49,738 nt of DNA from a virus. Made by a program: the position numbers and the translations under genes. Positions 1 to 49,738 of the stretch are shown piece after piece. The notes under the pieces were generated by a model, which was given only the letters and a program-made list of their open reading frames with translations, did not search any database and was not told where the DNA came from. Every line of letters starts with the position of its first letter. Positions within the stretch are counted from its first letter, which is position 1. Location of the stretch: IMG/VR virus record IMGVR_UViG_3300031566_000066, positions 1 through 49,738 of that record. One strand, given 5' to 3'.

Positions 1-1
1 G

Positions 2-1456
2 CGTCGGTCGGCCTACGGTGACGACCTGCTGACGATCAAGAAGGAGATTGTTCGGACCCTTCGTCACGAGGCCATGCGTCTGGCGAAACCCGTCAAGGCG
101 ATGGAGAACGAGCACGGTCTCGTGGGCCACGTCTACATCCGTGCCTCTGCCTTCCCAGGCATTGACCAGAAGAAATGGGCGAAGCACATTCGTGCCAAGT
201 GCCCCAACGCCCGCTATCTGATCGCGTGTGGTTCCTGCGACGCTTGCCAAGCCAACAACTGCTCCGAGTGTGCCTGTAACCGGCACCTGGGCATGAAGGT
301 CGTCAAAAAGGTTCCGTGGAACGCAGCCTATGCCCACTACGCTCCTCTCCTTGCTGCGACGGGTCGTCTCGACCGCACGGCAACGGTCATGGACAAGCGG
401 CTCGCCCTCAAGAACGCCTTCCTGAGCCCGAGTCGAGACATGAGCGCTCGTGTTCGGGACGACCGTCCCGTCCACAAGACTCCCGTCGAGCGTGTCACGT
501 CCGCCGAGGCCCGCGCTGCGTTTGAGGCTTCGACGCCCGAGGCCCGAGAGGTCGTGGACGCGAAGGCCCTCAAGACCAAGCGTCAGATGGCGAAGGTCCA
601 GGCCAAGCTCGGCCAGTGGGTTAAGGCCAGCTTGCTCTCCAAAAAGGAAGCGAAGAAGCTCCTCGCGTCCTCCGCAGAACCCAAGAAGGTGCTCCAGAAG
701 GCGGCTCGCATGATCACGGCCCGTCAGGAGACGGGCTCCTACCAGGGCGACGGCAAGCACTACGAGCCCGGCGTGTCCGCGTCAGAAGCCTACGGTGCGT
801 TGCACGAGGCTGCTCAGGCTCAACCCGAGGACCCGGCCTTCCCCAAGCTGGCTGGCGAAACGCTGCGCGAGGCGCAGAAGATGGTCCGCTGGATGCGACA
901 AGCCATGACCGAAGGGTTCATGGGCAAGGATCTGACCGACGCTCTCAGGGGTCGTTTCAGCAAGAAGCTGCGCAAGCAGGCCAAGCCTCAGCTTGTCCAG
1001 CTTCGCCGCAAGCACGAGGGGATCGCAGGCACGGCCTACGTCGATGCCGAGGCTTACGCCTCGCGTACGGGCACCACCGGCTGCGACGAGGGTGCAGCAA
1101 AGCATCGCGCAAACAGGCTCCCCGCGGTTCTGGAGATGGACCGCTGTGGCTCCTGTGTCCACCGCAATCAAGACAGCGTGTGCAACAAGTACAACAAGGT
1201 TCTCCTCACGAATGAGGAGCGCAGCCTCGGTGCCTTCGGGGGCCGGATGGCAAGTGAAGATGAATTGTCCGCATGGCAGGCGGAGCAGATTCGATTGGCG
1301 GACGCGCCCGATCAAGAGGTTACGGCCTCGTTGTTCAGCCCGTCCGAATTCAACCTGTCGAACGACGGACTCGATGGCTTCGACATTGAGGATGCTCCCG
1401 CGCTGGACGATCTCGCCGAATACACCTTTGGCGGCACGATCATGCACGAGGAGTAG
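2..1456 (+). CDS. Cys-rich phage protein, 5' end outside the window
   Basis: The reading frame is open to the left edge, so the first in-window Met at 74 is probably not the true start. Counting from that Met, residues 52-68 hold a dense cysteine cluster (CGSC, CDAC, CSECAC), and a second CxxC...C group lies near residues 357-370. Both look like metal-binding knuckles. The middle is rich in Lys, Ala and Arg and probably helical. The C-terminus is acidic. It stands at the head of the visible virion module, three bases before the Dps-like gene, so a virion or head-associated role is inferred from context only. I do not recognise the family. Confidence 0.75.
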   Translation, partial: RRSAYGDDLLTIKKEIVRTLRHEAMRLAKPVKAMENEHGLVGHVYIRASAFPGIDQKKWAKHIRAKCPNARYLIACGSCDACQANNCSECACNRHLGMKVVKKVPWNAAYAHYAPLLAATGRLDRTATVMDKRLALKNAFLSPSRDMSARVRDDRPVHKTPVERVTSAEARAAFEASTPEAREVVDAKALKTKRQMAKVQAKLGQWVKASLLSKKEAKKLLASSAEPKKVLQKAARMITARQETGSYQGDGKHYEPGVSASEAYGALHEAAQAQPEDPAFPKLAGETLREAQKMVRWMRQAMTEGFMGKDLTDALRGRFSKKLRKQAKPQLVQLRRKHEGIAGTAYVDAEAYASRTGTTGCDEGAAKHRANRLPAVLEMDRCGSCVHRNQDSVCNKYNKVLLTNEERSLGAFGGRMASEDELSAWQAEQIRLADAPDQEVTASLFSPSEFNLSNDGLDGFDIEDAPALDDLAEYTFGGTIMHEE

Positions 1457-1459
1457 GGC

Positions 1460-2764
1460 ATGACGAAGCACGAAGCATATTGGAGTGGCGTTGACCCCCT
1501 GCCCGGCGGGGACGTGAACCCCGGCGTTGAGGCGGGACACGCACTCTTGGCTGATGTGCTGGTGTGCCTGCGTGCGCAGTATTGGAGCTACCAGACGGCC
1601 CATTGGCAGACGGCCGGGGTGCCAAGCTACGGCAATCACCTTCTGTTTCAACGATTGTACGAGTCGGTCCAACCCGAAATCGACACGCTCGCCGAGAAGA
1701 TGATCGGCTACTTTGGTTTGGGGGCCGTTGACCCGTCGAGCCTTGTGGACCTGATGTCCCAACGCGTTCACGAGTGGGTTGCCTACGCGAATTGCCATGT
1801 GGAACGCGGCCTCCATTCGGAGGACCAGTTTCAAGAGTGCGTTCGTAAGGCGTACGACTCGATCAAGCAGATGGGCCGCATGACCCTTGGATTGGACGAT
1901 TTCCTCATGTCGATCGCGTCCAATCACGAGTCACACACGTACCTGCTCCAACAGCTACTTGTCGATGTGAACGCCCTCAACGATCGTTACAAGGAAATGG
2001 GCATGGAGCCTGAGAAGGACATGCAGATGCCGTACAAGACGGCTGCGCTGGAAGAGGGAGAGTTTTGGCGCGCTGAGAGGCTTGCCGACGGATCCTGGGC
2101 CGTCGAAGGCGAGGTGGGCGAGGAAGAGTTCAACAGCGCGATGCAGATCATCGAGGCTGACCTTCAGTCCAAGACTGCAACGCCAATGGGCGGATGGGGA
2201 GGGGAGTGGACCCCGGTGGAGAAATCCTGGGGAGGCTTCTCGTCGTTTAGCCCGATCAAACGTTCTGAAGAGGACGACGAGCACGAAGACCAGATCCCCG
2301 GTGGTCTGGGCGACAAGGCGAAACGCGACGATTTTGACGAGGACCAGATCGAGAAGGGCCTGAAGATTGAGCGCGAGCACACCGATGATCCCGCTCTTGC
2401 CCTGGAGATCAGTTTTGATCATCTCACCGAAGACCCTGCCTACTACGACAAGCTGGAGAAGATCGAAAAGCATGCCGCCATCGGGGACAAGGCTGCCCCG
2501 TCCGTTGAGTACCTGTTTCGGGACGACCCCAAGCGCTACGAATTGACCCAATTCGTCAAATCTAAGCGCGACACGAACCTCGATACCGACCCCGCCACCC
2601 CACCTACTCCGGTGGAGATCAAGGAGCAGCCGGGGGGTAAATCCCTCTCGACGCTGCATCGCTACGTGATCGACACCGAACAACCTGACGCCAAGGAGGC
2701 TGAAGGGATCGAAGAACACCCACCCCTGTCCGAATTCAAGGACTGGACAACCGTAAGAGAGTAA
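1460..2764 (+). CDS. Dps/ferritin-like protein with long C-terminal extension
   Basis: Residues 25-171 look like a Dps-type four-helix bundle. The ferroxidase ligands of Dps are matched in identity and spacing: H48, H60, D75 and E79 correspond to E. coli H51, H63, D78 and E82 (gaps of 12, 15 and 4 residues). Dps proteins oxidise and store iron and can bind DNA. Family members are usually about 150-180 residues, whereas this one has 434. The remaining ~260 residues are polar and acidic with no recognised domain. The gene lies upstream of the terminase genes among probable virion genes, so it may be packaged or may protect DNA. ATG 1460 follows the previous stop by three bases. Confidence 0.75.
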   Translation: MTKHEAYWSGVDPLPGGDVNPGVEAGHALLADVLVCLRAQYWSYQTAHWQTAGVPSYGNHLLFQRLYESVQPEIDTLAEKMIGYFGLGAVDPSSLVDLMSQRVHEWVAYANCHVERGLHSEDQFQECVRKAYDSIKQMGRMTLGLDDFLMSIASNHESHTYLLQQLLVDVNALNDRYKEMGMEPEKDMQMPYKTAALEEGEFWRAERLADGSWAVEGEVGEEEFNSAMQIIEADLQSKTATPMGGWGGEWTPVEKSWGGFSSFSPIKRSEEDDEHEDQIPGGLGDKAKRDDFDEDQIEKGLKIEREHTDDPALALEISFDHLTEDPAYYDKLEKIEKHAAIGDKAAPSVEYLFRDDPKRYELTQFVKSKRDTNLDTDPATPPTPVEIKEQPGGKSLSTLHRYVIDTEQPDAKEAEGIEEHPPLSEFKDWTTVRE

Positions 2765-2769
2765 GCCCC

Positions 2770-3348
2770 ATGTCCGTCGAAAAACTGTTCCCAAGCCCCT
2801 ACGCTCGCGGCGGTGCACAGCCTCCTTTCACGATTCTCGTTGCCAACCTGACGGCTCCTGGCGACCCTTCGGTGGGCCGAAATCCTGTCCGAGCCCGTAA
2901 CGGGTTCCGGCAGCAGAATGTCACGCCGGTCGGTCTTGCGCCGCATGGCACCGTTGTCGGTGCGCGAACAGGAACGCTTCTGGGTGGGCAGTTCACGCGC
3001 AGCACAGGCACCGTCACCATCGCCAGTGACGATTTCACCGTGCCGGCCGAAGTTATGATCGGGCCCTTTGTGCTCGTGACCGACGAGGACTTCGACGCCG
3101 ATGGGCTCGGTGTCGCGGTTGTTGCGACGAACCTTGCCGCCGCTATCGACAATCTCCCAGGGTACTCCGCGGTTGCCGTGGTTGCTGCGGTCAACGTGAC
3201 GGGCCCGATTGGCGATCCTCGCGTTGACGCCATTGCGCATCGTTGGGCCGTTCGCACTTTCGGTGCCGTTGCCAACTTCTCACTGCTCACGGAGGGCGGG
3301 TTCCTGACTGGGGGGCTGCCTGAGCCGAGGGCAATGGAGATTCTGTAG
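2770..3348 (+). CDS. hypothetical probable virion protein
   Basis: This is a 192-residue protein rich in Val, Ala, Thr and Gly, with alternating hydrophobic stretches that suggest mostly beta structure. It has no membrane segment or known motif. It sits five bases after the Dps-like gene and two bases before the next gene, so the three are probably cotranscribed. Position inside the head module suggests a structural or assembly protein. The function is unknown. Confidence 0.75.
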   Translation: MSVEKLFPSPYARGGAQPPFTILVANLTAPGDPSVGRNPVRARNGFRQQNVTPVGLAPHGTVVGARTGTLLGGQFTRSTGTVTIASDDFTVPAEVMIGPFVLVTDEDFDADGLGVAVVATNLAAAIDNLPGYSAVAVVAAVNVTGPIGDPRVDAIAHRWAVRTFGAVANFSLLTEGGFLTGGLPEPRAMEIL

Positions 3349-3350
3349 CT

Positions 3351-4073
3351 GTGAAACGCCTGACTCCAAAGCAGGCGTATAGCGCTGTTCGACGCCATCT
3401 TACGCCTGACCTCCTCAAACCCAAGTACCGCAAGCTCGTCCAAGACGGCGCGGACAAGCGGACGGGTCATTGCTACGCCGCGTCGGAGGCGTTCTATCAC
3501 CTCGTCGGTGGCAAGGCTGAGGGCTACAAGCCGATGTTCCTTTCCCACGAGGGTGAGCCCCACTGGTGGATTCAAGGGCCCGACGCGAAGGTATGGGACC
3601 TGACTTCTGAGCAATTTGACACACCCGTCCCTTACGGCCAGGGGCGGGGCAAAGGGTTTCTTACGAAAGACCCGAGCCGACGAGCCGCTGACCTTATCCA
3701 GCGAGCGACAAAAGGAAAACGCGCCATGACCCTGCGAACCAAACTGATCCGTCTTGCTCACGCCCGCCCCGAGCTACGGGATGAGATTCTCCCGCTGCTC
3801 AAGGAAGCTGCGGGCGAGAGTATGCTCTACCCGGAGACTGGCCGACCCTGGAACCTTCCGCTGCCCGGCAACTCGGTCAGCTACACCTTGGCCGAGCTTC
3901 AAGGGTGGGTCGGGGGCTACATCGAAATGATCCGATTGCCCGGCAACATGATCATGCTCGTGAACGAGGAAGGGCTGATGAAGCGGCTGAAGCCGAATCG
4001 TCCCGCCTCGCAGTTGGCTCGCCGGCCGATTGTTGGCCCGGCGGTGGTCATCCCCTCCAACCTGATGAAGTAG
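3351..4073 (+). CDS. phage cysteine-protease/transglutaminase-like protein with LIRLAH motif
   Basis: The start is GTG 3351. Residues 38-110 contain HCYAASEA, EPHWW, WDLTSEQFD and GRGKGFLTK. They give a Cys41-His71-Asp83 order like that of papain- or transglutaminase-fold enzymes, and they resemble a widespread uncharacterised phage family. Whether the site is active is inferred. The second half carries the segment LIRLAHARPELRDEILPLL (residues ~132-150). A close version recurs in the DUF2958-type protein at 38568, suggesting a shared docking or targeting element. The remaining C-terminal ~90 residues are not recognised. The gene lies two bases before the small-terminase candidate, so it is part of the virion operon. 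Confidence 0.7.
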   Translation: MKRLTPKQAYSAVRRHLTPDLLKPKYRKLVQDGADKRTGHCYAASEAFYHLVGGKAEGYKPMFLSHEGEPHWWIQGPDAKVWDLTSEQFDTPVPYGQGRGKGFLTKDPSRRAADLIQRATKGKRAMTLRTKLIRLAHARPELRDEILPLLKEAAGESMLYPETGRPWNLPLPGNSVSYTLAELQGWVGGYIEMIRLPGNMIMLVNEEGLMKRLKPNRPASQLARRPIVGPAVVIPSNLMK

Positions 4074-4075
4074 TC

Positions 4076-4774
4076 ATGGACGCACGCACCCTCACCAAAG
4101 AAGAACTGCATCGCGCGCTCCCCAACGGGGCGAAGCGTGTTCGTGTATTGGATGTGGCCGGTGCCGAGCGGTGGCGCAAGATCGATGAGATCGCGCCCGA
4201 CGACAAGGTGCTTTTCAACAAGAAGGGCAAGATGCGCGTCATGTTGCGCGAGCCGGGCCGGAAGAAGGACCCGGTGGCCGCCACCCCTATGGTCTCTGAA
4301 GAGGTCGAGGCGATGGTCAAGGCCAAGTACAAGGGCATGGATGAGGACGCCCTCACGACCGTTGTCGGCCGTGACCCGGAGTCCATTGACGTGCTCCACG
4401 AGGTCATGCGTGGGTTCGCCCGCGAGGCCGCGTCCCTCAAATTTGAGCGGAAGAAGGCCGAGGCGAAGGGGGACGACACCCGCCAGATCAGCGTGAGTCG
4501 TATTCAGGCCCTCAAGGCCGTTGGCGACACCTATCTCAAACGTGCCGAGCAGCTAAACGCCAAGGGCGTCAACATGAGCAGCCCTGAGTTCAAGCTGCTG
4601 TTCACCTTCATCGTTCGTACCTTCCGCGAGACGATGGTGCAGGCCGGACTCCGCCGCGAAGCCATCGACAAAATCTTCTCGCTCCTCTCTGGTCGTCTTG
4701 ACGACGACACGTGGGAGGACGAGGCCCGACGCGCTATGCGTGGGGATCAACGACCGGAGATCGTGGAGCACTAG
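4076..4774 (+). CDS. putative terminase small-subunit-position protein
   Basis: This is a 232-residue, mainly helical, charged protein. ATG 4076 starts two bases after the previous stop, and the frame further upstream is only overlap with the preceding gene. It ends exactly where the large terminase begins, which is the usual place for a small terminase subunit. No clear helix-turn-helix was identified, so the assignment rests on position and size. The middle (residues ~75-130) is rich in Glu and Lys, and the C-terminal ~70 residues look like an oligomerising helical segment. Confidence 0.55.
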   Translation: MDARTLTKEELHRALPNGAKRVRVLDVAGAERWRKIDEIAPDDKVLFNKKGKMRVMLREPGRKKDPVAATPMVSEEVEAMVKAKYKGMDEDALTTVVGRDPESIDVLHEVMRGFAREAASLKFERKKAEAKGDDTRQISVSRIQALKAVGDTYLKRAEQLNAKGVNMSSPEFKLLFTFIVRTFRETMVQAGLRREAIDKIFSLLSGRLDDDTWEDEARRAMRGDQRPEIVEH

Positions 4775-6808
4775 ATGAGTCTTGGGCTTGGGGGCATCGT
4801 CCTCGATGAAGCGCGTCAGGAGGTGGGTGAACAGCCCATCGCCAATATCATCGAGTTCATTGAGTCTGATTGGGGTCTCGCGCAGAGGCTCTACCCCGTC
4901 CAGAAGGTGATCCTGAAGGCCCACTACGGCATTGCGCTTGACGATACTCCAGACGCGTTCACCGACGAGCAACTGGAGGAGCTTGACGAGGAGCAACTGT
5001 ACGCCATCGCTGCGGTCGAGCACCCGATGCTCAACCCCGATTCTGACAAAGAGACGCTGATCCGACACGTTATGCGTCGGACCATCCGCGTCTGCGATTT
5101 CCGAGGCGACCCGATCCCCAACGTAGCGTTTTGGATGACCGAGGCGGAGTACCTCCGCCATCTGTACTCCGAAGGCCGCTGCAATATCTCCGAGGTTATC
5201 GAGGGCGAGGAGCGCCGGGAGATGATCCTGAGCGTCGGCCGTCGCTCGGGTAAGACGACGATCTCCGCGTGCATCGCCGCCTACGAGACCTACAAGCTGT
5301 TGTCGAAGGGCAACCCCCAGTCGTACTACGGCCTGCCGGACGGCAACACAATCCAGTTGATCTCGGTCGCTACCGACAAGGATCAGGCCGGTCTTCTGTA
5401 CCGCGACGTTGCCAAGTATTTCGCGGGATGCGAATTCTTCCGGGCTTACCAAGCCAACGCTACTCAGTCCTTCGCGCGCTTCCAGACTCCCTCCGATATC
5501 GACCGGCACGGTCGCTACGCCGAGAACCCGAACGCTTCCGCGGCCAGCATCAACGTCACCTTCCGGTCCTGCATCGCTAAGGGCCTTCGTGGTGCTGGTA
5601 ACATCGTCATCATTCTGGACGAGGTTGCCCACTTTACGGATGGTGGGCAGTCGTCGGCTGACGAGGTGTATCAAGCCGTCAAGCCGTCGATGGGTGCCTT
5701 CTCGCAGAAGAACCCAGACAACACGCACGAGCCCATCGGTCCGGTTGAGGGCCGCATGATCCTGATTTCCTCGCCGTTGGGTCGGCAGGGGAAATTCTAC
5801 GAGCAGTTCCAGCTTGCGATGGGCGGGTCGAAGGCAGCGGGCAAGATGCTCGCTATCGAAGCACCCACCTGGGAGGTCAACCCCACGTTGCCTTCCGAAT
5901 TCTTCGCCGGGGAGTACGTCAAGGACCCCCGCATGTTCGACACCGAGTACGGTGGCAAGTTCAGCGACCGTACTCTTGGATGGATCGATGACGCGAAGGA
6001 TCTCATGGCGTGCGTGGACGTGGCCCACAAGCCACGCAGCCGTGGCATCCCTCGGATGCCCTACTTCCTCGGGCTCGATGTTGGTCTCGCAAACGATGGC
6101 TCGGCCGTCGCCATCGGCCACATCGAAAACGAACAGATCATTCTCGACTACATCGATCAGATCAAAGCTGGCGAGGGCGATTTCGTCGGGATGGAGCGTC
6201 TGGAGTTCGATGACGTGGCGGATTGGGTCTACGACTTGTCGCGCCGCTTCTTGATCGATGAGGGCATGTTCGACCAGTGGTCGGGTATCCCGATGGAGCA
6301 GGCGTTGCTCAAGAAGGGGTTGAAGCAGTGCAAGGCAACGCATTTCACCCAGACCCTCAACAGTCAGATCTTCCGCAACTTCAAGGACATGATGTTCGAT
6401 CAGCGGATCGTGCTGTTCGACTACACGAAGGACCAGCGCGAGGCGCTGCGTGACTCCGAGGGCAAGGCCCCGGCTCACATGCCCTATCTCGCCGAGCTAC
6501 TCACGCTCCAGGCCGACTACAAATCGAAGTACGTCGTCACCGTGAAGGCCCCGAATATCCGAGGCGCGCACGATGACCTTTCCGACGCGCTTGTGCGCAT
6601 GATCTGGCTCGCCAGCGACAAACTCTCAAACCGGGCCTACATCGCACGGGCGGGGTCGAGAGGACCCAACCGCCACCGCATCTCGGCTGCGGCTCAGCGC
6701 AAGAACAGGATCGCGGCCAAGAACGGTGGAAGCATGGAGCAGCGCACGGTACGACGGGAGGGCCGCGGCGGGTTCATGCCTGTACGTGGCGGGAGGTTGA
6801 AGGGCTGA
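4775..6808 (+). CDS. terL: terminase large subunit (DNA packaging ATPase/nuclease)
   Basis: This protein drives ATP-dependent packaging of genomic DNA through the portal and cuts concatemers. The ATPase half has the phage-type Walker A GRRSGKT (residues 155-161) and Walker B IVIILDE (277-283), followed by the SSP coupling motif near 332. The C-terminal RNase H-like nuclease starts at FLGLDVG (Asp435) and has a late acidic motif, HDDLSDAL, near residue 615. At 677 residues it is somewhat longer than typical, with an extra acidic N-terminal ~100 residues. ATG directly abuts the previous stop, and the gene overlaps the next by one base (TGATG). Confidence 0.95.
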   Translation: MSLGLGGIVLDEARQEVGEQPIANIIEFIESDWGLAQRLYPVQKVILKAHYGIALDDTPDAFTDEQLEELDEEQLYAIAAVEHPMLNPDSDKETLIRHVMRRTIRVCDFRGDPIPNVAFWMTEAEYLRHLYSEGRCNISEVIEGEERREMILSVGRRSGKTTISACIAAYETYKLLSKGNPQSYYGLPDGNTIQLISVATDKDQAGLLYRDVAKYFAGCEFFRAYQANATQSFARFQTPSDIDRHGRYAENPNASAASINVTFRSCIAKGLRGAGNIVIILDEVAHFTDGGQSSADEVYQAVKPSMGAFSQKNPDNTHEPIGPVEGRMILISSPLGRQGKFYEQFQLAMGGSKAAGKMLAIEAPTWEVNPTLPSEFFAGEYVKDPRMFDTEYGGKFSDRTLGWIDDAKDLMACVDVAHKPRSRGIPRMPYFLGLDVGLANDGSAVAIGHIENEQIILDYIDQIKAGEGDFVGMERLEFDDVADWVYDLSRRFLIDEGMFDQWSGIPMEQALLKKGLKQCKATHFTQTLNSQIFRNFKDMMFDQRIVLFDYTKDQREALRDSEGKAPAHMPYLAELLTLQADYKSKYVVTVKAPNIRGAHDDLSDALVRMIWLASDKLSNRAYIARAGSRGPNRHRISAAAQRKNRIAAKNGGSMEQRTVRREGRGGFMPVRGGRLKG

Positions 6809-7056
6809 TGGGCAAGGTACTCGACCCCTCAGACCCGGCTCGCGCGGACTACCGGCTGATCAAGGATCTGCTTGAAGGCAAGAAGGTCCAGAACCTTCCC
6901 CACGAGTACGACCACGCCATCGCGGTGTTCGGAAAGCTCGGTGGCTCCTGGGAGAAGGTTTTCAAGGGATCTGTCCGCCACACAAAGCTCCTCAAAAACA
7001 TCCTGAAGGCCGGGATCAAGAACGGTTGGATCTCCAAGGCCCCCAAGTGGGGGTAG
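6808..7056 (+). CDS. small hypothetical protein between terminase and portal
   Basis: This is an 82-residue basic protein, overlapping the terminase stop by one base (TGATG). The C-terminal half reads as a run of helix and lysines ending in KAPKWG. It has no membrane segment or cysteines. Its place between the packaging ATPase and the portal suggests a packaging or head-assembly accessory role, but this is context only. Confidence 0.7.
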   Translation: MGKVLDPSDPARADYRLIKDLLEGKKVQNLPHEYDHAIAVFGKLGGSWEKVFKGSVRHTKLLKNILKAGIKNGWISKAPKWG

Positions 7057-7065
7057 AGTGTCGAG

Positions 7066-7440
7066 ATGCCGCAAGGTCCGCAGACCACTCCCAAACAGCG
7101 CCGACAAGATCGCCGCACCCGGGAGGATCAGATCCGCAAGCATGCGCAGGAGCGGGAGAATGTCGCCATGTCAGAGGCGGCGGAAGCGCACTTGGCCGCG
7201 GCTGGGGCATCTATCCGCAAGGCCGCGAGGTCGCTTGAGAACGTCCGTGTGGACCGCCGATCCGGCGAGGGCCTAGCCCTCAAACGCAAGCTGCGTGCTC
7301 TGGAGGAGGCAGCAGGCGCTCTCAGGAGGGTCGCTCGCTTCTCTGACGCGAGCCGGACAGCGGGAACCAACTACAACGACCCTGATTTGGCGTTTGTAGA
7401 CCCCGATCTGTCTATCAGGGGGCCAGGGGTGAATGGCTAA
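7066..7440 (+). CDS. small helical hypothetical protein upstream of portal
   Basis: This is a 124-residue, highly charged Arg/Glu/Ala-rich protein, predicted almost entirely helical or coiled coil up to about residue 100, with a short acidic tail. It overlaps the portal start by eight bases, so translation of the two is probably coupled. The family is unknown and a head-assembly role is inferred from position. Confidence 0.7.
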   Translation: MPQGPQTTPKQRRQDRRTREDQIRKHAQERENVAMSEAAEAHLAAAGASIRKAARSLENVRVDRRSGEGLALKRKLRALEEAAGALRRVARFSDASRTAGTNYNDPDLAFVDPDLSIRGPGVNG

Positions 7441-9454
7441 GCAGCGAGTCAAACGGCGACGGGTTGTCGCTTCCCGGCGTTATATCGCCGGATCTGCGAG
7501 CGTTCCAACGAACGAAGGCGCGGTCAAAGTCGCTTCGATCCCGTCAAGCGCGGATCGTGCGGGTCCGCGACCCGATCTTACGGTCGGTAAGCCATCCAAG
7601 GTCGCACTTGGATCAATGCGATCCAAAGTAGCGAACATCGGAGGCGGCGGTGGCGGCTTCGGAGGGGGCGGCATCGGCGGTCCCGGCTCCGGTATGTCCG
7701 GCGGCTCAGGTGGTGGGCTCGGCGGTGGTGTCGGTAGCTCGATGGTGGGCAGCGGCGGCAACTTCTACTCGCCCGAGCTTTCGACCGACTTCCTTGAGCT
7801 TCCCCAGTCGCTCGATGAGCAACGCAACTACTTCCGCTTCTTCTACCGGGCCGACCCCTTCGTGGGTCAGGCGATGGATATTCACCGACAGCTTCCGCTG
7901 TCGAAGATCCGTCTCGGCCGACCCGAGGCGCAGTCCGACGACATGGCGCAGGAGGCTCTTGATTTCTGCAAGCGCTGGGTGTCGGACGTTGGCCTCTTGC
8001 ACCGCCTCTCCGAAGGGCTCCACGAATTCAACGTCATCGGCGAGACTCACTGGTTCATCGAGGACGACAACGAGGACATGCCGGAGGAGGTTCGCTACGA
8101 GATCAAGAACATCCTCCACGAAGATGGCGAGCTTGAGGAGCAGAAAACGTTGTGGCCTGACGCGGACAAGCGCGCGTCGGATTGGCTGCGGAAGAACTAC
8201 CGCGGTTGGACGAAAATTCGCATCCTCCCGCCCGAGCAAATTCACCTCGACTCGTTCCCAATGTCGGACGAGATCATGGCGTCGCTCATCCCTGACTCCA
8301 AGACCAAAAGTGTGATCGAGCAGGCTGACCAAGCCGACGAGCGTGCGATCAAGGTCATGGAGTCGATGCCGCCAGACATTGTTATGGCGGTGCGAGAGGG
8401 CGCTAACGTCCCGTTGAACACGGATTCCGAGGCCGGCAGCTTCTACTATTTCATGGCGAACCGCGTGTCTCAGTACGAGCCGCGCGGACACTCCAAGCTG
8501 GAACGGTGCATCCGTACCCTCGTCTACAAGGACAAGCTGCGCCAAGCGCAGACCAGCATCTCGTCACGGCACATGACGCCTATCCGGCTCGTGTACGCAG
8601 AGGGCATGAACGAGGCCGACACGGAAGCATTGCGCGACCAGATCGACCTCGCGCTCCAAGACCCCGACTACTCCATCGTCACCAACTTTCAGGTGACATG
8701 GGAGGAGATGACCCCGCAAGGTCGTCTGCTGGAGCTTTCGTCCGAGTACGATCTGATCAACCGCGAGCTTTACGCTGGCCTCGGCGTCACCGAGTCGCTC
8801 TTGTCGGGTGAATCGAGCTATTCCGGCGACCGGATCAACTTGGAGGTGCTCAACGTCCGGTACATGCTGGTCCGCGAGTTCATCCAAGATTTCGTGGAGC
8901 AGAATCTCTTCAAGCCGATGTGCGCGCGCATGGGCTTCATCGAGATCGACCAGTGGGGCTCCGAGAAGGTCGTCTACCCGAAACTCTCCTTCACCCGCCT
9001 CGCCCTCCGAGACAATCAGGACGTTTACGACGCCCTTTTCAACCTCTACCAAAAGGGCTCGTTGCCGATCAGTGTCATCTACGACCTGCTCAACATCGAC
9101 GCGATTTCGGCGACCGAGGAGCTTCAGCGGGACTTCGCCACGTTCAAGGACCCGACCTACAACGAAGTGCTCCGTGGTCTGTACTCTCAGGCCGGCACCT
9201 CCCTGGGCGAGCGATCCGATTTCGTGGAGAAGCAGGCCGAGTACCTGGGTCTGGAGTACAAGGAGCCGGAGGAAGAGGGCAGCATGGGTCGATTCGCCTC
9301 GACCAAGACCGCAAGCGTCGCAACCGCGCCCTCCACAGGAGGCGGAATCGACGTGCTAGCGACTCTTGTGGCCGATCTTGTGGCCGATCGGGTGGCCGAT
9401 CTGGTCGCCGAGAAGGTCGCCGAGAAAATGGCTGCCAAGCTGGCCGAAGAGTAG
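7433..9454 (+). CDS. portal protein
   Basis: The portal forms the dodecameric ring at the capsid vertex through which DNA enters and leaves. The 673 residues contain a basic N-terminus, a Gly-rich flexible stretch (about 69-108), then a portal-like body with RNYFRFFYRADPFVGQAMD near 130-150, SHRL-type helical segments and a conserved clip/stem-like region up to about 600. The C-terminus is acidic and then shows a VADLVADRVADLV heptad-like helix that could be a coiled coil. The gene directly follows the terminase block, as in most tailed phages. The Gly-rich insertion is unusual. The frame overlaps the upstream gene by eight bases. Confidence 0.85.
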   Translation: MAKQRVKRRRVVASRRYIAGSASVPTNEGAVKVASIPSSADRAGPRPDLTVGKPSKVALGSMRSKVANIGGGGGGFGGGGIGGPGSGMSGGSGGGLGGGVGSSMVGSGGNFYSPELSTDFLELPQSLDEQRNYFRFFYRADPFVGQAMDIHRQLPLSKIRLGRPEAQSDDMAQEALDFCKRWVSDVGLLHRLSEGLHEFNVIGETHWFIEDDNEDMPEEVRYEIKNILHEDGELEEQKTLWPDADKRASDWLRKNYRGWTKIRILPPEQIHLDSFPMSDEIMASLIPDSKTKSVIEQADQADERAIKVMESMPPDIVMAVREGANVPLNTDSEAGSFYYFMANRVSQYEPRGHSKLERCIRTLVYKDKLRQAQTSISSRHMTPIRLVYAEGMNEADTEALRDQIDLALQDPDYSIVTNFQVTWEEMTPQGRLLELSSEYDLINRELYAGLGVTESLLSGESSYSGDRINLEVLNVRYMLVREFIQDFVEQNLFKPMCARMGFIEIDQWGSEKVVYPKLSFTRLALRDNQDVYDALFNLYQKGSLPISVIYDLLNIDAISATEELQRDFATFKDPTYNEVLRGLYSQAGTSLGERSDFVEKQAEYLGLEYKEPEEEGSMGRFASTKTASVATAPSTGGGIDVLATLVADLVADRVADLVAEKVAEKMAAKLAEE

Positions 9455-9478
9455 GGCCGATCCGCCGTTTTTCGGGCT

Positions 9479-11554
9479 ATGGGGAGGGCTTTAGCGAAGG
9501 CTATGGCCCCCAACCCCAAACAAGCGCGGAAAGCGTACATCGTGACTCCAGGTCTACTGGACGCCACGTTTACGGTCTGGGCCGAAGATCCGATCGAAAA
9601 GGCTTGGATCGATACCTTTGCGTCTCGCGTCGCGTCTCGCCACTTGGGTGAGGCAGACGGCCACGACATCGGCATGTCCGCCGACCCGCTCCGTCCCGGT
9701 GGTGAGGGTCTGGACGAGGACGAGGACGAGGACGAGCAGGACGACGAGAAGGACGAGATGAACGAGGTGCCGATGCCCCAGGGGCACTCGGAGCTTCCCG
9801 GCGCGCTGTTGGCAAGTGTTAGCCGGCGCTTCATGGCGAAGGCAACCGGGCCGCGCACGGGGGACGGCTCCAGTGCGGGTCTTTTCATCCGGCTGCCCAA
9901 GAATCTGGCCATTCAATTTCCCGGTCTCGGGGAGAATGACGATTCCCCGAGCCACGTTACGTTTCTCTACATTGGCGACTACACAGACAAGGCCGAACAG
10001 GCTCGTTTGGTCGAGACGCTACGCGACTGTCTCCGTCGCTGGTGGCCCAAGTGCAAGGCGATCCTCGGCCCCTTGGAGTATTTCGACCACGCCGACAAGA
10101 ACCGTCGAGTTCCCCACGTGTCCGTCGATTTCGACAAAGACTTGTCGGGGTTCAAACAGCGGGTCATGCAGGAGCTACGAGATGAGGGCTTTGAGGTCGG
10201 TGACAAGTTTCCCGAATTCAAGCCTCACGTCACCCTCGCCTATCTCCCCGGTATGGACGGGGAGTGGGACAAGCACGTTCCAAGCGGCTCGTGGGACGTG
10301 ACGGAGATGGAGGTCTGGGGGCTGCCTCGCGTACACACGATCCCCATTGGCAAGGCGTCCAACCTCCGTGTGGCCTCCGTGTGGATCGAAGCCTCGGCGC
10401 ACCGACGGTCCATCGCGCTCATGCGCTTCCTGTCCAGGGTTGCGCAGAACCACGGTGTCGGCCAACACACCTACGTTGTGGGAGGCGCCGTCCGCAACTT
10501 CCTGATCGACAAGCCGATCAAGGATATCGACGTGGTGATCGATTCGGTCGCCGCAGGCAAGGATTCCGAATGGTTCGCCGATCAAGTAGCGCGGGCCATC
10601 CCGACGCAGACGAACCTGACCACGAATCAATACGGCGTCGCCATCCTGACGGTGAAGGGCGACTGGGAGTTGGACGGCGACAACTTGAAGGGCGAGGTGA
10701 TCGAGATCGCCAACGCTCGCAAGGAGAGCTATGGGGGCGCGGCGGGCAAGGGCTACAAGCCGTCTGAGGTCGAGCCCGCCACTATCGAGGAGGACGTGTA
10801 CCGACGTGAATTCACGTTCAACACGCTCCTGTGGAGGCTCATGGACCTCACCCACGGTCCTGAGAAGGCCGAGATCATCGACCTTACCGGCTGCGGGAAG
10901 CGGCATTTGGAGGAGGGCATTCTCCAGTGTCCGGCGGACCCCGACAAGGTGTTCTCCGACGACCCCACACGCATCCTTCGCGCGATCAAATTCACGGGCA
11001 AGTACGGCTTCAAGGTCCCCCCCGATCTGGCGAAGGCGATCAAACGGAACGCTCCGAAGATGAAGGGAATGCCTTACGAGGCGCTCATGTCGATCTTGGT
11101 CGATGCAATTCTGCCGGAGCCGACGGCTCGCAAATCCCTGAAGCAGATGAAGGAGCTTGGCATCCTCGACGTGCTGCACGACATGGTGCGGGAGCAGAAG
11201 TCGTTTTCCTCTGCCCTCGCTCGCGTGCTGGGCAAGGAGCGCCGTGTGGGGCTTCTTCTCGACTGGCTCGACCTGGGCCTCCCCGCCAAGACCTCGCTTT
11301 CGTTCCTGGCTCCGCGCGACCGCCAACGAGTCCGAGAGATCACGGTTCGGATGGAGTCGGACGAAGCCCAAGGGTTCTTCGACGCCCTTGTGAAGCCCCC
11401 CGTCAACAACGGGGAAGTCATCAGCAGGCTGAAGCTGGAAGGCCGTGACCGAGGGCGCATCATGCCCTTCGCTCGCTCCCTCATCCTCAACAAGCCTGAG
11501 CTTGCGTTCCACGGGTCAGCCCTGACAGCCCACGTGATCAAGGAGTGGTCGTGA
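9479..11554 (+). CDS. 2H phosphoesterase - CCA-adding-type nucleotidyltransferase fusion
   Basis: Two RNA-repair domains lie in one chain. Residues ~134-290 form a 2H phosphoesterase (2'-5' RNA ligase/cyclic phosphodiesterase fold), with HVTFLYIG (159-166) and HVTLAYL (250-256) giving the two HxT motifs. Residues ~325-600 match class II tRNA nucleotidyltransferase/poly(A) polymerase: GGAVRN (335-340), the metal-binding DIDVVID (349-355), RREFTFN, and DDPTRILRAIKF. The N-terminal ~110 residues contain an acidic run (Asp/Glu, ~78-95) and RVASRH/SRRFMA tags. The start is uncertain, because ATG 9503 would remove eight residues. The stop overlaps the next gene as GTGA. It may be virion-associated, acting on host tRNA during infection. 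Confidence 0.85.
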   Translation: MGRALAKAMAPNPKQARKAYIVTPGLLDATFTVWAEDPIEKAWIDTFASRVASRHLGEADGHDIGMSADPLRPGGEGLDEDEDEDEQDDEKDEMNEVPMPQGHSELPGALLASVSRRFMAKATGPRTGDGSSAGLFIRLPKNLAIQFPGLGENDDSPSHVTFLYIGDYTDKAEQARLVETLRDCLRRWWPKCKAILGPLEYFDHADKNRRVPHVSVDFDKDLSGFKQRVMQELRDEGFEVGDKFPEFKPHVTLAYLPGMDGEWDKHVPSGSWDVTEMEVWGLPRVHTIPIGKASNLRVASVWIEASAHRRSIALMRFLSRVAQNHGVGQHTYVVGGAVRNFLIDKPIKDIDVVIDSVAAGKDSEWFADQVARAIPTQTNLTTNQYGVAILTVKGDWELDGDNLKGEVIEIANARKESYGGAAGKGYKPSEVEPATIEEDVYRREFTFNTLLWRLMDLTHGPEKAEIIDLTGCGKRHLEEGILQCPADPDKVFSDDPTRILRAIKFTGKYGFKVPPDLAKAIKRNAPKMKGMPYEALMSILVDAILPEPTARKSLKQMKELGILDVLHDMVREQKSFSSALARVLGKERRVGLLLDWLDLGLPAKTSLSFLAPRDRQRVREITVRMESDEAQGFFDALVKPPVNNGEVISRLKLEGRDRGRIMPFARSLILNKPELAFHGSALTAHVIKEWS

Positions 11555-12888
11555 AGCCCTCTGTGACACGCGTCGCCTCGCTGCACGTCGCTGGCTATTT
11601 CAGCGTCGGCGATCTGATCTTCTTCGGCAAGTACAAGAACAAGCGGGGCCGCATCGTCTCGTTTGGACGCACGGAAAAGGGCAACCCTACGGTTGAGGTT
11701 GAGCCCATCCCCAAGGGTCGGAAGAAGAACAAGACCTTCGGTCTGTTCAAGATCTGGCACACCGACGTGGAGAAGCGTGGTTCGACGGACGCCGTGGTCA
11801 AGCTCGATGGTCAACAGTACAAGGTGCTCAGGACTGGGCGATCTTGGGAGGTGCGTGGCCCTAACGGGCGCACGGCCCACTTGTGGTTCACGACGGCGAC
11901 GCGTGCGACCACTGAGCATCACAATGCGGCTTACGTCGTTCTCGACCCCGGCGCAGACGCAGAGTCGCAAAGGTTCCCCATACGCTCGTTCTCGTTTACG
12001 ACAGCAAGAGGTGGCTGGGATTCGGATCGGGGGACGTGGTTCAAGGGTGCGTGTGAGCGCGTTGCCGCTCTCCACATGGCGAAGGAATGGGCGAGTGAGA
12101 AGCAGCGCAAAAAGTACCTGCAAGACCACCCCAAGGCTGACCCGAAGAGGCACACGGTCAAGGGTCCAGCGTCGAGCAAGGGTCGCGGAAAGAGCCTTGC
12201 GGACGCCGCCCTCGCCAAGATCCAAGGGGTCAAGAAGGCGCTCGCAGACGCGGTTCGGGCTGCCCCCGAGGAGACGCAGAAATTCCTGTTCGACAAGGAA
12301 CACCGTCAGAAGCGCACGAAGGAAACAGCGGAGGTGCTCAAGACGAAGGCACCCCAGGTGAAGAAATCACTTTGGGAGTCCCTCAAATCTGAGGCTGACT
12401 CCTTTCCGAAGGCGGGCCGCATCCTTTCGCGTTTGATCAAGGGCGGGAAGCTGGAGAAGGGCGACCTCAGAACCCTCTACGGAGTCTCGGTGTATGTCGC
12501 CGGGGGTATCGCAGGGGCGATGAGTGGGGGGCTCGTAGGGGCCGCGATATTCGGCGGGGCCAAGGCGCTCCTTCACAGTTTCTCGCTTCACGTCGGGATC
12601 AAGGCGTGCAGCGCCCTTTTTGACGAGGGGTTCTTGGGTGTTGAGGCAGCGGAAACAGTTGCCACCTTTGCGGGCGCCAATCTTCCGTTCACGACCGGAG
12701 ACATTCCCGGCTTCGGCAAGATTCTCGATGTGATCAAGGACGTGGTGTTGGCGGCCGACGACAAGGGCTCCAAGGACCCGGTTCGCAAATTCGTGGACGC
12801 GCTCTACGACCAGATCGTGAAAGACATGGAGAAGGGCTACAGCGACGCGGACATGCGAAGCATGCTTCAGGGAAAGGTGCCGGCATGA
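11551..12888 (+). CDS. hypothetical virion-module protein with KOW-like N-terminus and hydrophobic segment
   Basis: GTG 11551 is preferred over GTG 11545 because AAGGAG (11540-11545) lies five bases upstream and the start forms a GTGA overlap with the previous stop. The N-terminus has RVASLHVAGYF followed by a small beta segment (FSVGDLIFFGKYKNKRGRIV) resembling KOW/SH3-like folds. A second tag-like RVAALHMAKEW occurs near residue 169, before a basic linker. Residues ~312-350 are a Gly/Ala-rich hydrophobic stretch that could insert in membrane, so a role in DNA ejection is conceivable. No catalytic motif was seen. Confidence 0.7.
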   Translation: MKPSVTRVASLHVAGYFSVGDLIFFGKYKNKRGRIVSFGRTEKGNPTVEVEPIPKGRKKNKTFGLFKIWHTDVEKRGSTDAVVKLDGQQYKVLRTGRSWEVRGPNGRTAHLWFTTATRATTEHHNAAYVVLDPGADAESQRFPIRSFSFTTARGGWDSDRGTWFKGACERVAALHMAKEWASEKQRKKYLQDHPKADPKRHTVKGPASSKGRGKSLADAALAKIQGVKKALADAVRAAPEETQKFLFDKEHRQKRTKETAEVLKTKAPQVKKSLWESLKSEADSFPKAGRILSRLIKGGKLEKGDLRTLYGVSVYVAGGIAGAMSGGLVGAAIFGGAKALLHSFSLHVGIKACSALFDEGFLGVEAAETVATFAGANLPFTTGDIPGFGKILDVIKDVVLAADDKGSKDPVRKFVDALYDQIVKDMEKGYSDADMRSMLQGKVPA

Positions 12889-15800
12889 AAAGCGCATTGC
12901 ATATCGCGGCGTTGTATCGCGCCAAGTACAAGGACAAGAAGGTCGTCAAGGACTCGGACGGTAAGGACATGACCGTCTACGAGTACAGCGATCGACAGGT
13001 GTCGAGGCGCAACAACGACAAGGCCGATCGCGTGCAGAAGCTCCGGTCGATCCGGTCTGACCTCGTGAAGAAGGTCAAGAAGGACTACAAGGCCAAGGAT
13101 CTGAAAACGCGGCTCACCGCGCTGGCCGTCGGGCTCATCGACCACACCTACGAGCGAGTGGGTAACGACGAGAGCGCGAAGGAGGGCCACTTTGGTGTGA
13201 CGGGGTGGCTCGTCAAGCACGTCTCGTTCTCCGGGGGCAAGGCGACGGTCTCCTACGTCGGCAAGTCAGGGGTCAAGCAGACCAAGACGGTTTCGGACAG
13301 CAGCGCGGTCAAATTGCTGAAGGAAGCGGTCAAGGGCAAGAAGGGCTCCGATCCGATCTTCACCTGTGAGGATGGCGACTCGACGGTTTGCGTGGGCGCG
13401 GAGGAGGTCAATGCGTACCTCCCCAAAGGAATCACCGCCAAGGATTTGCGGGGTCTTCACGCCAACGAACAGATGCTCGACATGCTCAAAGCGCAGCGGA
13501 AGGGGCCACTCCCCTCCGACAAGAAGAAGCGCGAGAAGAAGCTCAAGGACGAGTTCAAGCGGGCACTGGAGGAGACGGCGAAGGCGGTGGGTCACGAGCC
13601 CAGCACGCTACGGAGCCAATACCTCGTCCCTGCATTGGAGGAGTCCTACATGAAGGACGGCACCGTGATCGACAAGCTCAACAAGGCTGCCAGCTTGATC
13701 GCCGAGTGGGCGCGGCTTGGGACCAAAAGCGACGCTGAGAAGCAGGATGAGGATGCCCAGGATCACGTTCGCAAGGAGCCGAAGAAGAAGCCCCCGCGCT
13801 ACGACCTTCGGGACAACCGCGTCCATGACTCCGATTCGGACTCGGATCCCGACATGAAGAACGAGAACGAGAAGGACCCCGACATGTCGCTCAACTACAA
13901 GCGAGTGGCACATCGGTTCCTGGCGTTCAAATCCCCGACGCCCGAGGGTGCGAAGAAGCTCCACGAGGACTACAAGCGCAAGAACCCCGGCACGTCTCAG
14001 ACCTGGGAGGACTTCTACGAAGAGGGCGAGGGCAAGGAGAAGAAGGACGACGACGAGCCCAAGGGTGACTCGGAGAAGGGTGAGGAAGAAGAGTCTGGGG
14101 GCCGCAAGAAGCTGGAGCAGGAGGTTGAAAGCCTCAAGATCAGGTTGGACGGGGAGAAGGATCTTTCCAAGCGCCCTGAGATCGAAAAACAGATCGCCGA
14201 GGCTGAAAAGAAGCTAGAGGGTGAGACGAAAAAGGAGCCCAAGGCCAAGGAGCCCGGGGAAACTGCTAAGGCCCAAGCCCCCAAACTGACCGAGGAGGTC
14301 GGCAAGGTATTCGATTCGACGCTCCAAGGTGGGCGCGTGCAGTTGCCCGCAGAGGTCAAGCGATACCTGCCAGCGGCCCTGGCGGCCATGAGCCCTCAAG
14401 AACAGGGGGTCTTTTTTGACGCGTCGAAGAAATGGGCGGAGTCGATGGCGAGCGCCGAGATCACTGGTCCCGACGCTATCGAAAAGGCCGAGCGATTCCT
14501 TGACGAGAACGCTGACTACCAGATCGAGAACGAAACGGATCCCGCCAAGCTGGCCGAGTACGTTGCCGAGCGGGTCCGTGCCGAGCATGTTCTCTCTGTA
14601 GAAAAAGACCGAGGGTCGAAGGCGAAGAAGGCGATCAGCAAGTCGATCGACGCGATTCAGAAGAAGCTCCGAGAGGACACGAAGGACGCGCGCTATCGCA
14701 TCCCCTCGGACCTACGTCGAGCCCTTGACGAGCAGATGGCAGGCATGACTGCGAAGGAGGTTTCAACCTTCTCCGAGGCGGTCCTCAAGGCACTGGGCGG
14801 GGGCGAGCAAAAATACAACGACAGCGAGGAGTCGGTTGAACAGGCCCGTGGGGACATTTCCGACTTTTACGAGAATCTCGATGACCTGACTACGCCCGGT
14901 GCCTCCGACGACGTAGCCATTGAAAATCTGGCGCAGAGCGTGGCTGACATGCTCGCAGCGAAGCGGGTTGTCGAGCGGTACGAGGGCAAGGGCAAGGACC
15001 GTAAGAAGGCGCTCCGAAAGGTCAAACAGGCACTCGCCAAAGCAAGCGGCAAGCTCGTCTCAGAGCTTCCCAGGGACGTTGTACAGAAGGTCGAGGGCGC
15101 CCTCGCAGCGATGGACCCTGACGAGGTGTTGGCGGTCCAGCAGGCGATTGGGGTCGAGGCTGACAAGCTCAAGCGAGTCCTCGCGGAGAACCCCGATGAC
15201 TCTAGTGTCATCGCGGCAGCCGTGGCTGCGATCCAGTCAAAGGAAATCACGAGCCAGGACCCGTGGCAGATCGCCGAACAGGCGGCACTGCAAATCTTGG
15301 CAGCTACGATCATTGCGAACCCACTCAATGTGGGGGGACAAGAGGTCAACAACGATCCCAAATCGCCAACGGATCTGGATGCCCGGGGCATGGCCGCCTT
15401 TGAAAAATTCAAAGCCCTTCCACCCGAGCTTCGGGAAGGTGCAGCCAAGACGCTTTCCGAAAAGCTCAAGACGGCGAAGAGGGGCTCACCCGAAGCTCAG
15501 GAATTGAATCGAATCCTCGACGGGCTCGCGTTGGCTGCCTGGACGGACCCTGAATCCGAAACCATCGCCAAGATCCCTGGGAGGGATGTGAGCAAGGGGT
15601 TTGTCGAGTTGGCGAAGCACTTGGTCGCCGACGGTCAAACACACCTGCTCCTCGGCCCTGTGCAGAACCTCTACTCCACCGAAGGCATCAGCAAGATGAC
15701 CGAGGCGTTGCAGAGCATGGACGACGAGTCGTTGATCCGAGCAACGCAAGAGACTCAGCCTGAGCTTGCCAAGGCACTCAAGGACACCATCGAGGGCGGC

Positions 15801-16964
15801 GACGGCACCGAGTACATGACCGGGGACAAGAAGGAAATCCTTCGTGACCTCATGGTTCAGATCGCCGTGGACGACATGGTGATCGTGGACAAACTCATGC
15901 GCGAGGCGATGGAGGCGGAGGCCGGACCCCAGGAAGAGTACGTCGAAGAAGAGGTCGAAGAAGAGGTCGATGGCAAGAAGGTCAAGAAGAAGAAGCTCGT
16001 CCCGAAGCCCCCGAAGGGCGACGTGGAGGACGACATTCTCATGGGCCGCGACTCAAAAATTCCAGAACACCGCGACCTTTGGGCCAACGAGGCCCGGAAG
16101 ATCGGCAAGAAAAAGAAGGACAAGGGATTTCTCGATCTACTCAAGGGATTTCTCGGAGTATCCCTCTTCGACAAAAAGAAGAAAACGGCCGGTCAAAACT
16201 CCAACTTTGGAAGTTTCGGAGTATCCGACGGCGAATTTGCCGTCGAAATGCGGAAGGCAAACCTTCGGCAGTACCTTGAGTTCTTGGAGGAGAAGGTTGG
16301 GGACCTCCCAAATTCCCCGATGATCCTCGCAATTCGCCGGTTTATTGAAACTGGCAACCCTGATTTCCTGAATTCGGAGCCCGCGGAGGGCGAGTTTGGG
16401 ACCGAAGCCGATAATTTGGGGAAAAAATCGGCCTTCAAATTTCAATCATCCCCCTATACCACGACACGTTTAAGTGCAGAGCGACCCGCCTGCGCTGGAC
16501 TTCCCGTCGCGCCGTCAAGGAGAAAACCAATGTCTGAAGCTCTGAAGCAGGCCAAGCTGCTCACCGACCATTTTGATAACCTCGCAACCCTCGTTCAGAA
16601 AAACGCAGGGACGCTCCTGATTCCCGAGAAGATCGCTATGGATTTCGCCAAGCGGTGCGATCTGATCTCCGACCACCTGGAAAAGCACGCCGGTCAGTGG
16701 ACGATGGACCCCAAGGGGAATTTCAACGTCGGCCCCTCGCAGCCGTTCAACCCCGCCGAGATCGGCGAGCAGGATGCAACGCCTCCGAAGACCGAAGGAG
16801 ACGAGCCCTACATGAAGAAGAACTTCATTCAGGAGGAGTTTGACGAGCTTCGTGAGGTCCAGCAGACCGGCGGATTCAGCAACGCCAAGGCCGCGTCGAA
16901 GGTGCAAGCAAGCATCGCTCGTATGGCTGCCCGCATCGCTGAGCTTGAAGCCGCTGCCGAATAG
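12885..16964 (+). CDS. type IB topoisomerase fused to a long helical virion-module protein
   Basis: Residues ~1-275 form a type IB DNA topoisomerase that relaxes supercoils through a 3'-phosphotyrosine. All five catalytic residues are visible in family order: R91 (ERVGND), K127 (GKSG), R189 (TAKDLR), H237 and Y246 with the exact H-x8-Y spacing. After an acidic linker comes RVAHRFLAF (340-348), then coiled coil (~400-450). Several related helical units follow, with LPAEVKRYLPAALAAMS, IPSDLRRALDEQMAGMT and LPRDVVQKVEGALAAMD. The last 144 residues have their own ribosome-binding site (see 16530) and may be a separate protein. The gene overlaps the upstream one by four bases (ATGA). Confidence 0.85.
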   Translation: MKSALHIAALYRAKYKDKKVVKDSDGKDMTVYEYSDRQVSRRNNDKADRVQKLRSIRSDLVKKVKKDYKAKDLKTRLTALAVGLIDHTYERVGNDESAKEGHFGVTGWLVKHVSFSGGKATVSYVGKSGVKQTKTVSDSSAVKLLKEAVKGKKGSDPIFTCEDGDSTVCVGAEEVNAYLPKGITAKDLRGLHANEQMLDMLKAQRKGPLPSDKKKREKKLKDEFKRALEETAKAVGHEPSTLRSQYLVPALEESYMKDGTVIDKLNKAASLIAEWARLGTKSDAEKQDEDAQDHVRKEPKKKPPRYDLRDNRVHDSDSDSDPDMKNENEKDPDMSLNYKRVAHRFLAFKSPTPEGAKKLHEDYKRKNPGTSQTWEDFYEEGEGKEKKDDDEPKGDSEKGEEEESGGRKKLEQEVESLKIRLDGEKDLSKRPEIEKQIAEAEKKLEGETKKEPKAKEPGETAKAQAPKLTEEVGKVFDSTLQGGRVQLPAEVKRYLPAALAAMSPQEQGVFFDASKKWAESMASAEITGPDAIEKAERFLDENADYQIENETDPAKLAEYVAERVRAEHVLSVEKDRGSKAKKAISKSIDAIQKKLREDTKDARYRIPSDLRRALDEQMAGMTAKEVSTFSEAVLKALGGGEQKYNDSEESVEQARGDISDFYENLDDLTTPGASDDVAIENLAQSVADMLAAKRVVERYEGKGKDRKKALRKVKQALAKASGKLVSELPRDVVQKVEGALAAMDPDEVLAVQQAIGVEADKLKRVLAENPDDSSVIAAAVAAIQSKEITSQDPWQIAEQAALQILAATIIANPLNVGGQEVNNDPKSPTDLDARGMAAFEKFKALPPELREGAAKTLSEKLKTAKRGSPEAQELNRILDGLALAAWTDPESETIAKIPGRDVSKGFVELAKHLVADGQTHLLLGPVQNLYSTEGISKMTEALQSMDDESLIRATQETQPELAKALKDTIEGGDGTEYMTGDKKEILRDLMVQIAVDDMVIVDKLMREAMEAEAGPQEEYVEEEVEEEVDGKKVKKKKLVPKPPKGDVEDDILMGRDSKIPEHRDLWANEARKIGKKKKDKGFLDLLKGFLGVSLFDKKKKTAGQNSNFGSFGVSDGEFAVEMRKANLRQYLEFLEEKVGDLPNSPMILAIRRFIETGNPDFLNSEPAEGEFGTEADNLGKKSAFKFQSSPYTTTRLSAERPACAGLPVAPSRRKPMSEALKQAKLLTDHFDNLATLVQKNAGTLLIPEKIAMDFAKRCDLISDHLEKHAGQWTMDPKGNFNVGPSQPFNPAEIGEQDATPPKTEGDEPYMKKNFIQEEFDELREVQQTGGFSNAKAASKVQASIARMAARIAELEAAAE
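16422..16427 (+). other. A6 run, possible frameshift site or sequencing indel
   Basis: A run of six A residues lies near the end of the topoisomerase-fusion frame. Losing one A would shift reading to a frame that stops at TAA about 45 bases later, before the promoter-like and ribosome-binding signals of the next unit. As given, the frame continues through a stretch of atypical sequence. Confidence 0.3.
16530..16964 (+). CDS. probable separate 144-residue protein starting inside the large frame
   Basis: ATG 16530 is preceded by AGGAG (16518-16522) at seven bases, a better ribosome-binding site than most genes here. The ~30 codons just upstream (about 16440-16529) read as low-quality protein (Thr, Pro, Cys, Arg) and include TATACC at 16456, like an intergenic promoter. 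The 144 residues form an N-terminal helical segment with two cysteine-free amphipathic helices and a C-terminal Ala-rich helix. It is in frame with the 12885 gene, so it is either an internal start or a distinct gene whose upstream neighbour lost its stop. The function is unknown. Confidence 0.6.
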   Translation: MSEALKQAKLLTDHFDNLATLVQKNAGTLLIPEKIAMDFAKRCDLISDHLEKHAGQWTMDPKGNFNVGPSQPFNPAEIGEQDATPPKTEGDEPYMKKNFIQEEFDELREVQQTGGFSNAKAASKVQASIARMAARIAELEAAAE

Positions 16965-16971
16965 GTCGCAG

Positions 16972-17535
16972 ATGCAGCACGACGCCGCCACGCGCTATCA
17001 GGAGCTTTCCTCCGAGTATTCGGTGGGAGATACCGTCCAATTGTTGGAAGGTTCCCTCACCGATATCGGACGCGTGGTGGCTGTTTGGCCCGCAATCGGC
17101 ATGGTGGACGTTCATCTCGGAGGGGACACCACTCGGTTCCCCGTCGAGGATTTGCTCCGGCTCAACCCGGAGCAGTCTGACGCCATCCCGCCAGCAGTCG
17201 AATTCAATGAGATCCCCGGAGGCCAGGGCACTGCCCCGGTTTCGGGCGGGCCCATCACGGGTCCCAGCCCTCTCCCACGAGTTGCCTCTGAGCACCGCGT
17301 GGCTGAGGCGTTCGTGAAGAAATCGATCTACTGGGCAAGCCGCGACCGTCAGTACCGCGCGACCAAGGGTGAGGCAGATTCGGGCGAATTCGGTTGCCCC
17401 AGGTGCCGTGAAGCCTCCCTCGCACCGACCGTTTACAAGCGTCGAGAAGGCAAGAGCGCGAAGCTCATGTGCTGCCCCTCGTGCCTGTTCACGATCAAGC
17501 GTGAGGATTTCTTGCCTGTGGAGGGAGTGGCCTAA
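16972..17535 (+). CDS. KOW-like and zinc-ribbon hypothetical protein
   Basis: This is a 187-residue protein starting at ATG 16972. Residues 15-65 (YSVGDTVQLLEGSLTDIGRV) resemble a small KOW/SH3-like beta domain. A Pro/Gly-rich linker follows, then RVASEHRVAEAFVKK (103-117), a tag-like motif shared with neighbouring virion-module proteins. The C-terminus has two CxxC pairs (CPRC and CPSC), a likely zinc ribbon. It overlaps the protease start by one base (TAATG), indicating cotranscription with the head genes. Confidence 0.7.
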   Translation: MQHDAATRYQELSSEYSVGDTVQLLEGSLTDIGRVVAVWPAIGMVDVHLGGDTTRFPVEDLLRLNPEQSDAIPPAVEFNEIPGGQGTAPVSGGPITGPSPLPRVASEHRVAEAFVKKSIYWASRDRQYRATKGEADSGEFGCPRCREASLAPTVYKRREGKSAKLMCCPSCLFTIKREDFLPVEGVA

Positions 17536-18959
17536 TGGCTTTCCTTCGCTACGCACGCGCCAAGGTCGTCAAGCCGCATTGCTCCGGCAAGCGGTGGAGC
17601 AAGGTTCGTACGGCCTCGACCGCACAGCCCTCGGCCAATCTGGTCGCGCAGGCGAATGAGATCTTGGGGGAGACCTTCGACCCCAACAGCTACCTGCTGA
17701 CCCACGCCACCATCGTTTGCTCGGTGGACACGAGCGAGGTCACGGGCGTCAAGACGGGCTCCGTCATGGACCCCATGACGGGCAAGCAGTTGAACCGCAA
17801 GTGGGCTGACTTCCGCGTCACGCCCGAGTGCGACCAATTCATCAACAACAACAACGACTGCTGGGACCGGGACGTGCTGCTCAAGAGCTATCGCACGTTT
17901 GTCGGCGCCCACAACTTCGTTGAGCACGTTCAGATCGAGGAGCAAAGCAAGGGCCGGATCATCGACGCAGTTGCGCGTGATATCGGCCCCTCGGTCTACA
18001 TCGACATTCTGATTGCCACCCACCGCAAGCACTCGGCGCTCGTCAAGGACATTGAGTCCGGCAAGATGGGCACCCTCTCGATGGGCTGTTCCGTCACCGA
18101 AACGATCTGCACGAAATGCGGAAACGTCGCGGCTGACGAGACGGAAATGTGCAATCACATCAAGTACGAGAAGGGCAACCGCTTCTACGATGAGAAGGGC
18201 GGCGAACATCGGATCGCTGAGCTTTGCGGACACCCCTCGCTTGACCCCAACGCAGGCGTGACCTTCATCGAGGCGTCCTGGGTTGCGACCCCTGCCTTCG
18301 GCGGAGCGGTCATGCGCAACATCCTGACACCGACCCGAGAGGTCGCTGCACGGGTGGCTGAGGTTCTCTCGACGCCTCCCCCTGAGTGGGTTGAGGGCGG
18401 CGTGGAGAAGGCTGCTCGGCTTGTCCAGGTGCCGACCACGGCCGAAGGTGAGTTCGATTTCGGTGAGACTGACACTCCCGACGAGGGCGGTGGCGAGGAA
18501 GCTCCCCAAGAAGCTCCCGAAGAGAAGGACGACCTTCAAGGGCTGGAAGACAAGCTCTACAAGAAGATGATGAAGCGCGTGCAGGACCGCATGGACAAAG
18601 ACATGCAGGGCCCCACGCCTTCCCCCGGTGAGCCCGCGAATTCGACGGGCGAAGACGTGATCAAACAAGCTCGGAAGAAGCAAGCCTATGGCAGCTTCAT
18701 CAAGGGCCTGATCCGCACCGCAGACTCCGAGGTTGCCCTGATCAACGAGTTGGCCGCGGCCAACGACCAGATGGGCATTCGCATTGGAACTGAATTGTAT
18801 CGTGCCTCCCTCTCCGTGGGGGCCAGTAGACGGTACGCAAACTTGGCCGGGTTCCTGACCGCTTGCGAGCGGGCACTTGGCCGTAAACCAACTCACGGAG
18901 AGGCGAAGGACATGCTCCATCTTGGGAAGCTCCTCTCCTCGTGGAATCCACCCAAGTAG
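17535..18959 (+). CDS. putative prohead protease with zinc-binding insertion
   Basis: The order GAHNFVEHVQ (His near 132) followed by LSMGCSV (Ser near 180) fits the His/Ser arrangement of phage prohead serine proteases of the T4 gp21/herpes assemblin fold. Such proteases cleave scaffold and capsid precursors. Right after the Ser motif comes CTKCG...CNH...CGH (about 190-235), probably a zinc knuckle inserted in or after the catalytic domain. Residues ~300-360 are acidic and disordered and the tail is helical. At 474 residues it is longer than usual. The gene sits directly upstream of the scaffold-like and capsid genes, as expected. The protease call is an inference from motifs and position. 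Confidence 0.65.
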   Translation: MAFLRYARAKVVKPHCSGKRWSKVRTASTAQPSANLVAQANEILGETFDPNSYLLTHATIVCSVDTSEVTGVKTGSVMDPMTGKQLNRKWADFRVTPECDQFINNNNDCWDRDVLLKSYRTFVGAHNFVEHVQIEEQSKGRIIDAVARDIGPSVYIDILIATHRKHSALVKDIESGKMGTLSMGCSVTETICTKCGNVAADETEMCNHIKYEKGNRFYDEKGGEHRIAELCGHPSLDPNAGVTFIEASWVATPAFGGAVMRNILTPTREVAARVAEVLSTPPPEWVEGGVEKAARLVQVPTTAEGEFDFGETDTPDEGGGEEAPQEAPEEKDDLQGLEDKLYKKMMKRVQDRMDKDMQGPTPSPGEPANSTGEDVIKQARKKQAYGSFIKGLIRTADSEVALINELAAANDQMGIRIGTELYRASLSVGASRRYANLAGFLTACERALGRKPTHGEAKDMLHLGKLLSSWNPPK

Positions 18960-18978
18960 AGCAACAGGAGTACGAATC

Positions 18979-20247
18979 ATGGCCCGAGAACGCCTTACCC
19001 AGCAGAGCAAAAGTGCATCCCCGCCCCCGCAAATTCCGGCCAACGATCGGACGGACAAGAGCGACCACCCCGCGGCACAGCCCGATCACGAGGACACGGG
19101 CTCCGGCACCCCGAGTGATTGGGGCGAGGATGTTCACCCAGGACCCTATGACACGAGCGCCGCTCCCGCGACGCCCGGCTATCAGGAGCCCGCAGATCAC
19201 CCCGCAGCCAAGCCCGGCAAGCCGATGAAGGCCGCCGACGAGATTGCATATCGCAAGGCGACTGAGAAGAAGGCTGCCCAGTGCATCCGTATCGCTCAGG
19301 CGATGATGCCTTCGGCCACCGTCGCGCAGATCGAGGACCAAGCCCTCGACTTCATGGACCTTCCCAACAGCCAGATCCACAACACCCTCGATCGTCTCGG
19401 CCTCACCGCCGCCGACGAAGAGGACGAAGAGGACGAGGACGAGGGGGGCAACGGCAAGGAAGCTAGCCACGCTCTCACCGCCCGCATCGACTCGCTGGAA
19501 GGCAAGCTCGACCGCATCCTCAAGGGCATGAACCTCTTTTCCGAGGATCCAATGATGGACGAGGAAGAGGACATGATGGACGAGATGATGGCTGACTCGA
19601 TGGGCCGTGAACAGAACGACCCCCAGTCTGGCTACGGTGTCGTCGGCGACGAGGATGAAGATCCCGAGGTCGAGGCCATGCTGGAAGAGATGATGGCTGG
19701 TCACTACGCTGCCGACAAAGAAGACGGCGAGGTCCCCGAGGCTTTCAAGAAGCAGTGGGACAAGAACAAGAAGGACGACGACAAGGACGAGGACGACAAG
19801 GAGGACAAGAAGGCCGCCAAGGCTGACGACGACTCCGAGGACGACTCCGATGAGGACGGCGAGGGCAAGGAAGCCAGCGACGAGATCCAGATGCTCTCCC
19901 CTGAGCAGGACCCGATGGGTCTCATGGATGTTTCGGCCGCGGGTGACGATGACCTCTCGGTTCTCTACGAGAAGTTCGCGTCCGACGACGATGACGACGA
20001 CGACGATGACGATGACGACGATTCGGATGACTCCGATGACGACGATTCGGATGACTCCGATGACGACGGCGAGGAGGAGGCTTCCAAGAAGGCTCACGCC
20101 AAGGCCGCTGCTCTGAAGCCCCGTCCCAAGAAGCCCTCCAAGGGCCCGAAGAAGCTCGGTCAGGTCTCCAAGACCGCAGCGAGCGAGGTCGGTGAGCTTT
20201 CCTCACTTTGGAAAAGCGACCCTGACGTTTCCGGCGTGTTCGGCTAG
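18979..20247 (+). CDS. acidic scaffold-like protein
   Basis: ATG 18979 has AGGAG (18966-18970) eight bases upstream. The 422 residues begin with a Pro/Asp-rich disordered region. A helical part follows (~80-180, with a short coiled coil near ALTARIDSLEGKLDRILKGM). Residues ~240-375 are extremely acidic, including an almost pure Asp/Ser run near 335-365. The C-terminal ~50 residues are basic. Low complexity, a basic capsid-facing end and position between protease and capsid genes match phage scaffolding proteins. No homologous family was recognised, so this is inference. Confidence 0.6.
   Translation: MARERLTQQSKSASPPPQIPANDRTDKSDHPAAQPDHEDTGSGTPSDWGEDVHPGPYDTSAAPATPGYQEPADHPAAKPGKPMKAADEIAYRKATEKKAAQCIRIAQAMMPSATVAQIEDQALDFMDLPNSQIHNTLDRLGLTAADEEDEEDEDEGGNGKEASHALTARIDSLEGKLDRILKGMNLFSEDPMMDEEEDMMDEMMADSMGREQNDPQSGYGVVGDEDEDPEVEAMLEEMMAGHYAADKEDGEVPEAFKKQWDKNKKDDDKDEDDKEDKKAAKADDDSEDDSDEDGEGKEASDEIQMLSPEQDPMGLMDVSAAGDDDLSVLYEKFASDDDDDDDDDDDDDSDDSDDDDSDDSDDDGEEEASKKAHAKAAALKPRPKKPSKGPKKLGQVSKTAASEVGELSSLWKSDPDVSGVFG
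19989..20070 (+). repeat. GAC/GAT triplet run encoding poly-Asp/Ser
   Basis: Near-perfect tandem GAY triplets mixed with TCN codons encode a long Asp/Ser stretch in the scaffold-like protein. Such runs can vary in length by replication slippage. A shorter GAC/GAG run also occurs at about 9714-9750 in the phosphoesterase fusion gene. Confidence 0.8.
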
Positions 20248-20263
20248 TCCGAATCGCCTCCAG

Positions 20264-20295
20264 ACTTCCCCGATCTGAAAAAAGATCGGGGAAGT
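20264..20295 (+). terminator. 13-bp hairpin between scaffold-like and decoration genes
   Basis: A perfect 13-bp stem (20264-20276 with 20283-20295) with a six-base A-rich loop lies 17 bases after the scaffold-like stop. It is followed only by TTTC, so termination may be partial. It could also protect or process mRNA so that the two capsid genes downstream are expressed more strongly. Confidence 0.65.
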
Positions 20296-20426
20296 TTCGG
20301 TAAGTAGCCAATAAAAAATACAAATAGGAAGAAGGGGGGAGATCGGTGAAAAACACCCAATGGTGGGTGAAGCCATCCCCCGAAACCCACGCCCCTAACA
20401 GGGAGTAGAAGGAAAGCCCAGTTTTT
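20296..20426 (+). promoter_or_regulatory. leader region of the capsid gene pair
   Basis: This gene-free stretch contains an AT-rich patch near 20308-20325 (AATAAAAAATACAAAT), unusual in this GC-rich genome and a good candidate for a promoter core. A small hairpin (CACCCA/TGGGTG, 20354-20369) follows, then a ribosome-binding-like AAGGAA at about 20410 before ATG 20427. Strong independent transcription of decoration and capsid genes is inferred. Confidence 0.45.
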
Positions 20427-21092
20427 ATGGCTCTACTTGGACAGGCGAGTGGTGGTTTCACGGAGTCGTCGTCAGCACTACGAATTCTGCATGTCGGAAT
20501 TCGCAACACCGTAGGTGTGTTGACTGAAGACAGCTTCACGCAAACCAACCCTCCCCTCACCACGGCGGCAGCCGATATCAGCGCGCAGGCGGACACATCA
20601 GTCCTCGGCGTTCTGAGCGGTTCTGTCGCTTTCACCCGTCCCGATGCTGGATCGAATTTCGTTGGAGGTCCCGCCGAACCCGGCGTCGGCGCCATCGACA
20701 CTCAGATCCGTCCTCTGGGATGTTTCATCAACACGGCAGTTGGCAACGCCTTTGAAAACCAGCCCGGCCCCGCAAGTGGCAAGGGTCCCTACGTCTCAGG
20801 ACAGGGAACCTACGGCAACGGTCTCTTTGAGACTCAGGTGATCGAAGCGGCGGCTGGCGCTCTCGCTCAAGGTGACGCGTTGGTCTACTCGACCGGCATG
20901 GAGCTTGTTGCATCGCGCAACGGCTACCTCATGCCTCGCAGCACCGCACAAACGGGTGCAGCCATCTCGCTGGATACCGCCGACCAAGCCCTTCAGGTTG
21001 CCAACGGTGCTGCGGCATCTGACCTGATCGGTGTCCTCAAAATGCCGCCCGACGCGGAGATGAACGAACTGGTCTACGACCAGCGCGTCTAG
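20427..21092 (+). CDS. putative capsid decoration/head-stabilising protein
   Basis: This is a 221-residue protein rich in Ala, Gly and Thr with few charges, and no membrane segment. A conserved-looking core (FINTAVGNAFENQPGPASGK and SGQGTYGNGLFETQV, ~105-140) recalls proteins encoded next to capsid genes in other phages. It is encoded 12 bases upstream of the major capsid gene, behind its own leader and hairpin, so high expression is likely. A decoration or cement role is inferred from position and composition. Confidence 0.6.
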   Translation: MALLGQASGGFTESSSALRILHVGIRNTVGVLTEDSFTQTNPPLTTAAADISAQADTSVLGVLSGSVAFTRPDAGSNFVGGPAEPGVGAIDTQIRPLGCFINTAVGNAFENQPGPASGKGPYVSGQGTYGNGLFETQVIEAAAGALAQGDALVYSTGMELVASRNGYLMPRSTAQTGAAISLDTADQALQVANGAAASDLIGVLKMPPDAEMNELVYDQRV

Positions 21093-21104
21093 GAGAAAAA
21101 GGAC

Positions 21105-21980
21105 ATGGCAAACGTATCCAACGCTGTAAAGCAAAAGATCATCTCGGACTACATCCGTACTCCGAGTGGCCGAGCGAAGCTCGCTGCGTCGATGACTCAG
21201 CCCCTTCGTACCCGACGCGACTACACTTCTGTAGGCCGCCGTACCTTCCTTGTTGAGCAACTGCCTGACGGCGCGTTGCCCATCTACGACAAGGATCCCG
21301 ATGTGACTGCGTACGTGGTCGGTGAAGAGGGTGAGAACATCCTCGCTATCACCAAGCCGCGTCGTGTCATCTTCCCTCTGTTTGAGATCGCCTCCAACCC
21401 GGAGATCCCTCTCACTCAGATCAAGGAGCGTCGCTTCGATCTCATCGAGCGCGCCCAGGATCTCGCACGTGCGCAGATTCAGGCTGCCGAAGACGAGCGC
21501 GTCTTCGCTATCCTTGACGCCATCGCAACGGTCGGCTTCGACTCGCTGCCTGGTGGGCTCAACCCAGACATTCCGGTGGTCGCTCCGATCTCCGGTGCGG
21601 TGCTGGCCGACGCCTTTGCTCTCATCGAGCGCCACGACCTCCGGGTCGCTCGCGTGTACATGAACGCACGGGACTACGCCGACATTCGTAAGTTTGGTCG
21701 GGACATTCTGGACATTGAGTCGCAAGCGACTCTGCTCAAGACTGGTCTGCAAGCTACCCTTTGGGGCGCCCAGATCATCACGAGCCGTCTCGTTCCCGTG
21801 GGCACGGTCTACGTGTGCTGCGAACCCGAGATGTTTGGCCGGATTCCAGTTCGTACGGAACTAACGGTCCTGTCGGCTGATGATCCGCGTGCGCGGACCA
21901 TTGGGTTCTCGGTTTTCGAGAACCTTGGCATCGGGGCGTACAACCCCCGCGGTCTGACCCGTCTGACGATTACCCGCTAG
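21105..21980 (+). CDS. major capsid protein (HK97 fold)
   Basis: This 291-residue protein starts at ATG 21105 with AGGAG (21091-21095) upstream. The long helical segment KERRFDLIERAQDLARAQIQ (~108-127) looks like the spine helix, and the segment ARDYADIRKFGRDILDIES (188-206) followed by ATLWGAQIITS resembles the C-terminal part of HK97-type capsid proteins. It self-assembles into the icosahedral shell. Position after protease, scaffold and decoration genes and before a strong terminator supports the call. A related copy of residues ~181-240 occurs in the HTH protein at 27731. Confidence 0.85.
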   Translation: MANVSNAVKQKIISDYIRTPSGRAKLAASMTQPLRTRRDYTSVGRRTFLVEQLPDGALPIYDKDPDVTAYVVGEEGENILAITKPRRVIFPLFEIASNPEIPLTQIKERRFDLIERAQDLARAQIQAAEDERVFAILDAIATVGFDSLPGGLNPDIPVVAPISGAVLADAFALIERHDLRVARVYMNARDYADIRKFGRDILDIESQATLLKTGLQATLWGAQIITSRLVPVGTVYVCCEPEMFGRIPVRTELTVLSADDPRARTIGFSVFENLGIGAYNPRGLTRLTITR

Positions 21981-22005
21981 TAGCGGGCCGTAGGACACGG
22001 TTTAC

Positions 22006-22040
22006 AGAAAACCCCGAGGCTTCGGCCTCGGGGTTTTCTT
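22006..22040 (+). terminator. strong rho-independent terminator after the capsid gene
   Basis: A 15-bp stem (22006-22020 with 22025-22039) is capped by a TTCG tetraloop. It has an A tract on the 5' side and TTTTCTT on the 3' side, so it can work in both directions. It closes the virion transcription unit. A small extra hairpin (CCCGCT/AGCGGG, 21973-21987) overlaps the capsid stop codon. Confidence 0.9.
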
Positions 22041-22130
22041 CGTTTTTGTCCCTTCGTTTCTAAATCCCCAACACTTCTATACCTGGATGTTTCTGCTGGG
22101 CACGGGTTGCCCATGGGACGCTATCGGGGT

Positions 22131-24083
22131 ATGGGTGTGTTGCGCATGTCTGGGAACGGGACGAAAACTCTTCAAGACCTCACAGAAGCCGATCTGCGGC
22201 AGTTGTACCTGATCGATCTGCTGACCCTCACTCAGATCGCCAAGCTGTACTCCACGACCCAAGCATCGATCAGCAGGAGACGACGCAAGTGGGGCATCGA
22301 GACGTTGGGCAAGACGGGCCGCAAGGCTCTCCAGCTACCCGCCCTGACCCCCAAGCAGTGCGAGCTACTGGTCGGCTCCCTGCTCGGTGACGGGTCCATG
22401 AGTGCCCCGAGCCATCGCACAGCCCGGTTTACGGAGGGCCACAGTATGAAGCAGGCGGCCTACACTGAGTGGAAGGCAGAGCTTCTACAGCCCTTCACGT
22501 CCACGGTGGCCGACGCCACGAAGGTCAAGGACGGGAAGGTCTATCAGACCCGGTACTTCACCACGCAAACCTGTACGGCGCTCCGGCCTTACTACGACCT
22601 GTTCTACACCGGAGAGGGGCGTGTGTTCCCGGCTTCATTGCCCGATCTGATCACGCCCTTTGTGTTGGCGGTTTGGTTCATGGACGATGGCACCCTCAGC
22701 AACCGATTCCACCCTCGCATCACGTTTGGGCTCGATGACTTGAGCCGGAAGCGTGCGTTCAGAGCGCTGCGAAAGCTCGGCCTTAAGCCGGTTCTTCACG
22801 AGGAGGGGTCCACGATCAGTATCGACTTCCCGGGTCAGTCGGAGGTGTTCTTTGACATGGTGGGGCCCCACCTGCACGAGTGCATGGAGTACAAGCGGCC
22901 CCGCGAGAGTGAGCGCCGGGAACAAGACAAGAATGCACGGAAGCTGACCCCGGAGACGGCGCGTGAATTGTACGATGGCAACATGAGCGTGTCGGAGATC
23001 TCCGACCTGTACGGGGTCGGTCGGTCCACCGTCCATCGGCGCATCCATAACGAGGGTGCCCCCAAGAGGATGGGCCGCCCACGTCGTTCGTACTCGCTCA
23101 GGGCGGCCGAGGAGGTGTTGGCGAACATTGACCACAAGGCTTGGTCGAACCTGCCTCAAGAGGGGCAGGACACCCAGGTTGAACATGTGGTGGAGGTGTT
23201 GCGAAATCTCGGCTTCCCCACGCCCGAGCCCTGGGCAGAGGATCGGATGGCGACGGAGCGTGGGAAGCTGGCTGCTCTGCAAACAACCTGCGTGGATGGG
23301 GCGATTGGTCCGCAATCGTGGAGGGGTACGCAAGCCTGCGCCTCCTTTTTTCCGCATCGGTATCGAAGCTCTTACAGGGGACGCGACACCGCGTATGAAA
23401 AGTGGCACGACGACAAGGCGTTGACCTCGGCCGTGCGGTTCCAACTGAGCCACGGTGATCCTGTCCTGCCCCATCGTGTCCTGCGTGCGTTGACGATGCA
23501 GTACCGGACACCCGGTGTGTTCCGGCCCGTGGTCGCTAAGCACCTCTACACCACCTATTGCAAACCAGGAGGCAAGGTGTGGGACCCTTGTGCGGGATGG
23601 GGTGGCCGCCTAATGGGCGCCGTGACGGCGGGTGTTGAGTACCTCGGCACGGATGTGGAATTTGCAACGGTGGAGGGAAACCGGGAGATTGCCAAGGCGT
23701 TGGGAGCCCAGGCATCCCTTGTTCATTCGCCTGCCGAAGAATTCGATCCGCCAGAGGTGGATTTCGTGTTTACCTCCCCCCCGTACTTCGACGTGGAACA
23801 CTACGGCGTGAGCCCCTCGCAATCGTTCCGGCTCTACGAGAACTTCGACGCCTGGGTTGAGGGGTTCCTTCGTCCAGTCATCGAGACGGCGCTCAAAGCT
23901 GCGCCGGTCCTCGCCTTGAACGTGGCCCCGATCCGCAAGCGGAAGCAGGTGATCGATTTGCCGAGCAAGGTCGTGGAGGTGGCGACAGAGGTTGGGTTTC
24001 TTCACACCGAAACGTTGAGGATGCCCCTGGCCTCGCTGAACCGGAAAAACGCGTCGGAGCCGGTGCTCGTGTTTCGGCGCTGA
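22131..24083 (+). CDS. LAGLIDADG endonuclease - DNA methyltransferase fusion
   Basis: ATG 22131 is chosen because GGGGT precedes it as in the recurrent start element, though ATG 22107 or 22113 are possible. Residues 20-58 hold a helix-turn-helix. Residues 70-250 form a LAGLIDADG homing endonuclease with both signature helices, LVGSLLGDG (80-88) and LAVWFMDDG (179-187), each ending in acidic residues. A second HTH lies at 272-305. Residues ~330-650 form an amino-methyltransferase: WDPCAGWGG (484-492, SAM binding) and TSPPYF (548-553, catalytic, N6-adenine or N4-cytosine type). Cutting and modifying activities in one chain recall a restriction-modification enzyme. It is the first gene after the capsid terminator. 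Confidence 0.85.
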   Translation: MGVLRMSGNGTKTLQDLTEADLRQLYLIDLLTLTQIAKLYSTTQASISRRRRKWGIETLGKTGRKALQLPALTPKQCELLVGSLLGDGSMSAPSHRTARFTEGHSMKQAAYTEWKAELLQPFTSTVADATKVKDGKVYQTRYFTTQTCTALRPYYDLFYTGEGRVFPASLPDLITPFVLAVWFMDDGTLSNRFHPRITFGLDDLSRKRAFRALRKLGLKPVLHEEGSTISIDFPGQSEVFFDMVGPHLHECMEYKRPRESERREQDKNARKLTPETARELYDGNMSVSEISDLYGVGRSTVHRRIHNEGAPKRMGRPRRSYSLRAAEEVLANIDHKAWSNLPQEGQDTQVEHVVEVLRNLGFPTPEPWAEDRMATERGKLAALQTTCVDGAIGPQSWRGTQACASFFPHRYRSSYRGRDTAYEKWHDDKALTSAVRFQLSHGDPVLPHRVLRALTMQYRTPGVFRPVVAKHLYTTYCKPGGKVWDPCAGWGGRLMGAVTAGVEYLGTDVEFATVEGNREIAKALGAQASLVHSPAEEFDPPEVDFVFTSPPYFDVEHYGVSPSQSFRLYENFDAWVEGFLRPVIETALKAAPVLALNVAPIRKRKQVIDLPSKVVEVATEVGFLHTETLRMPLASLNRKNASEPVLVFRR

Positions 24084-24230
24084 GTCCAGTTGTACGACCT
24101 GTGTAGGCGGCTCGGATCGGGCACTTGAATTGGGGACTTTGGTTTCGTTACGGACCCGGGTAAAACTCCCGGCGCCACAAGCGGGGAACGACCTTTGCAT
24201 CGTCGGGTGAAGGTTTCGATCTTGTCGTGT
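24084..24230 (+). other. intergenic stretch with tmRNA/tRNA 3'-end-like sequence
   Basis: There is no gene here. At about 24152-24182 lies GGACCCGGGTAAAACTCCCG followed by GCGCCACA, resembling the T-arm and acceptor end of tmRNA, with a GGTTTCG block just upstream. The T-loop is atypical (TAAAACT) and no matching 5' acceptor strand was found, so it is not called as an RNA gene. It could be a remnant or an attachment-site-like sequence. Confidence 0.25.
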
Positions 24231-24247
24231 TTGTCGTAAGGAAGGGT
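24231..24247 (+). promoter_or_regulatory. start-proximal element, helicase gene
   Basis: TTGTCG-TAAGGA-AGGGT touches GTG 24248. It differs by a few bases from the elements at 29018, 31811, 34508 and 37934 and keeps the same five-base gap between the TAAGNN block and the start codon. AAGGA could alternatively act as a Shine-Dalgarno sequence. Confidence 0.5.
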
Positions 24248-27064
24248 GTGGACAGGCAACCTCCTCGCAAAACGCTCTATTCATCGCAGGTTGAGGCCCA
24301 CCGGGCCCTTTATTCCTTCTGGGCGGCGGGGGATCCGGTTTTCGGGCTTGTGAGCCCTACCGGGTCGGGCAAGACGACCATCGTTAAATCGGTAGCTGCC
24401 CGCTTCAAGGAGGAGGGGGGCGGCGGACGGCGCGGGGTGAGGGCCCTTTTTGTGGTGGTCCCGCAGAACCACATCCAAGATGGGTTCAGGGAACCGGCCA
24501 CGCTTGTCGTGCCCGGCGAGGGCACTTTCACGATCGGGCCTACAACATGGCTCCCCGGACAAAGCACCACAACGCATCGGATCCGGGGGATGCTCCACGC
24601 GAAGAAGCGTTCGCAGTGGTTTGGGGCGACGTGCTCCTATCAGATGATGATCAATGCTCTCGATGGAGACCCTGATCTCACGGGCTGCTGCTTGTCGATT
24701 GACGAAGCCCAGCACGCGGGCGAGGGGGTCACGAAATTGTACGAGTTGGAGCGCAGGTGGGTCGCGCTCGGGGGTCAGGTGCTCAAGATCACGGCAACGC
24801 CCTACCGTCACGACGGGCGAGACGTTTTCAAACCGGGTCAGCCCCGGTACGTCAAGACGATCGCCGAACACGCACTCGACACCGACTCGGAAGGCAACCC
24901 GCTTGTCCCTCCGAACATGATCATGGTGGCGGAGCGGTTGCCCGGCTACACCGTGAAGAACCGCAAGGAGTTGAACGGTCAGTCGGCCCCTGCTCAGATC
25001 AAGGGGAATGCGACTGCGGCGATCGTCAAGCGGTGGGAAAAGGACGGAAAGCCGAAGCTCGTCGTGGTCGTTCCACAGTGGAAATCAAAGGTGTGGGCCT
25101 CCAAACTTCAGAAGGCGTTTGAGCGCAAAGGCGCTCGGGTGGTCAACGCGGTAGGCACGGGGAAGGGCGCACAGGCCCGGCTTCGGGCCGTGCTTGACCA
25201 TGAGCGAAATGTCTCAAAAATCGAGGATTCAACGGTTGACGTGATCCTCGCCTGCAAGCGGTTCGATGAAGGGACGGATTGGCCGCTGTGTAGTCACCTT
25301 TATGCTGTTGGTTTTCCCGGCAGTTTCCCCTTGATCGTTCAGAGGTGGGGGCGGACCTTCCGTCCGAAGCATCATATCGTAGGCCACCCCCACCCCGACC
25401 ACGCTGTTATCGTGTTCTTCTGCCCTCGGCCGGAAGGTATTGGAGACAACGCTATGAAGGCCCACAAGCGTGCCGCGCTGTTGAGCGCGTGTTTTCTCCA
25501 CGACCACAGCACGGCGAAGGCGTACACGCGGATCGCACGGGTCATCTCTGCGCTCAGGAAGGGTTTGTCCGACTCCCTGGGTGACGAGGGCAGTCGCCAG
25601 TCTGGCGAGGTTGTGCCTGACGAGGGCAAGATGGCGATGGCGAAAGCCAAGTTGTCAAGGAAGGCAACGATCGAGCAGATCCTCGCGCAAGGGCACGACC
25701 TCGCAGTGCGGATCCAGCTTGCGGTTCAAGTCGGGGTGCCCGAGAAGGAAATCCGACGGGCAATCACTCAACGAATCCGTAACGCGCAAGACCCGATCGC
25801 CCCAGCGCTCAGTGCGGCCTTTGATGATGTGCTTGCGCAGTACCGCGACCTTGAGGTCACTTTCGAGGAAGGCGTGTTAGCGATGATCGGTATGTTCACA
25901 GGCGAGACGATCAAGGACATTTCTCGACGCCTCTCCGCACGTCTGCGGACAATGGATTCAACGATGGCGGAGATTCGGGAATTCTTCGACAAGCACGGCA
26001 GTCGCCCGACGAAGATTGATATGGACCCCGCAAATCAGTGGTTGAGGCGACAGCATCGTTCGTCCATCTCCAAGCTGTGCGACGAGATGGGGCTTCCAAG
26101 CGAGAAACGAACAATGGAGTCAACGATGGCGGAGATTCGGGAATTCTTCGACAAGCACGGCTGTCGCCCGACGACGAAAGATCTTACCGTTCAGGGCGCG
26201 TGGCTGACGCGACACGGTTCTTCCCTGTCCGCGTTGTGCGAAGAAATGGGGCTGCCGGGAGACTCCCTCGTCTACCACCTGTCGAGAACGATGGCGTCCG
26301 CCAGAGCCGAGGTTCGGGAATTCTTCGACAAGCACGGCCGTCGCCCTAAATCGAAGGAAGTCCCAGCCTTATACGCGTGGTTGCGATCGAACCACATGAC
26401 TCCCCTGACAGCGTTGTGTGACGAGATGGGGCTTCCAGATGGGGGACGGACGATGGAGTCCACTAGGATCGAGGTTCGGGAATTCTTTGACAAGCATGAC
26501 CGTCGCCCTAAGTGGGCGGAGAGACCAACCTTGGCGAGATGGTTGAGGGACCAACACACGTCCTTGTCTGATCTGTGTGACGAGATGGGGTTTCCAGAGG
26601 AAGGAAGGACGATGGAGTCTACGAGGAAGGAGATTCGAGAATTCTTCGACCGACATGGGCAATGCCCTACGAAGAAGGGTATGAACACGGCAAACGAGTG
26701 GTTGAAGCGAAGGCATACCTCCGTCCCTAAATTGTGCGAAGAAATGGGGCTTCCGATGGAGTCCGCCAGAACCGAGGTTCGGGATTTCTTTGACAAGCAC
26801 GGCCGTCGCCCGAAGTGGAAGGAGGTGCGCTCCTTGACCCATCGGTTGCGATCGAACGGCATGACCCTGACCGCGTTGTGCGACGAGATGGGGTTTCCAG
26901 ACGGGAAACGGACGATGGGGTCCGCTATGGCCGAGGTTCGGGATTTCTTTGGCAAGCACGGTCGCCGCCCTAAATCGAAGGATCTGGCAAACATTGATGC
27001 GTGGCTACGCGCACGGGGTTCCTCCCTCCGCAAGCTCTGCGACGAAATGGGGCTGCCCAAATGA
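24248..27064 (+). CDS. SF2 helicase with seven C-terminal tandem repeats
   Basis: GTG 24248 is preferred over GTG 24227 because it follows the start element and AAGGA. Helicase motifs counted from it are SPTGSGKTT (36-44, Walker A), DEAQH (152-156), TATPYR (182-187), FDEGTDWP (~339-346) and QRWGRTFRP (365-373). This is a DEAH/type III restriction-like SF2 ATPase that moves on or remodels DNA or RNA. From residue ~569 to the end lie seven repeats of about 48-59 residues that start MxSxxxExREFFDKHGRRP and end WLR...LCDEMGLP. They resemble in style the helicase-associated repeat domains that may bind nucleic acid. The gene overlaps the next by four bases (ATGA). Confidence 0.85.
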   Translation: MDRQPPRKTLYSSQVEAHRALYSFWAAGDPVFGLVSPTGSGKTTIVKSVAARFKEEGGGGRRGVRALFVVVPQNHIQDGFREPATLVVPGEGTFTIGPTTWLPGQSTTTHRIRGMLHAKKRSQWFGATCSYQMMINALDGDPDLTGCCLSIDEAQHAGEGVTKLYELERRWVALGGQVLKITATPYRHDGRDVFKPGQPRYVKTIAEHALDTDSEGNPLVPPNMIMVAERLPGYTVKNRKELNGQSAPAQIKGNATAAIVKRWEKDGKPKLVVVVPQWKSKVWASKLQKAFERKGARVVNAVGTGKGAQARLRAVLDHERNVSKIEDSTVDVILACKRFDEGTDWPLCSHLYAVGFPGSFPLIVQRWGRTFRPKHHIVGHPHPDHAVIVFFCPRPEGIGDNAMKAHKRAALLSACFLHDHSTAKAYTRIARVISALRKGLSDSLGDEGSRQSGEVVPDEGKMAMAKAKLSRKATIEQILAQGHDLAVRIQLAVQVGVPEKEIRRAITQRIRNAQDPIAPALSAAFDDVLAQYRDLEVTFEEGVLAMIGMFTGETIKDISRRLSARLRTMDSTMAEIREFFDKHGSRPTKIDMDPANQWLRRQHRSSISKLCDEMGLPSEKRTMESTMAEIREFFDKHGCRPTTKDLTVQGAWLTRHGSSLSALCEEMGLPGDSLVYHLSRTMASARAEVREFFDKHGRRPKSKEVPALYAWLRSNHMTPLTALCDEMGLPDGGRTMESTRIEVREFFDKHDRRPKWAERPTLARWLRDQHTSLSDLCDEMGFPEEGRTMESTRKEIREFFDRHGQCPTKKGMNTANEWLKRRHTSVPKLCEEMGLPMESARTEVRDFFDKHGRRPKWKEVRSLTHRLRSNGMTLTALCDEMGFPDGKRTMGSAMAEVRDFFGKHGRRPKSKDLANIDAWLRARGSSLRKLCDEMGLPK
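25952..27058 (+). repeat. seven tandem ~160-bp coding repeats
   Basis: Repeat units start at 25952, 26114, 26291, 26453, 26612, 26756 and 26915. Each encodes a helix (EIREFFDKHG), a short basic linker (RRPKxK), a Trp-Leu-Arg segment and LCDEMGLP. DNA identity between units is high in the first ~45 bases, which points to recent duplication or recombination and a copy number likely to vary. Confidence 0.9.
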
Positions 27065-27714
27065 GGTCCAACTTCACTAACAACGCGTCCAAGCAAGAGA
27101 CGCGCGTTGCGAACCTCAGAGCAGCGCAACGCAGTTATGTCCTTTGTCCCCCACACAGGGGCAAGCTGGTCGATGATTGGGTCGAGCTTGCCGGGGTCGA
27201 GTGCCCGACGCTCGACCTGATCGAGTCGGCTCTCTCTCGACGCGCACAGATGATCGGTGTCGAGCGCAACTCCTCCATCCTTGCCGAGTGTCGCAGGATC
27301 CATTCCGGTCGCCGTGCGTCCTGGGTGGAAGGAGATCTGATCAACCTCGTCATGTCTCGGGACACCTGCCTACAAAATGCAGGGGTGCTCAACTACGATG
27401 GGTTCCACACCCCCGGCGCGCCCTTGGAGGAGGCTCTGGAGATCCTCGGGGATTTTGCGGTAGCTCGGCAAGCCCAGGCGTCGCATTTCTTACTCATCAT
27501 CAACGTGACGACGGCCTACTTGAAATCCACTGCGACGACGCTGCGGTGGATCGAGCGGGTGTTCCCCAAGTACCTGACGGGCACCCTCCCGCCCGACCTG
27601 ACCGCGTGTGTGTACACCTCCAAGACGAAGCCGATGGTCAACGTGCAGATCGGGTACGGATACGACCCCCATTCTGCCCTCTCAGCCATCGAGGGCGTTC
27701 GGCTGCGCGCCTGA
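27061..27714 (+). CDS. Rossmann-like hypothetical protein (possible methyltransferase fold)
   Basis: ATG 27061 overlaps the helicase stop (ATGA). In the 217 residues, acidic strand ends and a loop (ERNSSIL, WVEGDLINLV, then LNYDGFHTPG) follow the order of a class I SAM-methyltransferase-like fold, but the glycine-rich SAM loop is not clear. The tight coupling to the helicase suggests they act together. An alternative is a catalytically dead Rossmann protein. The function is not known. Confidence 0.6.
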   Translation: MRSNFTNNASKQETRVANLRAAQRSYVLCPPHRGKLVDDWVELAGVECPTLDLIESALSRRAQMIGVERNSSILAECRRIHSGRRASWVEGDLINLVMSRDTCLQNAGVLNYDGFHTPGAPLEEALEILGDFAVARQAQASHFLLIINVTTAYLKSTATTLRWIERVFPKYLTGTLPPDLTACVYTSKTKPMVNVQIGYGYDPHSALSAIEGVRLRA

Positions 27715-27718
27715 CAGG

Positions 27719-27730
27719 TACAATCCAGAC
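27719..27730 (+). promoter_or_regulatory. start-proximal -10-like element, HTH-capsid-like gene
   Basis: TACAAT (27719-27724) lies six bases before ATG 27731, with CTGACAGG upstream. It matches the element before RNase HII (CTGACGG-TACAGT, five bases before ATG). The position suits a -10 box for a leaderless mRNA. No Shine-Dalgarno sequence is present. Confidence 0.55.
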
Positions 27731-28510
27731 ATGAGTTGCACAGCCACGACCATCCTTGAGTGCGAGAACGGCGGCTGCCCTGATCACGATCTGGAGACCG
27801 GCATCTGGATCGATTCGGTCGCGCGGTGGTCGGCGGGTGGCTCGACACCCGAGCAGATCGCCAAGGATTTGGGCATCCCGGTTGAGATGGTCACGCCTCA
27901 CCTCCAAACCTCCGAAGAGGCGAAGGCGAAGCGGGAAGCCTTTCAGGATCAAAGGTCGGCCATGATCACGACCCTGTATTCGATGGGGCAGTACACGCAG
28001 GTCGAAATTGCAGACCAGCTTAACATCTCGCAGGCCGTGGTCGCCTACCACCTTGCCCGCCAACGGGAGACGGAGCCCAACACCGTCAGGGAGAAATTCG
28101 GTCGCCTCACCCGCGAGACCCAAGACCTGGGTGCCATCCTCAAAGCTGCGGCGTTCGGTGCCCCGCTTGTGTCTTCGCGGATCGAGGTTGGATACCCGGT
28201 GTGCCCCGAGGACCTCCGCGACCCGCTTGGGGTCGTAGCTTCCGCCGCCACCGTGCGGGGCATGGTCATGGGCGCACGCACCTTTGCGGACATGCGTGTG
28301 TTTGGCCGTGACGTACTGGAGATCGAGACCATCGCTGCCAAGTTGAAAGCGGACCTATACGCCCGACTGTGGGATGTGCCTTTGTTCGTCATCCGGCCGA
28401 TCGATGCCTCCATCTGGATTGTGGGCCAGTGCGACGACGGGTCCTGGGTCCGGCAAGAGGTTGTCCCCAAGCCCGAACCCGCCGACGATCGGATCCGGTT
28501 TCGGATCTGA
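27731..28510 (+). CDS. HTH protein with a major-capsid-like C-terminal domain
   Basis: This is a 259-residue protein. Residues ~38-60 (STPEQIAKDLGIPVEMVTPH) and 86-110 (GQYTQVEIADQLNISQAVVA) are two helix-turn-helix segments of the kind that bind DNA. Residues ~174-235 align without large gaps to residues ~181-240 of the phage's own capsid protein: GARTFADMRVFGRDVLEIET against NARDYADIRKFGRDILDIES, followed by LWxxxxxVxR in both. The gene is not in the virion module and has its own promoter-like element. It could be a regulator that senses or interferes with capsid assembly, or a DNA-binding protein that has reused a capsid fold. Confidence 0.7.
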   Translation: MSCTATTILECENGGCPDHDLETGIWIDSVARWSAGGSTPEQIAKDLGIPVEMVTPHLQTSEEAKAKREAFQDQRSAMITTLYSMGQYTQVEIADQLNISQAVVAYHLARQRETEPNTVREKFGRLTRETQDLGAILKAAAFGAPLVSSRIEVGYPVCPEDLRDPLGVVASAATVRGMVMGARTFADMRVFGRDVLEIETIAAKLKADLYARLWDVPLFVIRPIDASIWIVGQCDDGSWVRQEVVPKPEPADDRIRFRI

Positions 28511-28530
28511 GCGACCTGTCGTAACCGCGT

Positions 28531-29016
28531 ATGGGACAAAGTACCAACGGCATCATTTCCTACGGAATTCAATTTGAAGAGGGCGAGGGGTGCCCTTGGG
28601 AGGAAGCCGCTGAAGCCGCGGGTTTTGACGATCCGTGGGATGACGACTACCTCGCCTTCGCCTTGTGCGGGATCGAGCCCTTTGGCGATGTGGAGTGGGG
28701 GGAGCGCGGAAGCCCTGAATACGAGGCTGTCAGGGCCCGTGCCGGCGCCTACTACGACAAGAAGAAGGCCGCGCTGGCCGGTCTGGGCGTCGAATTCCTG
28801 ACCCACTGCTCCGGCGATTACCCGATGTACATGCTCGTGATCTCCGAGTCGCAGCAGACCGCGAACCGGGGCTACCCGCAGAGGATCAACCCTCGGGAGA
28901 TGGACATGGCCGAGAACAACGGCGACTGGCCTGCCCGGCTCCGCGCGGTCATGGAGAAGCTGGAGATCGACGGCGACAAGGAGATGGGCTGGACTCTCTG
29001 TTCAATGTGGAATTGA
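28531..29016 (+). CDS. acidic phage hypothetical protein (MGQSTNGI family)
   Basis: This is a 161-residue acidic protein whose N-terminus (MGQSTNGIISYGIQF) resembles an uncharacterised family common in phages of GC-rich hosts. ATG 28531 is preceded by CTGTCGTAACCGCGT, a weaker version of the start-proximal element with a three-base gap. There is no catalytic motif. It is the first of a run of small accessory genes. Confidence 0.75.
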   Translation: MGQSTNGIISYGIQFEEGEGCPWEEAAEAAGFDDPWDDDYLAFALCGIEPFGDVEWGERGSPEYEAVRARAGAYYDKKKAALAGLGVEFLTHCSGDYPMYMLVISESQQTANRGYPQRINPREMDMAENNGDWPARLRAVMEKLEIDGDKEMGWTLCSMWN

Positions 29017-29017
29017 T

Positions 29018-29035
29018 TTGGCGTAAGTAGGGGCG
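29018..29035 (+). promoter_or_regulatory. start-proximal element TTGGCGTAAGTAGGGG
   Basis: TTGGCG, TAAGTA (29024-29029) and GGGGCG run straight into ATG 29036. It is one of the clearest copies of the recurrent element. The G-run is too close to the start to serve as a normal ribosome-binding site, which favours a promoter core for a leaderless transcript. Confidence 0.7.
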
Positions 29036-29446
29036 ATGAGCGAGCCTCACCTCCACTCGATGCACCAGACCGCGTTCTGCTCTGCGTGTGGCGACCTTGA
29101 TGGTTGCCACCGCTGGCGTTGGGCCTACGATGGCGTTGCAGAGGGCCAGCGCTGGCAGCATTTCAAGGGCCAGGAGTACGATGTGGTCGGGCGTGCGACG
29201 CATTCCGAGTCGGGTGAAGCTCTGATCTTGTATCGGCGATCTGATCGTCCGGCAGGAACGGTGTGGGCCCGGCCCGAGTCGATGTGGCTGGACGCCCCGA
29301 CGTTCAAGCCGACGCCGGCCGCCGAATTCGCCGGTTCGACGGGCTGCCTTCACGGGATGCAGGACAAGTACATCGACCACGTGACGGGTGACTACCACTG
29401 CTCTGCCTGCGAAGGCGCGACGGCTCGCTTCTGGAGGATCTCGTGA
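29036..29446 (+). CDS. DUF1653-domain protein with cysteine pairs
   Basis: Of the 136 residues, about 38-85 (QHFKGQEYDVVGRATHSESG through ALILYRR and VWARP) match the DUF1653 pattern, a small beta domain of unknown function found in bacteria and phages. Flanking CxxC pairs (CSAC near the N-terminus and CSAC near the C-terminus) probably bind zinc. It starts behind the start-proximal element and overlaps the next gene by four bases (GTGA), heading an operon of small genes. Confidence 0.75.
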   Translation: MSEPHLHSMHQTAFCSACGDLDGCHRWRWAYDGVAEGQRWQHFKGQEYDVVGRATHSESGEALILYRRSDRPAGTVWARPESMWLDAPTFKPTPAAEFAGSTGCLHGMQDKYIDHVTGDYHCSACEGATARFWRIS

Positions 29447-29652
29447 GGTACGTGGTCCGCGACGATGACGGGACGATGCAGACGTGGCTCGATGACGACG
29501 TGAGTTGCAACGCCCGGGAGATGGGCGACCTCTGCGGGGGTTGTGACTCCTGCATGCTCAAGCAGTACGAACACTACGGCGCCGTCGTGGACCCGATCGA
29601 GTCGGACGCCCACCTTGCCGTGTTGAAAGCGATGGCGATATGGACCCCTTGA
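29443..29652 (+). CDS. small acidic cysteine-containing protein
   Basis: This is a 69-residue protein from GTG 29443 (GTGA overlap with the DUF1653 gene). It contains CGGCDSC, a compact cysteine group that may bind a metal. It overlaps the next gene by 13 bases. It is unrecognised. Overlaps on both sides support it as real. Confidence 0.65.
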   Translation: MRYVVRDDDGTMQTWLDDDVSCNAREMGDLCGGCDSCMLKQYEHYGAVVDPIESDAHLAVLKAMAIWTP

Positions 29653-29831
29653 TTCCCGATCACATGGTCAAACTCATAGCCTCCGCGAACGAGTGGGACG
29701 ATGGCGATATTTGGTTCCTCGGCAACGGGAGGAAGGCTGAATTTGACGGCCGGAAATCGCTGTTCACGGTTTCGGAGAAGGGCCGGACCATTGGAACGGT
29801 GCCTCTCAAGAAGATCTTAGGTACGAAATGA
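29640..29831 (+). CDS. small hypothetical protein
   Basis: This is a 63-residue protein, overlapping the previous gene by 13 bases and the next by four (ATGA). It shows an N-terminal helix and C-terminal beta-like segments (FTVSEKGRTIGTVPLKKIL). It has no motif that assigns a function. Confidence 0.6.
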   Translation: MDPLIPDHMVKLIASANEWDDGDIWFLGNGRKAEFDGRKSLFTVSEKGRTIGTVPLKKILGTK

Positions 29832-30016
29832 CCGTCTACGCGATCCAACTGAACGACGCCATCGTGGCCGTCACCGACGACGAGAGCCGTGCGGACAAGA
29901 TGGCCGCTGCGGTCAAGGCCAACGAGGGCCAGCACCATCGCCACGTCTTCGTGCGGCCCTTTGAATTGAACAAGTGGCCCGAGCACTGGGCAGGCAAGGA
30001 AGAACATGGATCGTGA
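29828..30016 (+). CDS. small hypothetical protein
   Basis: This is a 62-residue protein starting at ATG 29828 (ATGA overlap). The pattern (MTVYAIQLNDAIVAVTDDES, then a helix and FVRPFELN) looks like a small alpha/beta domain often found among short phage proteins. It overlaps the next start by 11 bases. The function is unknown. Confidence 0.6.
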   Translation: MTVYAIQLNDAIVAVTDDESRADKMAAAVKANEGQHHRHVFVRPFELNKWPEHWAGKEEHGS

Positions 30017-30335
30017 ACTAGAATCCCTGATTGAACGGCGAGTAGAGGAAAGGTTGGAGGAGAGGCTGTCCGAACGGGAGGGCGACCTGCTCGCGCTGCG
30101 TCGAGAGAAGGACGAATCCGACCGGCAGCGTGACCGAGCCTTGGCCTTACTCGTGGAGAGCGGGATCACGCCGGTCCTCCGCGTCAACGTGCTCAACGCA
30201 GAGCCCCTTTACGTCCTTGTCCGCCTCGATGGCAGCGAAGCTGACCGCATGTTTCCCGATGCGCTTGAGGCCGTCACCGCGCTCTTGGTCGAGAAGAAGA
30301 AGGCCGTCGAGGCTGGGGGAAGGGGCAGCGCATGA
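30006..30335 (+). CDS. coiled-coil hypothetical protein
   Basis: This is a 109-residue protein. Residues 1-50 are a highly charged Glu/Arg coiled coil, followed by a short beta-like segment (VLRVNVLNAEPLYVLVRL) and a helix. It overlaps both neighbours, with ATGA at the deaminase start. It is probably an oligomeric accessory protein. Confidence 0.65.
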   Translation: MDRELESLIERRVEERLEERLSEREGDLLALRREKDESDRQRDRALALLVESGITPVLRVNVLNAEPLYVLVRLDGSEADRMFPDALEAVTALLVEKKKAVEAGGRGSA

Positions 30336-31021
30336 GCTTCACAGAACAAGACGCGCTGAGGCATGCCACGCTTGTCGGCGCACAGAGTCCCTGCGCAAAA
30401 TCGAAGCGCGGCGTGGTCGTGTTCCTGCGCGACCGGACCAAGTTTGAGGATCCGGGCGAGTACAGCGTTGGGACCAACGAGCCCCCGTGGCCGATGGCGT
30501 GTGACGGCTCCGAGGCGTGCCGGGCAAACTGCAACAAGCTGTGTGTGCACGCCGAGGCCAGCGCCTTGCTCAACCTGATCGGTCAGGAGCCGGCGCGACC
30601 CCCCGCCCCGACCCGTCTTGACGAGTTTGAGATGCTCCACGTCAAGGTGGTGGGGGGCGTCGCGGTCCCGAGTGGGCCTCCCTCCTGCCCCTACTGCTCG
30701 CGCCTGATTCTCAAGATGGGGCTCAAGGCGATGTGGCTGTTGCACGAGGACGGCTTGCGCTCGTACACGGCCGAGGAATTCCACCGACTCACGCTTGAAC
30801 ACTGCGGCCTTCCCATCATCGAGCAGAGCTACTCGCACGTGAGCACCTCGGCGCCGAAAGAGGGGACACAGATCGTTGAAACGTTGCCAGACGCTTGCCC
30901 AACCTGCGGCAAGGGGATGCTCCAAGGCTACGGGTTGGCCGGTGGAGGCATGGGGGCGTGGGCAGTCTGCGAAGAGACGTGTCCGATCACGTACAAGGTG
31001 CTCGATCCCGCCGACGATTGA
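30332..31021 (+). CDS. cytidine/dCMP deaminase-like protein
   Basis: This is a 229-residue protein with the zinc-deaminase signature: HAEAS (His73, Glu75) and PSCPYC (Cys119, Cys122). Such enzymes deaminate cytosine-containing nucleotides or bases, and phage versions adjust the dUMP/dCTP pool. An extra cysteine cluster (CDGSEACRANCNKLC, ~57-71) precedes the active site, and a CPTC pair follows near 187. These insertions are unusual and may bind a second metal. It could instead act on RNA or a modified base. The start forms an ATGA overlap. Confidence 0.75.
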   Translation: MSFTEQDALRHATLVGAQSPCAKSKRGVVVFLRDRTKFEDPGEYSVGTNEPPWPMACDGSEACRANCNKLCVHAEASALLNLIGQEPARPPAPTRLDEFEMLHVKVVGGVAVPSGPPSCPYCSRLILKMGLKAMWLLHEDGLRSYTAEEFHRLTLEHCGLPIIEQSYSHVSTSAPKEGTQIVETLPDACPTCGKGMLQGYGLAGGGMGAWAVCEETCPITYKVLDPADD

Positions 31022-31045
31022 GCCTATACAGATCCGATCAGTATC

Positions 31046-31582
31046 ATGCTGGTCGTAGCCCTTAACGGACTCCTTGGCGCGCGCAAGGACGAGGTAGACA
31101 TGACGGAGGTTGTGGAGGGTGTACTTGATCACCTCCCCTACCGCTCCCATGTCGAAGTCCTCCGCGGACGCGGAGGAGCAGGTGCCTTCAAATTTGCGAA
31201 GCTCTACAAGCGCATCCTTCGTGAGTCGAAGGACCACGACACGTTGTTGCTTGCGGGCAAATCCTACGGTGGGCACTGGTGTTGCCGCCTTCTGTGGAAG
31301 CTCGCGTCCGCGGAGAAGCTCGATCGCTTCGCCAACGTGGGCCTTGTGACGGTGGACCCCAGCTATGTTCTCCACAAGATGCAGAAGAAGATCAAACAGA
31401 TCCCCGAGATCGGTTTCGCCCGCAATGTCCACCAGTACGGGCCCCGCTCGGGCTACCGCCTTGGCCCGCCGGCCGAGAACATTGTGGTCAAGGGCACCCA
31501 CGCGAACATCGATCAGAAGCCGGCCGTGACGAAGGCCGTCTACGACCTCCTCCACTGGGGCCACGTCAAATCAGGCGCATAG
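31046..31582 (+). CDS. alpha/beta-hydrolase-like protein
   Basis: This is a 178-residue protein with a plausible catalytic triad in the usual order: Ser73 in GKSYGG (nucleophile elbow), Asp104 in VTVDPS and His152 in KGTHANI. This fits a small lipase/esterase-type alpha/beta hydrolase. The substrate is unknown, and lysis or lipid processing are possible. A TATACA sequence at 31024 lies 22 bases before ATG 31046. It is short for the family and lacks a cap domain. Confidence 0.6.
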   Translation: MLVVALNGLLGARKDEVDMTEVVEGVLDHLPYRSHVEVLRGRGGAGAFKFAKLYKRILRESKDHDTLLLAGKSYGGHWCCRLLWKLASAEKLDRFANVGLVTVDPSYVLHKMQKKIKQIPEIGFARNVHQYGPRSGYRLGPPAENIVVKGTHANIDQKPAVTKAVYDLLHWGHVKSGA

Positions 31583-31622
31583 GGCGCGGTTTCGATCTGA
31601 AGGGGTCGAACGTGTAAGAGAC

Positions 31623-31802
31623 ATGAGCGACATGACTCTCATCCCCACCCCCCTCTCTGACGCCGACATCGAGGCCGCGGTCGCCGACTACGAACGCCGC
31701 TGCGCCGCAGGAGAGTTTGACGACGAGGACGAAGGTTACATGGGCACAGGCATGAGCGAGGCGGCCTATTTCACCGCCGCGGGCTCGGCTGAGTTTCTGT
31801 AG
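31623..31802 (+). CDS. short acidic protein (59 residues)
   Basis: A small frame from ATG 31623 (or ATG 31632) to TAG 31802 lies between the hydrolase and the zinc-finger gene. It is acidic and Ala-rich with GTGMSEAAYFTAAG near the end. TAAGAG lies just before ATG 31623, a partial match to the start-proximal element. It is otherwise unrecognised. Confidence 0.5.
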   Translation: MSDMTLIPTPLSDADIEAAVADYERRCAAGEFDDEDEGYMGTGMSEAAYFTAAGSAEFL

Positions 31803-31810
31803 GCGTCGCG

Positions 31811-31827
31811 TTGGCGTAAGTAGGGGT
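31811..31827 (+). promoter_or_regulatory. start-proximal element TTGGCGTAAGTAGGGGT
   Basis: TTGGCG, TAAGTA (31817-31822) and GGGGT touch GTG 31828. It is identical to the 29018 copy through the G-run. Confidence 0.7.
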
Positions 31828-32322
31828 GTGAAGCCCTCTTTCACTGACCCGCCCAACATCGCCGCTCGCAAAGCCGAGCGGCGCGAGGCGTGGGGAACTG
31901 AGCATCCTCGACATGCCTGGGCGCTGAACCACCTGGAGGGCCCGACGTTCAAGGAGCGGTTTGTCGCGGCCATCGAGGGCGACCTCGTGCCCGAGGAGCA
32001 GATGGAGGCCCTTGCCCTCATTGCTGACGCGTTGGAGGCCGGGTTACGTGACGCCGGCAGGCGCTTCACGTTGGGGCTGGCTGGCCGCTGCTCGATCTGC
32101 GCCCGCCGCATGACCTACTTCTTGGAGAACATGGAGCTTGACGACGGCCACTGCGTTCGCGTCGGAGGTTCATGCCTCGATGTGACATGGCAGTGTTCGG
32201 TTTGCGACGAGCACGTGTGCCGATGGTGCGCGATGGTGGAGCCTGCGCAGCGGATGGTGATTCTCTCGCCCACGTACTGCTCCGAAACCTGCTGGAAAAA
32301 AGACGGAAGCCCTGATGAATAA
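31828..32322 (+). CDS. zinc-finger hypothetical protein
   Basis: GTG 31828 follows the start-proximal element directly. The 164 residues have a helical N-terminal half and a Cys-rich C-terminal half: CSICARR, CSVCDEHVCRWC, and C...C near the end. The arrangement suggests two zinc sites, as in nucleic-acid or protein-binding fingers. It overlaps the Nudix gene by eight bases (ATGAATAA), so translation is coupled. Confidence 0.7.
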   Translation: MKPSFTDPPNIAARKAERREAWGTEHPRHAWALNHLEGPTFKERFVAAIEGDLVPEEQMEALALIADALEAGLRDAGRRFTLGLAGRCSICARRMTYFLENMELDDGHCVRVGGSCLDVTWQCSVCDEHVCRWCAMVEPAQRMVILSPTYCSETCWKKDGSPDE

Positions 32323-32860
32323 GCTCACCCCGATCCAAGCCATTTCCTTCCTCCGCTCCTGCGTCAATGGGGGCGAGCGGCTCAACGACGAGGACAACGC
32401 GATGATCGACGCCGCCCTCGCCGAACTGAAGGAACCCATCGTGCGGGTCGGTGTTGCCGTCCTGATCAGCCGTGACGGCAAGTGGCTCATGCACAAGCGC
32501 AAGGGTTCGCACGGGCCGGGCACATGGTCGTTCCCAGGCGGCCACATTGATTTCGGAGATACGCCCGAGGCCGCGTGCCGGCGCGAGGTCTTGGAGGAGA
32601 CCGGGCTGGAGGTCGGCTACTGCGAGCCCTACCGCTACCTGCCCTACGCGAACGCCAACTTTGTCGAAGGCAAGCAGTACATCACCCTGTTCTTCGTCGC
32701 CGAGTACATCGGGGGCGTGCCCAAGGTCATGGAGCCCGACAAGTGTGACGGCGACTGGATCTGGGTTGACCCGGTGGACCCCCCGAAGCCTTTGTTCGGG
32801 GCGCTGTCCGACTGTTGGGACGAACTCGTGAATTCGACCGGACCGTTTGGGAGTGAGTGA
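32315..32860 (+). CDS. Nudix hydrolase
   Basis: This is a 181-residue protein. The Nudix box spans residues 75-98 (GGHIDFGDTPEAACRREVLE and onward), with Asp in place of the first box Glu and the catalytic REVLEETG intact. Nudix enzymes cleave nucleoside diphosphates linked to another group, so likely roles are nucleotide pool cleaning, (d)NTP hydrolysis or cofactor/mRNA-cap turnover. There is an extra ~45-residue helical N-terminus. It overlaps the next frame by one base. Confidence 0.9.
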   Translation: MNKLTPIQAISFLRSCVNGGERLNDEDNAMIDAALAELKEPIVRVGVAVLISRDGKWLMHKRKGSHGPGTWSFPGGHIDFGDTPEAACRREVLEETGLEVGYCEPYRYLPYANANFVEGKQYITLFFVAEYIGGVPKVMEPDKCDGDWIWVDPVDPPKPLFGALSDCWDELVNSTGPFGSE

Positions 32861-32971
32861 TGCGGCTGGCAATTCTCAGCGACACGGGCCGAGTACCTCA
32901 AGTGGGCGGTGTTTCTGCTCACGGCTGAGGACTATCACGCAGGCAAAGCGAAAGTAGGAAACGATGAGTAG
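32860..32971 (+). pseudogene. remnant: metallophosphoesterase start joined to another gene's end
   Basis: ATG 32860 encodes MRLAILSDT, the typical first strand of a calcineurin-like metallophosphoesterase, but then stops at 32926. From about 32888 another frame reads like a normal C-terminus (AEYLKWAVFLLTAEDYHAGK) and stops at 32971, overlapping the next start by eight bases. The two pieces are out of frame, as expected from an internal deletion. A sequencing error is possible but would not restore a full enzyme. Confidence 0.6.
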
Positions 32972-33395
32972 ACTGAAGATCAACGAGCTTCGTTTTACAG
33001 AGGGCCACATCTGGCTGTACCTGGGTGATGACCGAGAGCGGCAGCGTGGGCAGATCCTCGGGTCGTTGGTGACGCCCATGAGCGAGCGCAGCCGGGTGTA
33101 CGCCGACCTTCAGGCTTTGGAGACGGTCACTAGGGTGTATTTCAGGAAGCCCTGCGTGGTGCTCAACGTCCGCCTGGACGACGACCTACTCAACCTCGGG
33201 TACGGCATCCGCTTGTACGCCGAGTTGGCCAAGGTAGCGGCCGAGCGATTCAAGGCACCCATCGTGAGCGGCGCGTATGTTGGATCGGTCACCAGTAGCG
33301 ACGCCCTGCGCACCTGGGCCTCCAAGCGGTTGGCCGACCGCGTTATCGTTCAGGGGGAGTCCGCGTGGGGTGGGGCTATCAAGAAATCTCCATGA
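32964..33395 (+). CDS. hypothetical protein, possible GNAT-like fold
   Basis: This is a 143-residue protein starting at ATG 32964. Residues ~70-125 (GYGIRLYAELAKVAAERFK, then VSGAYVGSVTSSDALRTWASKR) follow a pattern like a GNAT acetyltransferase: a turn, a helix, then a strand and a (T)SS-A-x-W segment. The acetyl-CoA loop is not canonical, so this is tentative. It is intact although gene remnants lie on both sides. Confidence 0.6.
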   Translation: MSRLKINELRFTEGHIWLYLGDDRERQRGQILGSLVTPMSERSRVYADLQALETVTRVYFRKPCVVLNVRLDDDLLNLGYGIRLYAELAKVAAERFKAPIVSGAYVGSVTSSDALRTWASKRLADRVIVQGESAWGGAIKKSP

Positions 33396-33401
33396 CGCGT
33401 T

Positions 33402-33581
33402 GTGAAGCCCAGACGACAATGCGCCAAGTGCCCATGGAAGGTCGGGACGGACCCGCACGACATTCCCAACGGCTATTGCGAGACGAAGCATGCGGCGTTG
33501 AGCAAGACCATTGCGGAGCCTGGGAGGGTCAGCACGGGGACTCTCCACATCATGGCTTGTCACTTGGCTTCGCTCGTGTAG
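33402..33581 (+). pseudogene. truncated DUF6283-like gene
   Basis: GTG 33402 opens a 59-residue frame with CAKCPWK, IPNGYC and ending near IMACH, the pattern of DUF6283-type small Cys/His proteins. Family members normally continue for another ~20-40 residues with a second Cys. Here a TAG follows nine codons after MACH and the reading then continues in the same frame as a different gene's tail. Confidence 0.5.
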
Positions 33582-33809
33582 CCGTACACCTCCCTCGGGT
33601 GCGAGATCTTGGCCGAGCGGGTGAAACACCTTCGGCCCAGGCTCCACTGTTTCGGCCACGTCCACGAGGGGTTCGGGCGGGTCTTCAGCCGCGGGACTTG
33701 GTTTGTGAACGCTGCCTGCAACACGCGAGGGCACTACACGCGAGATCACGAGGCCGGGTTGACCCGGATGCACATGGCGATCCGAGACGCCACCCTGTTC
33801 GACCTCTGA
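33582..33809 (+). pseudogene. C-terminal fragment of a metallophosphoesterase
   Basis: In the same frame, right after the TAG, 75 codons read as the end of a calcineurin-like phosphoesterase: PRLHCFGHVHEGFGR (the final metal-binding GHxH motif) and FVNAACNTRG. The N-terminal catalytic part is missing here, while a matching start-like fragment (MRLAILSDT) sits ~700 bases upstream. No ribosome-binding site or proper start codon supports translation on its own. Confidence 0.6.
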
Positions 33810-33810
33810 C

Positions 33811-33823
33811 GGTACAGTGGGCC
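33811..33823 (+). promoter_or_regulatory. start-proximal -10-like element, RNase HII gene
   Basis: GGTACAGT with GGGCC leads straight into ATG 33824. TACAGT (33813-33818) is five bases before the start. It belongs to the same subclass as the 27719 element (CTGACRGGTACART). Confidence 0.6.
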
Positions 33824-34498
33824 ATGTTGATCGGGATCGATGAAGCGGGTCGCGGGCCTGTGCTCGGGCCGATGGTCCTGGGCATCTGCGTGATCGCCCC
33901 GGAGAAGGTGATCGAATTCAAGGAGCTTGGGATCACTGACTCCAAGAAATTCGGCAGCGGGGCCAAAGGCCACGCCAAGCGGGCCGCACTACGCGACAAA
34001 ATCATCGGTCTATCCGATACCTGGGCGGTCGAGATCGCCGAGCCCGAGAAGGTGGACGATTGGGTCGAGAGGCGGTCGCTGAACGAGTTGGAGCGGCACA
34101 TGGCTGAGAAGCTCCTGAGAGCCGTAGGGGCGGGCCCTGGCGACTTCATAGTCTGCGACGGCGAGGGTCTCTTCGGCCCTCTCCGTGCCTTCTGGCCCGG
34201 TCTGAGGGCCGAGAACAAGGCAGACGTGCATTACGTGTCCGTGGCGGCTGCTTCCATCCTGGCGAAGTGGAGGCGGGACCACGAGATGCTCAAGATGAGC
34301 CAGAAGTACGAGGCTGAGGGCTACCCGCCGCTGAAGGGCGGAGGCTACGTCAACGCGGGGGCGATCAAATTCATGGAGGACTACATGGAGGCCAACGGTG
34401 AGCTTCCTCCAGAGGCCCGCAAATCGTGGAAATGGCAGCGCACGCGAGGCACCGCGCTGCCCGGAGGCAACATTCTCGATCTGTTTCCGGCTTCGTAG
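33824..34498 (+). CDS. rnhB: ribonuclease HII
   Basis: This is a 224-residue protein that removes ribonucleotides or RNA primers from RNA-DNA hybrids. The N-terminus IGIDEAGRGPVLGPMV carries the metal-binding Asp6 and Glu7 with the GRG motif. Further family residues lie at FIVCDGEG and HYVSVAAASILAKWRRD. ATG 33824 is chosen by homology to the family start and the promoter-like element, as the upstream extension is a remnant region. It probably helps phage replication. Confidence 0.93.
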   Translation: MLIGIDEAGRGPVLGPMVLGICVIAPEKVIEFKELGITDSKKFGSGAKGHAKRAALRDKIIGLSDTWAVEIAEPEKVDDWVERRSLNELERHMAEKLLRAVGAGPGDFIVCDGEGLFGPLRAFWPGLRAENKADVHYVSVAAASILAKWRRDHEMLKMSQKYEAEGYPPLKGGGYVNAGAIKFMEDYMEANGELPPEARKSWKWQRTRGTALPGGNILDLFPAS

Positions 34499-34507
34499 TA
34501 GGCCGGT

Positions 34508-34524
34508 TTGGCGTAAGCAGGGGT
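34508..34524 (+). promoter_or_regulatory. start-proximal element TTGGCGTAAGCAGGGGT
   Basis: TTGGCG, TAAGCA (34514-34519) and GGGGT touch ATG 34525. It has the same geometry as the 31811 and 37934 copies. Confidence 0.7.
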
Positions 34525-35325
34525 ATGAGGATCTATCTCGTCCGTCATGGTCAGTCTCAGTCCAATGCCGATTGGACCGTCAACCAGCGCGTCGCCGACC
34601 ACGCGATCGAATTGACCGACGCCGGCCATGAGCAGGCGAAGGCCGCTGGGACGGCTTTGGCCGTACACCTCCATGACTCCCTGGTCAGTCCGTTCTCGGC
34701 GGGAGCGCCTCGGACCATCCCGAAGGTTCGCCTTTGGCACAGCCCCTACATGCGCACGCGTCAGACCGCAGCCGGCCTGGAGGAGACCTGCCTCCTGCCG
34801 CAACTGAACGACGGCATTCCGACTGAATACCGGATCCCCGAGAAGAGTGGGAGTGACACCCTCCATCATTCGATCCGCAAGCCCGGGGACTCCTGGTTCT
34901 ACGACAAGCGCGAGCACATGCTCTTGGCTGAGCAGCAGTTCGGCCTGTTCGATGGGCTCAACGACGACGAGCGCGAGAAGCAGTTCCCGAAGGAGCACGC
35001 CTACTACCAGAAGTGTCGTGCGTTTGAGGGCAAAATGTGGCCCAAGATGCCGCAGGGAGAGTCCCGCTTTGAAGTTTGCCAGCGGGTCCACCAGTCGTTC
35101 GGCACCTTCCACCGCGACGCTGCCCGGCACGGCATCGAGAACATCGTGGTCGTCGGGCACGGCACGACCAACCGCGCCTTCGTGACGATGTGGCTGCACA
35201 AGCCGTGGGAGTGGATGCACCAGGAGCCGAACCCGCTCAACACCTCGATTCGATTGATCGTGGACGGCGAGGACAAGGGCTACATTTTCGACGGCTTCAA
35301 GGGAGGGCAACATGCGGGGCAGTGA
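34525..35325 (+). CDS. histidine phosphatase family protein
   Basis: This is a 266-residue protein of the phosphoglycerate-mutase-like histidine phosphatase superfamily. The phospho-acceptor motif VRHGQSQSN is at residues 6-14, RTRQTA near 75 and the second catalytic His in VVVGHGTTN near 212. An insert of ~80 residues between the core motifs is larger than in simple members. The physiological substrate (phosphosugar, nucleotide or phosphoprotein) cannot be told. The start is fixed by the element upstream. It overlaps the next gene by 14 bases. Confidence 0.85.
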   Translation: MRIYLVRHGQSQSNADWTVNQRVADHAIELTDAGHEQAKAAGTALAVHLHDSLVSPFSAGAPRTIPKVRLWHSPYMRTRQTAAGLEETCLLPQLNDGIPTEYRIPEKSGSDTLHHSIRKPGDSWFYDKREHMLLAEQQFGLFDGLNDDEREKQFPKEHAYYQKCRAFEGKMWPKMPQGESRFEVCQRVHQSFGTFHRDAARHGIENIVVVGHGTTNRAFVTMWLHKPWEWMHQEPNPLNTSIRLIVDGEDKGYIFDGFKGGQHAGQ

Positions 35326-35671
35326 TGAGACCGTGCTCTCTCTGACCACCACCCCAGGGGTCGTGGCGGCCCAGGTCTACCGGCACTCTCGGAGGTCGGC
35401 ATCGAGCGCGGGGGACGTGAAGCTCTATGGCCTCCTCGATTCGGTTTGCAAGCTCGCGTGTCTCGTGGACGAACCCGCGATGCGGGTGAACGTGGGCGAT
35501 CTCGGAGTCAGTACGCTCCGTCGAGACGACGGTGCGTACCTGATCGTTGCCCACCAGCGGCACCACCCCATCGTGAAATCCGTGAGCCGCCTGCTCCGGC
35601 GGCGCATGGCGAAGCTGTCTCAGATCGAGGTGCCTCTCGACACCTCCTGCTTCACGGGAGGTGCTCGGTGA
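35312..35671 (+). CDS. hypothetical protein
   Basis: This is a 119-residue protein. A helix (VKLYGLLDSVCKLACLVDE) followed by alternating strands (MRVNVGDLGVSTLRRDDGAYLIV) and a basic helix gives a profilin/roadblock-like pattern, but this is weak. It overlaps the phosphatase gene by 14 bases and the next by four (GTGA). Confidence 0.6.
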   Translation: MRGSDETVLSLTTTPGVVAAQVYRHSRRSASSAGDVKLYGLLDSVCKLACLVDEPAMRVNVGDLGVSTLRRDDGAYLIVAHQRHHPIVKSVSRLLRRRMAKLSQIEVPLDTSCFTGGAR

Positions 35672-35787
35672 TCGGCGAGCTTATAGACTCCTACCTCCTC
35701 GCGCAGCGCAAGCTGGTCCACAGCACGGGGGAGTCGTCGTGGTCTGTCGTGGACAAGGAGAGGCGGGTCGAGCGTGACCCCTGGTAA
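35668..35787 (+). CDS. short 39-residue protein
   Basis: GTG 35668 overlaps the previous stop (GTGA) and the frame overlaps the next gene by 14 bases. The peptide (VIGELIDSYLLAQRKLVHST at the start) is amphipathic and charged. It is a plausible small coupled gene but too short to classify. Confidence 0.5.
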   Translation: MIGELIDSYLLAQRKLVHSTGESSWSVVDKERRVERDPW

Positions 35788-35959
35788 GACGATCAAGGGC
35801 ACGCCCAAGGTGGTATATGCGTACCAGTGCCCATGCGGGCACCGCTGGACAGAGGACTACGGGTGCTCATGGGACATGACGGCCTATGAGCCCAACGAGG
35901 AGGACATGGTTGAGTGTCCGAAGTGCGGCAAGGAATACGAATTGGAGTTTGAGGAGTGA
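35774..35959 (+). CDS. zinc-ribbon protein
   Basis: This is a 61-residue protein from GTG 35774. CPCGHRW and CPKCGKEY form a two-knuckle zinc ribbon separated by an acidic loop. Such ribbons bind nucleic acids or proteins. It overlaps the winged-helix-like gene downstream by four bases. Confidence 0.7.
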   Translation: MTPGKTIKGTPKVVYAYQCPCGHRWTEDYGCSWDMTAYEPNEEDMVECPKCGKEYELEFEE

Positions 35960-36450
35960 AGTGGAAATTCGACGGGCGCACCTATGACCCCGAGCACGAT
36001 TTTGCTCGCCTCAAGGGCCAGCTTGCCAAGGTGCTTGGCATTTTGCTCGACGGGAAACACCACACCACCGACGAGCTTAGGGCGAGGTGCGGGTCTGCGG
36101 GAGATTCCAGAGTCCGAGATTTACGGAAACGTGCGTTCGGGGGCTTTGACATTGACACTTCACGGATTTCAGAGGGGAGCCCCCACCATCACCACATCCT
36201 CGATCTGGACTCGGCGGACCCGGCGTTCGTTGCCGAGATTTTGGAGGGGAAACTCAAGCTCCCGCCCAAACCCAAGATTGAGTTACCTGACGACCTTCGC
36301 GGAGCACTCGCAAATCTTGTAGAGCAGCTTCCCGAAGGCAAACCTCTGGCGAAGGCGTACACGGCGGTGAAGCGGCTACTCGTTAAGGCGGAGGAGCCGG
36401 AGCCGGAGCCGGAGCCGGATGACAGCGACCCTTATTCGCTTTGGACCTGA
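35956..36450 (+). CDS. winged-helix-like protein with Pro-Glu repeat tail
   Basis: This is a 164-residue protein from GTG 35956. Residues ~22-70 (KVLGILLDGKHHTTDELRAR then SRVRDLRKRAFGGFDID) look like a winged helix that reads DNA. It includes HHHH (~76-80), then a helical part, and ends in a PEPEPEPE run. It could be a regulator of the surrounding genes. The assignment rests on pattern only. Confidence 0.55.
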   Translation: MKWKFDGRTYDPEHDFARLKGQLAKVLGILLDGKHHTTDELRARCGSAGDSRVRDLRKRAFGGFDIDTSRISEGSPHHHHILDLDSADPAFVAEILEGKLKLPPKPKIELPDDLRGALANLVEQLPEGKPLAKAYTAVKRLLVKAEEPEPEPEPDDSDPYSLWT

Positions 36451-36468
36451 TCTTTAGCGCGCAGATCT

Positions 36469-36504
36469 TTGCGCACTGGAAGAAGGTGCGGCATTCTCAA
36501 TTAC
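36469..36504 (+). promoter_or_regulatory. promoter-like region before the hydroxylase gene
   Basis: TTGCGC (36469-36474) and CATTCT (36492-36497) are spaced 17 bases apart and end seven bases before ATG 36505. This would give a nearly leaderless mRNA. No Shine-Dalgarno sequence is visible within 15 bases of the start. Confidence 0.4.
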
Positions 36505-37293
36505 ATGAGGGATCCTCGTGTAGAACGTTTGGCGTCGAACGTTCCGCACTGGTACTCCCCAGCGTTGCATCTGATGTGGACTTTGGGGGGCTTGTGCGGG
36601 ATGGGCATTGCGGCACTTTGGCTTCGGCCGGCGGGGCCCGTTCCGTGGACGGCGTGGTTGGCTTTTGCCCTCGCACTGTTCGCCGGCAACCTAGTTGAGT
36701 ACCTGCTTCATCGCTTTCCCATGCACCGACGGTGGAAGCTGACAAAGGGTTTCTTCCGAAACCACACGATCATGCACCATCGCTACTTCACGGAACGGGC
36801 GATGCCAATGGAGAGGGGCATCGACGTGCTCTACATCGTCCACAGCGCCAACGTGGCGGTGTTCTCGTTCGGGGTGTTCGCCCTGGGCTTCGGTGTGGTG
36901 TGGTCGGTCGTGGGCCCGCACGAGGCCGCTCTCGCGGGCGCCGCCCTCGCGCTGTACGGGCTGTGGACCGAGGTTGTGCATCTGTCCTTCCATTTCCCCG
37001 AGGCTTGGATGGAGAAGCCTGTGCTTCGGTCCCGTGCCTACCAGTGGATGAAGCGTCACCACCAGCTTCACCACGACCCGAGGGTCATGCGGAAGTGGAA
37101 TTTCAACGTCGGAATTCCTGCCTTCGACCTGATCTTCGGCACTCTTGCCCCCGCCGAGGAGATGGCGAATGTGGGTCGGAGGGAACCGATCTCGATCGAT
37201 GTGGTCGAGAGTGTCCCCCTCGTCGCTGCTCCCGCGCTGGCTCCCGTGGCAAAGCCTTCGCCAGAGCTTGACTCCATTCAGCCTGTCCTCTAG
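36505..37293 (+). CDS. fatty acid hydroxylase/sterol desaturase superfamily membrane protein
   Basis: ATG 36505 gives 262 residues. Four hydrophobic segments (~20-40, 48-66, 112-135, 140-160) fit a multi-pass membrane enzyme. The di-iron histidine boxes are present: HRFPMH (69-74), HTIMHH (87-92), HLSFH (159-163) and HHQLHH (185-190). This superfamily hydroxylates or desaturates lipids with O2, so the phage could alter host membrane lipids. The C-terminal ~45 residues are Pro/Val-rich. Such genes are rare in phages. Confidence 0.85.
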   Translation: MRDPRVERLASNVPHWYSPALHLMWTLGGLCGMGIAALWLRPAGPVPWTAWLAFALALFAGNLVEYLLHRFPMHRRWKLTKGFFRNHTIMHHRYFTERAMPMERGIDVLYIVHSANVAVFSFGVFALGFGVVWSVVGPHEAALAGAALALYGLWTEVVHLSFHFPEAWMEKPVLRSRAYQWMKRHHQLHHDPRVMRKWNFNVGIPAFDLIFGTLAPAEEMANVGRREPISIDVVESVPLVAAPALAPVAKPSPELDSIQPVL

Positions 37294-37336
37294 GGTATCC
37301 GCCGTGAGCTTCTCGTTCGTCCGGGGTCCGCCGTGA

Positions 37337-37360
37337 CCAGTTTCCATCAACGGAAACTGG
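37337..37360 (+). promoter_or_regulatory. 9-bp hairpin next to a start codon
   Basis: CCAGTTTCC (37337-37345) and GGAAACTGG (37352-37360) form a perfect 9-bp stem with a six-base loop, ending three bases before ATG 37364. It would hide the region before the start, so it could control translation or be a protein-binding operator. No other ribosome-binding site is present. Confidence 0.6.
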
Positions 37361-37363
37361 TAC

Positions 37364-37672
37364 ATGAGCAACTCAACCCCGAACCAAAACAAGAACCACA
37401 ACCCCAACGCCCGTGAGGGCTTCCGACGAGAGATCGTCGGGTATCGCCTCGTGGCGATGCGCGCCGATCAGGTAGACGAGATCGCAAGGGCCGAGGGCCG
37501 AGGGGACAACCCCAACGTCGCGGACAAGCGGCTGCGCTGCCGCTGGTGCTTCCTGAAGGGAGGTATCGAAGGCAGTCATTTCTGCCGTTGGCGGACGGAG
37601 GCCAACAAGCATGCCCCGCCCGACGGCGGGCCGGTGCGGCGCGTCCCCATCTACAGGTGGGTGAAGGACTAG
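37364..37672 (+). CDS. small basic Cys-containing protein
   Basis: This is a 102-residue protein with an Asn-rich start, a charged helix and CRWCFLKGGIEGSHFCRW (~58-75), probably a small zinc site. It follows directly after the hairpin. The stop overlaps the stop of the minus-strand gene by four bases (convergent ends). The function is unknown. Confidence 0.65.
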   Translation: MSNSTPNQNKNHNPNAREGFRREIVGYRLVAMRADQVDEIARAEGRGDNPNVADKRLRCRWCFLKGGIEGSHFCRWRTEANKHAPPDGGPVRRVPIYRWVKD

Positions 37673-37896
37673 ACCAACCCCAAGGCCACGAGCCATGACG
37701 GGTGCCCGTGATGGCATCGCCCGTCGGGCTCGACGCGGCAGCCATCGGTGGCGTCCACCACGGAGTCGTAGACCCACCGTTCGATCTGATCGTCCGCAGG
37801 GCGCGGCTCGGTGGGCTCAGGCCACCCTCCCGCTTGCCGCCGTTGGTCGTCGGAGTAGCGGTCCGCGACTCGCTGTGCGATTTCGGAATCGTCCAT
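37669..37896 (-). CDS. small minus-strand phage protein (VEPDGxCxHGxPSW family)
   Basis: It runs from ATG at 37896 to TAG at 37669, 75 residues, and is the only supported minus-strand gene in the window. The C-terminus ATDGCRVEPDGRCHHGHPSW matches a short protein family I have seen in phages of GC-rich hosts, with Cys and His residues suited to metal binding. The start is set by an excellent minus-strand copy of the start-proximal element. It is convergent with the 37364 gene and divergent from 37951. Confidence 0.75.
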   Translation of the reverse strand: MDDSEIAQRVADRYSDDQRRQAGGWPEPTEPRPADDQIERWVYDSVVDATDGCRVEPDGRCHHGHPSWLVALGLV

Positions 37897-37913
37897 ACCC
37901 CTGATTACGCCAT
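37897..37913 (-). promoter_or_regulatory. minus-strand start-proximal element
   Basis: Read on the minus strand, ATGGCG, TAATCA (37907-37902) and GGGGT touch ATG 37896. It keeps the spacing and G-run of the plus-strand copies, which argues that the element is functional and not part of coding sequence. Confidence 0.7.
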
Positions 37914-37933
37914 GTCCCCCGTTTCCGAAACGG

Positions 37934-37950
37934 TTGGCGTAAGATAGGGT
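37934..37950 (+). promoter_or_regulatory. start-proximal element TTGGCGTAAGATAGGGT
   Basis: TTGGCG, TAAGAT (37940-37945) and AGGGT touch ATG 37951. TAAGAT is a good -10 hexamer. It sits back to back with the minus-strand copy, 20 bases away, forming a divergent pair. Confidence 0.75.
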
Positions 37951-38181
37951 ATGGAAAGACGCAAACGAGTGATTCAAAAACGCAAGGCCAAGCAGCGCAA
38001 GGTGGACGAGGCCCTTCCCCTGTCTCGCAACGGGTACTGGGGTGCGGGCAAGGGAGATGGCAAGAACCACCCCGAGCGAGGATCCAAGCTGATCTTCAAG
38101 AAGGGCACCGCCGCCATTGCCGGAGCATGGCAGCCGGGGAGTCCGCTTGATCCCCCTGAAGCTCCCGAGGCACAGCCCTAA
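37951..38181 (+). CDS. small basic hypothetical protein
   Basis: This is a 76-residue protein. The first 20 residues are Arg/Lys-rich (RRKRVIQKRKAKQRKV), suggesting nucleic acid binding. The rest is Gly/Pro-rich. It follows the start-proximal element and overlaps the next gene by one base (TAATG). Confidence 0.7.
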   Translation: MERRKRVIQKRKAKQRKVDEALPLSRNGYWGAGKGDGKNHPERGSKLIFKKGTAAIAGAWQPGSPLDPPEAPEAQP

Positions 38182-38516
38182 TGGCGAAGAAGGCGAATCC
38201 TGGGCCCTGTCGTTTCGACCCCTCGGCGCGAGGGGCCAAGAAGCTCGTGCTCTGCACGGCGATGGACAAGTACCTCGTCGGCAATAGTTGGGGCCGCCGG
38301 AGCCGCGGGCTGTACATGATGGACAACCTCATGCACATGGCAACGGGCGTGACGACGAACATGGGGCCGTACTATCGGGATGGGGCCAAGGACAACGGAG
38401 TCCTGTTGAATTTCTGCCCGTGGTGCGGATCCGATCTGGTGAAGAACTGGCACGAGCCCGCCATCGCGGATAAGGAAGCCCGGATCGCCAAGAAGACGCG
38501 GAAGAAGGCGGGCTAG
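38181..38516 (+). CDS. hypothetical protein with CPWC pair
   Basis: This is a 111-residue basic protein. A conserved-looking core (LYMMDNLMHMATGV) is followed by NFCPWCGSDL, a zinc-binding or redox CxxC pair, and a Lys-rich helix at the end. It is cotranscribed with 37951. Confidence 0.65.
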   Translation: MAKKANPGPCRFDPSARGAKKLVLCTAMDKYLVGNSWGRRSRGLYMMDNLMHMATGVTTNMGPYYRDGAKDNGVLLNFCPWCGSDLVKNWHEPAIADKEARIAKKTRKKAG

Positions 38517-38567
38517 GCGCACGCCCCTAGTCTGCCTATGCGCTTGCCACGGATAGGAGCAGCGCCC

Positions 38568-39485
38568 ATGCAGAACGCGACAGAACGGGAGTACAACGAG
38601 GCTGTTAGCCGGGGAGGCCGGCAAAAGCGGGTCATGCAGACGAAGCGCACCTTCGACGTGGTTTGGTCTGACCGGGGCACGGAGGTGGCGACCAAGAGCG
38701 AGATCCTGTCTCGGGGCAAGGTTCAGAGCGTCTCTTACTCCGTCAACCCCTCCTATCTCGGCAGGACCGCCGGCCGGCTCGATGGTGCTCGCAAGCACCA
38801 ACTGATGCCGCAGGAGGTTCGTCGGAAGATCCCCGATCTGTATTCCCAGGACGAGGTGGAAGATCCGATCGTCCAGGTCAAATTCTTCAGCCCCTATGCG
38901 AACATGGTCTGGCTCGTCACCGAATTCGATGGCAAGGACACCATGTTTGGTTGGGCTGACCTGGGCATGGGGATGGGCGAGCTTGGCTATATTAGCCTCC
39001 GTGAGCTTGACAACCTCCACCGTGGCGGGCTCCCGATGGTCGAGCGCGACCTCTATTTCAAGCCGAAGCGCCTGTCCCAAGCCAAGGTGCAAGAGCGGCG
39101 CGGCTCCTCCGAGGCGAAGCTGCGAGCTTCTCTTGTTCGTACTGCCTACGAGAACCCCGAGCTTCGTGGCGACCTGCTCCCGCTGCTCAAGGAGGGCTCG
39201 CGTGTCGGCGATACCACATGGCGGAAGATGCTCACGGAACTCAAACGAGGCGTCGCAGGCTCGTGGAGTTTCGACGGCCGCGCGATCCAAGACCTGACGA
39301 ACTGGCTGGTGGAGAATGGTGCAACGCCGCTCACCGCCTCGTCGCGTTTTTCCAAAGGCGAGCAGATCAACTTCCAACTCGGGTCGATCAGCATTGAGGC
39401 GCACCAGGGAAATTTCATGGGGCCCTTCACTCAGGTCGCTTCGCAGAAGGGCGTATGGCGGGGCACGCCATACCTGGGAGACTGA
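38568..39485 (+). CDS. DUF2958-domain protein with LPLLKE motif
   Basis: ATG 38568 is preferred because AGGAG (38555-38559) is eight bases upstream. ATG 38538 would add ten residues. Residues ~95-165 (KFFSPYANMVWLVTEFDG, then GWADLG and ELGYISLREL) match DUF2958, found on phages and plasmids and sometimes linked to antirestriction loci. Right after it comes LRASLVRTAYENPELR then LLPLLKE, very close to the segment in the 3351 protein. The C-terminal ~90 residues are unrecognised. Confidence 0.75.
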   Translation: MQNATEREYNEAVSRGGRQKRVMQTKRTFDVVWSDRGTEVATKSEILSRGKVQSVSYSVNPSYLGRTAGRLDGARKHQLMPQEVRRKIPDLYSQDEVEDPIVQVKFFSPYANMVWLVTEFDGKDTMFGWADLGMGMGELGYISLRELDNLHRGGLPMVERDLYFKPKRLSQAKVQERRGSSEAKLRASLVRTAYENPELRGDLLPLLKEGSRVGDTTWRKMLTELKRGVAGSWSFDGRAIQDLTNWLVENGATPLTASSRFSKGEQINFQLGSISIEAHQGNFMGPFTQVASQKGVWRGTPYLGD

Positions 39486-39533
39486 TTAGTTCAGATCCGT
39501 GCGCCCACGCACAGATCGAGTTAAATTCGATGG

Positions 39534-40064
39534 GTGGGATGGAGACTGAAGTGGCTTGTACTTTTGCTGTGCATGTCGTGTGTGCACACGCAGCCTCACC
39601 CGCGCCCCTTCATCTTCCACGTCACTGTCTACGCTCCCGCCGGTACTGATTACGAGGACGACTTCGCCTTTGCGATCAAGACGTTCGCGGAGCATGGTGT
39701 GGAAGTACGTGTAGACGCGACGCACGAGATCGATGCGATCGTGCTCGACCACGCGATGCAGAAGAAGCTCCACAAGCCGTCCTACTCGACGCCCGTCTAC
39801 TACGTGGAGACGGTGGTCTTGCGAGAGGACGGCGAGGACAAGGAATTCAACGGTCTCCAGTGGAAACGGATGGGGCAGAGCTTCATCGCTGTGTCCACGA
39901 ATGCGCGGACCAGCACGTTGTCGCATGAGATCGGGCACGCGCTTGGTCTTGGGCATTTTGACGCCAAGACCAACATCATGTGCGCCAAGCGGGGCGACAA
40001 GCCCGGATTCACTCCCTGGCAAGGCAAGCTGATGCGCCGCGGAAACCTGCTGTCGCCTCGGTAG
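39534..40064 (+). CDS. exported metzincin-like metallopeptidase
   Basis: The start is GTG 39534, with TAAATT six bases upstream as a leaderless-type -10. Residues 1-16 form a signal peptide (KWLVLLLCMSC) that may be lipoprotein-type, with Cys16 after Ser though the box is not ideal. Residues 131-141, HEIGHALGLGH, are the full zinc signature HExxHxxGxxH of matrixin/astacin-like peptidases, with a downstream Met149 as the possible Met-turn. It would act in the periplasm, outer membrane or outside the cell. Matrixin-like enzymes are very unusual in phages. At 176 residues it is a minimal catalytic domain. Confidence 0.8.
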   Translation: MGWRLKWLVLLLCMSCVHTQPHPRPFIFHVTVYAPAGTDYEDDFAFAIKTFAEHGVEVRVDATHEIDAIVLDHAMQKKLHKPSYSTPVYYVETVVLREDGEDKEFNGLQWKRMGQSFIAVSTNARTSTLSHEIGHALGLGHFDAKTNIMCAKRGDKPGFTPWQGKLMRRGNLLSPR

Positions 40065-40072
40065 TATAGGGC
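40060..40072 (+). promoter_or_regulatory. start-proximal -10-like element, sulfotransferase gene
   Basis: TAGTAT (40062-40067) followed by AGGGC touches GTG 40073, with the same five-base gap. It overlaps the stop codon of the peptidase gene. Confidence 0.5.
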
Positions 40073-40618
40073 GTGGCCGTAGTCCTTCCCGGCAAATTCG
40101 TCTACCTCGCCTCGACGTACACCGCTTCGATGGCGACGGCACGGGCGTTGAAGAACATCGAAGGCGCCCGCCAGACGTGGAAGCACCACGATGCGTGGTC
40201 CGATGTGCTCGCGCAGGTCGGGCCCTATCTCGATGGCAACGAGCTTGTTTTCTCGTGCATCCGCAATCCCTACGACTGGATGTTGACGGCCTTCATGCGT
40301 TGGCGGACGACGACGAAGCTGCACGACTTTGCCACCTTCATTCGTCGGTTCGACCGCGACCCTTTCATTCGGGACAACAGCATCTACTGGCAGACGACCC
40401 CGGAGCAGGTGAATGTATGGCGGTACGAGACCGTGGAGCGCGACCTCAACATGCTCATGGACGTGTCCGACCTGCCTCAGATCGAGTTGACGCGAACGAA
40501 CGTGACCAACGACAAGCAGAAGCCTTGGCAGTCTTACTACACAGACGACGCCATCGAGGCGATGAATGAGCGGTTCGCCTCCGAGTTTTCCAAGTGGTAC
40601 GATCCGGTGACGCCATGA
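40073..40618 (+). CDS. sulfotransferase-like protein
   Basis: The 181 residues from GTG 40073 follow the layout of PAPS-dependent sulfotransferases: an N-terminal strand-loop (FVYLASTYTASMATARAL, PAPS 5'-phosphate loop position), CIRNPYDWMLTAF (RNP at 64-66, 3'-phosphate binding) and a late YETVERD. It ends with YYTDDAIEAMNERFASEF as in carbohydrate sulfotransferases. It may sulfate a host surface glycan or small molecule. The P-loop differs from the consensus, so activity is uncertain. Confidence 0.7.
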   Translation: MAVVLPGKFVYLASTYTASMATARALKNIEGARQTWKHHDAWSDVLAQVGPYLDGNELVFSCIRNPYDWMLTAFMRWRTTTKLHDFATFIRRFDRDPFIRDNSIYWQTTPEQVNVWRYETVERDLNMLMDVSDLPQIELTRTNVTNDKQKPWQSYYTDDAIEAMNERFASEFSKWYDPVTP

Positions 40619-41013
40619 CCGTTGAAGAGATCGCCGCAGCCCTCGGGCTGAACGACCCGCTCATTCAACGGGTGGCTGTGAAGCACCGCTACCGTGACCG
40701 TCCCGAGGTTGAGGGGCGTCGAGTGGGCAAGACGACGGAGACCATCCTCCAAGCGCTCTCTTGGCTGTCCGTGAACGACCGTCAGATTTTGATCCTCGGG
40801 ATGGACGGCCGTCAGGCGACGGAGATGGGACGGCAAGCCCAACAGTGGGCGAGCCAGTTGGGGCTCGATGCCTCAAAGATCCGATCCGCAGCCCCTACGG
40901 AGAAGGCGTATCGTGGGCTCCGTGGTGGTCAGATCCACGTCGATCCAGATGCGTGGGATCGCATGGAGCCTTCAGACGTGTCCATGCTCCGCTGGGCCAT
41001 AAATCTACGCTAG
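40615..41013 (+). CDS. HTH and P-loop-like hypothetical protein
   Basis: ATG 40615 overlaps the previous stop (ATGA). In the 132 residues, an N-terminal helix-turn-helix-like stretch (VEEIAAALGLNDPLIQRV) precedes GRRVGKTTE (~41-49). This resembles the deviant Walker A of terminases (GRRSGKT here in TerL), then ILILGMD as a possible Walker B. It is short for an ATPase and could be a remnant or regulator. Confidence 0.55.
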   Translation: MTVEEIAAALGLNDPLIQRVAVKHRYRDRPEVEGRRVGKTTETILQALSWLSVNDRQILILGMDGRQATEMGRQAQQWASQLGLDASKIRSAAPTEKAYRGLRGGQIHVDPDAWDRMEPSDVSMLRWAINLR

Positions 41014-41072
41014 CGGGCCTATACCGAGCCTTCTGTGAGCCCTGGGCCAACGTCCAGGCTCCAGGGGACCCG

Positions 41073-41729
41073 ATGAAAAACCATCTGAAGGCTGTTCTAC
41101 CACTCCTGGTAGCCCTCTTTGCGCTGACCGGCTGTAAGAGTCTGGCGGCCAAGGTGCTTCCGCCGCCGACGTATGACGAGGCGTGTCAGCCCAGCGACTC
41201 CGCGTTTTTGGAGTGGGCGATGGACACCCAGGATCTCCCCGACATGGCGGAGATCTCGACGGATCCGCAGGTCGCCTACGACGCGTTTGTAGCCGAGGCC
41301 GAAGCGCTCGGGCTCCAGCTTGTCAAGAAGCAGGACACGGGCGAGGCGCTGTGGGACGGGTTCACCACGACCTTCCCTGATCGAATTCTACTCGGCGCGG
41401 GCTGGGACGAGAAGTCGATCTACTCCCGCGCCTCCACCATGTCGCACGAGCTTGTCCACAAGCGGCAGTGGGACCGGCTCGGGCGCGAAGCCTTCCTTGC
41501 CCGCTATATCACCGCGGCTGGTCGCTGGTCGATCGAGGTCCAGGCGTACCGCCAGAGCATCCGCATGTGGAAGCACTTCGGCAAGAGTGACGCCGACCTG
41601 ATGGAAGCTGCCGAGGGCTACGCCAACTCGCTCTACGCGAAATACTACCTGGGGTCCGGTATGCCCGAGTGTACCAAGCAGACCACGGTAATGATCATCA
41701 CGATGGATCTGGCCGGTGCCGAAGGCTGA
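41073..41729 (+). CDS. lipoprotein with HExxH zinc peptidase motif
   Basis: ATG 41073 has AGGGGA at 41063-41068 upstream and TATACC near 41020. Residues 1-21 are a classic lipoprotein signal with lipobox LTGC (Cys21). HELVH (125-129) plus a downstream Glu155 in SIEVQAYR form a gluzincin-like zinc site. The mature protein would be membrane-anchored in the cell envelope. It could degrade host envelope proteins, aid lysis or block superinfection. It overlaps the next gene by 14 bases. Confidence 0.8.
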   Translation: MKNHLKAVLPLLVALFALTGCKSLAAKVLPPPTYDEACQPSDSAFLEWAMDTQDLPDMAEISTDPQVAYDAFVAEAEALGLQLVKKQDTGEALWDGFTTTFPDRILLGAGWDEKSIYSRASTMSHELVHKRQWDRLGREAFLARYITAAGRWSIEVQAYRQSIRMWKHFGKSDADLMEAAEGYANSLYAKYYLGSGMPECTKQTTVMIITMDLAGAEG

Positions 41730-42414
41730 GATCGTCACCCTTGCCGACCTCCGTACTCGCTACCCTGAGAGCGACCTGCGGCACTGGGTCTGGTCACAGT
41801 CCGCGGACGAGCCTGACATTGGCTGGTGGACGGACGTGGAGTTTCGCCCCACCCACAAGGTCGAGGTACTCCCTGCGAGACAGAGAGGGGTCATCCCTGG
41901 CTCCTTTCACGACTACGTGATTCTGGAGGAACCCGTGCACCACAACTCGGACCGAAGGCTTGCGTTCGTTCCGCAAGATCGGGGAGACGACCCTGCCTTC
42001 TCCCGGTTCCGTGCGCAGTTCTACGCGCGCCACCGTGACACCGGCAAGTGGTGGCACACGCGGAACCCCGAGCCTGAGTGGGTTCGGGCGCGGTGCAGGG
42101 TTCGTCCGATCACCTACATGCGAGAAATTCCCGTCGAGCTTCGACCCCGTGAGGTCCAAGGCGGATGGGTTTATTTCATCCAGGCGCAGTTGGGCGGCCC
42201 GATCAAGATCGGATGGTCGCAGAACGTGGAACAGCGCGTCGCCGAGCTACAGACAGGCAACCCACATCCTCTTGCGGTCCTTCATCGGATCCCGGGCACG
42301 AAGAATAACGAGCGGCACCTCCATGATCTCCTGGGCCACCTTCGGGTGACAGGGGAGTGGTTTGCCGACCACCCCGAGGTGCGGAGATGGACAGATGAGA
42401 TCCGATTCCCCTGA
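41716..42414 (+). CDS. T5orf172/GIY-YIG-like nuclease-domain protein
   Basis: GTG 41716 gives 232 residues. Residues ~150-232 (GWVYFIQAQLGGPIKIGWSQ, VEQRVAELQTGNPHPLAVL, then ERHLHDLLGHLRVTGEWF) match the T5orf172 branch of the GIY-YIG nuclease fold, with the family KIGWS and H..EWF features. The first ~145 residues are unrecognised. It could be a homing-type or defence nuclease, or a DNA-binding regulator. Confidence 0.75.
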   Translation: MPKAEIVTLADLRTRYPESDLRHWVWSQSADEPDIGWWTDVEFRPTHKVEVLPARQRGVIPGSFHDYVILEEPVHHNSDRRLAFVPQDRGDDPAFSRFRAQFYARHRDTGKWWHTRNPEPEWVRARCRVRPITYMREIPVELRPREVQGGWVYFIQAQLGGPIKIGWSQNVEQRVAELQTGNPHPLAVLHRIPGTKNNERHLHDLLGHLRVTGEWFADHPEVRRWTDEIRFP

Positions 42415-42598
42415 CCCCCAACGTGTTGCACGCCGCTTTAGGGCCTCCCCGAAGCCCTACGGCGTGGAGCCCCTGACAACCCGCTACGACTACGGCAACA
42501 AGCCAAGACCCGTTGGAGAGGCCCACACAGACCACTCGGGCCTTCCTGGCGACGACGAGGAAGACGGTGAAGACGGTGAGGACCCGGAGCCGCGCTAG
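42395..42598 (+). CDS. small protein with RVARRFRAS tag
   Basis: This is a 67-residue protein. ATG 42395 overlaps the previous gene by 20 bases. It has an N-terminal tag-like RVARRFRAS (10-18), a Tyr/Pro-rich middle and an acidic Asp/Glu tail. The tag is like those in the large virion-module proteins. Confidence 0.6.
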   Translation: MRSDSPDPQRVARRFRASPKPYGVEPLTTRYDYGNKPRPVGEAHTDHSGLPGDDEEDGEDGEDPEPR

Positions 42599-42676
42599 CC
42601 GCGCTAGCCGCGTGCGGCGGTATTCAGACGATAGCCCGGCACAGGTAGGAACGGGTGCCTCTGCGCCCGCACGGGC
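42599..42676 (+). other. short gap with GC-rich direct repeats before fibre genes
   Basis: CCGCGCTAG occurs twice in tandem right at the stop of the small gene and forms inverted pairs (CTAG). GCCCGCACGGGC just before ATG 42677 is a small palindrome. No clear ribosome-binding site or promoter is recognised. Confidence 0.35.
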
Positions 42677-44281
42677 ATGACGAACATTGTCGCGGTCTTG
42701 ATCGTCCGGTGTACCCACACCGGCTTCTACAAGGATGGGAGGCCAAACCCGGCCTCCGTGACCTTGTACGATCTCGATGAGATCACGATCCAGAAGAACC
42801 GTACGCGTGCGGTTCCGGTCACGGCCGGCAGCTACGTGGACATTCCCATGTCCACGCGGACCCTCGTCTCCTACCACGAAGGGGCGATCTGCAAGCACGT
42901 CAAGAACGGTGAGATCACAGCGGAGGTCATCCTCCAGCTACGCGACAAATCGAATTGTGGTGGTCCCGCAGGCACGGGTCAGGCCCTTCGGCCGGCGGTA
43001 GCGAACATTGAGCGGGTGGCAAACGAGCTTCGGCTCGTGATCCCGAACAATGTGATCCCGACCATCCTCGATTCGATCGGGTTCCTCGTCGGAGAGCCAC
43101 TCACGATCACGGGGCTCACGGGTGCGTTCCGAAACCTCAACGGCGAGTACGAGATCAGCGCCGCGGCTCCCTCCTTCGGCCTCGGGGGTGCTGACGCTGG
43201 GAGCTATCTCGTCACGGTCCCGAGTGTCGGCCCTGACATTGCCTCGACCACCCTGGCGGGCGCAAACCTGTGCCTCACCGAAGGGCGGGTCGTCTCGCAA
43301 TTCGGATCAGGGGGCGACGTGGGCGGCCTGGGCACGAATGTGTTCGGGTACATCGGCGGTCAGCTTTTCCCGAACGCCGGGGGAGGCGGCGGGGGTTCGG
43401 TCACGGTTCTCGATGAAGGCGCCCTTGTCGATGCTGCTGCGACCTCTTTCGATTTTGTAGGCGCGGGTGTCACCGCGACAGGCGGCGCAGGTGCCGTCAC
43501 GATCACCATCCCCGGAGGCGGCGGTGGTGGGGCTCCCGTCGGAGCCGAATACCTTGTTCTGACCGCGGACCCGACGCTCACCGACGAGCGTGTGTTTACG
43601 GCCGGCACGGGCATCTCGGTTGTTGATGGTGGAGCCGGCGGGGCCTTCACGGTCTCGGTCGATGCGACGTGGGCGGAGATTCTGGCGAACGGTGCTGCCT
43701 CGGGCGGCACCAGTCCAATCATCTCCGCGGGCGACAGCCTCCTCGGAGCTACAGATTTGATCCTGGCCCCCGGGGCCGGCGCGGGCGACAACATCATCCT
43801 CGACGGGCTGACGTGGCCTGGGGCGGACGGCACGCCCGGTCAGGTTCTTACGACGGACGGCGCGGGGACACTCAGCTTCTCCACTCCGTCGGGCACGACC
43901 GCGATCCTTGAGTGGGGCAACAACAGCGTCGCCAACTCGACGGCGACACGCTACCTCGATCCTGGGTTTGAGGCCCGTACAGCCCCTCTGGCTACCGCGG
44001 TGAACTCGTTTCGGGTTCCGCGAGCAGGAACGCTGCGCAACCTCTACCTCCGTCATAACAACCCAGGCGGGTCAGGGGCGACGATCACATACACGGTGCG
44101 GGTCAACGGAGTGGCGACAGCCCTGACGATCGGGCTCGCCTCTACGGGGTCTGCCGCCGCCGACACGACGAACACAGTTGCCGTGGTGGCAGGAGACTAC
44201 GTGGATATCGAAGTGACAAAAGCGGCTGTAGCTGGCGGTGGCGCTCGTAGGCCGATGGCTTCCGTGGAGGTGGCTGCGTGA
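42677..44281 (+). CDS. fibre-like virion protein
   Basis: This is a 534-residue protein. The N-terminal ~200 residues are globular and mixed alpha/beta. Gly-rich linkers follow (GGGGGG near 238 and 278) flanking beta-rich repeats. WAEILANGAASGGTSP (~334-349) is the fibre motif seen again in the 49387 gene (WAEVLANGNTSGGTNP). The C-terminal ~120 residues look like a beta-sandwich. Tail or capsid fibre function is inferred from repeats and neighbours. It overlaps the next gene by four bases. Confidence 0.65.
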   Translation: MTNIVAVLIVRCTHTGFYKDGRPNPASVTLYDLDEITIQKNRTRAVPVTAGSYVDIPMSTRTLVSYHEGAICKHVKNGEITAEVILQLRDKSNCGGPAGTGQALRPAVANIERVANELRLVIPNNVIPTILDSIGFLVGEPLTITGLTGAFRNLNGEYEISAAAPSFGLGGADAGSYLVTVPSVGPDIASTTLAGANLCLTEGRVVSQFGSGGDVGGLGTNVFGYIGGQLFPNAGGGGGGSVTVLDEGALVDAAATSFDFVGAGVTATGGAGAVTITIPGGGGGGAPVGAEYLVLTADPTLTDERVFTAGTGISVVDGGAGGAFTVSVDATWAEILANGAASGGTSPIISAGDSLLGATDLILAPGAGAGDNIILDGLTWPGADGTPGQVLTTDGAGTLSFSTPSGTTAILEWGNNSVANSTATRYLDPGFEARTAPLATAVNSFRVPRAGTLRNLYLRHNNPGGSGATITYTVRVNGVATALTIGLASTGSAAADTTNTVAVVAGDYVDIEVTKAAVAGGGARRPMASVEVAA

Positions 44282-45249
44282 GTACGCGTAGGTATCGCTG
44301 GGTCGGCACGTCGGAAGACGAGCTTGACGAGATCATCGAAGCAGGCGCAGGCGCCACTCTGGAATTCCTTCAGCGGACTCCTTGGGTGGAGGTCACGGTT
44401 GCTGATGGCACACGCGACCTCGATCTTGACGATCACATGGCCGACAAGGGGTACGTCCCCGACACGACCGGCCCCACGATTATCGTCTCCTCTGGTCCTC
44501 ACACCGTAGGCACTGAGCAGACCATCTTGGTTGACGCGACGACGGGCCCGATTTCGGTGGACATGCCTGTCACCTCGACGCGCCTCGGCAACGACGTGCT
44601 CGTAATGAAGATCGATTCGTCGGCAAACGCCGTCACGGTCACGAGGGCGGGAGCCGAGACAGTCGGATATGACACGACGCAGACCCTTGCCCAAAGGGGC
44701 GAAGCGGTCTTGCTCATTGGCGACAATGCCACCGCGAATTGGAACATCGCAGGCTCGACGCGAGCCCAGGACATTTACATCGACAACTCGCTGACCGAGT
44801 TGACGAGCACGAACGTCGGCGATGCGATCACTGAGATCTTCGTCTCAGACAGCACTGCGATCAAATCCTTCGTAGCGGGCGAGGCGCTGACAGCCGGCGA
44901 TGTGTTGACGCTCAACACCTCGGGCGAGGTGATTCGCACTGAATCCTCTATAGCCTCGGACAATTGGCGGGTGGTTGGCATTGCTAAAGCCGCCGCCCTC
45001 TCAGGAGCCACAGTGCAGGTTTACACGAAACACGGGTCATGCCCTCCGATCCGATTCGGATCGGTGCCCGGAGCAGCGACCAACGGCTCGACCGTGTGGG
45101 TCTCCGCGACCACAGGAGAAGCAACACTTTCGCCGCCGACGACGAGTGGCAACACCCTTTTTATCGTCGGAACACTGCAAGGGGCGGATGGTGCCACAAC
45201 GACACCCGCCGTGATGCTCAACCCCCAATTCATCGCGCACCGCCGATAG
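44278..45249 (+). CDS. fibre-like virion protein sharing a C-terminal domain
   Basis: This is a 323-residue protein from GTG 44278 (GTGA overlap). The middle is beta-rich (ISVDMPVTSTRLGNDV). The last ~105 residues (AGDVLTLNTSGEVIRTESS to NPQFIAHRR) are clearly related to the end of the 45259 protein, implying a shared folding or attachment domain. The virion surface location is inferred. Confidence 0.7.
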   Translation: MSTRRYRWVGTSEDELDEIIEAGAGATLEFLQRTPWVEVTVADGTRDLDLDDHMADKGYVPDTTGPTIIVSSGPHTVGTEQTILVDATTGPISVDMPVTSTRLGNDVLVMKIDSSANAVTVTRAGAETVGYDTTQTLAQRGEAVLLIGDNATANWNIAGSTRAQDIYIDNSLTELTSTNVGDAITEIFVSDSTAIKSFVAGEALTAGDVLTLNTSGEVIRTESSIASDNWRVVGIAKAAALSGATVQVYTKHGSCPPIRFGSVPGAATNGSTVWVSATTGEATLSPPTTSGNTLFIVGTLQGADGATTTPAVMLNPQFIAHRR

Positions 45250-45258
45250 GAGCCTAAA

Positions 45259-48200
45259 ATGGCCGGAAACCAGACCGACAATGTACTGATCGTAGACCTC
45301 GTAACGGGCTTGCCTCGCACGCCTGAGACGGGAGGCACACCCGACGTTATCCAGTCGTCCAACGACTGGGAGTTCATCTCAGGGGCGAACGTAACGATCA
45401 ACGGGAACCTCCACGTCCAGGGGACCACCGTGACGGTGGACTCCGAGACGGTCAACATCGCAGACAACCACCTGTACCTGAACGACGGGTACACGGTCGC
45501 CGTCGGGCAGACTGGTGGCATCGTCATCAACTACCTGCCAACAGGGACGGTAGACACCGTGGCGGCGACGGGTTTCGTGGCTGGTGTGGCGGCCACGTCG
45601 AACCCAACGGTCACGACGGTTGGCTCGGCGACCTTCGCCATAGGCGATCTGATTCAGTTCTCGGGGGCGAACGATCAGGCGAACGACGGTCTTTTTGAGG
45701 TCAAGAGCCACATCGGCACGGCTTTGATCCTTCAGGGTGTGGGTCTCACGGGCACCACCGTCGATTTCGTTCAGAACCAATTCGTCACGGACACTACGGT
45801 TGCGGGGGCAATCACGAAGGTCAACGTAGCGATTCTCCAGGTCAATGGCACTGGCGGCTGGGAGGTCACGAACACTTCCACGACGACCGGGATCACATTC
45901 ACGGAGGTCACGGTGCAGGGCATCGTGGATCTGCAAGTAGCCTACGAGGCGGGCAACACGATCACGACCTCGGGGGCTGAAGGCAATGTCACCATTGCTG
46001 GCACCGAAACGATGGTCGTCACGACCTCGGGGGGCATCGATCTTGACACGGCCCTTGATTTCGACGGCACGTCCTTCGACGTGCAGATGACTGGATCCAA
46101 TGGGTTCAGCATCGACGGTACGGCGGCGTCCAACGTCAGTGTCACGGCAGGAAACCTCGATCTTGCAACCCTGACCTCTGGCGACGTGAATGTGTCGTCG
46201 GCGGCAGCGCTCGACCTCGACGCGACCACCACGGTCACGATCGACACCGCGGATGCCTCCGATGCCTCGGCCAACGACATTGCGTTGACGGCGGGTAGCT
46301 CGACTGCCGGTACGAACGCTGGTGCTTCGATCCTTCTCACCACGGGTGACGGCAACACCTCCGGCGATGCCGGTTCGGTCGTCATCTCAGGTCCGAACGA
46401 CGAAGATGAAGCCATCGTCACGTTGACGACCTCGGGCCTGGGCGGCGATTCGATTGGGTTCTTCGTCGGAGACAGCGACCCTTCGGGTTCGATTACGGCC
46501 GATGCAGGCTCGCTGTTTTTCCGCGACACCGGCACGGGCTCCGAGCTTTACCTCAACACTTCAACGGGCTCAGGCACGGCCTGGACAGCACTTGCGACAG
46601 CCGCAGGGGCCACACTCCAGTCGGCCTACGAGGCAGGCAACACAATCACGACCTCGGGTGCCGAAGGCGATGTGACCTTCACGGGCACTGAGGATTTCGT
46701 TGTCTCGGTCAGCGATGTGCTGGTGGATACCACGGCTTCGATCAGCTTGGATGCTGACGCGGCATCGAACTTCACCGTTGCCGGTGGGAACCTCGACCTC
46801 AACACCACGACCTCTGGCGAGGTTTTGATCGATGGTGTCGGTGGCGTCGAGATCAACAGTAGCGGCGGGGCGATCGACATTGGCAACGATGCCAACGCGA
46901 ACGCGATCAACATCGGTACGGGAGCAGCGGTTCGCACGATCACGGTCGGCAATGCCACAGGGGCAACCGCAGTCGATTTCGACTCTGGCACGGGTGGCTT
47001 CTCCTTCGATTCGACGGTCCCCGAGACCTCGCCCATCTTGACCCTGACGACCTCGGGTACGAGTGGCGACTCGGCTGACATGTTCGTTGGCGACAGCGAC
47101 CCGAACGGTGTGATCACAGGCCAAGCGGGCTCGTTGTTCCTGCGGGACACGGGAACCGGGGGCGAGCTTTACGTCAACACCTCAACGGGCTCAGGCACGG
47201 CCTGGGAGCAGGTAGTGACGACCGGAGCCGGTGGCGGCCTGACCTTGCAGACGGCTTACGTCGGGGGCAACACGATTGTGACCTCGGGCGCCGAGGGTGC
47301 TTTCGATGTATCGGGTACTGAGGCGATCAGTCTTGACGCTTCCGCGGCATCCAACTTCTCCGTCGCAGGTGGGAACCTCAACTTTGCCACAACGACCTCG
47401 GGCGAGATTCTACTCGATGGCGTCGATGGTGTTGAGATCAACAGCACCAGCGGGGCGATCGACATTGGCAACGATGCCAACGCGAACGCGATCAACATCG
47501 GAACAGGCGCAGCAGCCCGTACCGTCACGATCGGTAACGCCACCGGGATTACGGGAGTCGATTTCGATTCTGGTACTGGTGGCTTCAGCTTCGATTCGAC
47601 GGTCCCTGAGACCACGCCCATTTTGACCCTGACGACCTCGGGTACGAGTGGCGACTCGGCCGACATGTTCGTCGGCGACAGCGACCCGGATGGTGTGATC
47701 ACAGGCCAAGCTGGCTCGTTGTTCCTGCGAGACACCGCCACGGGTGGTGAACTTTACATCAACAACTCGACGGGCTCGGGCACGGTATGGGTCGAGGTGG
47801 CCACCACGGACGATGTGGCTGCGGTCACGCTCCAGGCCGCCTACGTCAATGGCAACACGATCGTAACTTCGGGTGCCGAGGGTGCTTTCGATGTGTCGGG
47901 CACCGAGGCGATCAGCCTCGACGCCTCCGCTGCGTCGAACTTCTCGGTTGCCAGCGCGAATCTGACCCTGAGCACGACGACTGCCGGGGACGTTCTGGTC
48001 ACATCGGCCGGGGAGACTTTGGTGGATGGTGCAGGCGGGGTCGAGATCAACTCGACAGGCGGGGCCATCGACATTGGCAACGATGCCAATGCCAACGCGA
48101 TCAACATCGGCACAGGGGCGGCTGCCCGGACGCTCACGCTGGGGAACGCCACGGGCGCGACCGGCATGGTGGTCAACGTCGGTACTGGTGAATTCGCGTT

Positions 48201-49158
48201 GAATTCGACGGTCGGCGAGGCCGACCCGGTGGCGACGCTCTCCGCAACGGGGACGGGCGGTAACACGGCCGAACTGTTTGTCGGCACCAGCGACCCTGAC
48301 GCGTCCGTGACAGGCTTGGCTGGTTCGCTGTTCCTGCGGGACACCGGCACTACTGGAGAGCTTTACGTCAACACCTCGACGGGCTCGGGTACGACCTGGG
48401 AGCAGGTAGTGACGACAGGGGCCGGTGGCGGCCTGTCCTTGCAGACGGCCTACGTTGGCGGTAACACGATCATAACTTCGGGTGCCGAGGGTGCTTTCGA
48501 TGTGTCGGGCACCGAGGCGATCAGCCTCGACGCCTCCGCTGCGTCGAACTTCACCGTTGACAGTGCGACCCTGACCTTGAGCACGACCACCAGCGGAACG
48601 GTGGACGTGACCTCGGCCGGGTCCATCGACATGACCTTCGCCGCGAACGCTGCGGCGGGGATGGTGATCGATGATGGGACGAACAACTTCTTCACGTTCG
48701 ACTCCACCACCGCCAACCTCGCCATCGAGGCCAATCAGTTCCTCGACATTAGCGGCAAGGGTGCCGGCATCGAGTTCACGGCAGGAGGTCCCATCTCGAT
48801 TGGCGACGTTGTGACCTTCGACACGGCTGGCGATGTGATCCGCGCCGACTCCAACACGGGTACTGCGCTCGATTCCTACGTGATCGGGATCGCGGCGACC
48901 GCCTCGACGGCAACCAACCCCGTTCGCGTCTTCACTGTGACCGGATCGAACGTCCCGACGACGTTCGGATCAGCCCCCGGGGCCGCCGACAACAGTAAGG
49001 TCGTGTTCCTCTCGACCACTGGTGGAGAGGCAACCCTCACCCCCCCGACGGGCGGCGGTAACGTCATCTTCAAGGTTGGGATCCTCCAAGGTGGCGATGG
49101 TGCCTCCACAACCCCGAAGGTGCTGTTCCAGCCCGAATTCATCGCCCGTCGCCCGTAG
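45259..49158 (+). CDS. giant repetitive fibre protein
   Basis: This is a 1299-residue protein from ATG 45259 (AGGAG upstream). Its N-terminal tag (QTDNVLIVD...GLPRT) is shared with the 49387 gene. Five related blocks beginning LQxAYxxGNTI(T/V)TSGAEG are seen. Three of them include AIDIGNDANANAINIGTGAA, a repeat typical of elongated beta-helical phage fibres. The end (DVVTFDTAGDVIRADSN onward) is the shared C-terminal domain. It likely forms a long trimeric host-recognition or surface fibre. Confidence 0.8.
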   Translation: MAGNQTDNVLIVDLVTGLPRTPETGGTPDVIQSSNDWEFISGANVTINGNLHVQGTTVTVDSETVNIADNHLYLNDGYTVAVGQTGGIVINYLPTGTVDTVAATGFVAGVAATSNPTVTTVGSATFAIGDLIQFSGANDQANDGLFEVKSHIGTALILQGVGLTGTTVDFVQNQFVTDTTVAGAITKVNVAILQVNGTGGWEVTNTSTTTGITFTEVTVQGIVDLQVAYEAGNTITTSGAEGNVTIAGTETMVVTTSGGIDLDTALDFDGTSFDVQMTGSNGFSIDGTAASNVSVTAGNLDLATLTSGDVNVSSAAALDLDATTTVTIDTADASDASANDIALTAGSSTAGTNAGASILLTTGDGNTSGDAGSVVISGPNDEDEAIVTLTTSGLGGDSIGFFVGDSDPSGSITADAGSLFFRDTGTGSELYLNTSTGSGTAWTALATAAGATLQSAYEAGNTITTSGAEGDVTFTGTEDFVVSVSDVLVDTTASISLDADAASNFTVAGGNLDLNTTTSGEVLIDGVGGVEINSSGGAIDIGNDANANAINIGTGAAVRTITVGNATGATAVDFDSGTGGFSFDSTVPETSPILTLTTSGTSGDSADMFVGDSDPNGVITGQAGSLFLRDTGTGGELYVNTSTGSGTAWEQVVTTGAGGGLTLQTAYVGGNTIVTSGAEGAFDVSGTEAISLDASAASNFSVAGGNLNFATTTSGEILLDGVDGVEINSTSGAIDIGNDANANAINIGTGAAARTVTIGNATGITGVDFDSGTGGFSFDSTVPETTPILTLTTSGTSGDSADMFVGDSDPDGVITGQAGSLFLRDTATGGELYINNSTGSGTVWVEVATTDDVAAVTLQAAYVNGNTIVTSGAEGAFDVSGTEAISLDASAASNFSVASANLTLSTTTAGDVLVTSAGETLVDGAGGVEINSTGGAIDIGNDANANAINIGTGAAARTLTLGNATGATGMVVNVGTGEFALNSTVGEADPVATLSATGTGGNTAELFVGTSDPDASVTGLAGSLFLRDTGTTGELYVNTSTGSGTTWEQVVTTGAGGGLSLQTAYVGGNTIITSGAEGAFDVSGTEAISLDASAASNFTVDSATLTLSTTTSGTVDVTSAGSIDMTFAANAAAGMVIDDGTNNFFTFDSTTANLAIEANQFLDISGKGAGIEFTAGGPISIGDVVTFDTAGDVIRADSNTGTALDSYVIGIAATASTATNPVRVFTVTGSNVPTTFGSAPGAADNSKVVFLSTTGGEATLTPPTGGGNVIFKVGILQGGDGASTTPKVLFQPEFIARRP
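45931..48600 (+). repeat. five ~200-residue coding repeats in the fibre gene
   Basis: Blocks start at 45931, 46615, 47245, 47830 and 48439 (spacings 684, 630, 585 and 609 bases, all in frame). Units 2-4 share near-identical stretches, for example around 46869, 47455 and 48061 (GGGGCGATCGACATTGGCAA). High DNA identity suggests recent duplication and possible length variation. Confidence 0.9.
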
Positions 49159-49167
49159 GAGTAACGC

Positions 49168-49386
49168 ATGAAGGTATGCCTTGAAATCGAATTCGATACG
49201 GAGGCGGTCGCCGAGGGCGACCTCTCCGCACGCGAGCAACAAAACATCGTAGGGGTGCTCCAACGCATTGTCCGGCACCGGCTGGAAGCGTTGGAGTGCG
49301 AACACGGCAAGGACCACGACCTTGCGAACCTCCGCGAGTTCCGGGTCTGTTCGATGAAGGTTACGCCTCTCGGCAAGGTTAGGTAA
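49168..49386 (+). CDS. small hypothetical protein between fibre genes
   Basis: This is a 72-residue protein from ATG 49168 with TAGGAG seven bases upstream. It has a beta-start (KVCLEIEFDTEAV), a helix (ARE...IVRHRLEAL) and a final strand. It may be a fibre-assembly helper, given its position, but no family was recognised. Confidence 0.6.
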   Translation: MKVCLEIEFDTEAVAEGDLSAREQQNIVGVLQRIVRHRLEALECEHGKDHDLANLREFRVCSMKVTPLGKVR

Positions 49387-49738
49387 ATGGCGACCCAAAC
49401 CGACAACATGATGCTTCAGGACGACACGGACGGGCTCCCCCGTACCGTGGACACGTCGTCCGATGACATTGAGTTGTCGGTTGACGTGTCGCTGATTGCC
49501 GGCGGTAGGATCACCGCCGACAATGTGAAGCGGGGCACGGCCGACCCCAACGTCGCCCTTGTTGCCGGTAACGAAGGCGACCTGTACCAGCGGACTCTCG
49601 GGGCCACGGGGCAGCTTTGGGTCAACACGGATGGCACAACGACTGGCTGGAGGCAGGTTGTCCTCGATGCGGACGGGTCGCTGACCTGGGCAGAGGTACT
49701 TGCTAACGGCAACACCTCCGGCGGAACCAACCCCGTCA
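49387..49738 (+). CDS. fibre-like protein, 3' end outside the window
   Basis: This ATG directly abuts the previous stop and the frame runs off the right edge (117 codons visible). The N-terminus (MATQTDNMMLQDDTDGLPRT) resembles the start of the 45259 protein, and WAEVLANGNTSGGTNP matches the module in the 42677 protein. It is a third member of the fibre family. Confidence 0.75.
   Translation, partial: MATQTDNMMLQDDTDGLPRTVDTSSDDIELSVDVSLIAGGRITADNVKRGTADPNVALVAGNEGDLYQRTLGATGQLWVNTDGTTTGWRQVVLDADGSLTWAEVLANGNTSGGTNPV

Follow-up and report, generated by a model that had tools for sequence, protein, structure and literature searches.

The gene under study is located at positions 27731 to 28510 of the window, i.e. 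the whole stretch of 49,738 nucleotides (IMG/VR record IMGVR_UViG_3300031566_000066) that has been analysed here, and encodes a protein (P0001) whose N-terminal half is of the HTH type and whose C-terminal domain shares homology with the A domain of the HK97-fold major capsid protein (MCP) of the same phage. The window comes from a lineage of huge phages: its MCP is 90% identical to that of the 485-kb LR745208, and up to 98% identical to those of IMG/VR contigs. The features of the locus are listed in Table 1, together with the pieces of the MCP that occur in sister huge phages. The coordinates that a first-pass annotation of the DNA had given for the gene have proved to be right, with the ATG at 27731, the stop codon ending at 28510 and 259 residues on the plus strand. 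Codon usage indicates that the two halves of the frame are both coding: they score +0.23 and +0.19 per codon, with other frames at 0.02 or less, and the MCP gene scores +0.26 per codon.

Table 1. Features of the window (first eleven rows, window positions) and MCP pieces in sister huge phages (remaining rows, positions within the named locus)
Feature	Position	Strand	Basis or remark
P0001 gene (HTH + capsid-A-domain protein, 259 aa)	27731..28510	+	open frame, codon usage
First HTH, residues about 32-60	27824..27910	+	weak alone: HTH_23 E 0.037; Cbp1 tandem model
Second HTH, residues about 77-111	27959..28063	+	Sigma70_r4_2 2e-5, GerE 7e-5; Foldseek
Predicted helix, residues 116-143, ahead of A domain	28076..28159	+	AlphaFold model; MCP-profile alignment begins at MCP position 142
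Capsid A-domain-like domain, residues 150-250	28178..28480	+	sequence searches, profiles, predicted fold
Best-conserved segment, residues 180-214 (FADMRVFGRDVLEIE...LW)	28268..28372	+	57% identity to MCP 186-220
Source fold: major capsid protein, 291 aa	21105..21980	+	phrog_2522 E 1.5e-48; NF042927 E 1e-43; 6wkk E 6e-62
MCP region matching the P0001 domain, residues about 158-255	21576..21869	+	MCP-only profile, alignment
Terminator-like hairpin after MCP, 15-pair stem	22006..22039	+	sequence scan
Function-unassigned ORF ending 16 nt before P0001	27001..27714	+	ORF list
TACAAT, 7 nt 5' of ATG, no -35 site found	27719..27724	+	not promoter evidence
P0003, A domain + zinc ribbon	L007 16890-17327		MCP-only profile E 9e-10
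P0004, A-domain piece, 370 aa	L139 718-1827		MCP-only profile E 2.5e-16
Stand-alone A domain, 218-aa frame	L247		MCP-only profile E 3.9e-13
Stand-alone A domain, 358-aa frame	L249		MCP-only profile E 0.004
Stand-alone A domain, 145-aa frame	L248		MCP-only profile E 0.005
Zinc ribbon + A domain	L250		MCP-only profile E 0.026
N-arm, 113-aa frame	L272 807-1145	+	E 2e-19
Zinc ribbon + N-arm	L273 1095-1397	-	E 3e-13
N-arm	L274 800-1429	+	E 3e-10
N-arm	L275 904-1227	-	E 1e-8
N-arm	L276 793-1065	+	E 3e-6
N-arm	L251 11180-11695	+	E 1e-5
N-arm	L277 546-1109	-	E 3e-5
N-arm, weak	L256 6808-7302		E 0.03

The first-pass annotation had described two HTH motifs in the N-terminal half and had placed the gene outside the virion operon, with a promoter-like element of its own. 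The second HTH motif has support, although its Pfam scores are just below the curated cut-offs (24.5 bits against 25.7, and 22.8 against 23.5), and the Foldseek matches of the HTH half are to LuxR-family HTH domains. The first motif is weak when taken alone, and is included in the match of the Cbp1 tandem-HTH model, which covers residues 30-110 at E 5e-5, below its own cut-off. The similarity of this half is to the HTH of LuxR/GerE regulators, sigma-70 region 4 regulators and Cbp1, and the half probably binds DNA, as judged from its sequence; it differs from these proteins in its sub-cut-off scores and in its partner, which is a capsid domain instead of a known sensor domain.

The position outside the virion operon agrees with the order of the genes. 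The terminator-like hairpin closes the MCP unit and is followed by a LAGLIDADG-HTH-methyltransferase-like fusion (22107-24083), a helicase (ResIII, 24227-27064) carrying homing-endonuclease-associated repeats (HNH_repeat, PF18780) in an array at its C-terminus, the ORF at 27001 and then P0001, so that the hairpin and three non-virion ORFs intervene between the virion block and the gene. The promoter claim has found no support, because only the TACAAT is present, a scan of the gene for sigma-70-type sites having found none, and because the upstream ORF ends so close to the ATG; the two genes are possibly read together. A weak relative of this upstream ORF occurs near P0004, in L251. Fusions of a LAGLIDADG endonuclease with HTH and methyltransferase-like domains are located directly 3' of the MCP in many sister phages (L149 5586-7493; L006 10979-13471).

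The contig of the nearest sister (L006, MCP 98% identical) has two blocks in common with the window, the virion block and that of RNase HII / phosphatase, but shares little of the region at 24.2-31.8 kb, and no stand-alone A domain has been found in it; we therefore place P0001 in a variable island, which is rich in homing-endonuclease-type genes. In the virion-side block of the window, the 691-residue protein at 9479-11554 contains a tRNA nucleotidyltransferase-like domain (phrog_2244, E 4e-29).

The C-terminal domain and the capsid A domain

The alignment of the C-terminal part of P0001 to the MCP at 21105, which the first-pass annotation had reported, is borne out by our searches: residues 180-214 match MCP residues 186-220 without gaps, with 20 of the 35 positions identical (BLASTP, E 1e-9), and the match widens to residues 153-226 (E 1.9e-9) when the window's own record is searched. 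A profile built only from MCPs (21 sequences, including those of phage G, Tunturi_5, Myrna and RedWattleHog) retrieves P0001 at E 7.8e-8 from 1526 six-frame ORFs of the window and the sister regions, whereas the best reversed ORF has an E of only 2.8. The match is confined to positions 142-239 of the 298 positions of the profile, which should cover the last part of the spine helix together with the A domain; the end of the helix that is predicted ahead of the domain in P0001 may be the counterpart of the MCP spine-helix end. Conversely, a profile of six stand-alone domains, built without any MCP, has phage G gp27 (6wkk) as its top match among all PDB sequences (E 7.1e-10); the TALE matches of this profile have been ignored as repeat sums, in which no single stretch passes. 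BLASTP, the MCP-only profile, the stand-alone profile and the reversed controls together reject chance similarity, and the homology of the domain to the MCP A domain is real. PADLOC and NCBIfam searches have assigned no family to it, while the profile searches, a check that had been suggested with the alignment, place it with the MCPs and not in another family.

The fold of the domain has been predicted twice. In the AlphaFold model from an alignment of stand-alone and MCP rows, residues 150-250 have a pLDDT of about 82-95; the top PDB match in Foldseek is the NF5 capsid (probability 0.99, E 3e-3), with more capsids and encapsulins in the next rows, and VIA-align gives Z values up to 10.8. Since the MCP rows could bias the fold, the second prediction was made from stand-alone rows only (control alignment A4): the model has a pTM of 0.74, and all of the 50 rows listed by VIA are HK97-fold capsids or encapsulins, with a best Z of 11.3. 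The explanation that the fold is produced merely by the MCP rows has been rejected on these grounds, and structure prediction of the domain, likewise suggested earlier and followed here by comparison with known structures, supports an HK97 A-domain fold for the C-terminal domain of P0001.

Of the readings offered with the alignment (an assembly-sensing regulator, a capsid-interfering protein against competitor phages, or an old capsid duplicate reused as a regulatory domain), the results support a diverged capsid-fold duplicate joined to a probable DNA-binding half, which may serve in any of these three roles. A recent duplication of the phage's own MCP is unlikely, because the MCPs of the lineage are 90-98% identical, whereas the copy reaches 57% at best; a younger duplication followed by fast evolution could also have led to this divergence.

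Among the closest known systems is the phage G gp27-type HK97 MCP (6wkk; phrog_2522; NF042927), whose A domain is homologous to that of P0001 by sequence and predicted fold. Compared with this type of MCP, P0001 keeps one capsid domain, without the N-arm, the E-loop and the C-terminal part, is fused to the HTH half and is encoded outside the virion block; the complete MCP fold (N-arm, E-loop, spine helix, P and A domains) is not present, the match being limited as described above. Encapsulins are a known case of a capsid fold used outside virions; they have kept the whole fold and the shell. The encapsulins (families 1, 2A and 2B) are among the best fold matches and use the capsid fold in a non-virion role, as is the case here, but they keep a complete shell protein and build shells, whereas P0001 has a single domain, fused to DNA-binding motifs. 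A single capsid domain with a DNA-binding half extends this known re-use of the capsid fold; our literature search, which covered few subscription papers, has found no published precedent for such a combination.

Capsid-protein pieces in sister huge phages

Sister huge phages contain six or more additional A-domain pieces, clear or probable, beside zinc ribbons or unassigned domains; the matches of P0004, L247, P0003, L249, L248 and L250 are all located in one MCP region, as for P0001. L252 (E 0.0015) is a possible A-domain member only, the matches of L253, L254 and L255 are too weak to count as members, and L149, a candidate from the homologue search, turned out to be an MCP. Four stand-alone A domains occur in one 618-kb phage, and none has been found in several large contigs, including LR745208, which makes the distribution patchy; absence is weak evidence here, because many contigs are fragments. 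Close homologues of P0001 have not been found in viral_contigs; in the homologue searches, P0003, L247, L249 and L250 have no match other than themselves, and the matches of P0004 are limited to two near-identical contigs. The significant matches among INPHARED phages are MCPs only, and bacterial genome contigs have given one match, MCP-like, in a MAG contig. The A-domain tree has long branches that it does not resolve, and is compatible with one or several origins.

In the stretch FGRDxLxIE, P0001 and P0003 keep residues that are typical of the MCP clade to which they belong; phage G and Tunturi_5 have different ones here. The domains of L248, L249 and L250 have lost much of the conserved capsomer-side loop. 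Two proteins from different phages (L139 718-1827 and L249 544-1611) have in common the N-terminal motif KFK..VR.RM..TGE.Y..A, well away from the capsid domain.

The first ~60 residues of the MCP, which are presumed to be the N-arm from their place in the chain, recur in small non-MCP proteins of sister huge phages. The E values of these pieces in Table 1 come from an MCP-only N-arm profile, while the candidates came from a profile that included two of them. The piece occurs alone, or is joined to zinc ribbons or to signal-like N-termini; in G002, one protein combines a zinc ribbon with the N-arm and another combines a similar ribbon with the A domain, and zinc ribbons are recurrent partners of MCP pieces. 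The weak N-arm ORF is located directly upstream of the L247 gene in G017, and the N-arm ORF of L251 is located ~1.5 kb upstream of P0004 in G007. Also in G002, the protein at 485761-486138 carries at its C-terminus a zinc ribbon resembling the one in P0003, and its gene lies just 5' of the gene for a stand-alone A domain (486251-486661, within L257), so that the two modules of P0003 are adjacent in this pair rather than fused. The proteins at L007 15906-16880 and L251 11180-11695 have a twin-arginine-like N-terminus and a C-terminal stretch that is similar by eye only; both are located near stand-alone A-domain genes, in two phages, and one of them carries an N-arm piece.

The dispersal of other virion-block proteins was compared by one procedure for all profiles, in one large sister phage and selected regions. 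The MCP profile has 13 fragment matches, and none has been found with the profiles of the decoration-like protein 20427 (61 sequences), the protease-like protein 17535 (61 sequences) and the 16840 protein (36 sequences). Fragment-like matches also occur with the 9479 and 12885 profiles, and a few with the 18877 profile, where low-complexity bias is suspected; several other virion-block profiles, built from 1-7 sequences, are weak controls. Some of the searched regions had been picked for holding MCP pieces; the 618-kb contig was searched whole, and the MCP is prominent there too. Among the deeply profiled virion-block proteins, wide dispersal is limited to the MCP.

Possible roles of P0001

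In the HK97 fold, the A domains meet around the capsomer axis and the N-arms reach over neighbouring subunits, both being contact elements; the N-arm is not expected to fold by itself. Because the dispersed elements are precisely the A domain and this presumably foldless N-arm, and because the clade residues are kept in FGRDxLxIE, we favour mimicry of capsid contacts: in our leading reading, which we hold tentatively and somewhat short of probable, P0001 is a captured, diverged MCP A domain on a tandem-HTH half, i.e. a DNA-contacting capsid mimic with an accessory role that would be linked to assembly or to conflict. The domain would have been captured from the phage's MCP, perhaps with the end of the spine helix, and joined to the tandem-HTH half; the HTH half would bind DNA, the A domain would make capsomer-type contacts with free MCP, with an MCP-handling factor or with other copies of P0001, and DNA binding would be coupled to the level of capsid protein, or the assembly of related phages would be disturbed. 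We infer binding to the MCP or to an MCP partner, and an accessory role in assembly control or phage conflict, from homology and fold obtained from independent directions, the HTH half, the A-domain and N-arm pieces of sister phages and the MCP-limited wide dispersal; the variable island and the patchy distribution suit an accessory or conflict gene. As a possible mode only, i.e. a small protein that interferes with assembly, this resembles the capsid-interfering proteins of satellites (the redirecting factors of SaPI, PLE and PICI), which are satellite-encoded scaffolds or size factors (e.g. PMC10945586) and are compared with P0001 by mode, not by homology.

Capsid contact may not be the function that all of these domains share, since those of L248-L250 have lost much of the conserved loop, and the same loss keeps plain re-use a serious, if unlikely, rival: the A domain would serve a transcription regulator as a general module for folding, ligand binding or self-association, its link with the capsid gone, in line with the strong divergence and with the resemblance of the HTH fusion to many one-component regulators. 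Such re-use leaves unexplained both the dispersal of the N-arm and the fact that other virion proteins are not dispersed.

A decoy role against host immunity, in which MCP pieces would occupy the host sensors that capsid protein triggers, is improbable: the MCP is known to set off Thoeris, CapRel and Lit (PMC11312562), and several different MCP pieces occur in fast-changing small proteins, but the HTH half would be unneeded, and a piece that still triggered the sensor would harm the phage. Quite improbable is a functionless by-product, i.e. MCP pieces copied and fused by break repair in a region rich in homing endonucleases; homing-endonuclease-type genes do adjoin the MCP and the distribution is sporadic, but the frame is open with good codon usage, the fold has been kept despite old divergence, sensible partner domains have been fused repeatedly, and many pieces are located far from the MCP locus. 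It is very improbable that P0001 is a virion component, placed in the head by an A domain that could in principle co-assemble with the MCP and holding genome DNA by its HTH half, since the gene lies outside the virion block, beyond the terminator-like hairpin, and has not been found in the contig of the closest relative, where one would expect a structural part to have been kept.

Returning to the capsid-mimic reading, the set of MCP pieces in huge phages suggests parts re-used for sensing, mimicking or disturbing virus assembly. It is conceivable, though we regard it as doubtful, that huge phages deploy fast-evolving capsid mimics (N-arm or A domain with DNA- or zinc-binding modules) that occupy the partners of the MCP, with P0001 as the HTH-bearing, DNA-linking member; these partners might be assembly factors, the host's sensors of capsid protein, or the MCP of a rival phage. 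As observed here, one capsid domain, and the N-arm on its own, has been excised, fused to modules of the nucleic-acid-binding or zinc type and distributed over the genomes of huge phages. If these proteins bind the MCP or its sensors, a directly testable link would arise between capsid assembly and gene control, or phage-phage or phage-host conflict, and some unannotated huge-phage genes would gain a name.

Small proteins of similar predicted fold occur in Erwinia phage Y3 and in Noxifer; the A2 profile has found nothing in these two phages, and the link is therefore one of fold alone. Two small uncharacterised proteins of Y3, Y3_244 (L271 1708-2085) and Y3_016 (L266 12201-12590), have sizes that fit A-domain-like BFVD models, the pairing with A0A2H4IBH4 (125 aa) and A0A2H4IAS8 (129 aa) having been made by length and the look of the sequence, not by accession. 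These predicted folds hint that the A-domain-like class may reach beyond this lineage.
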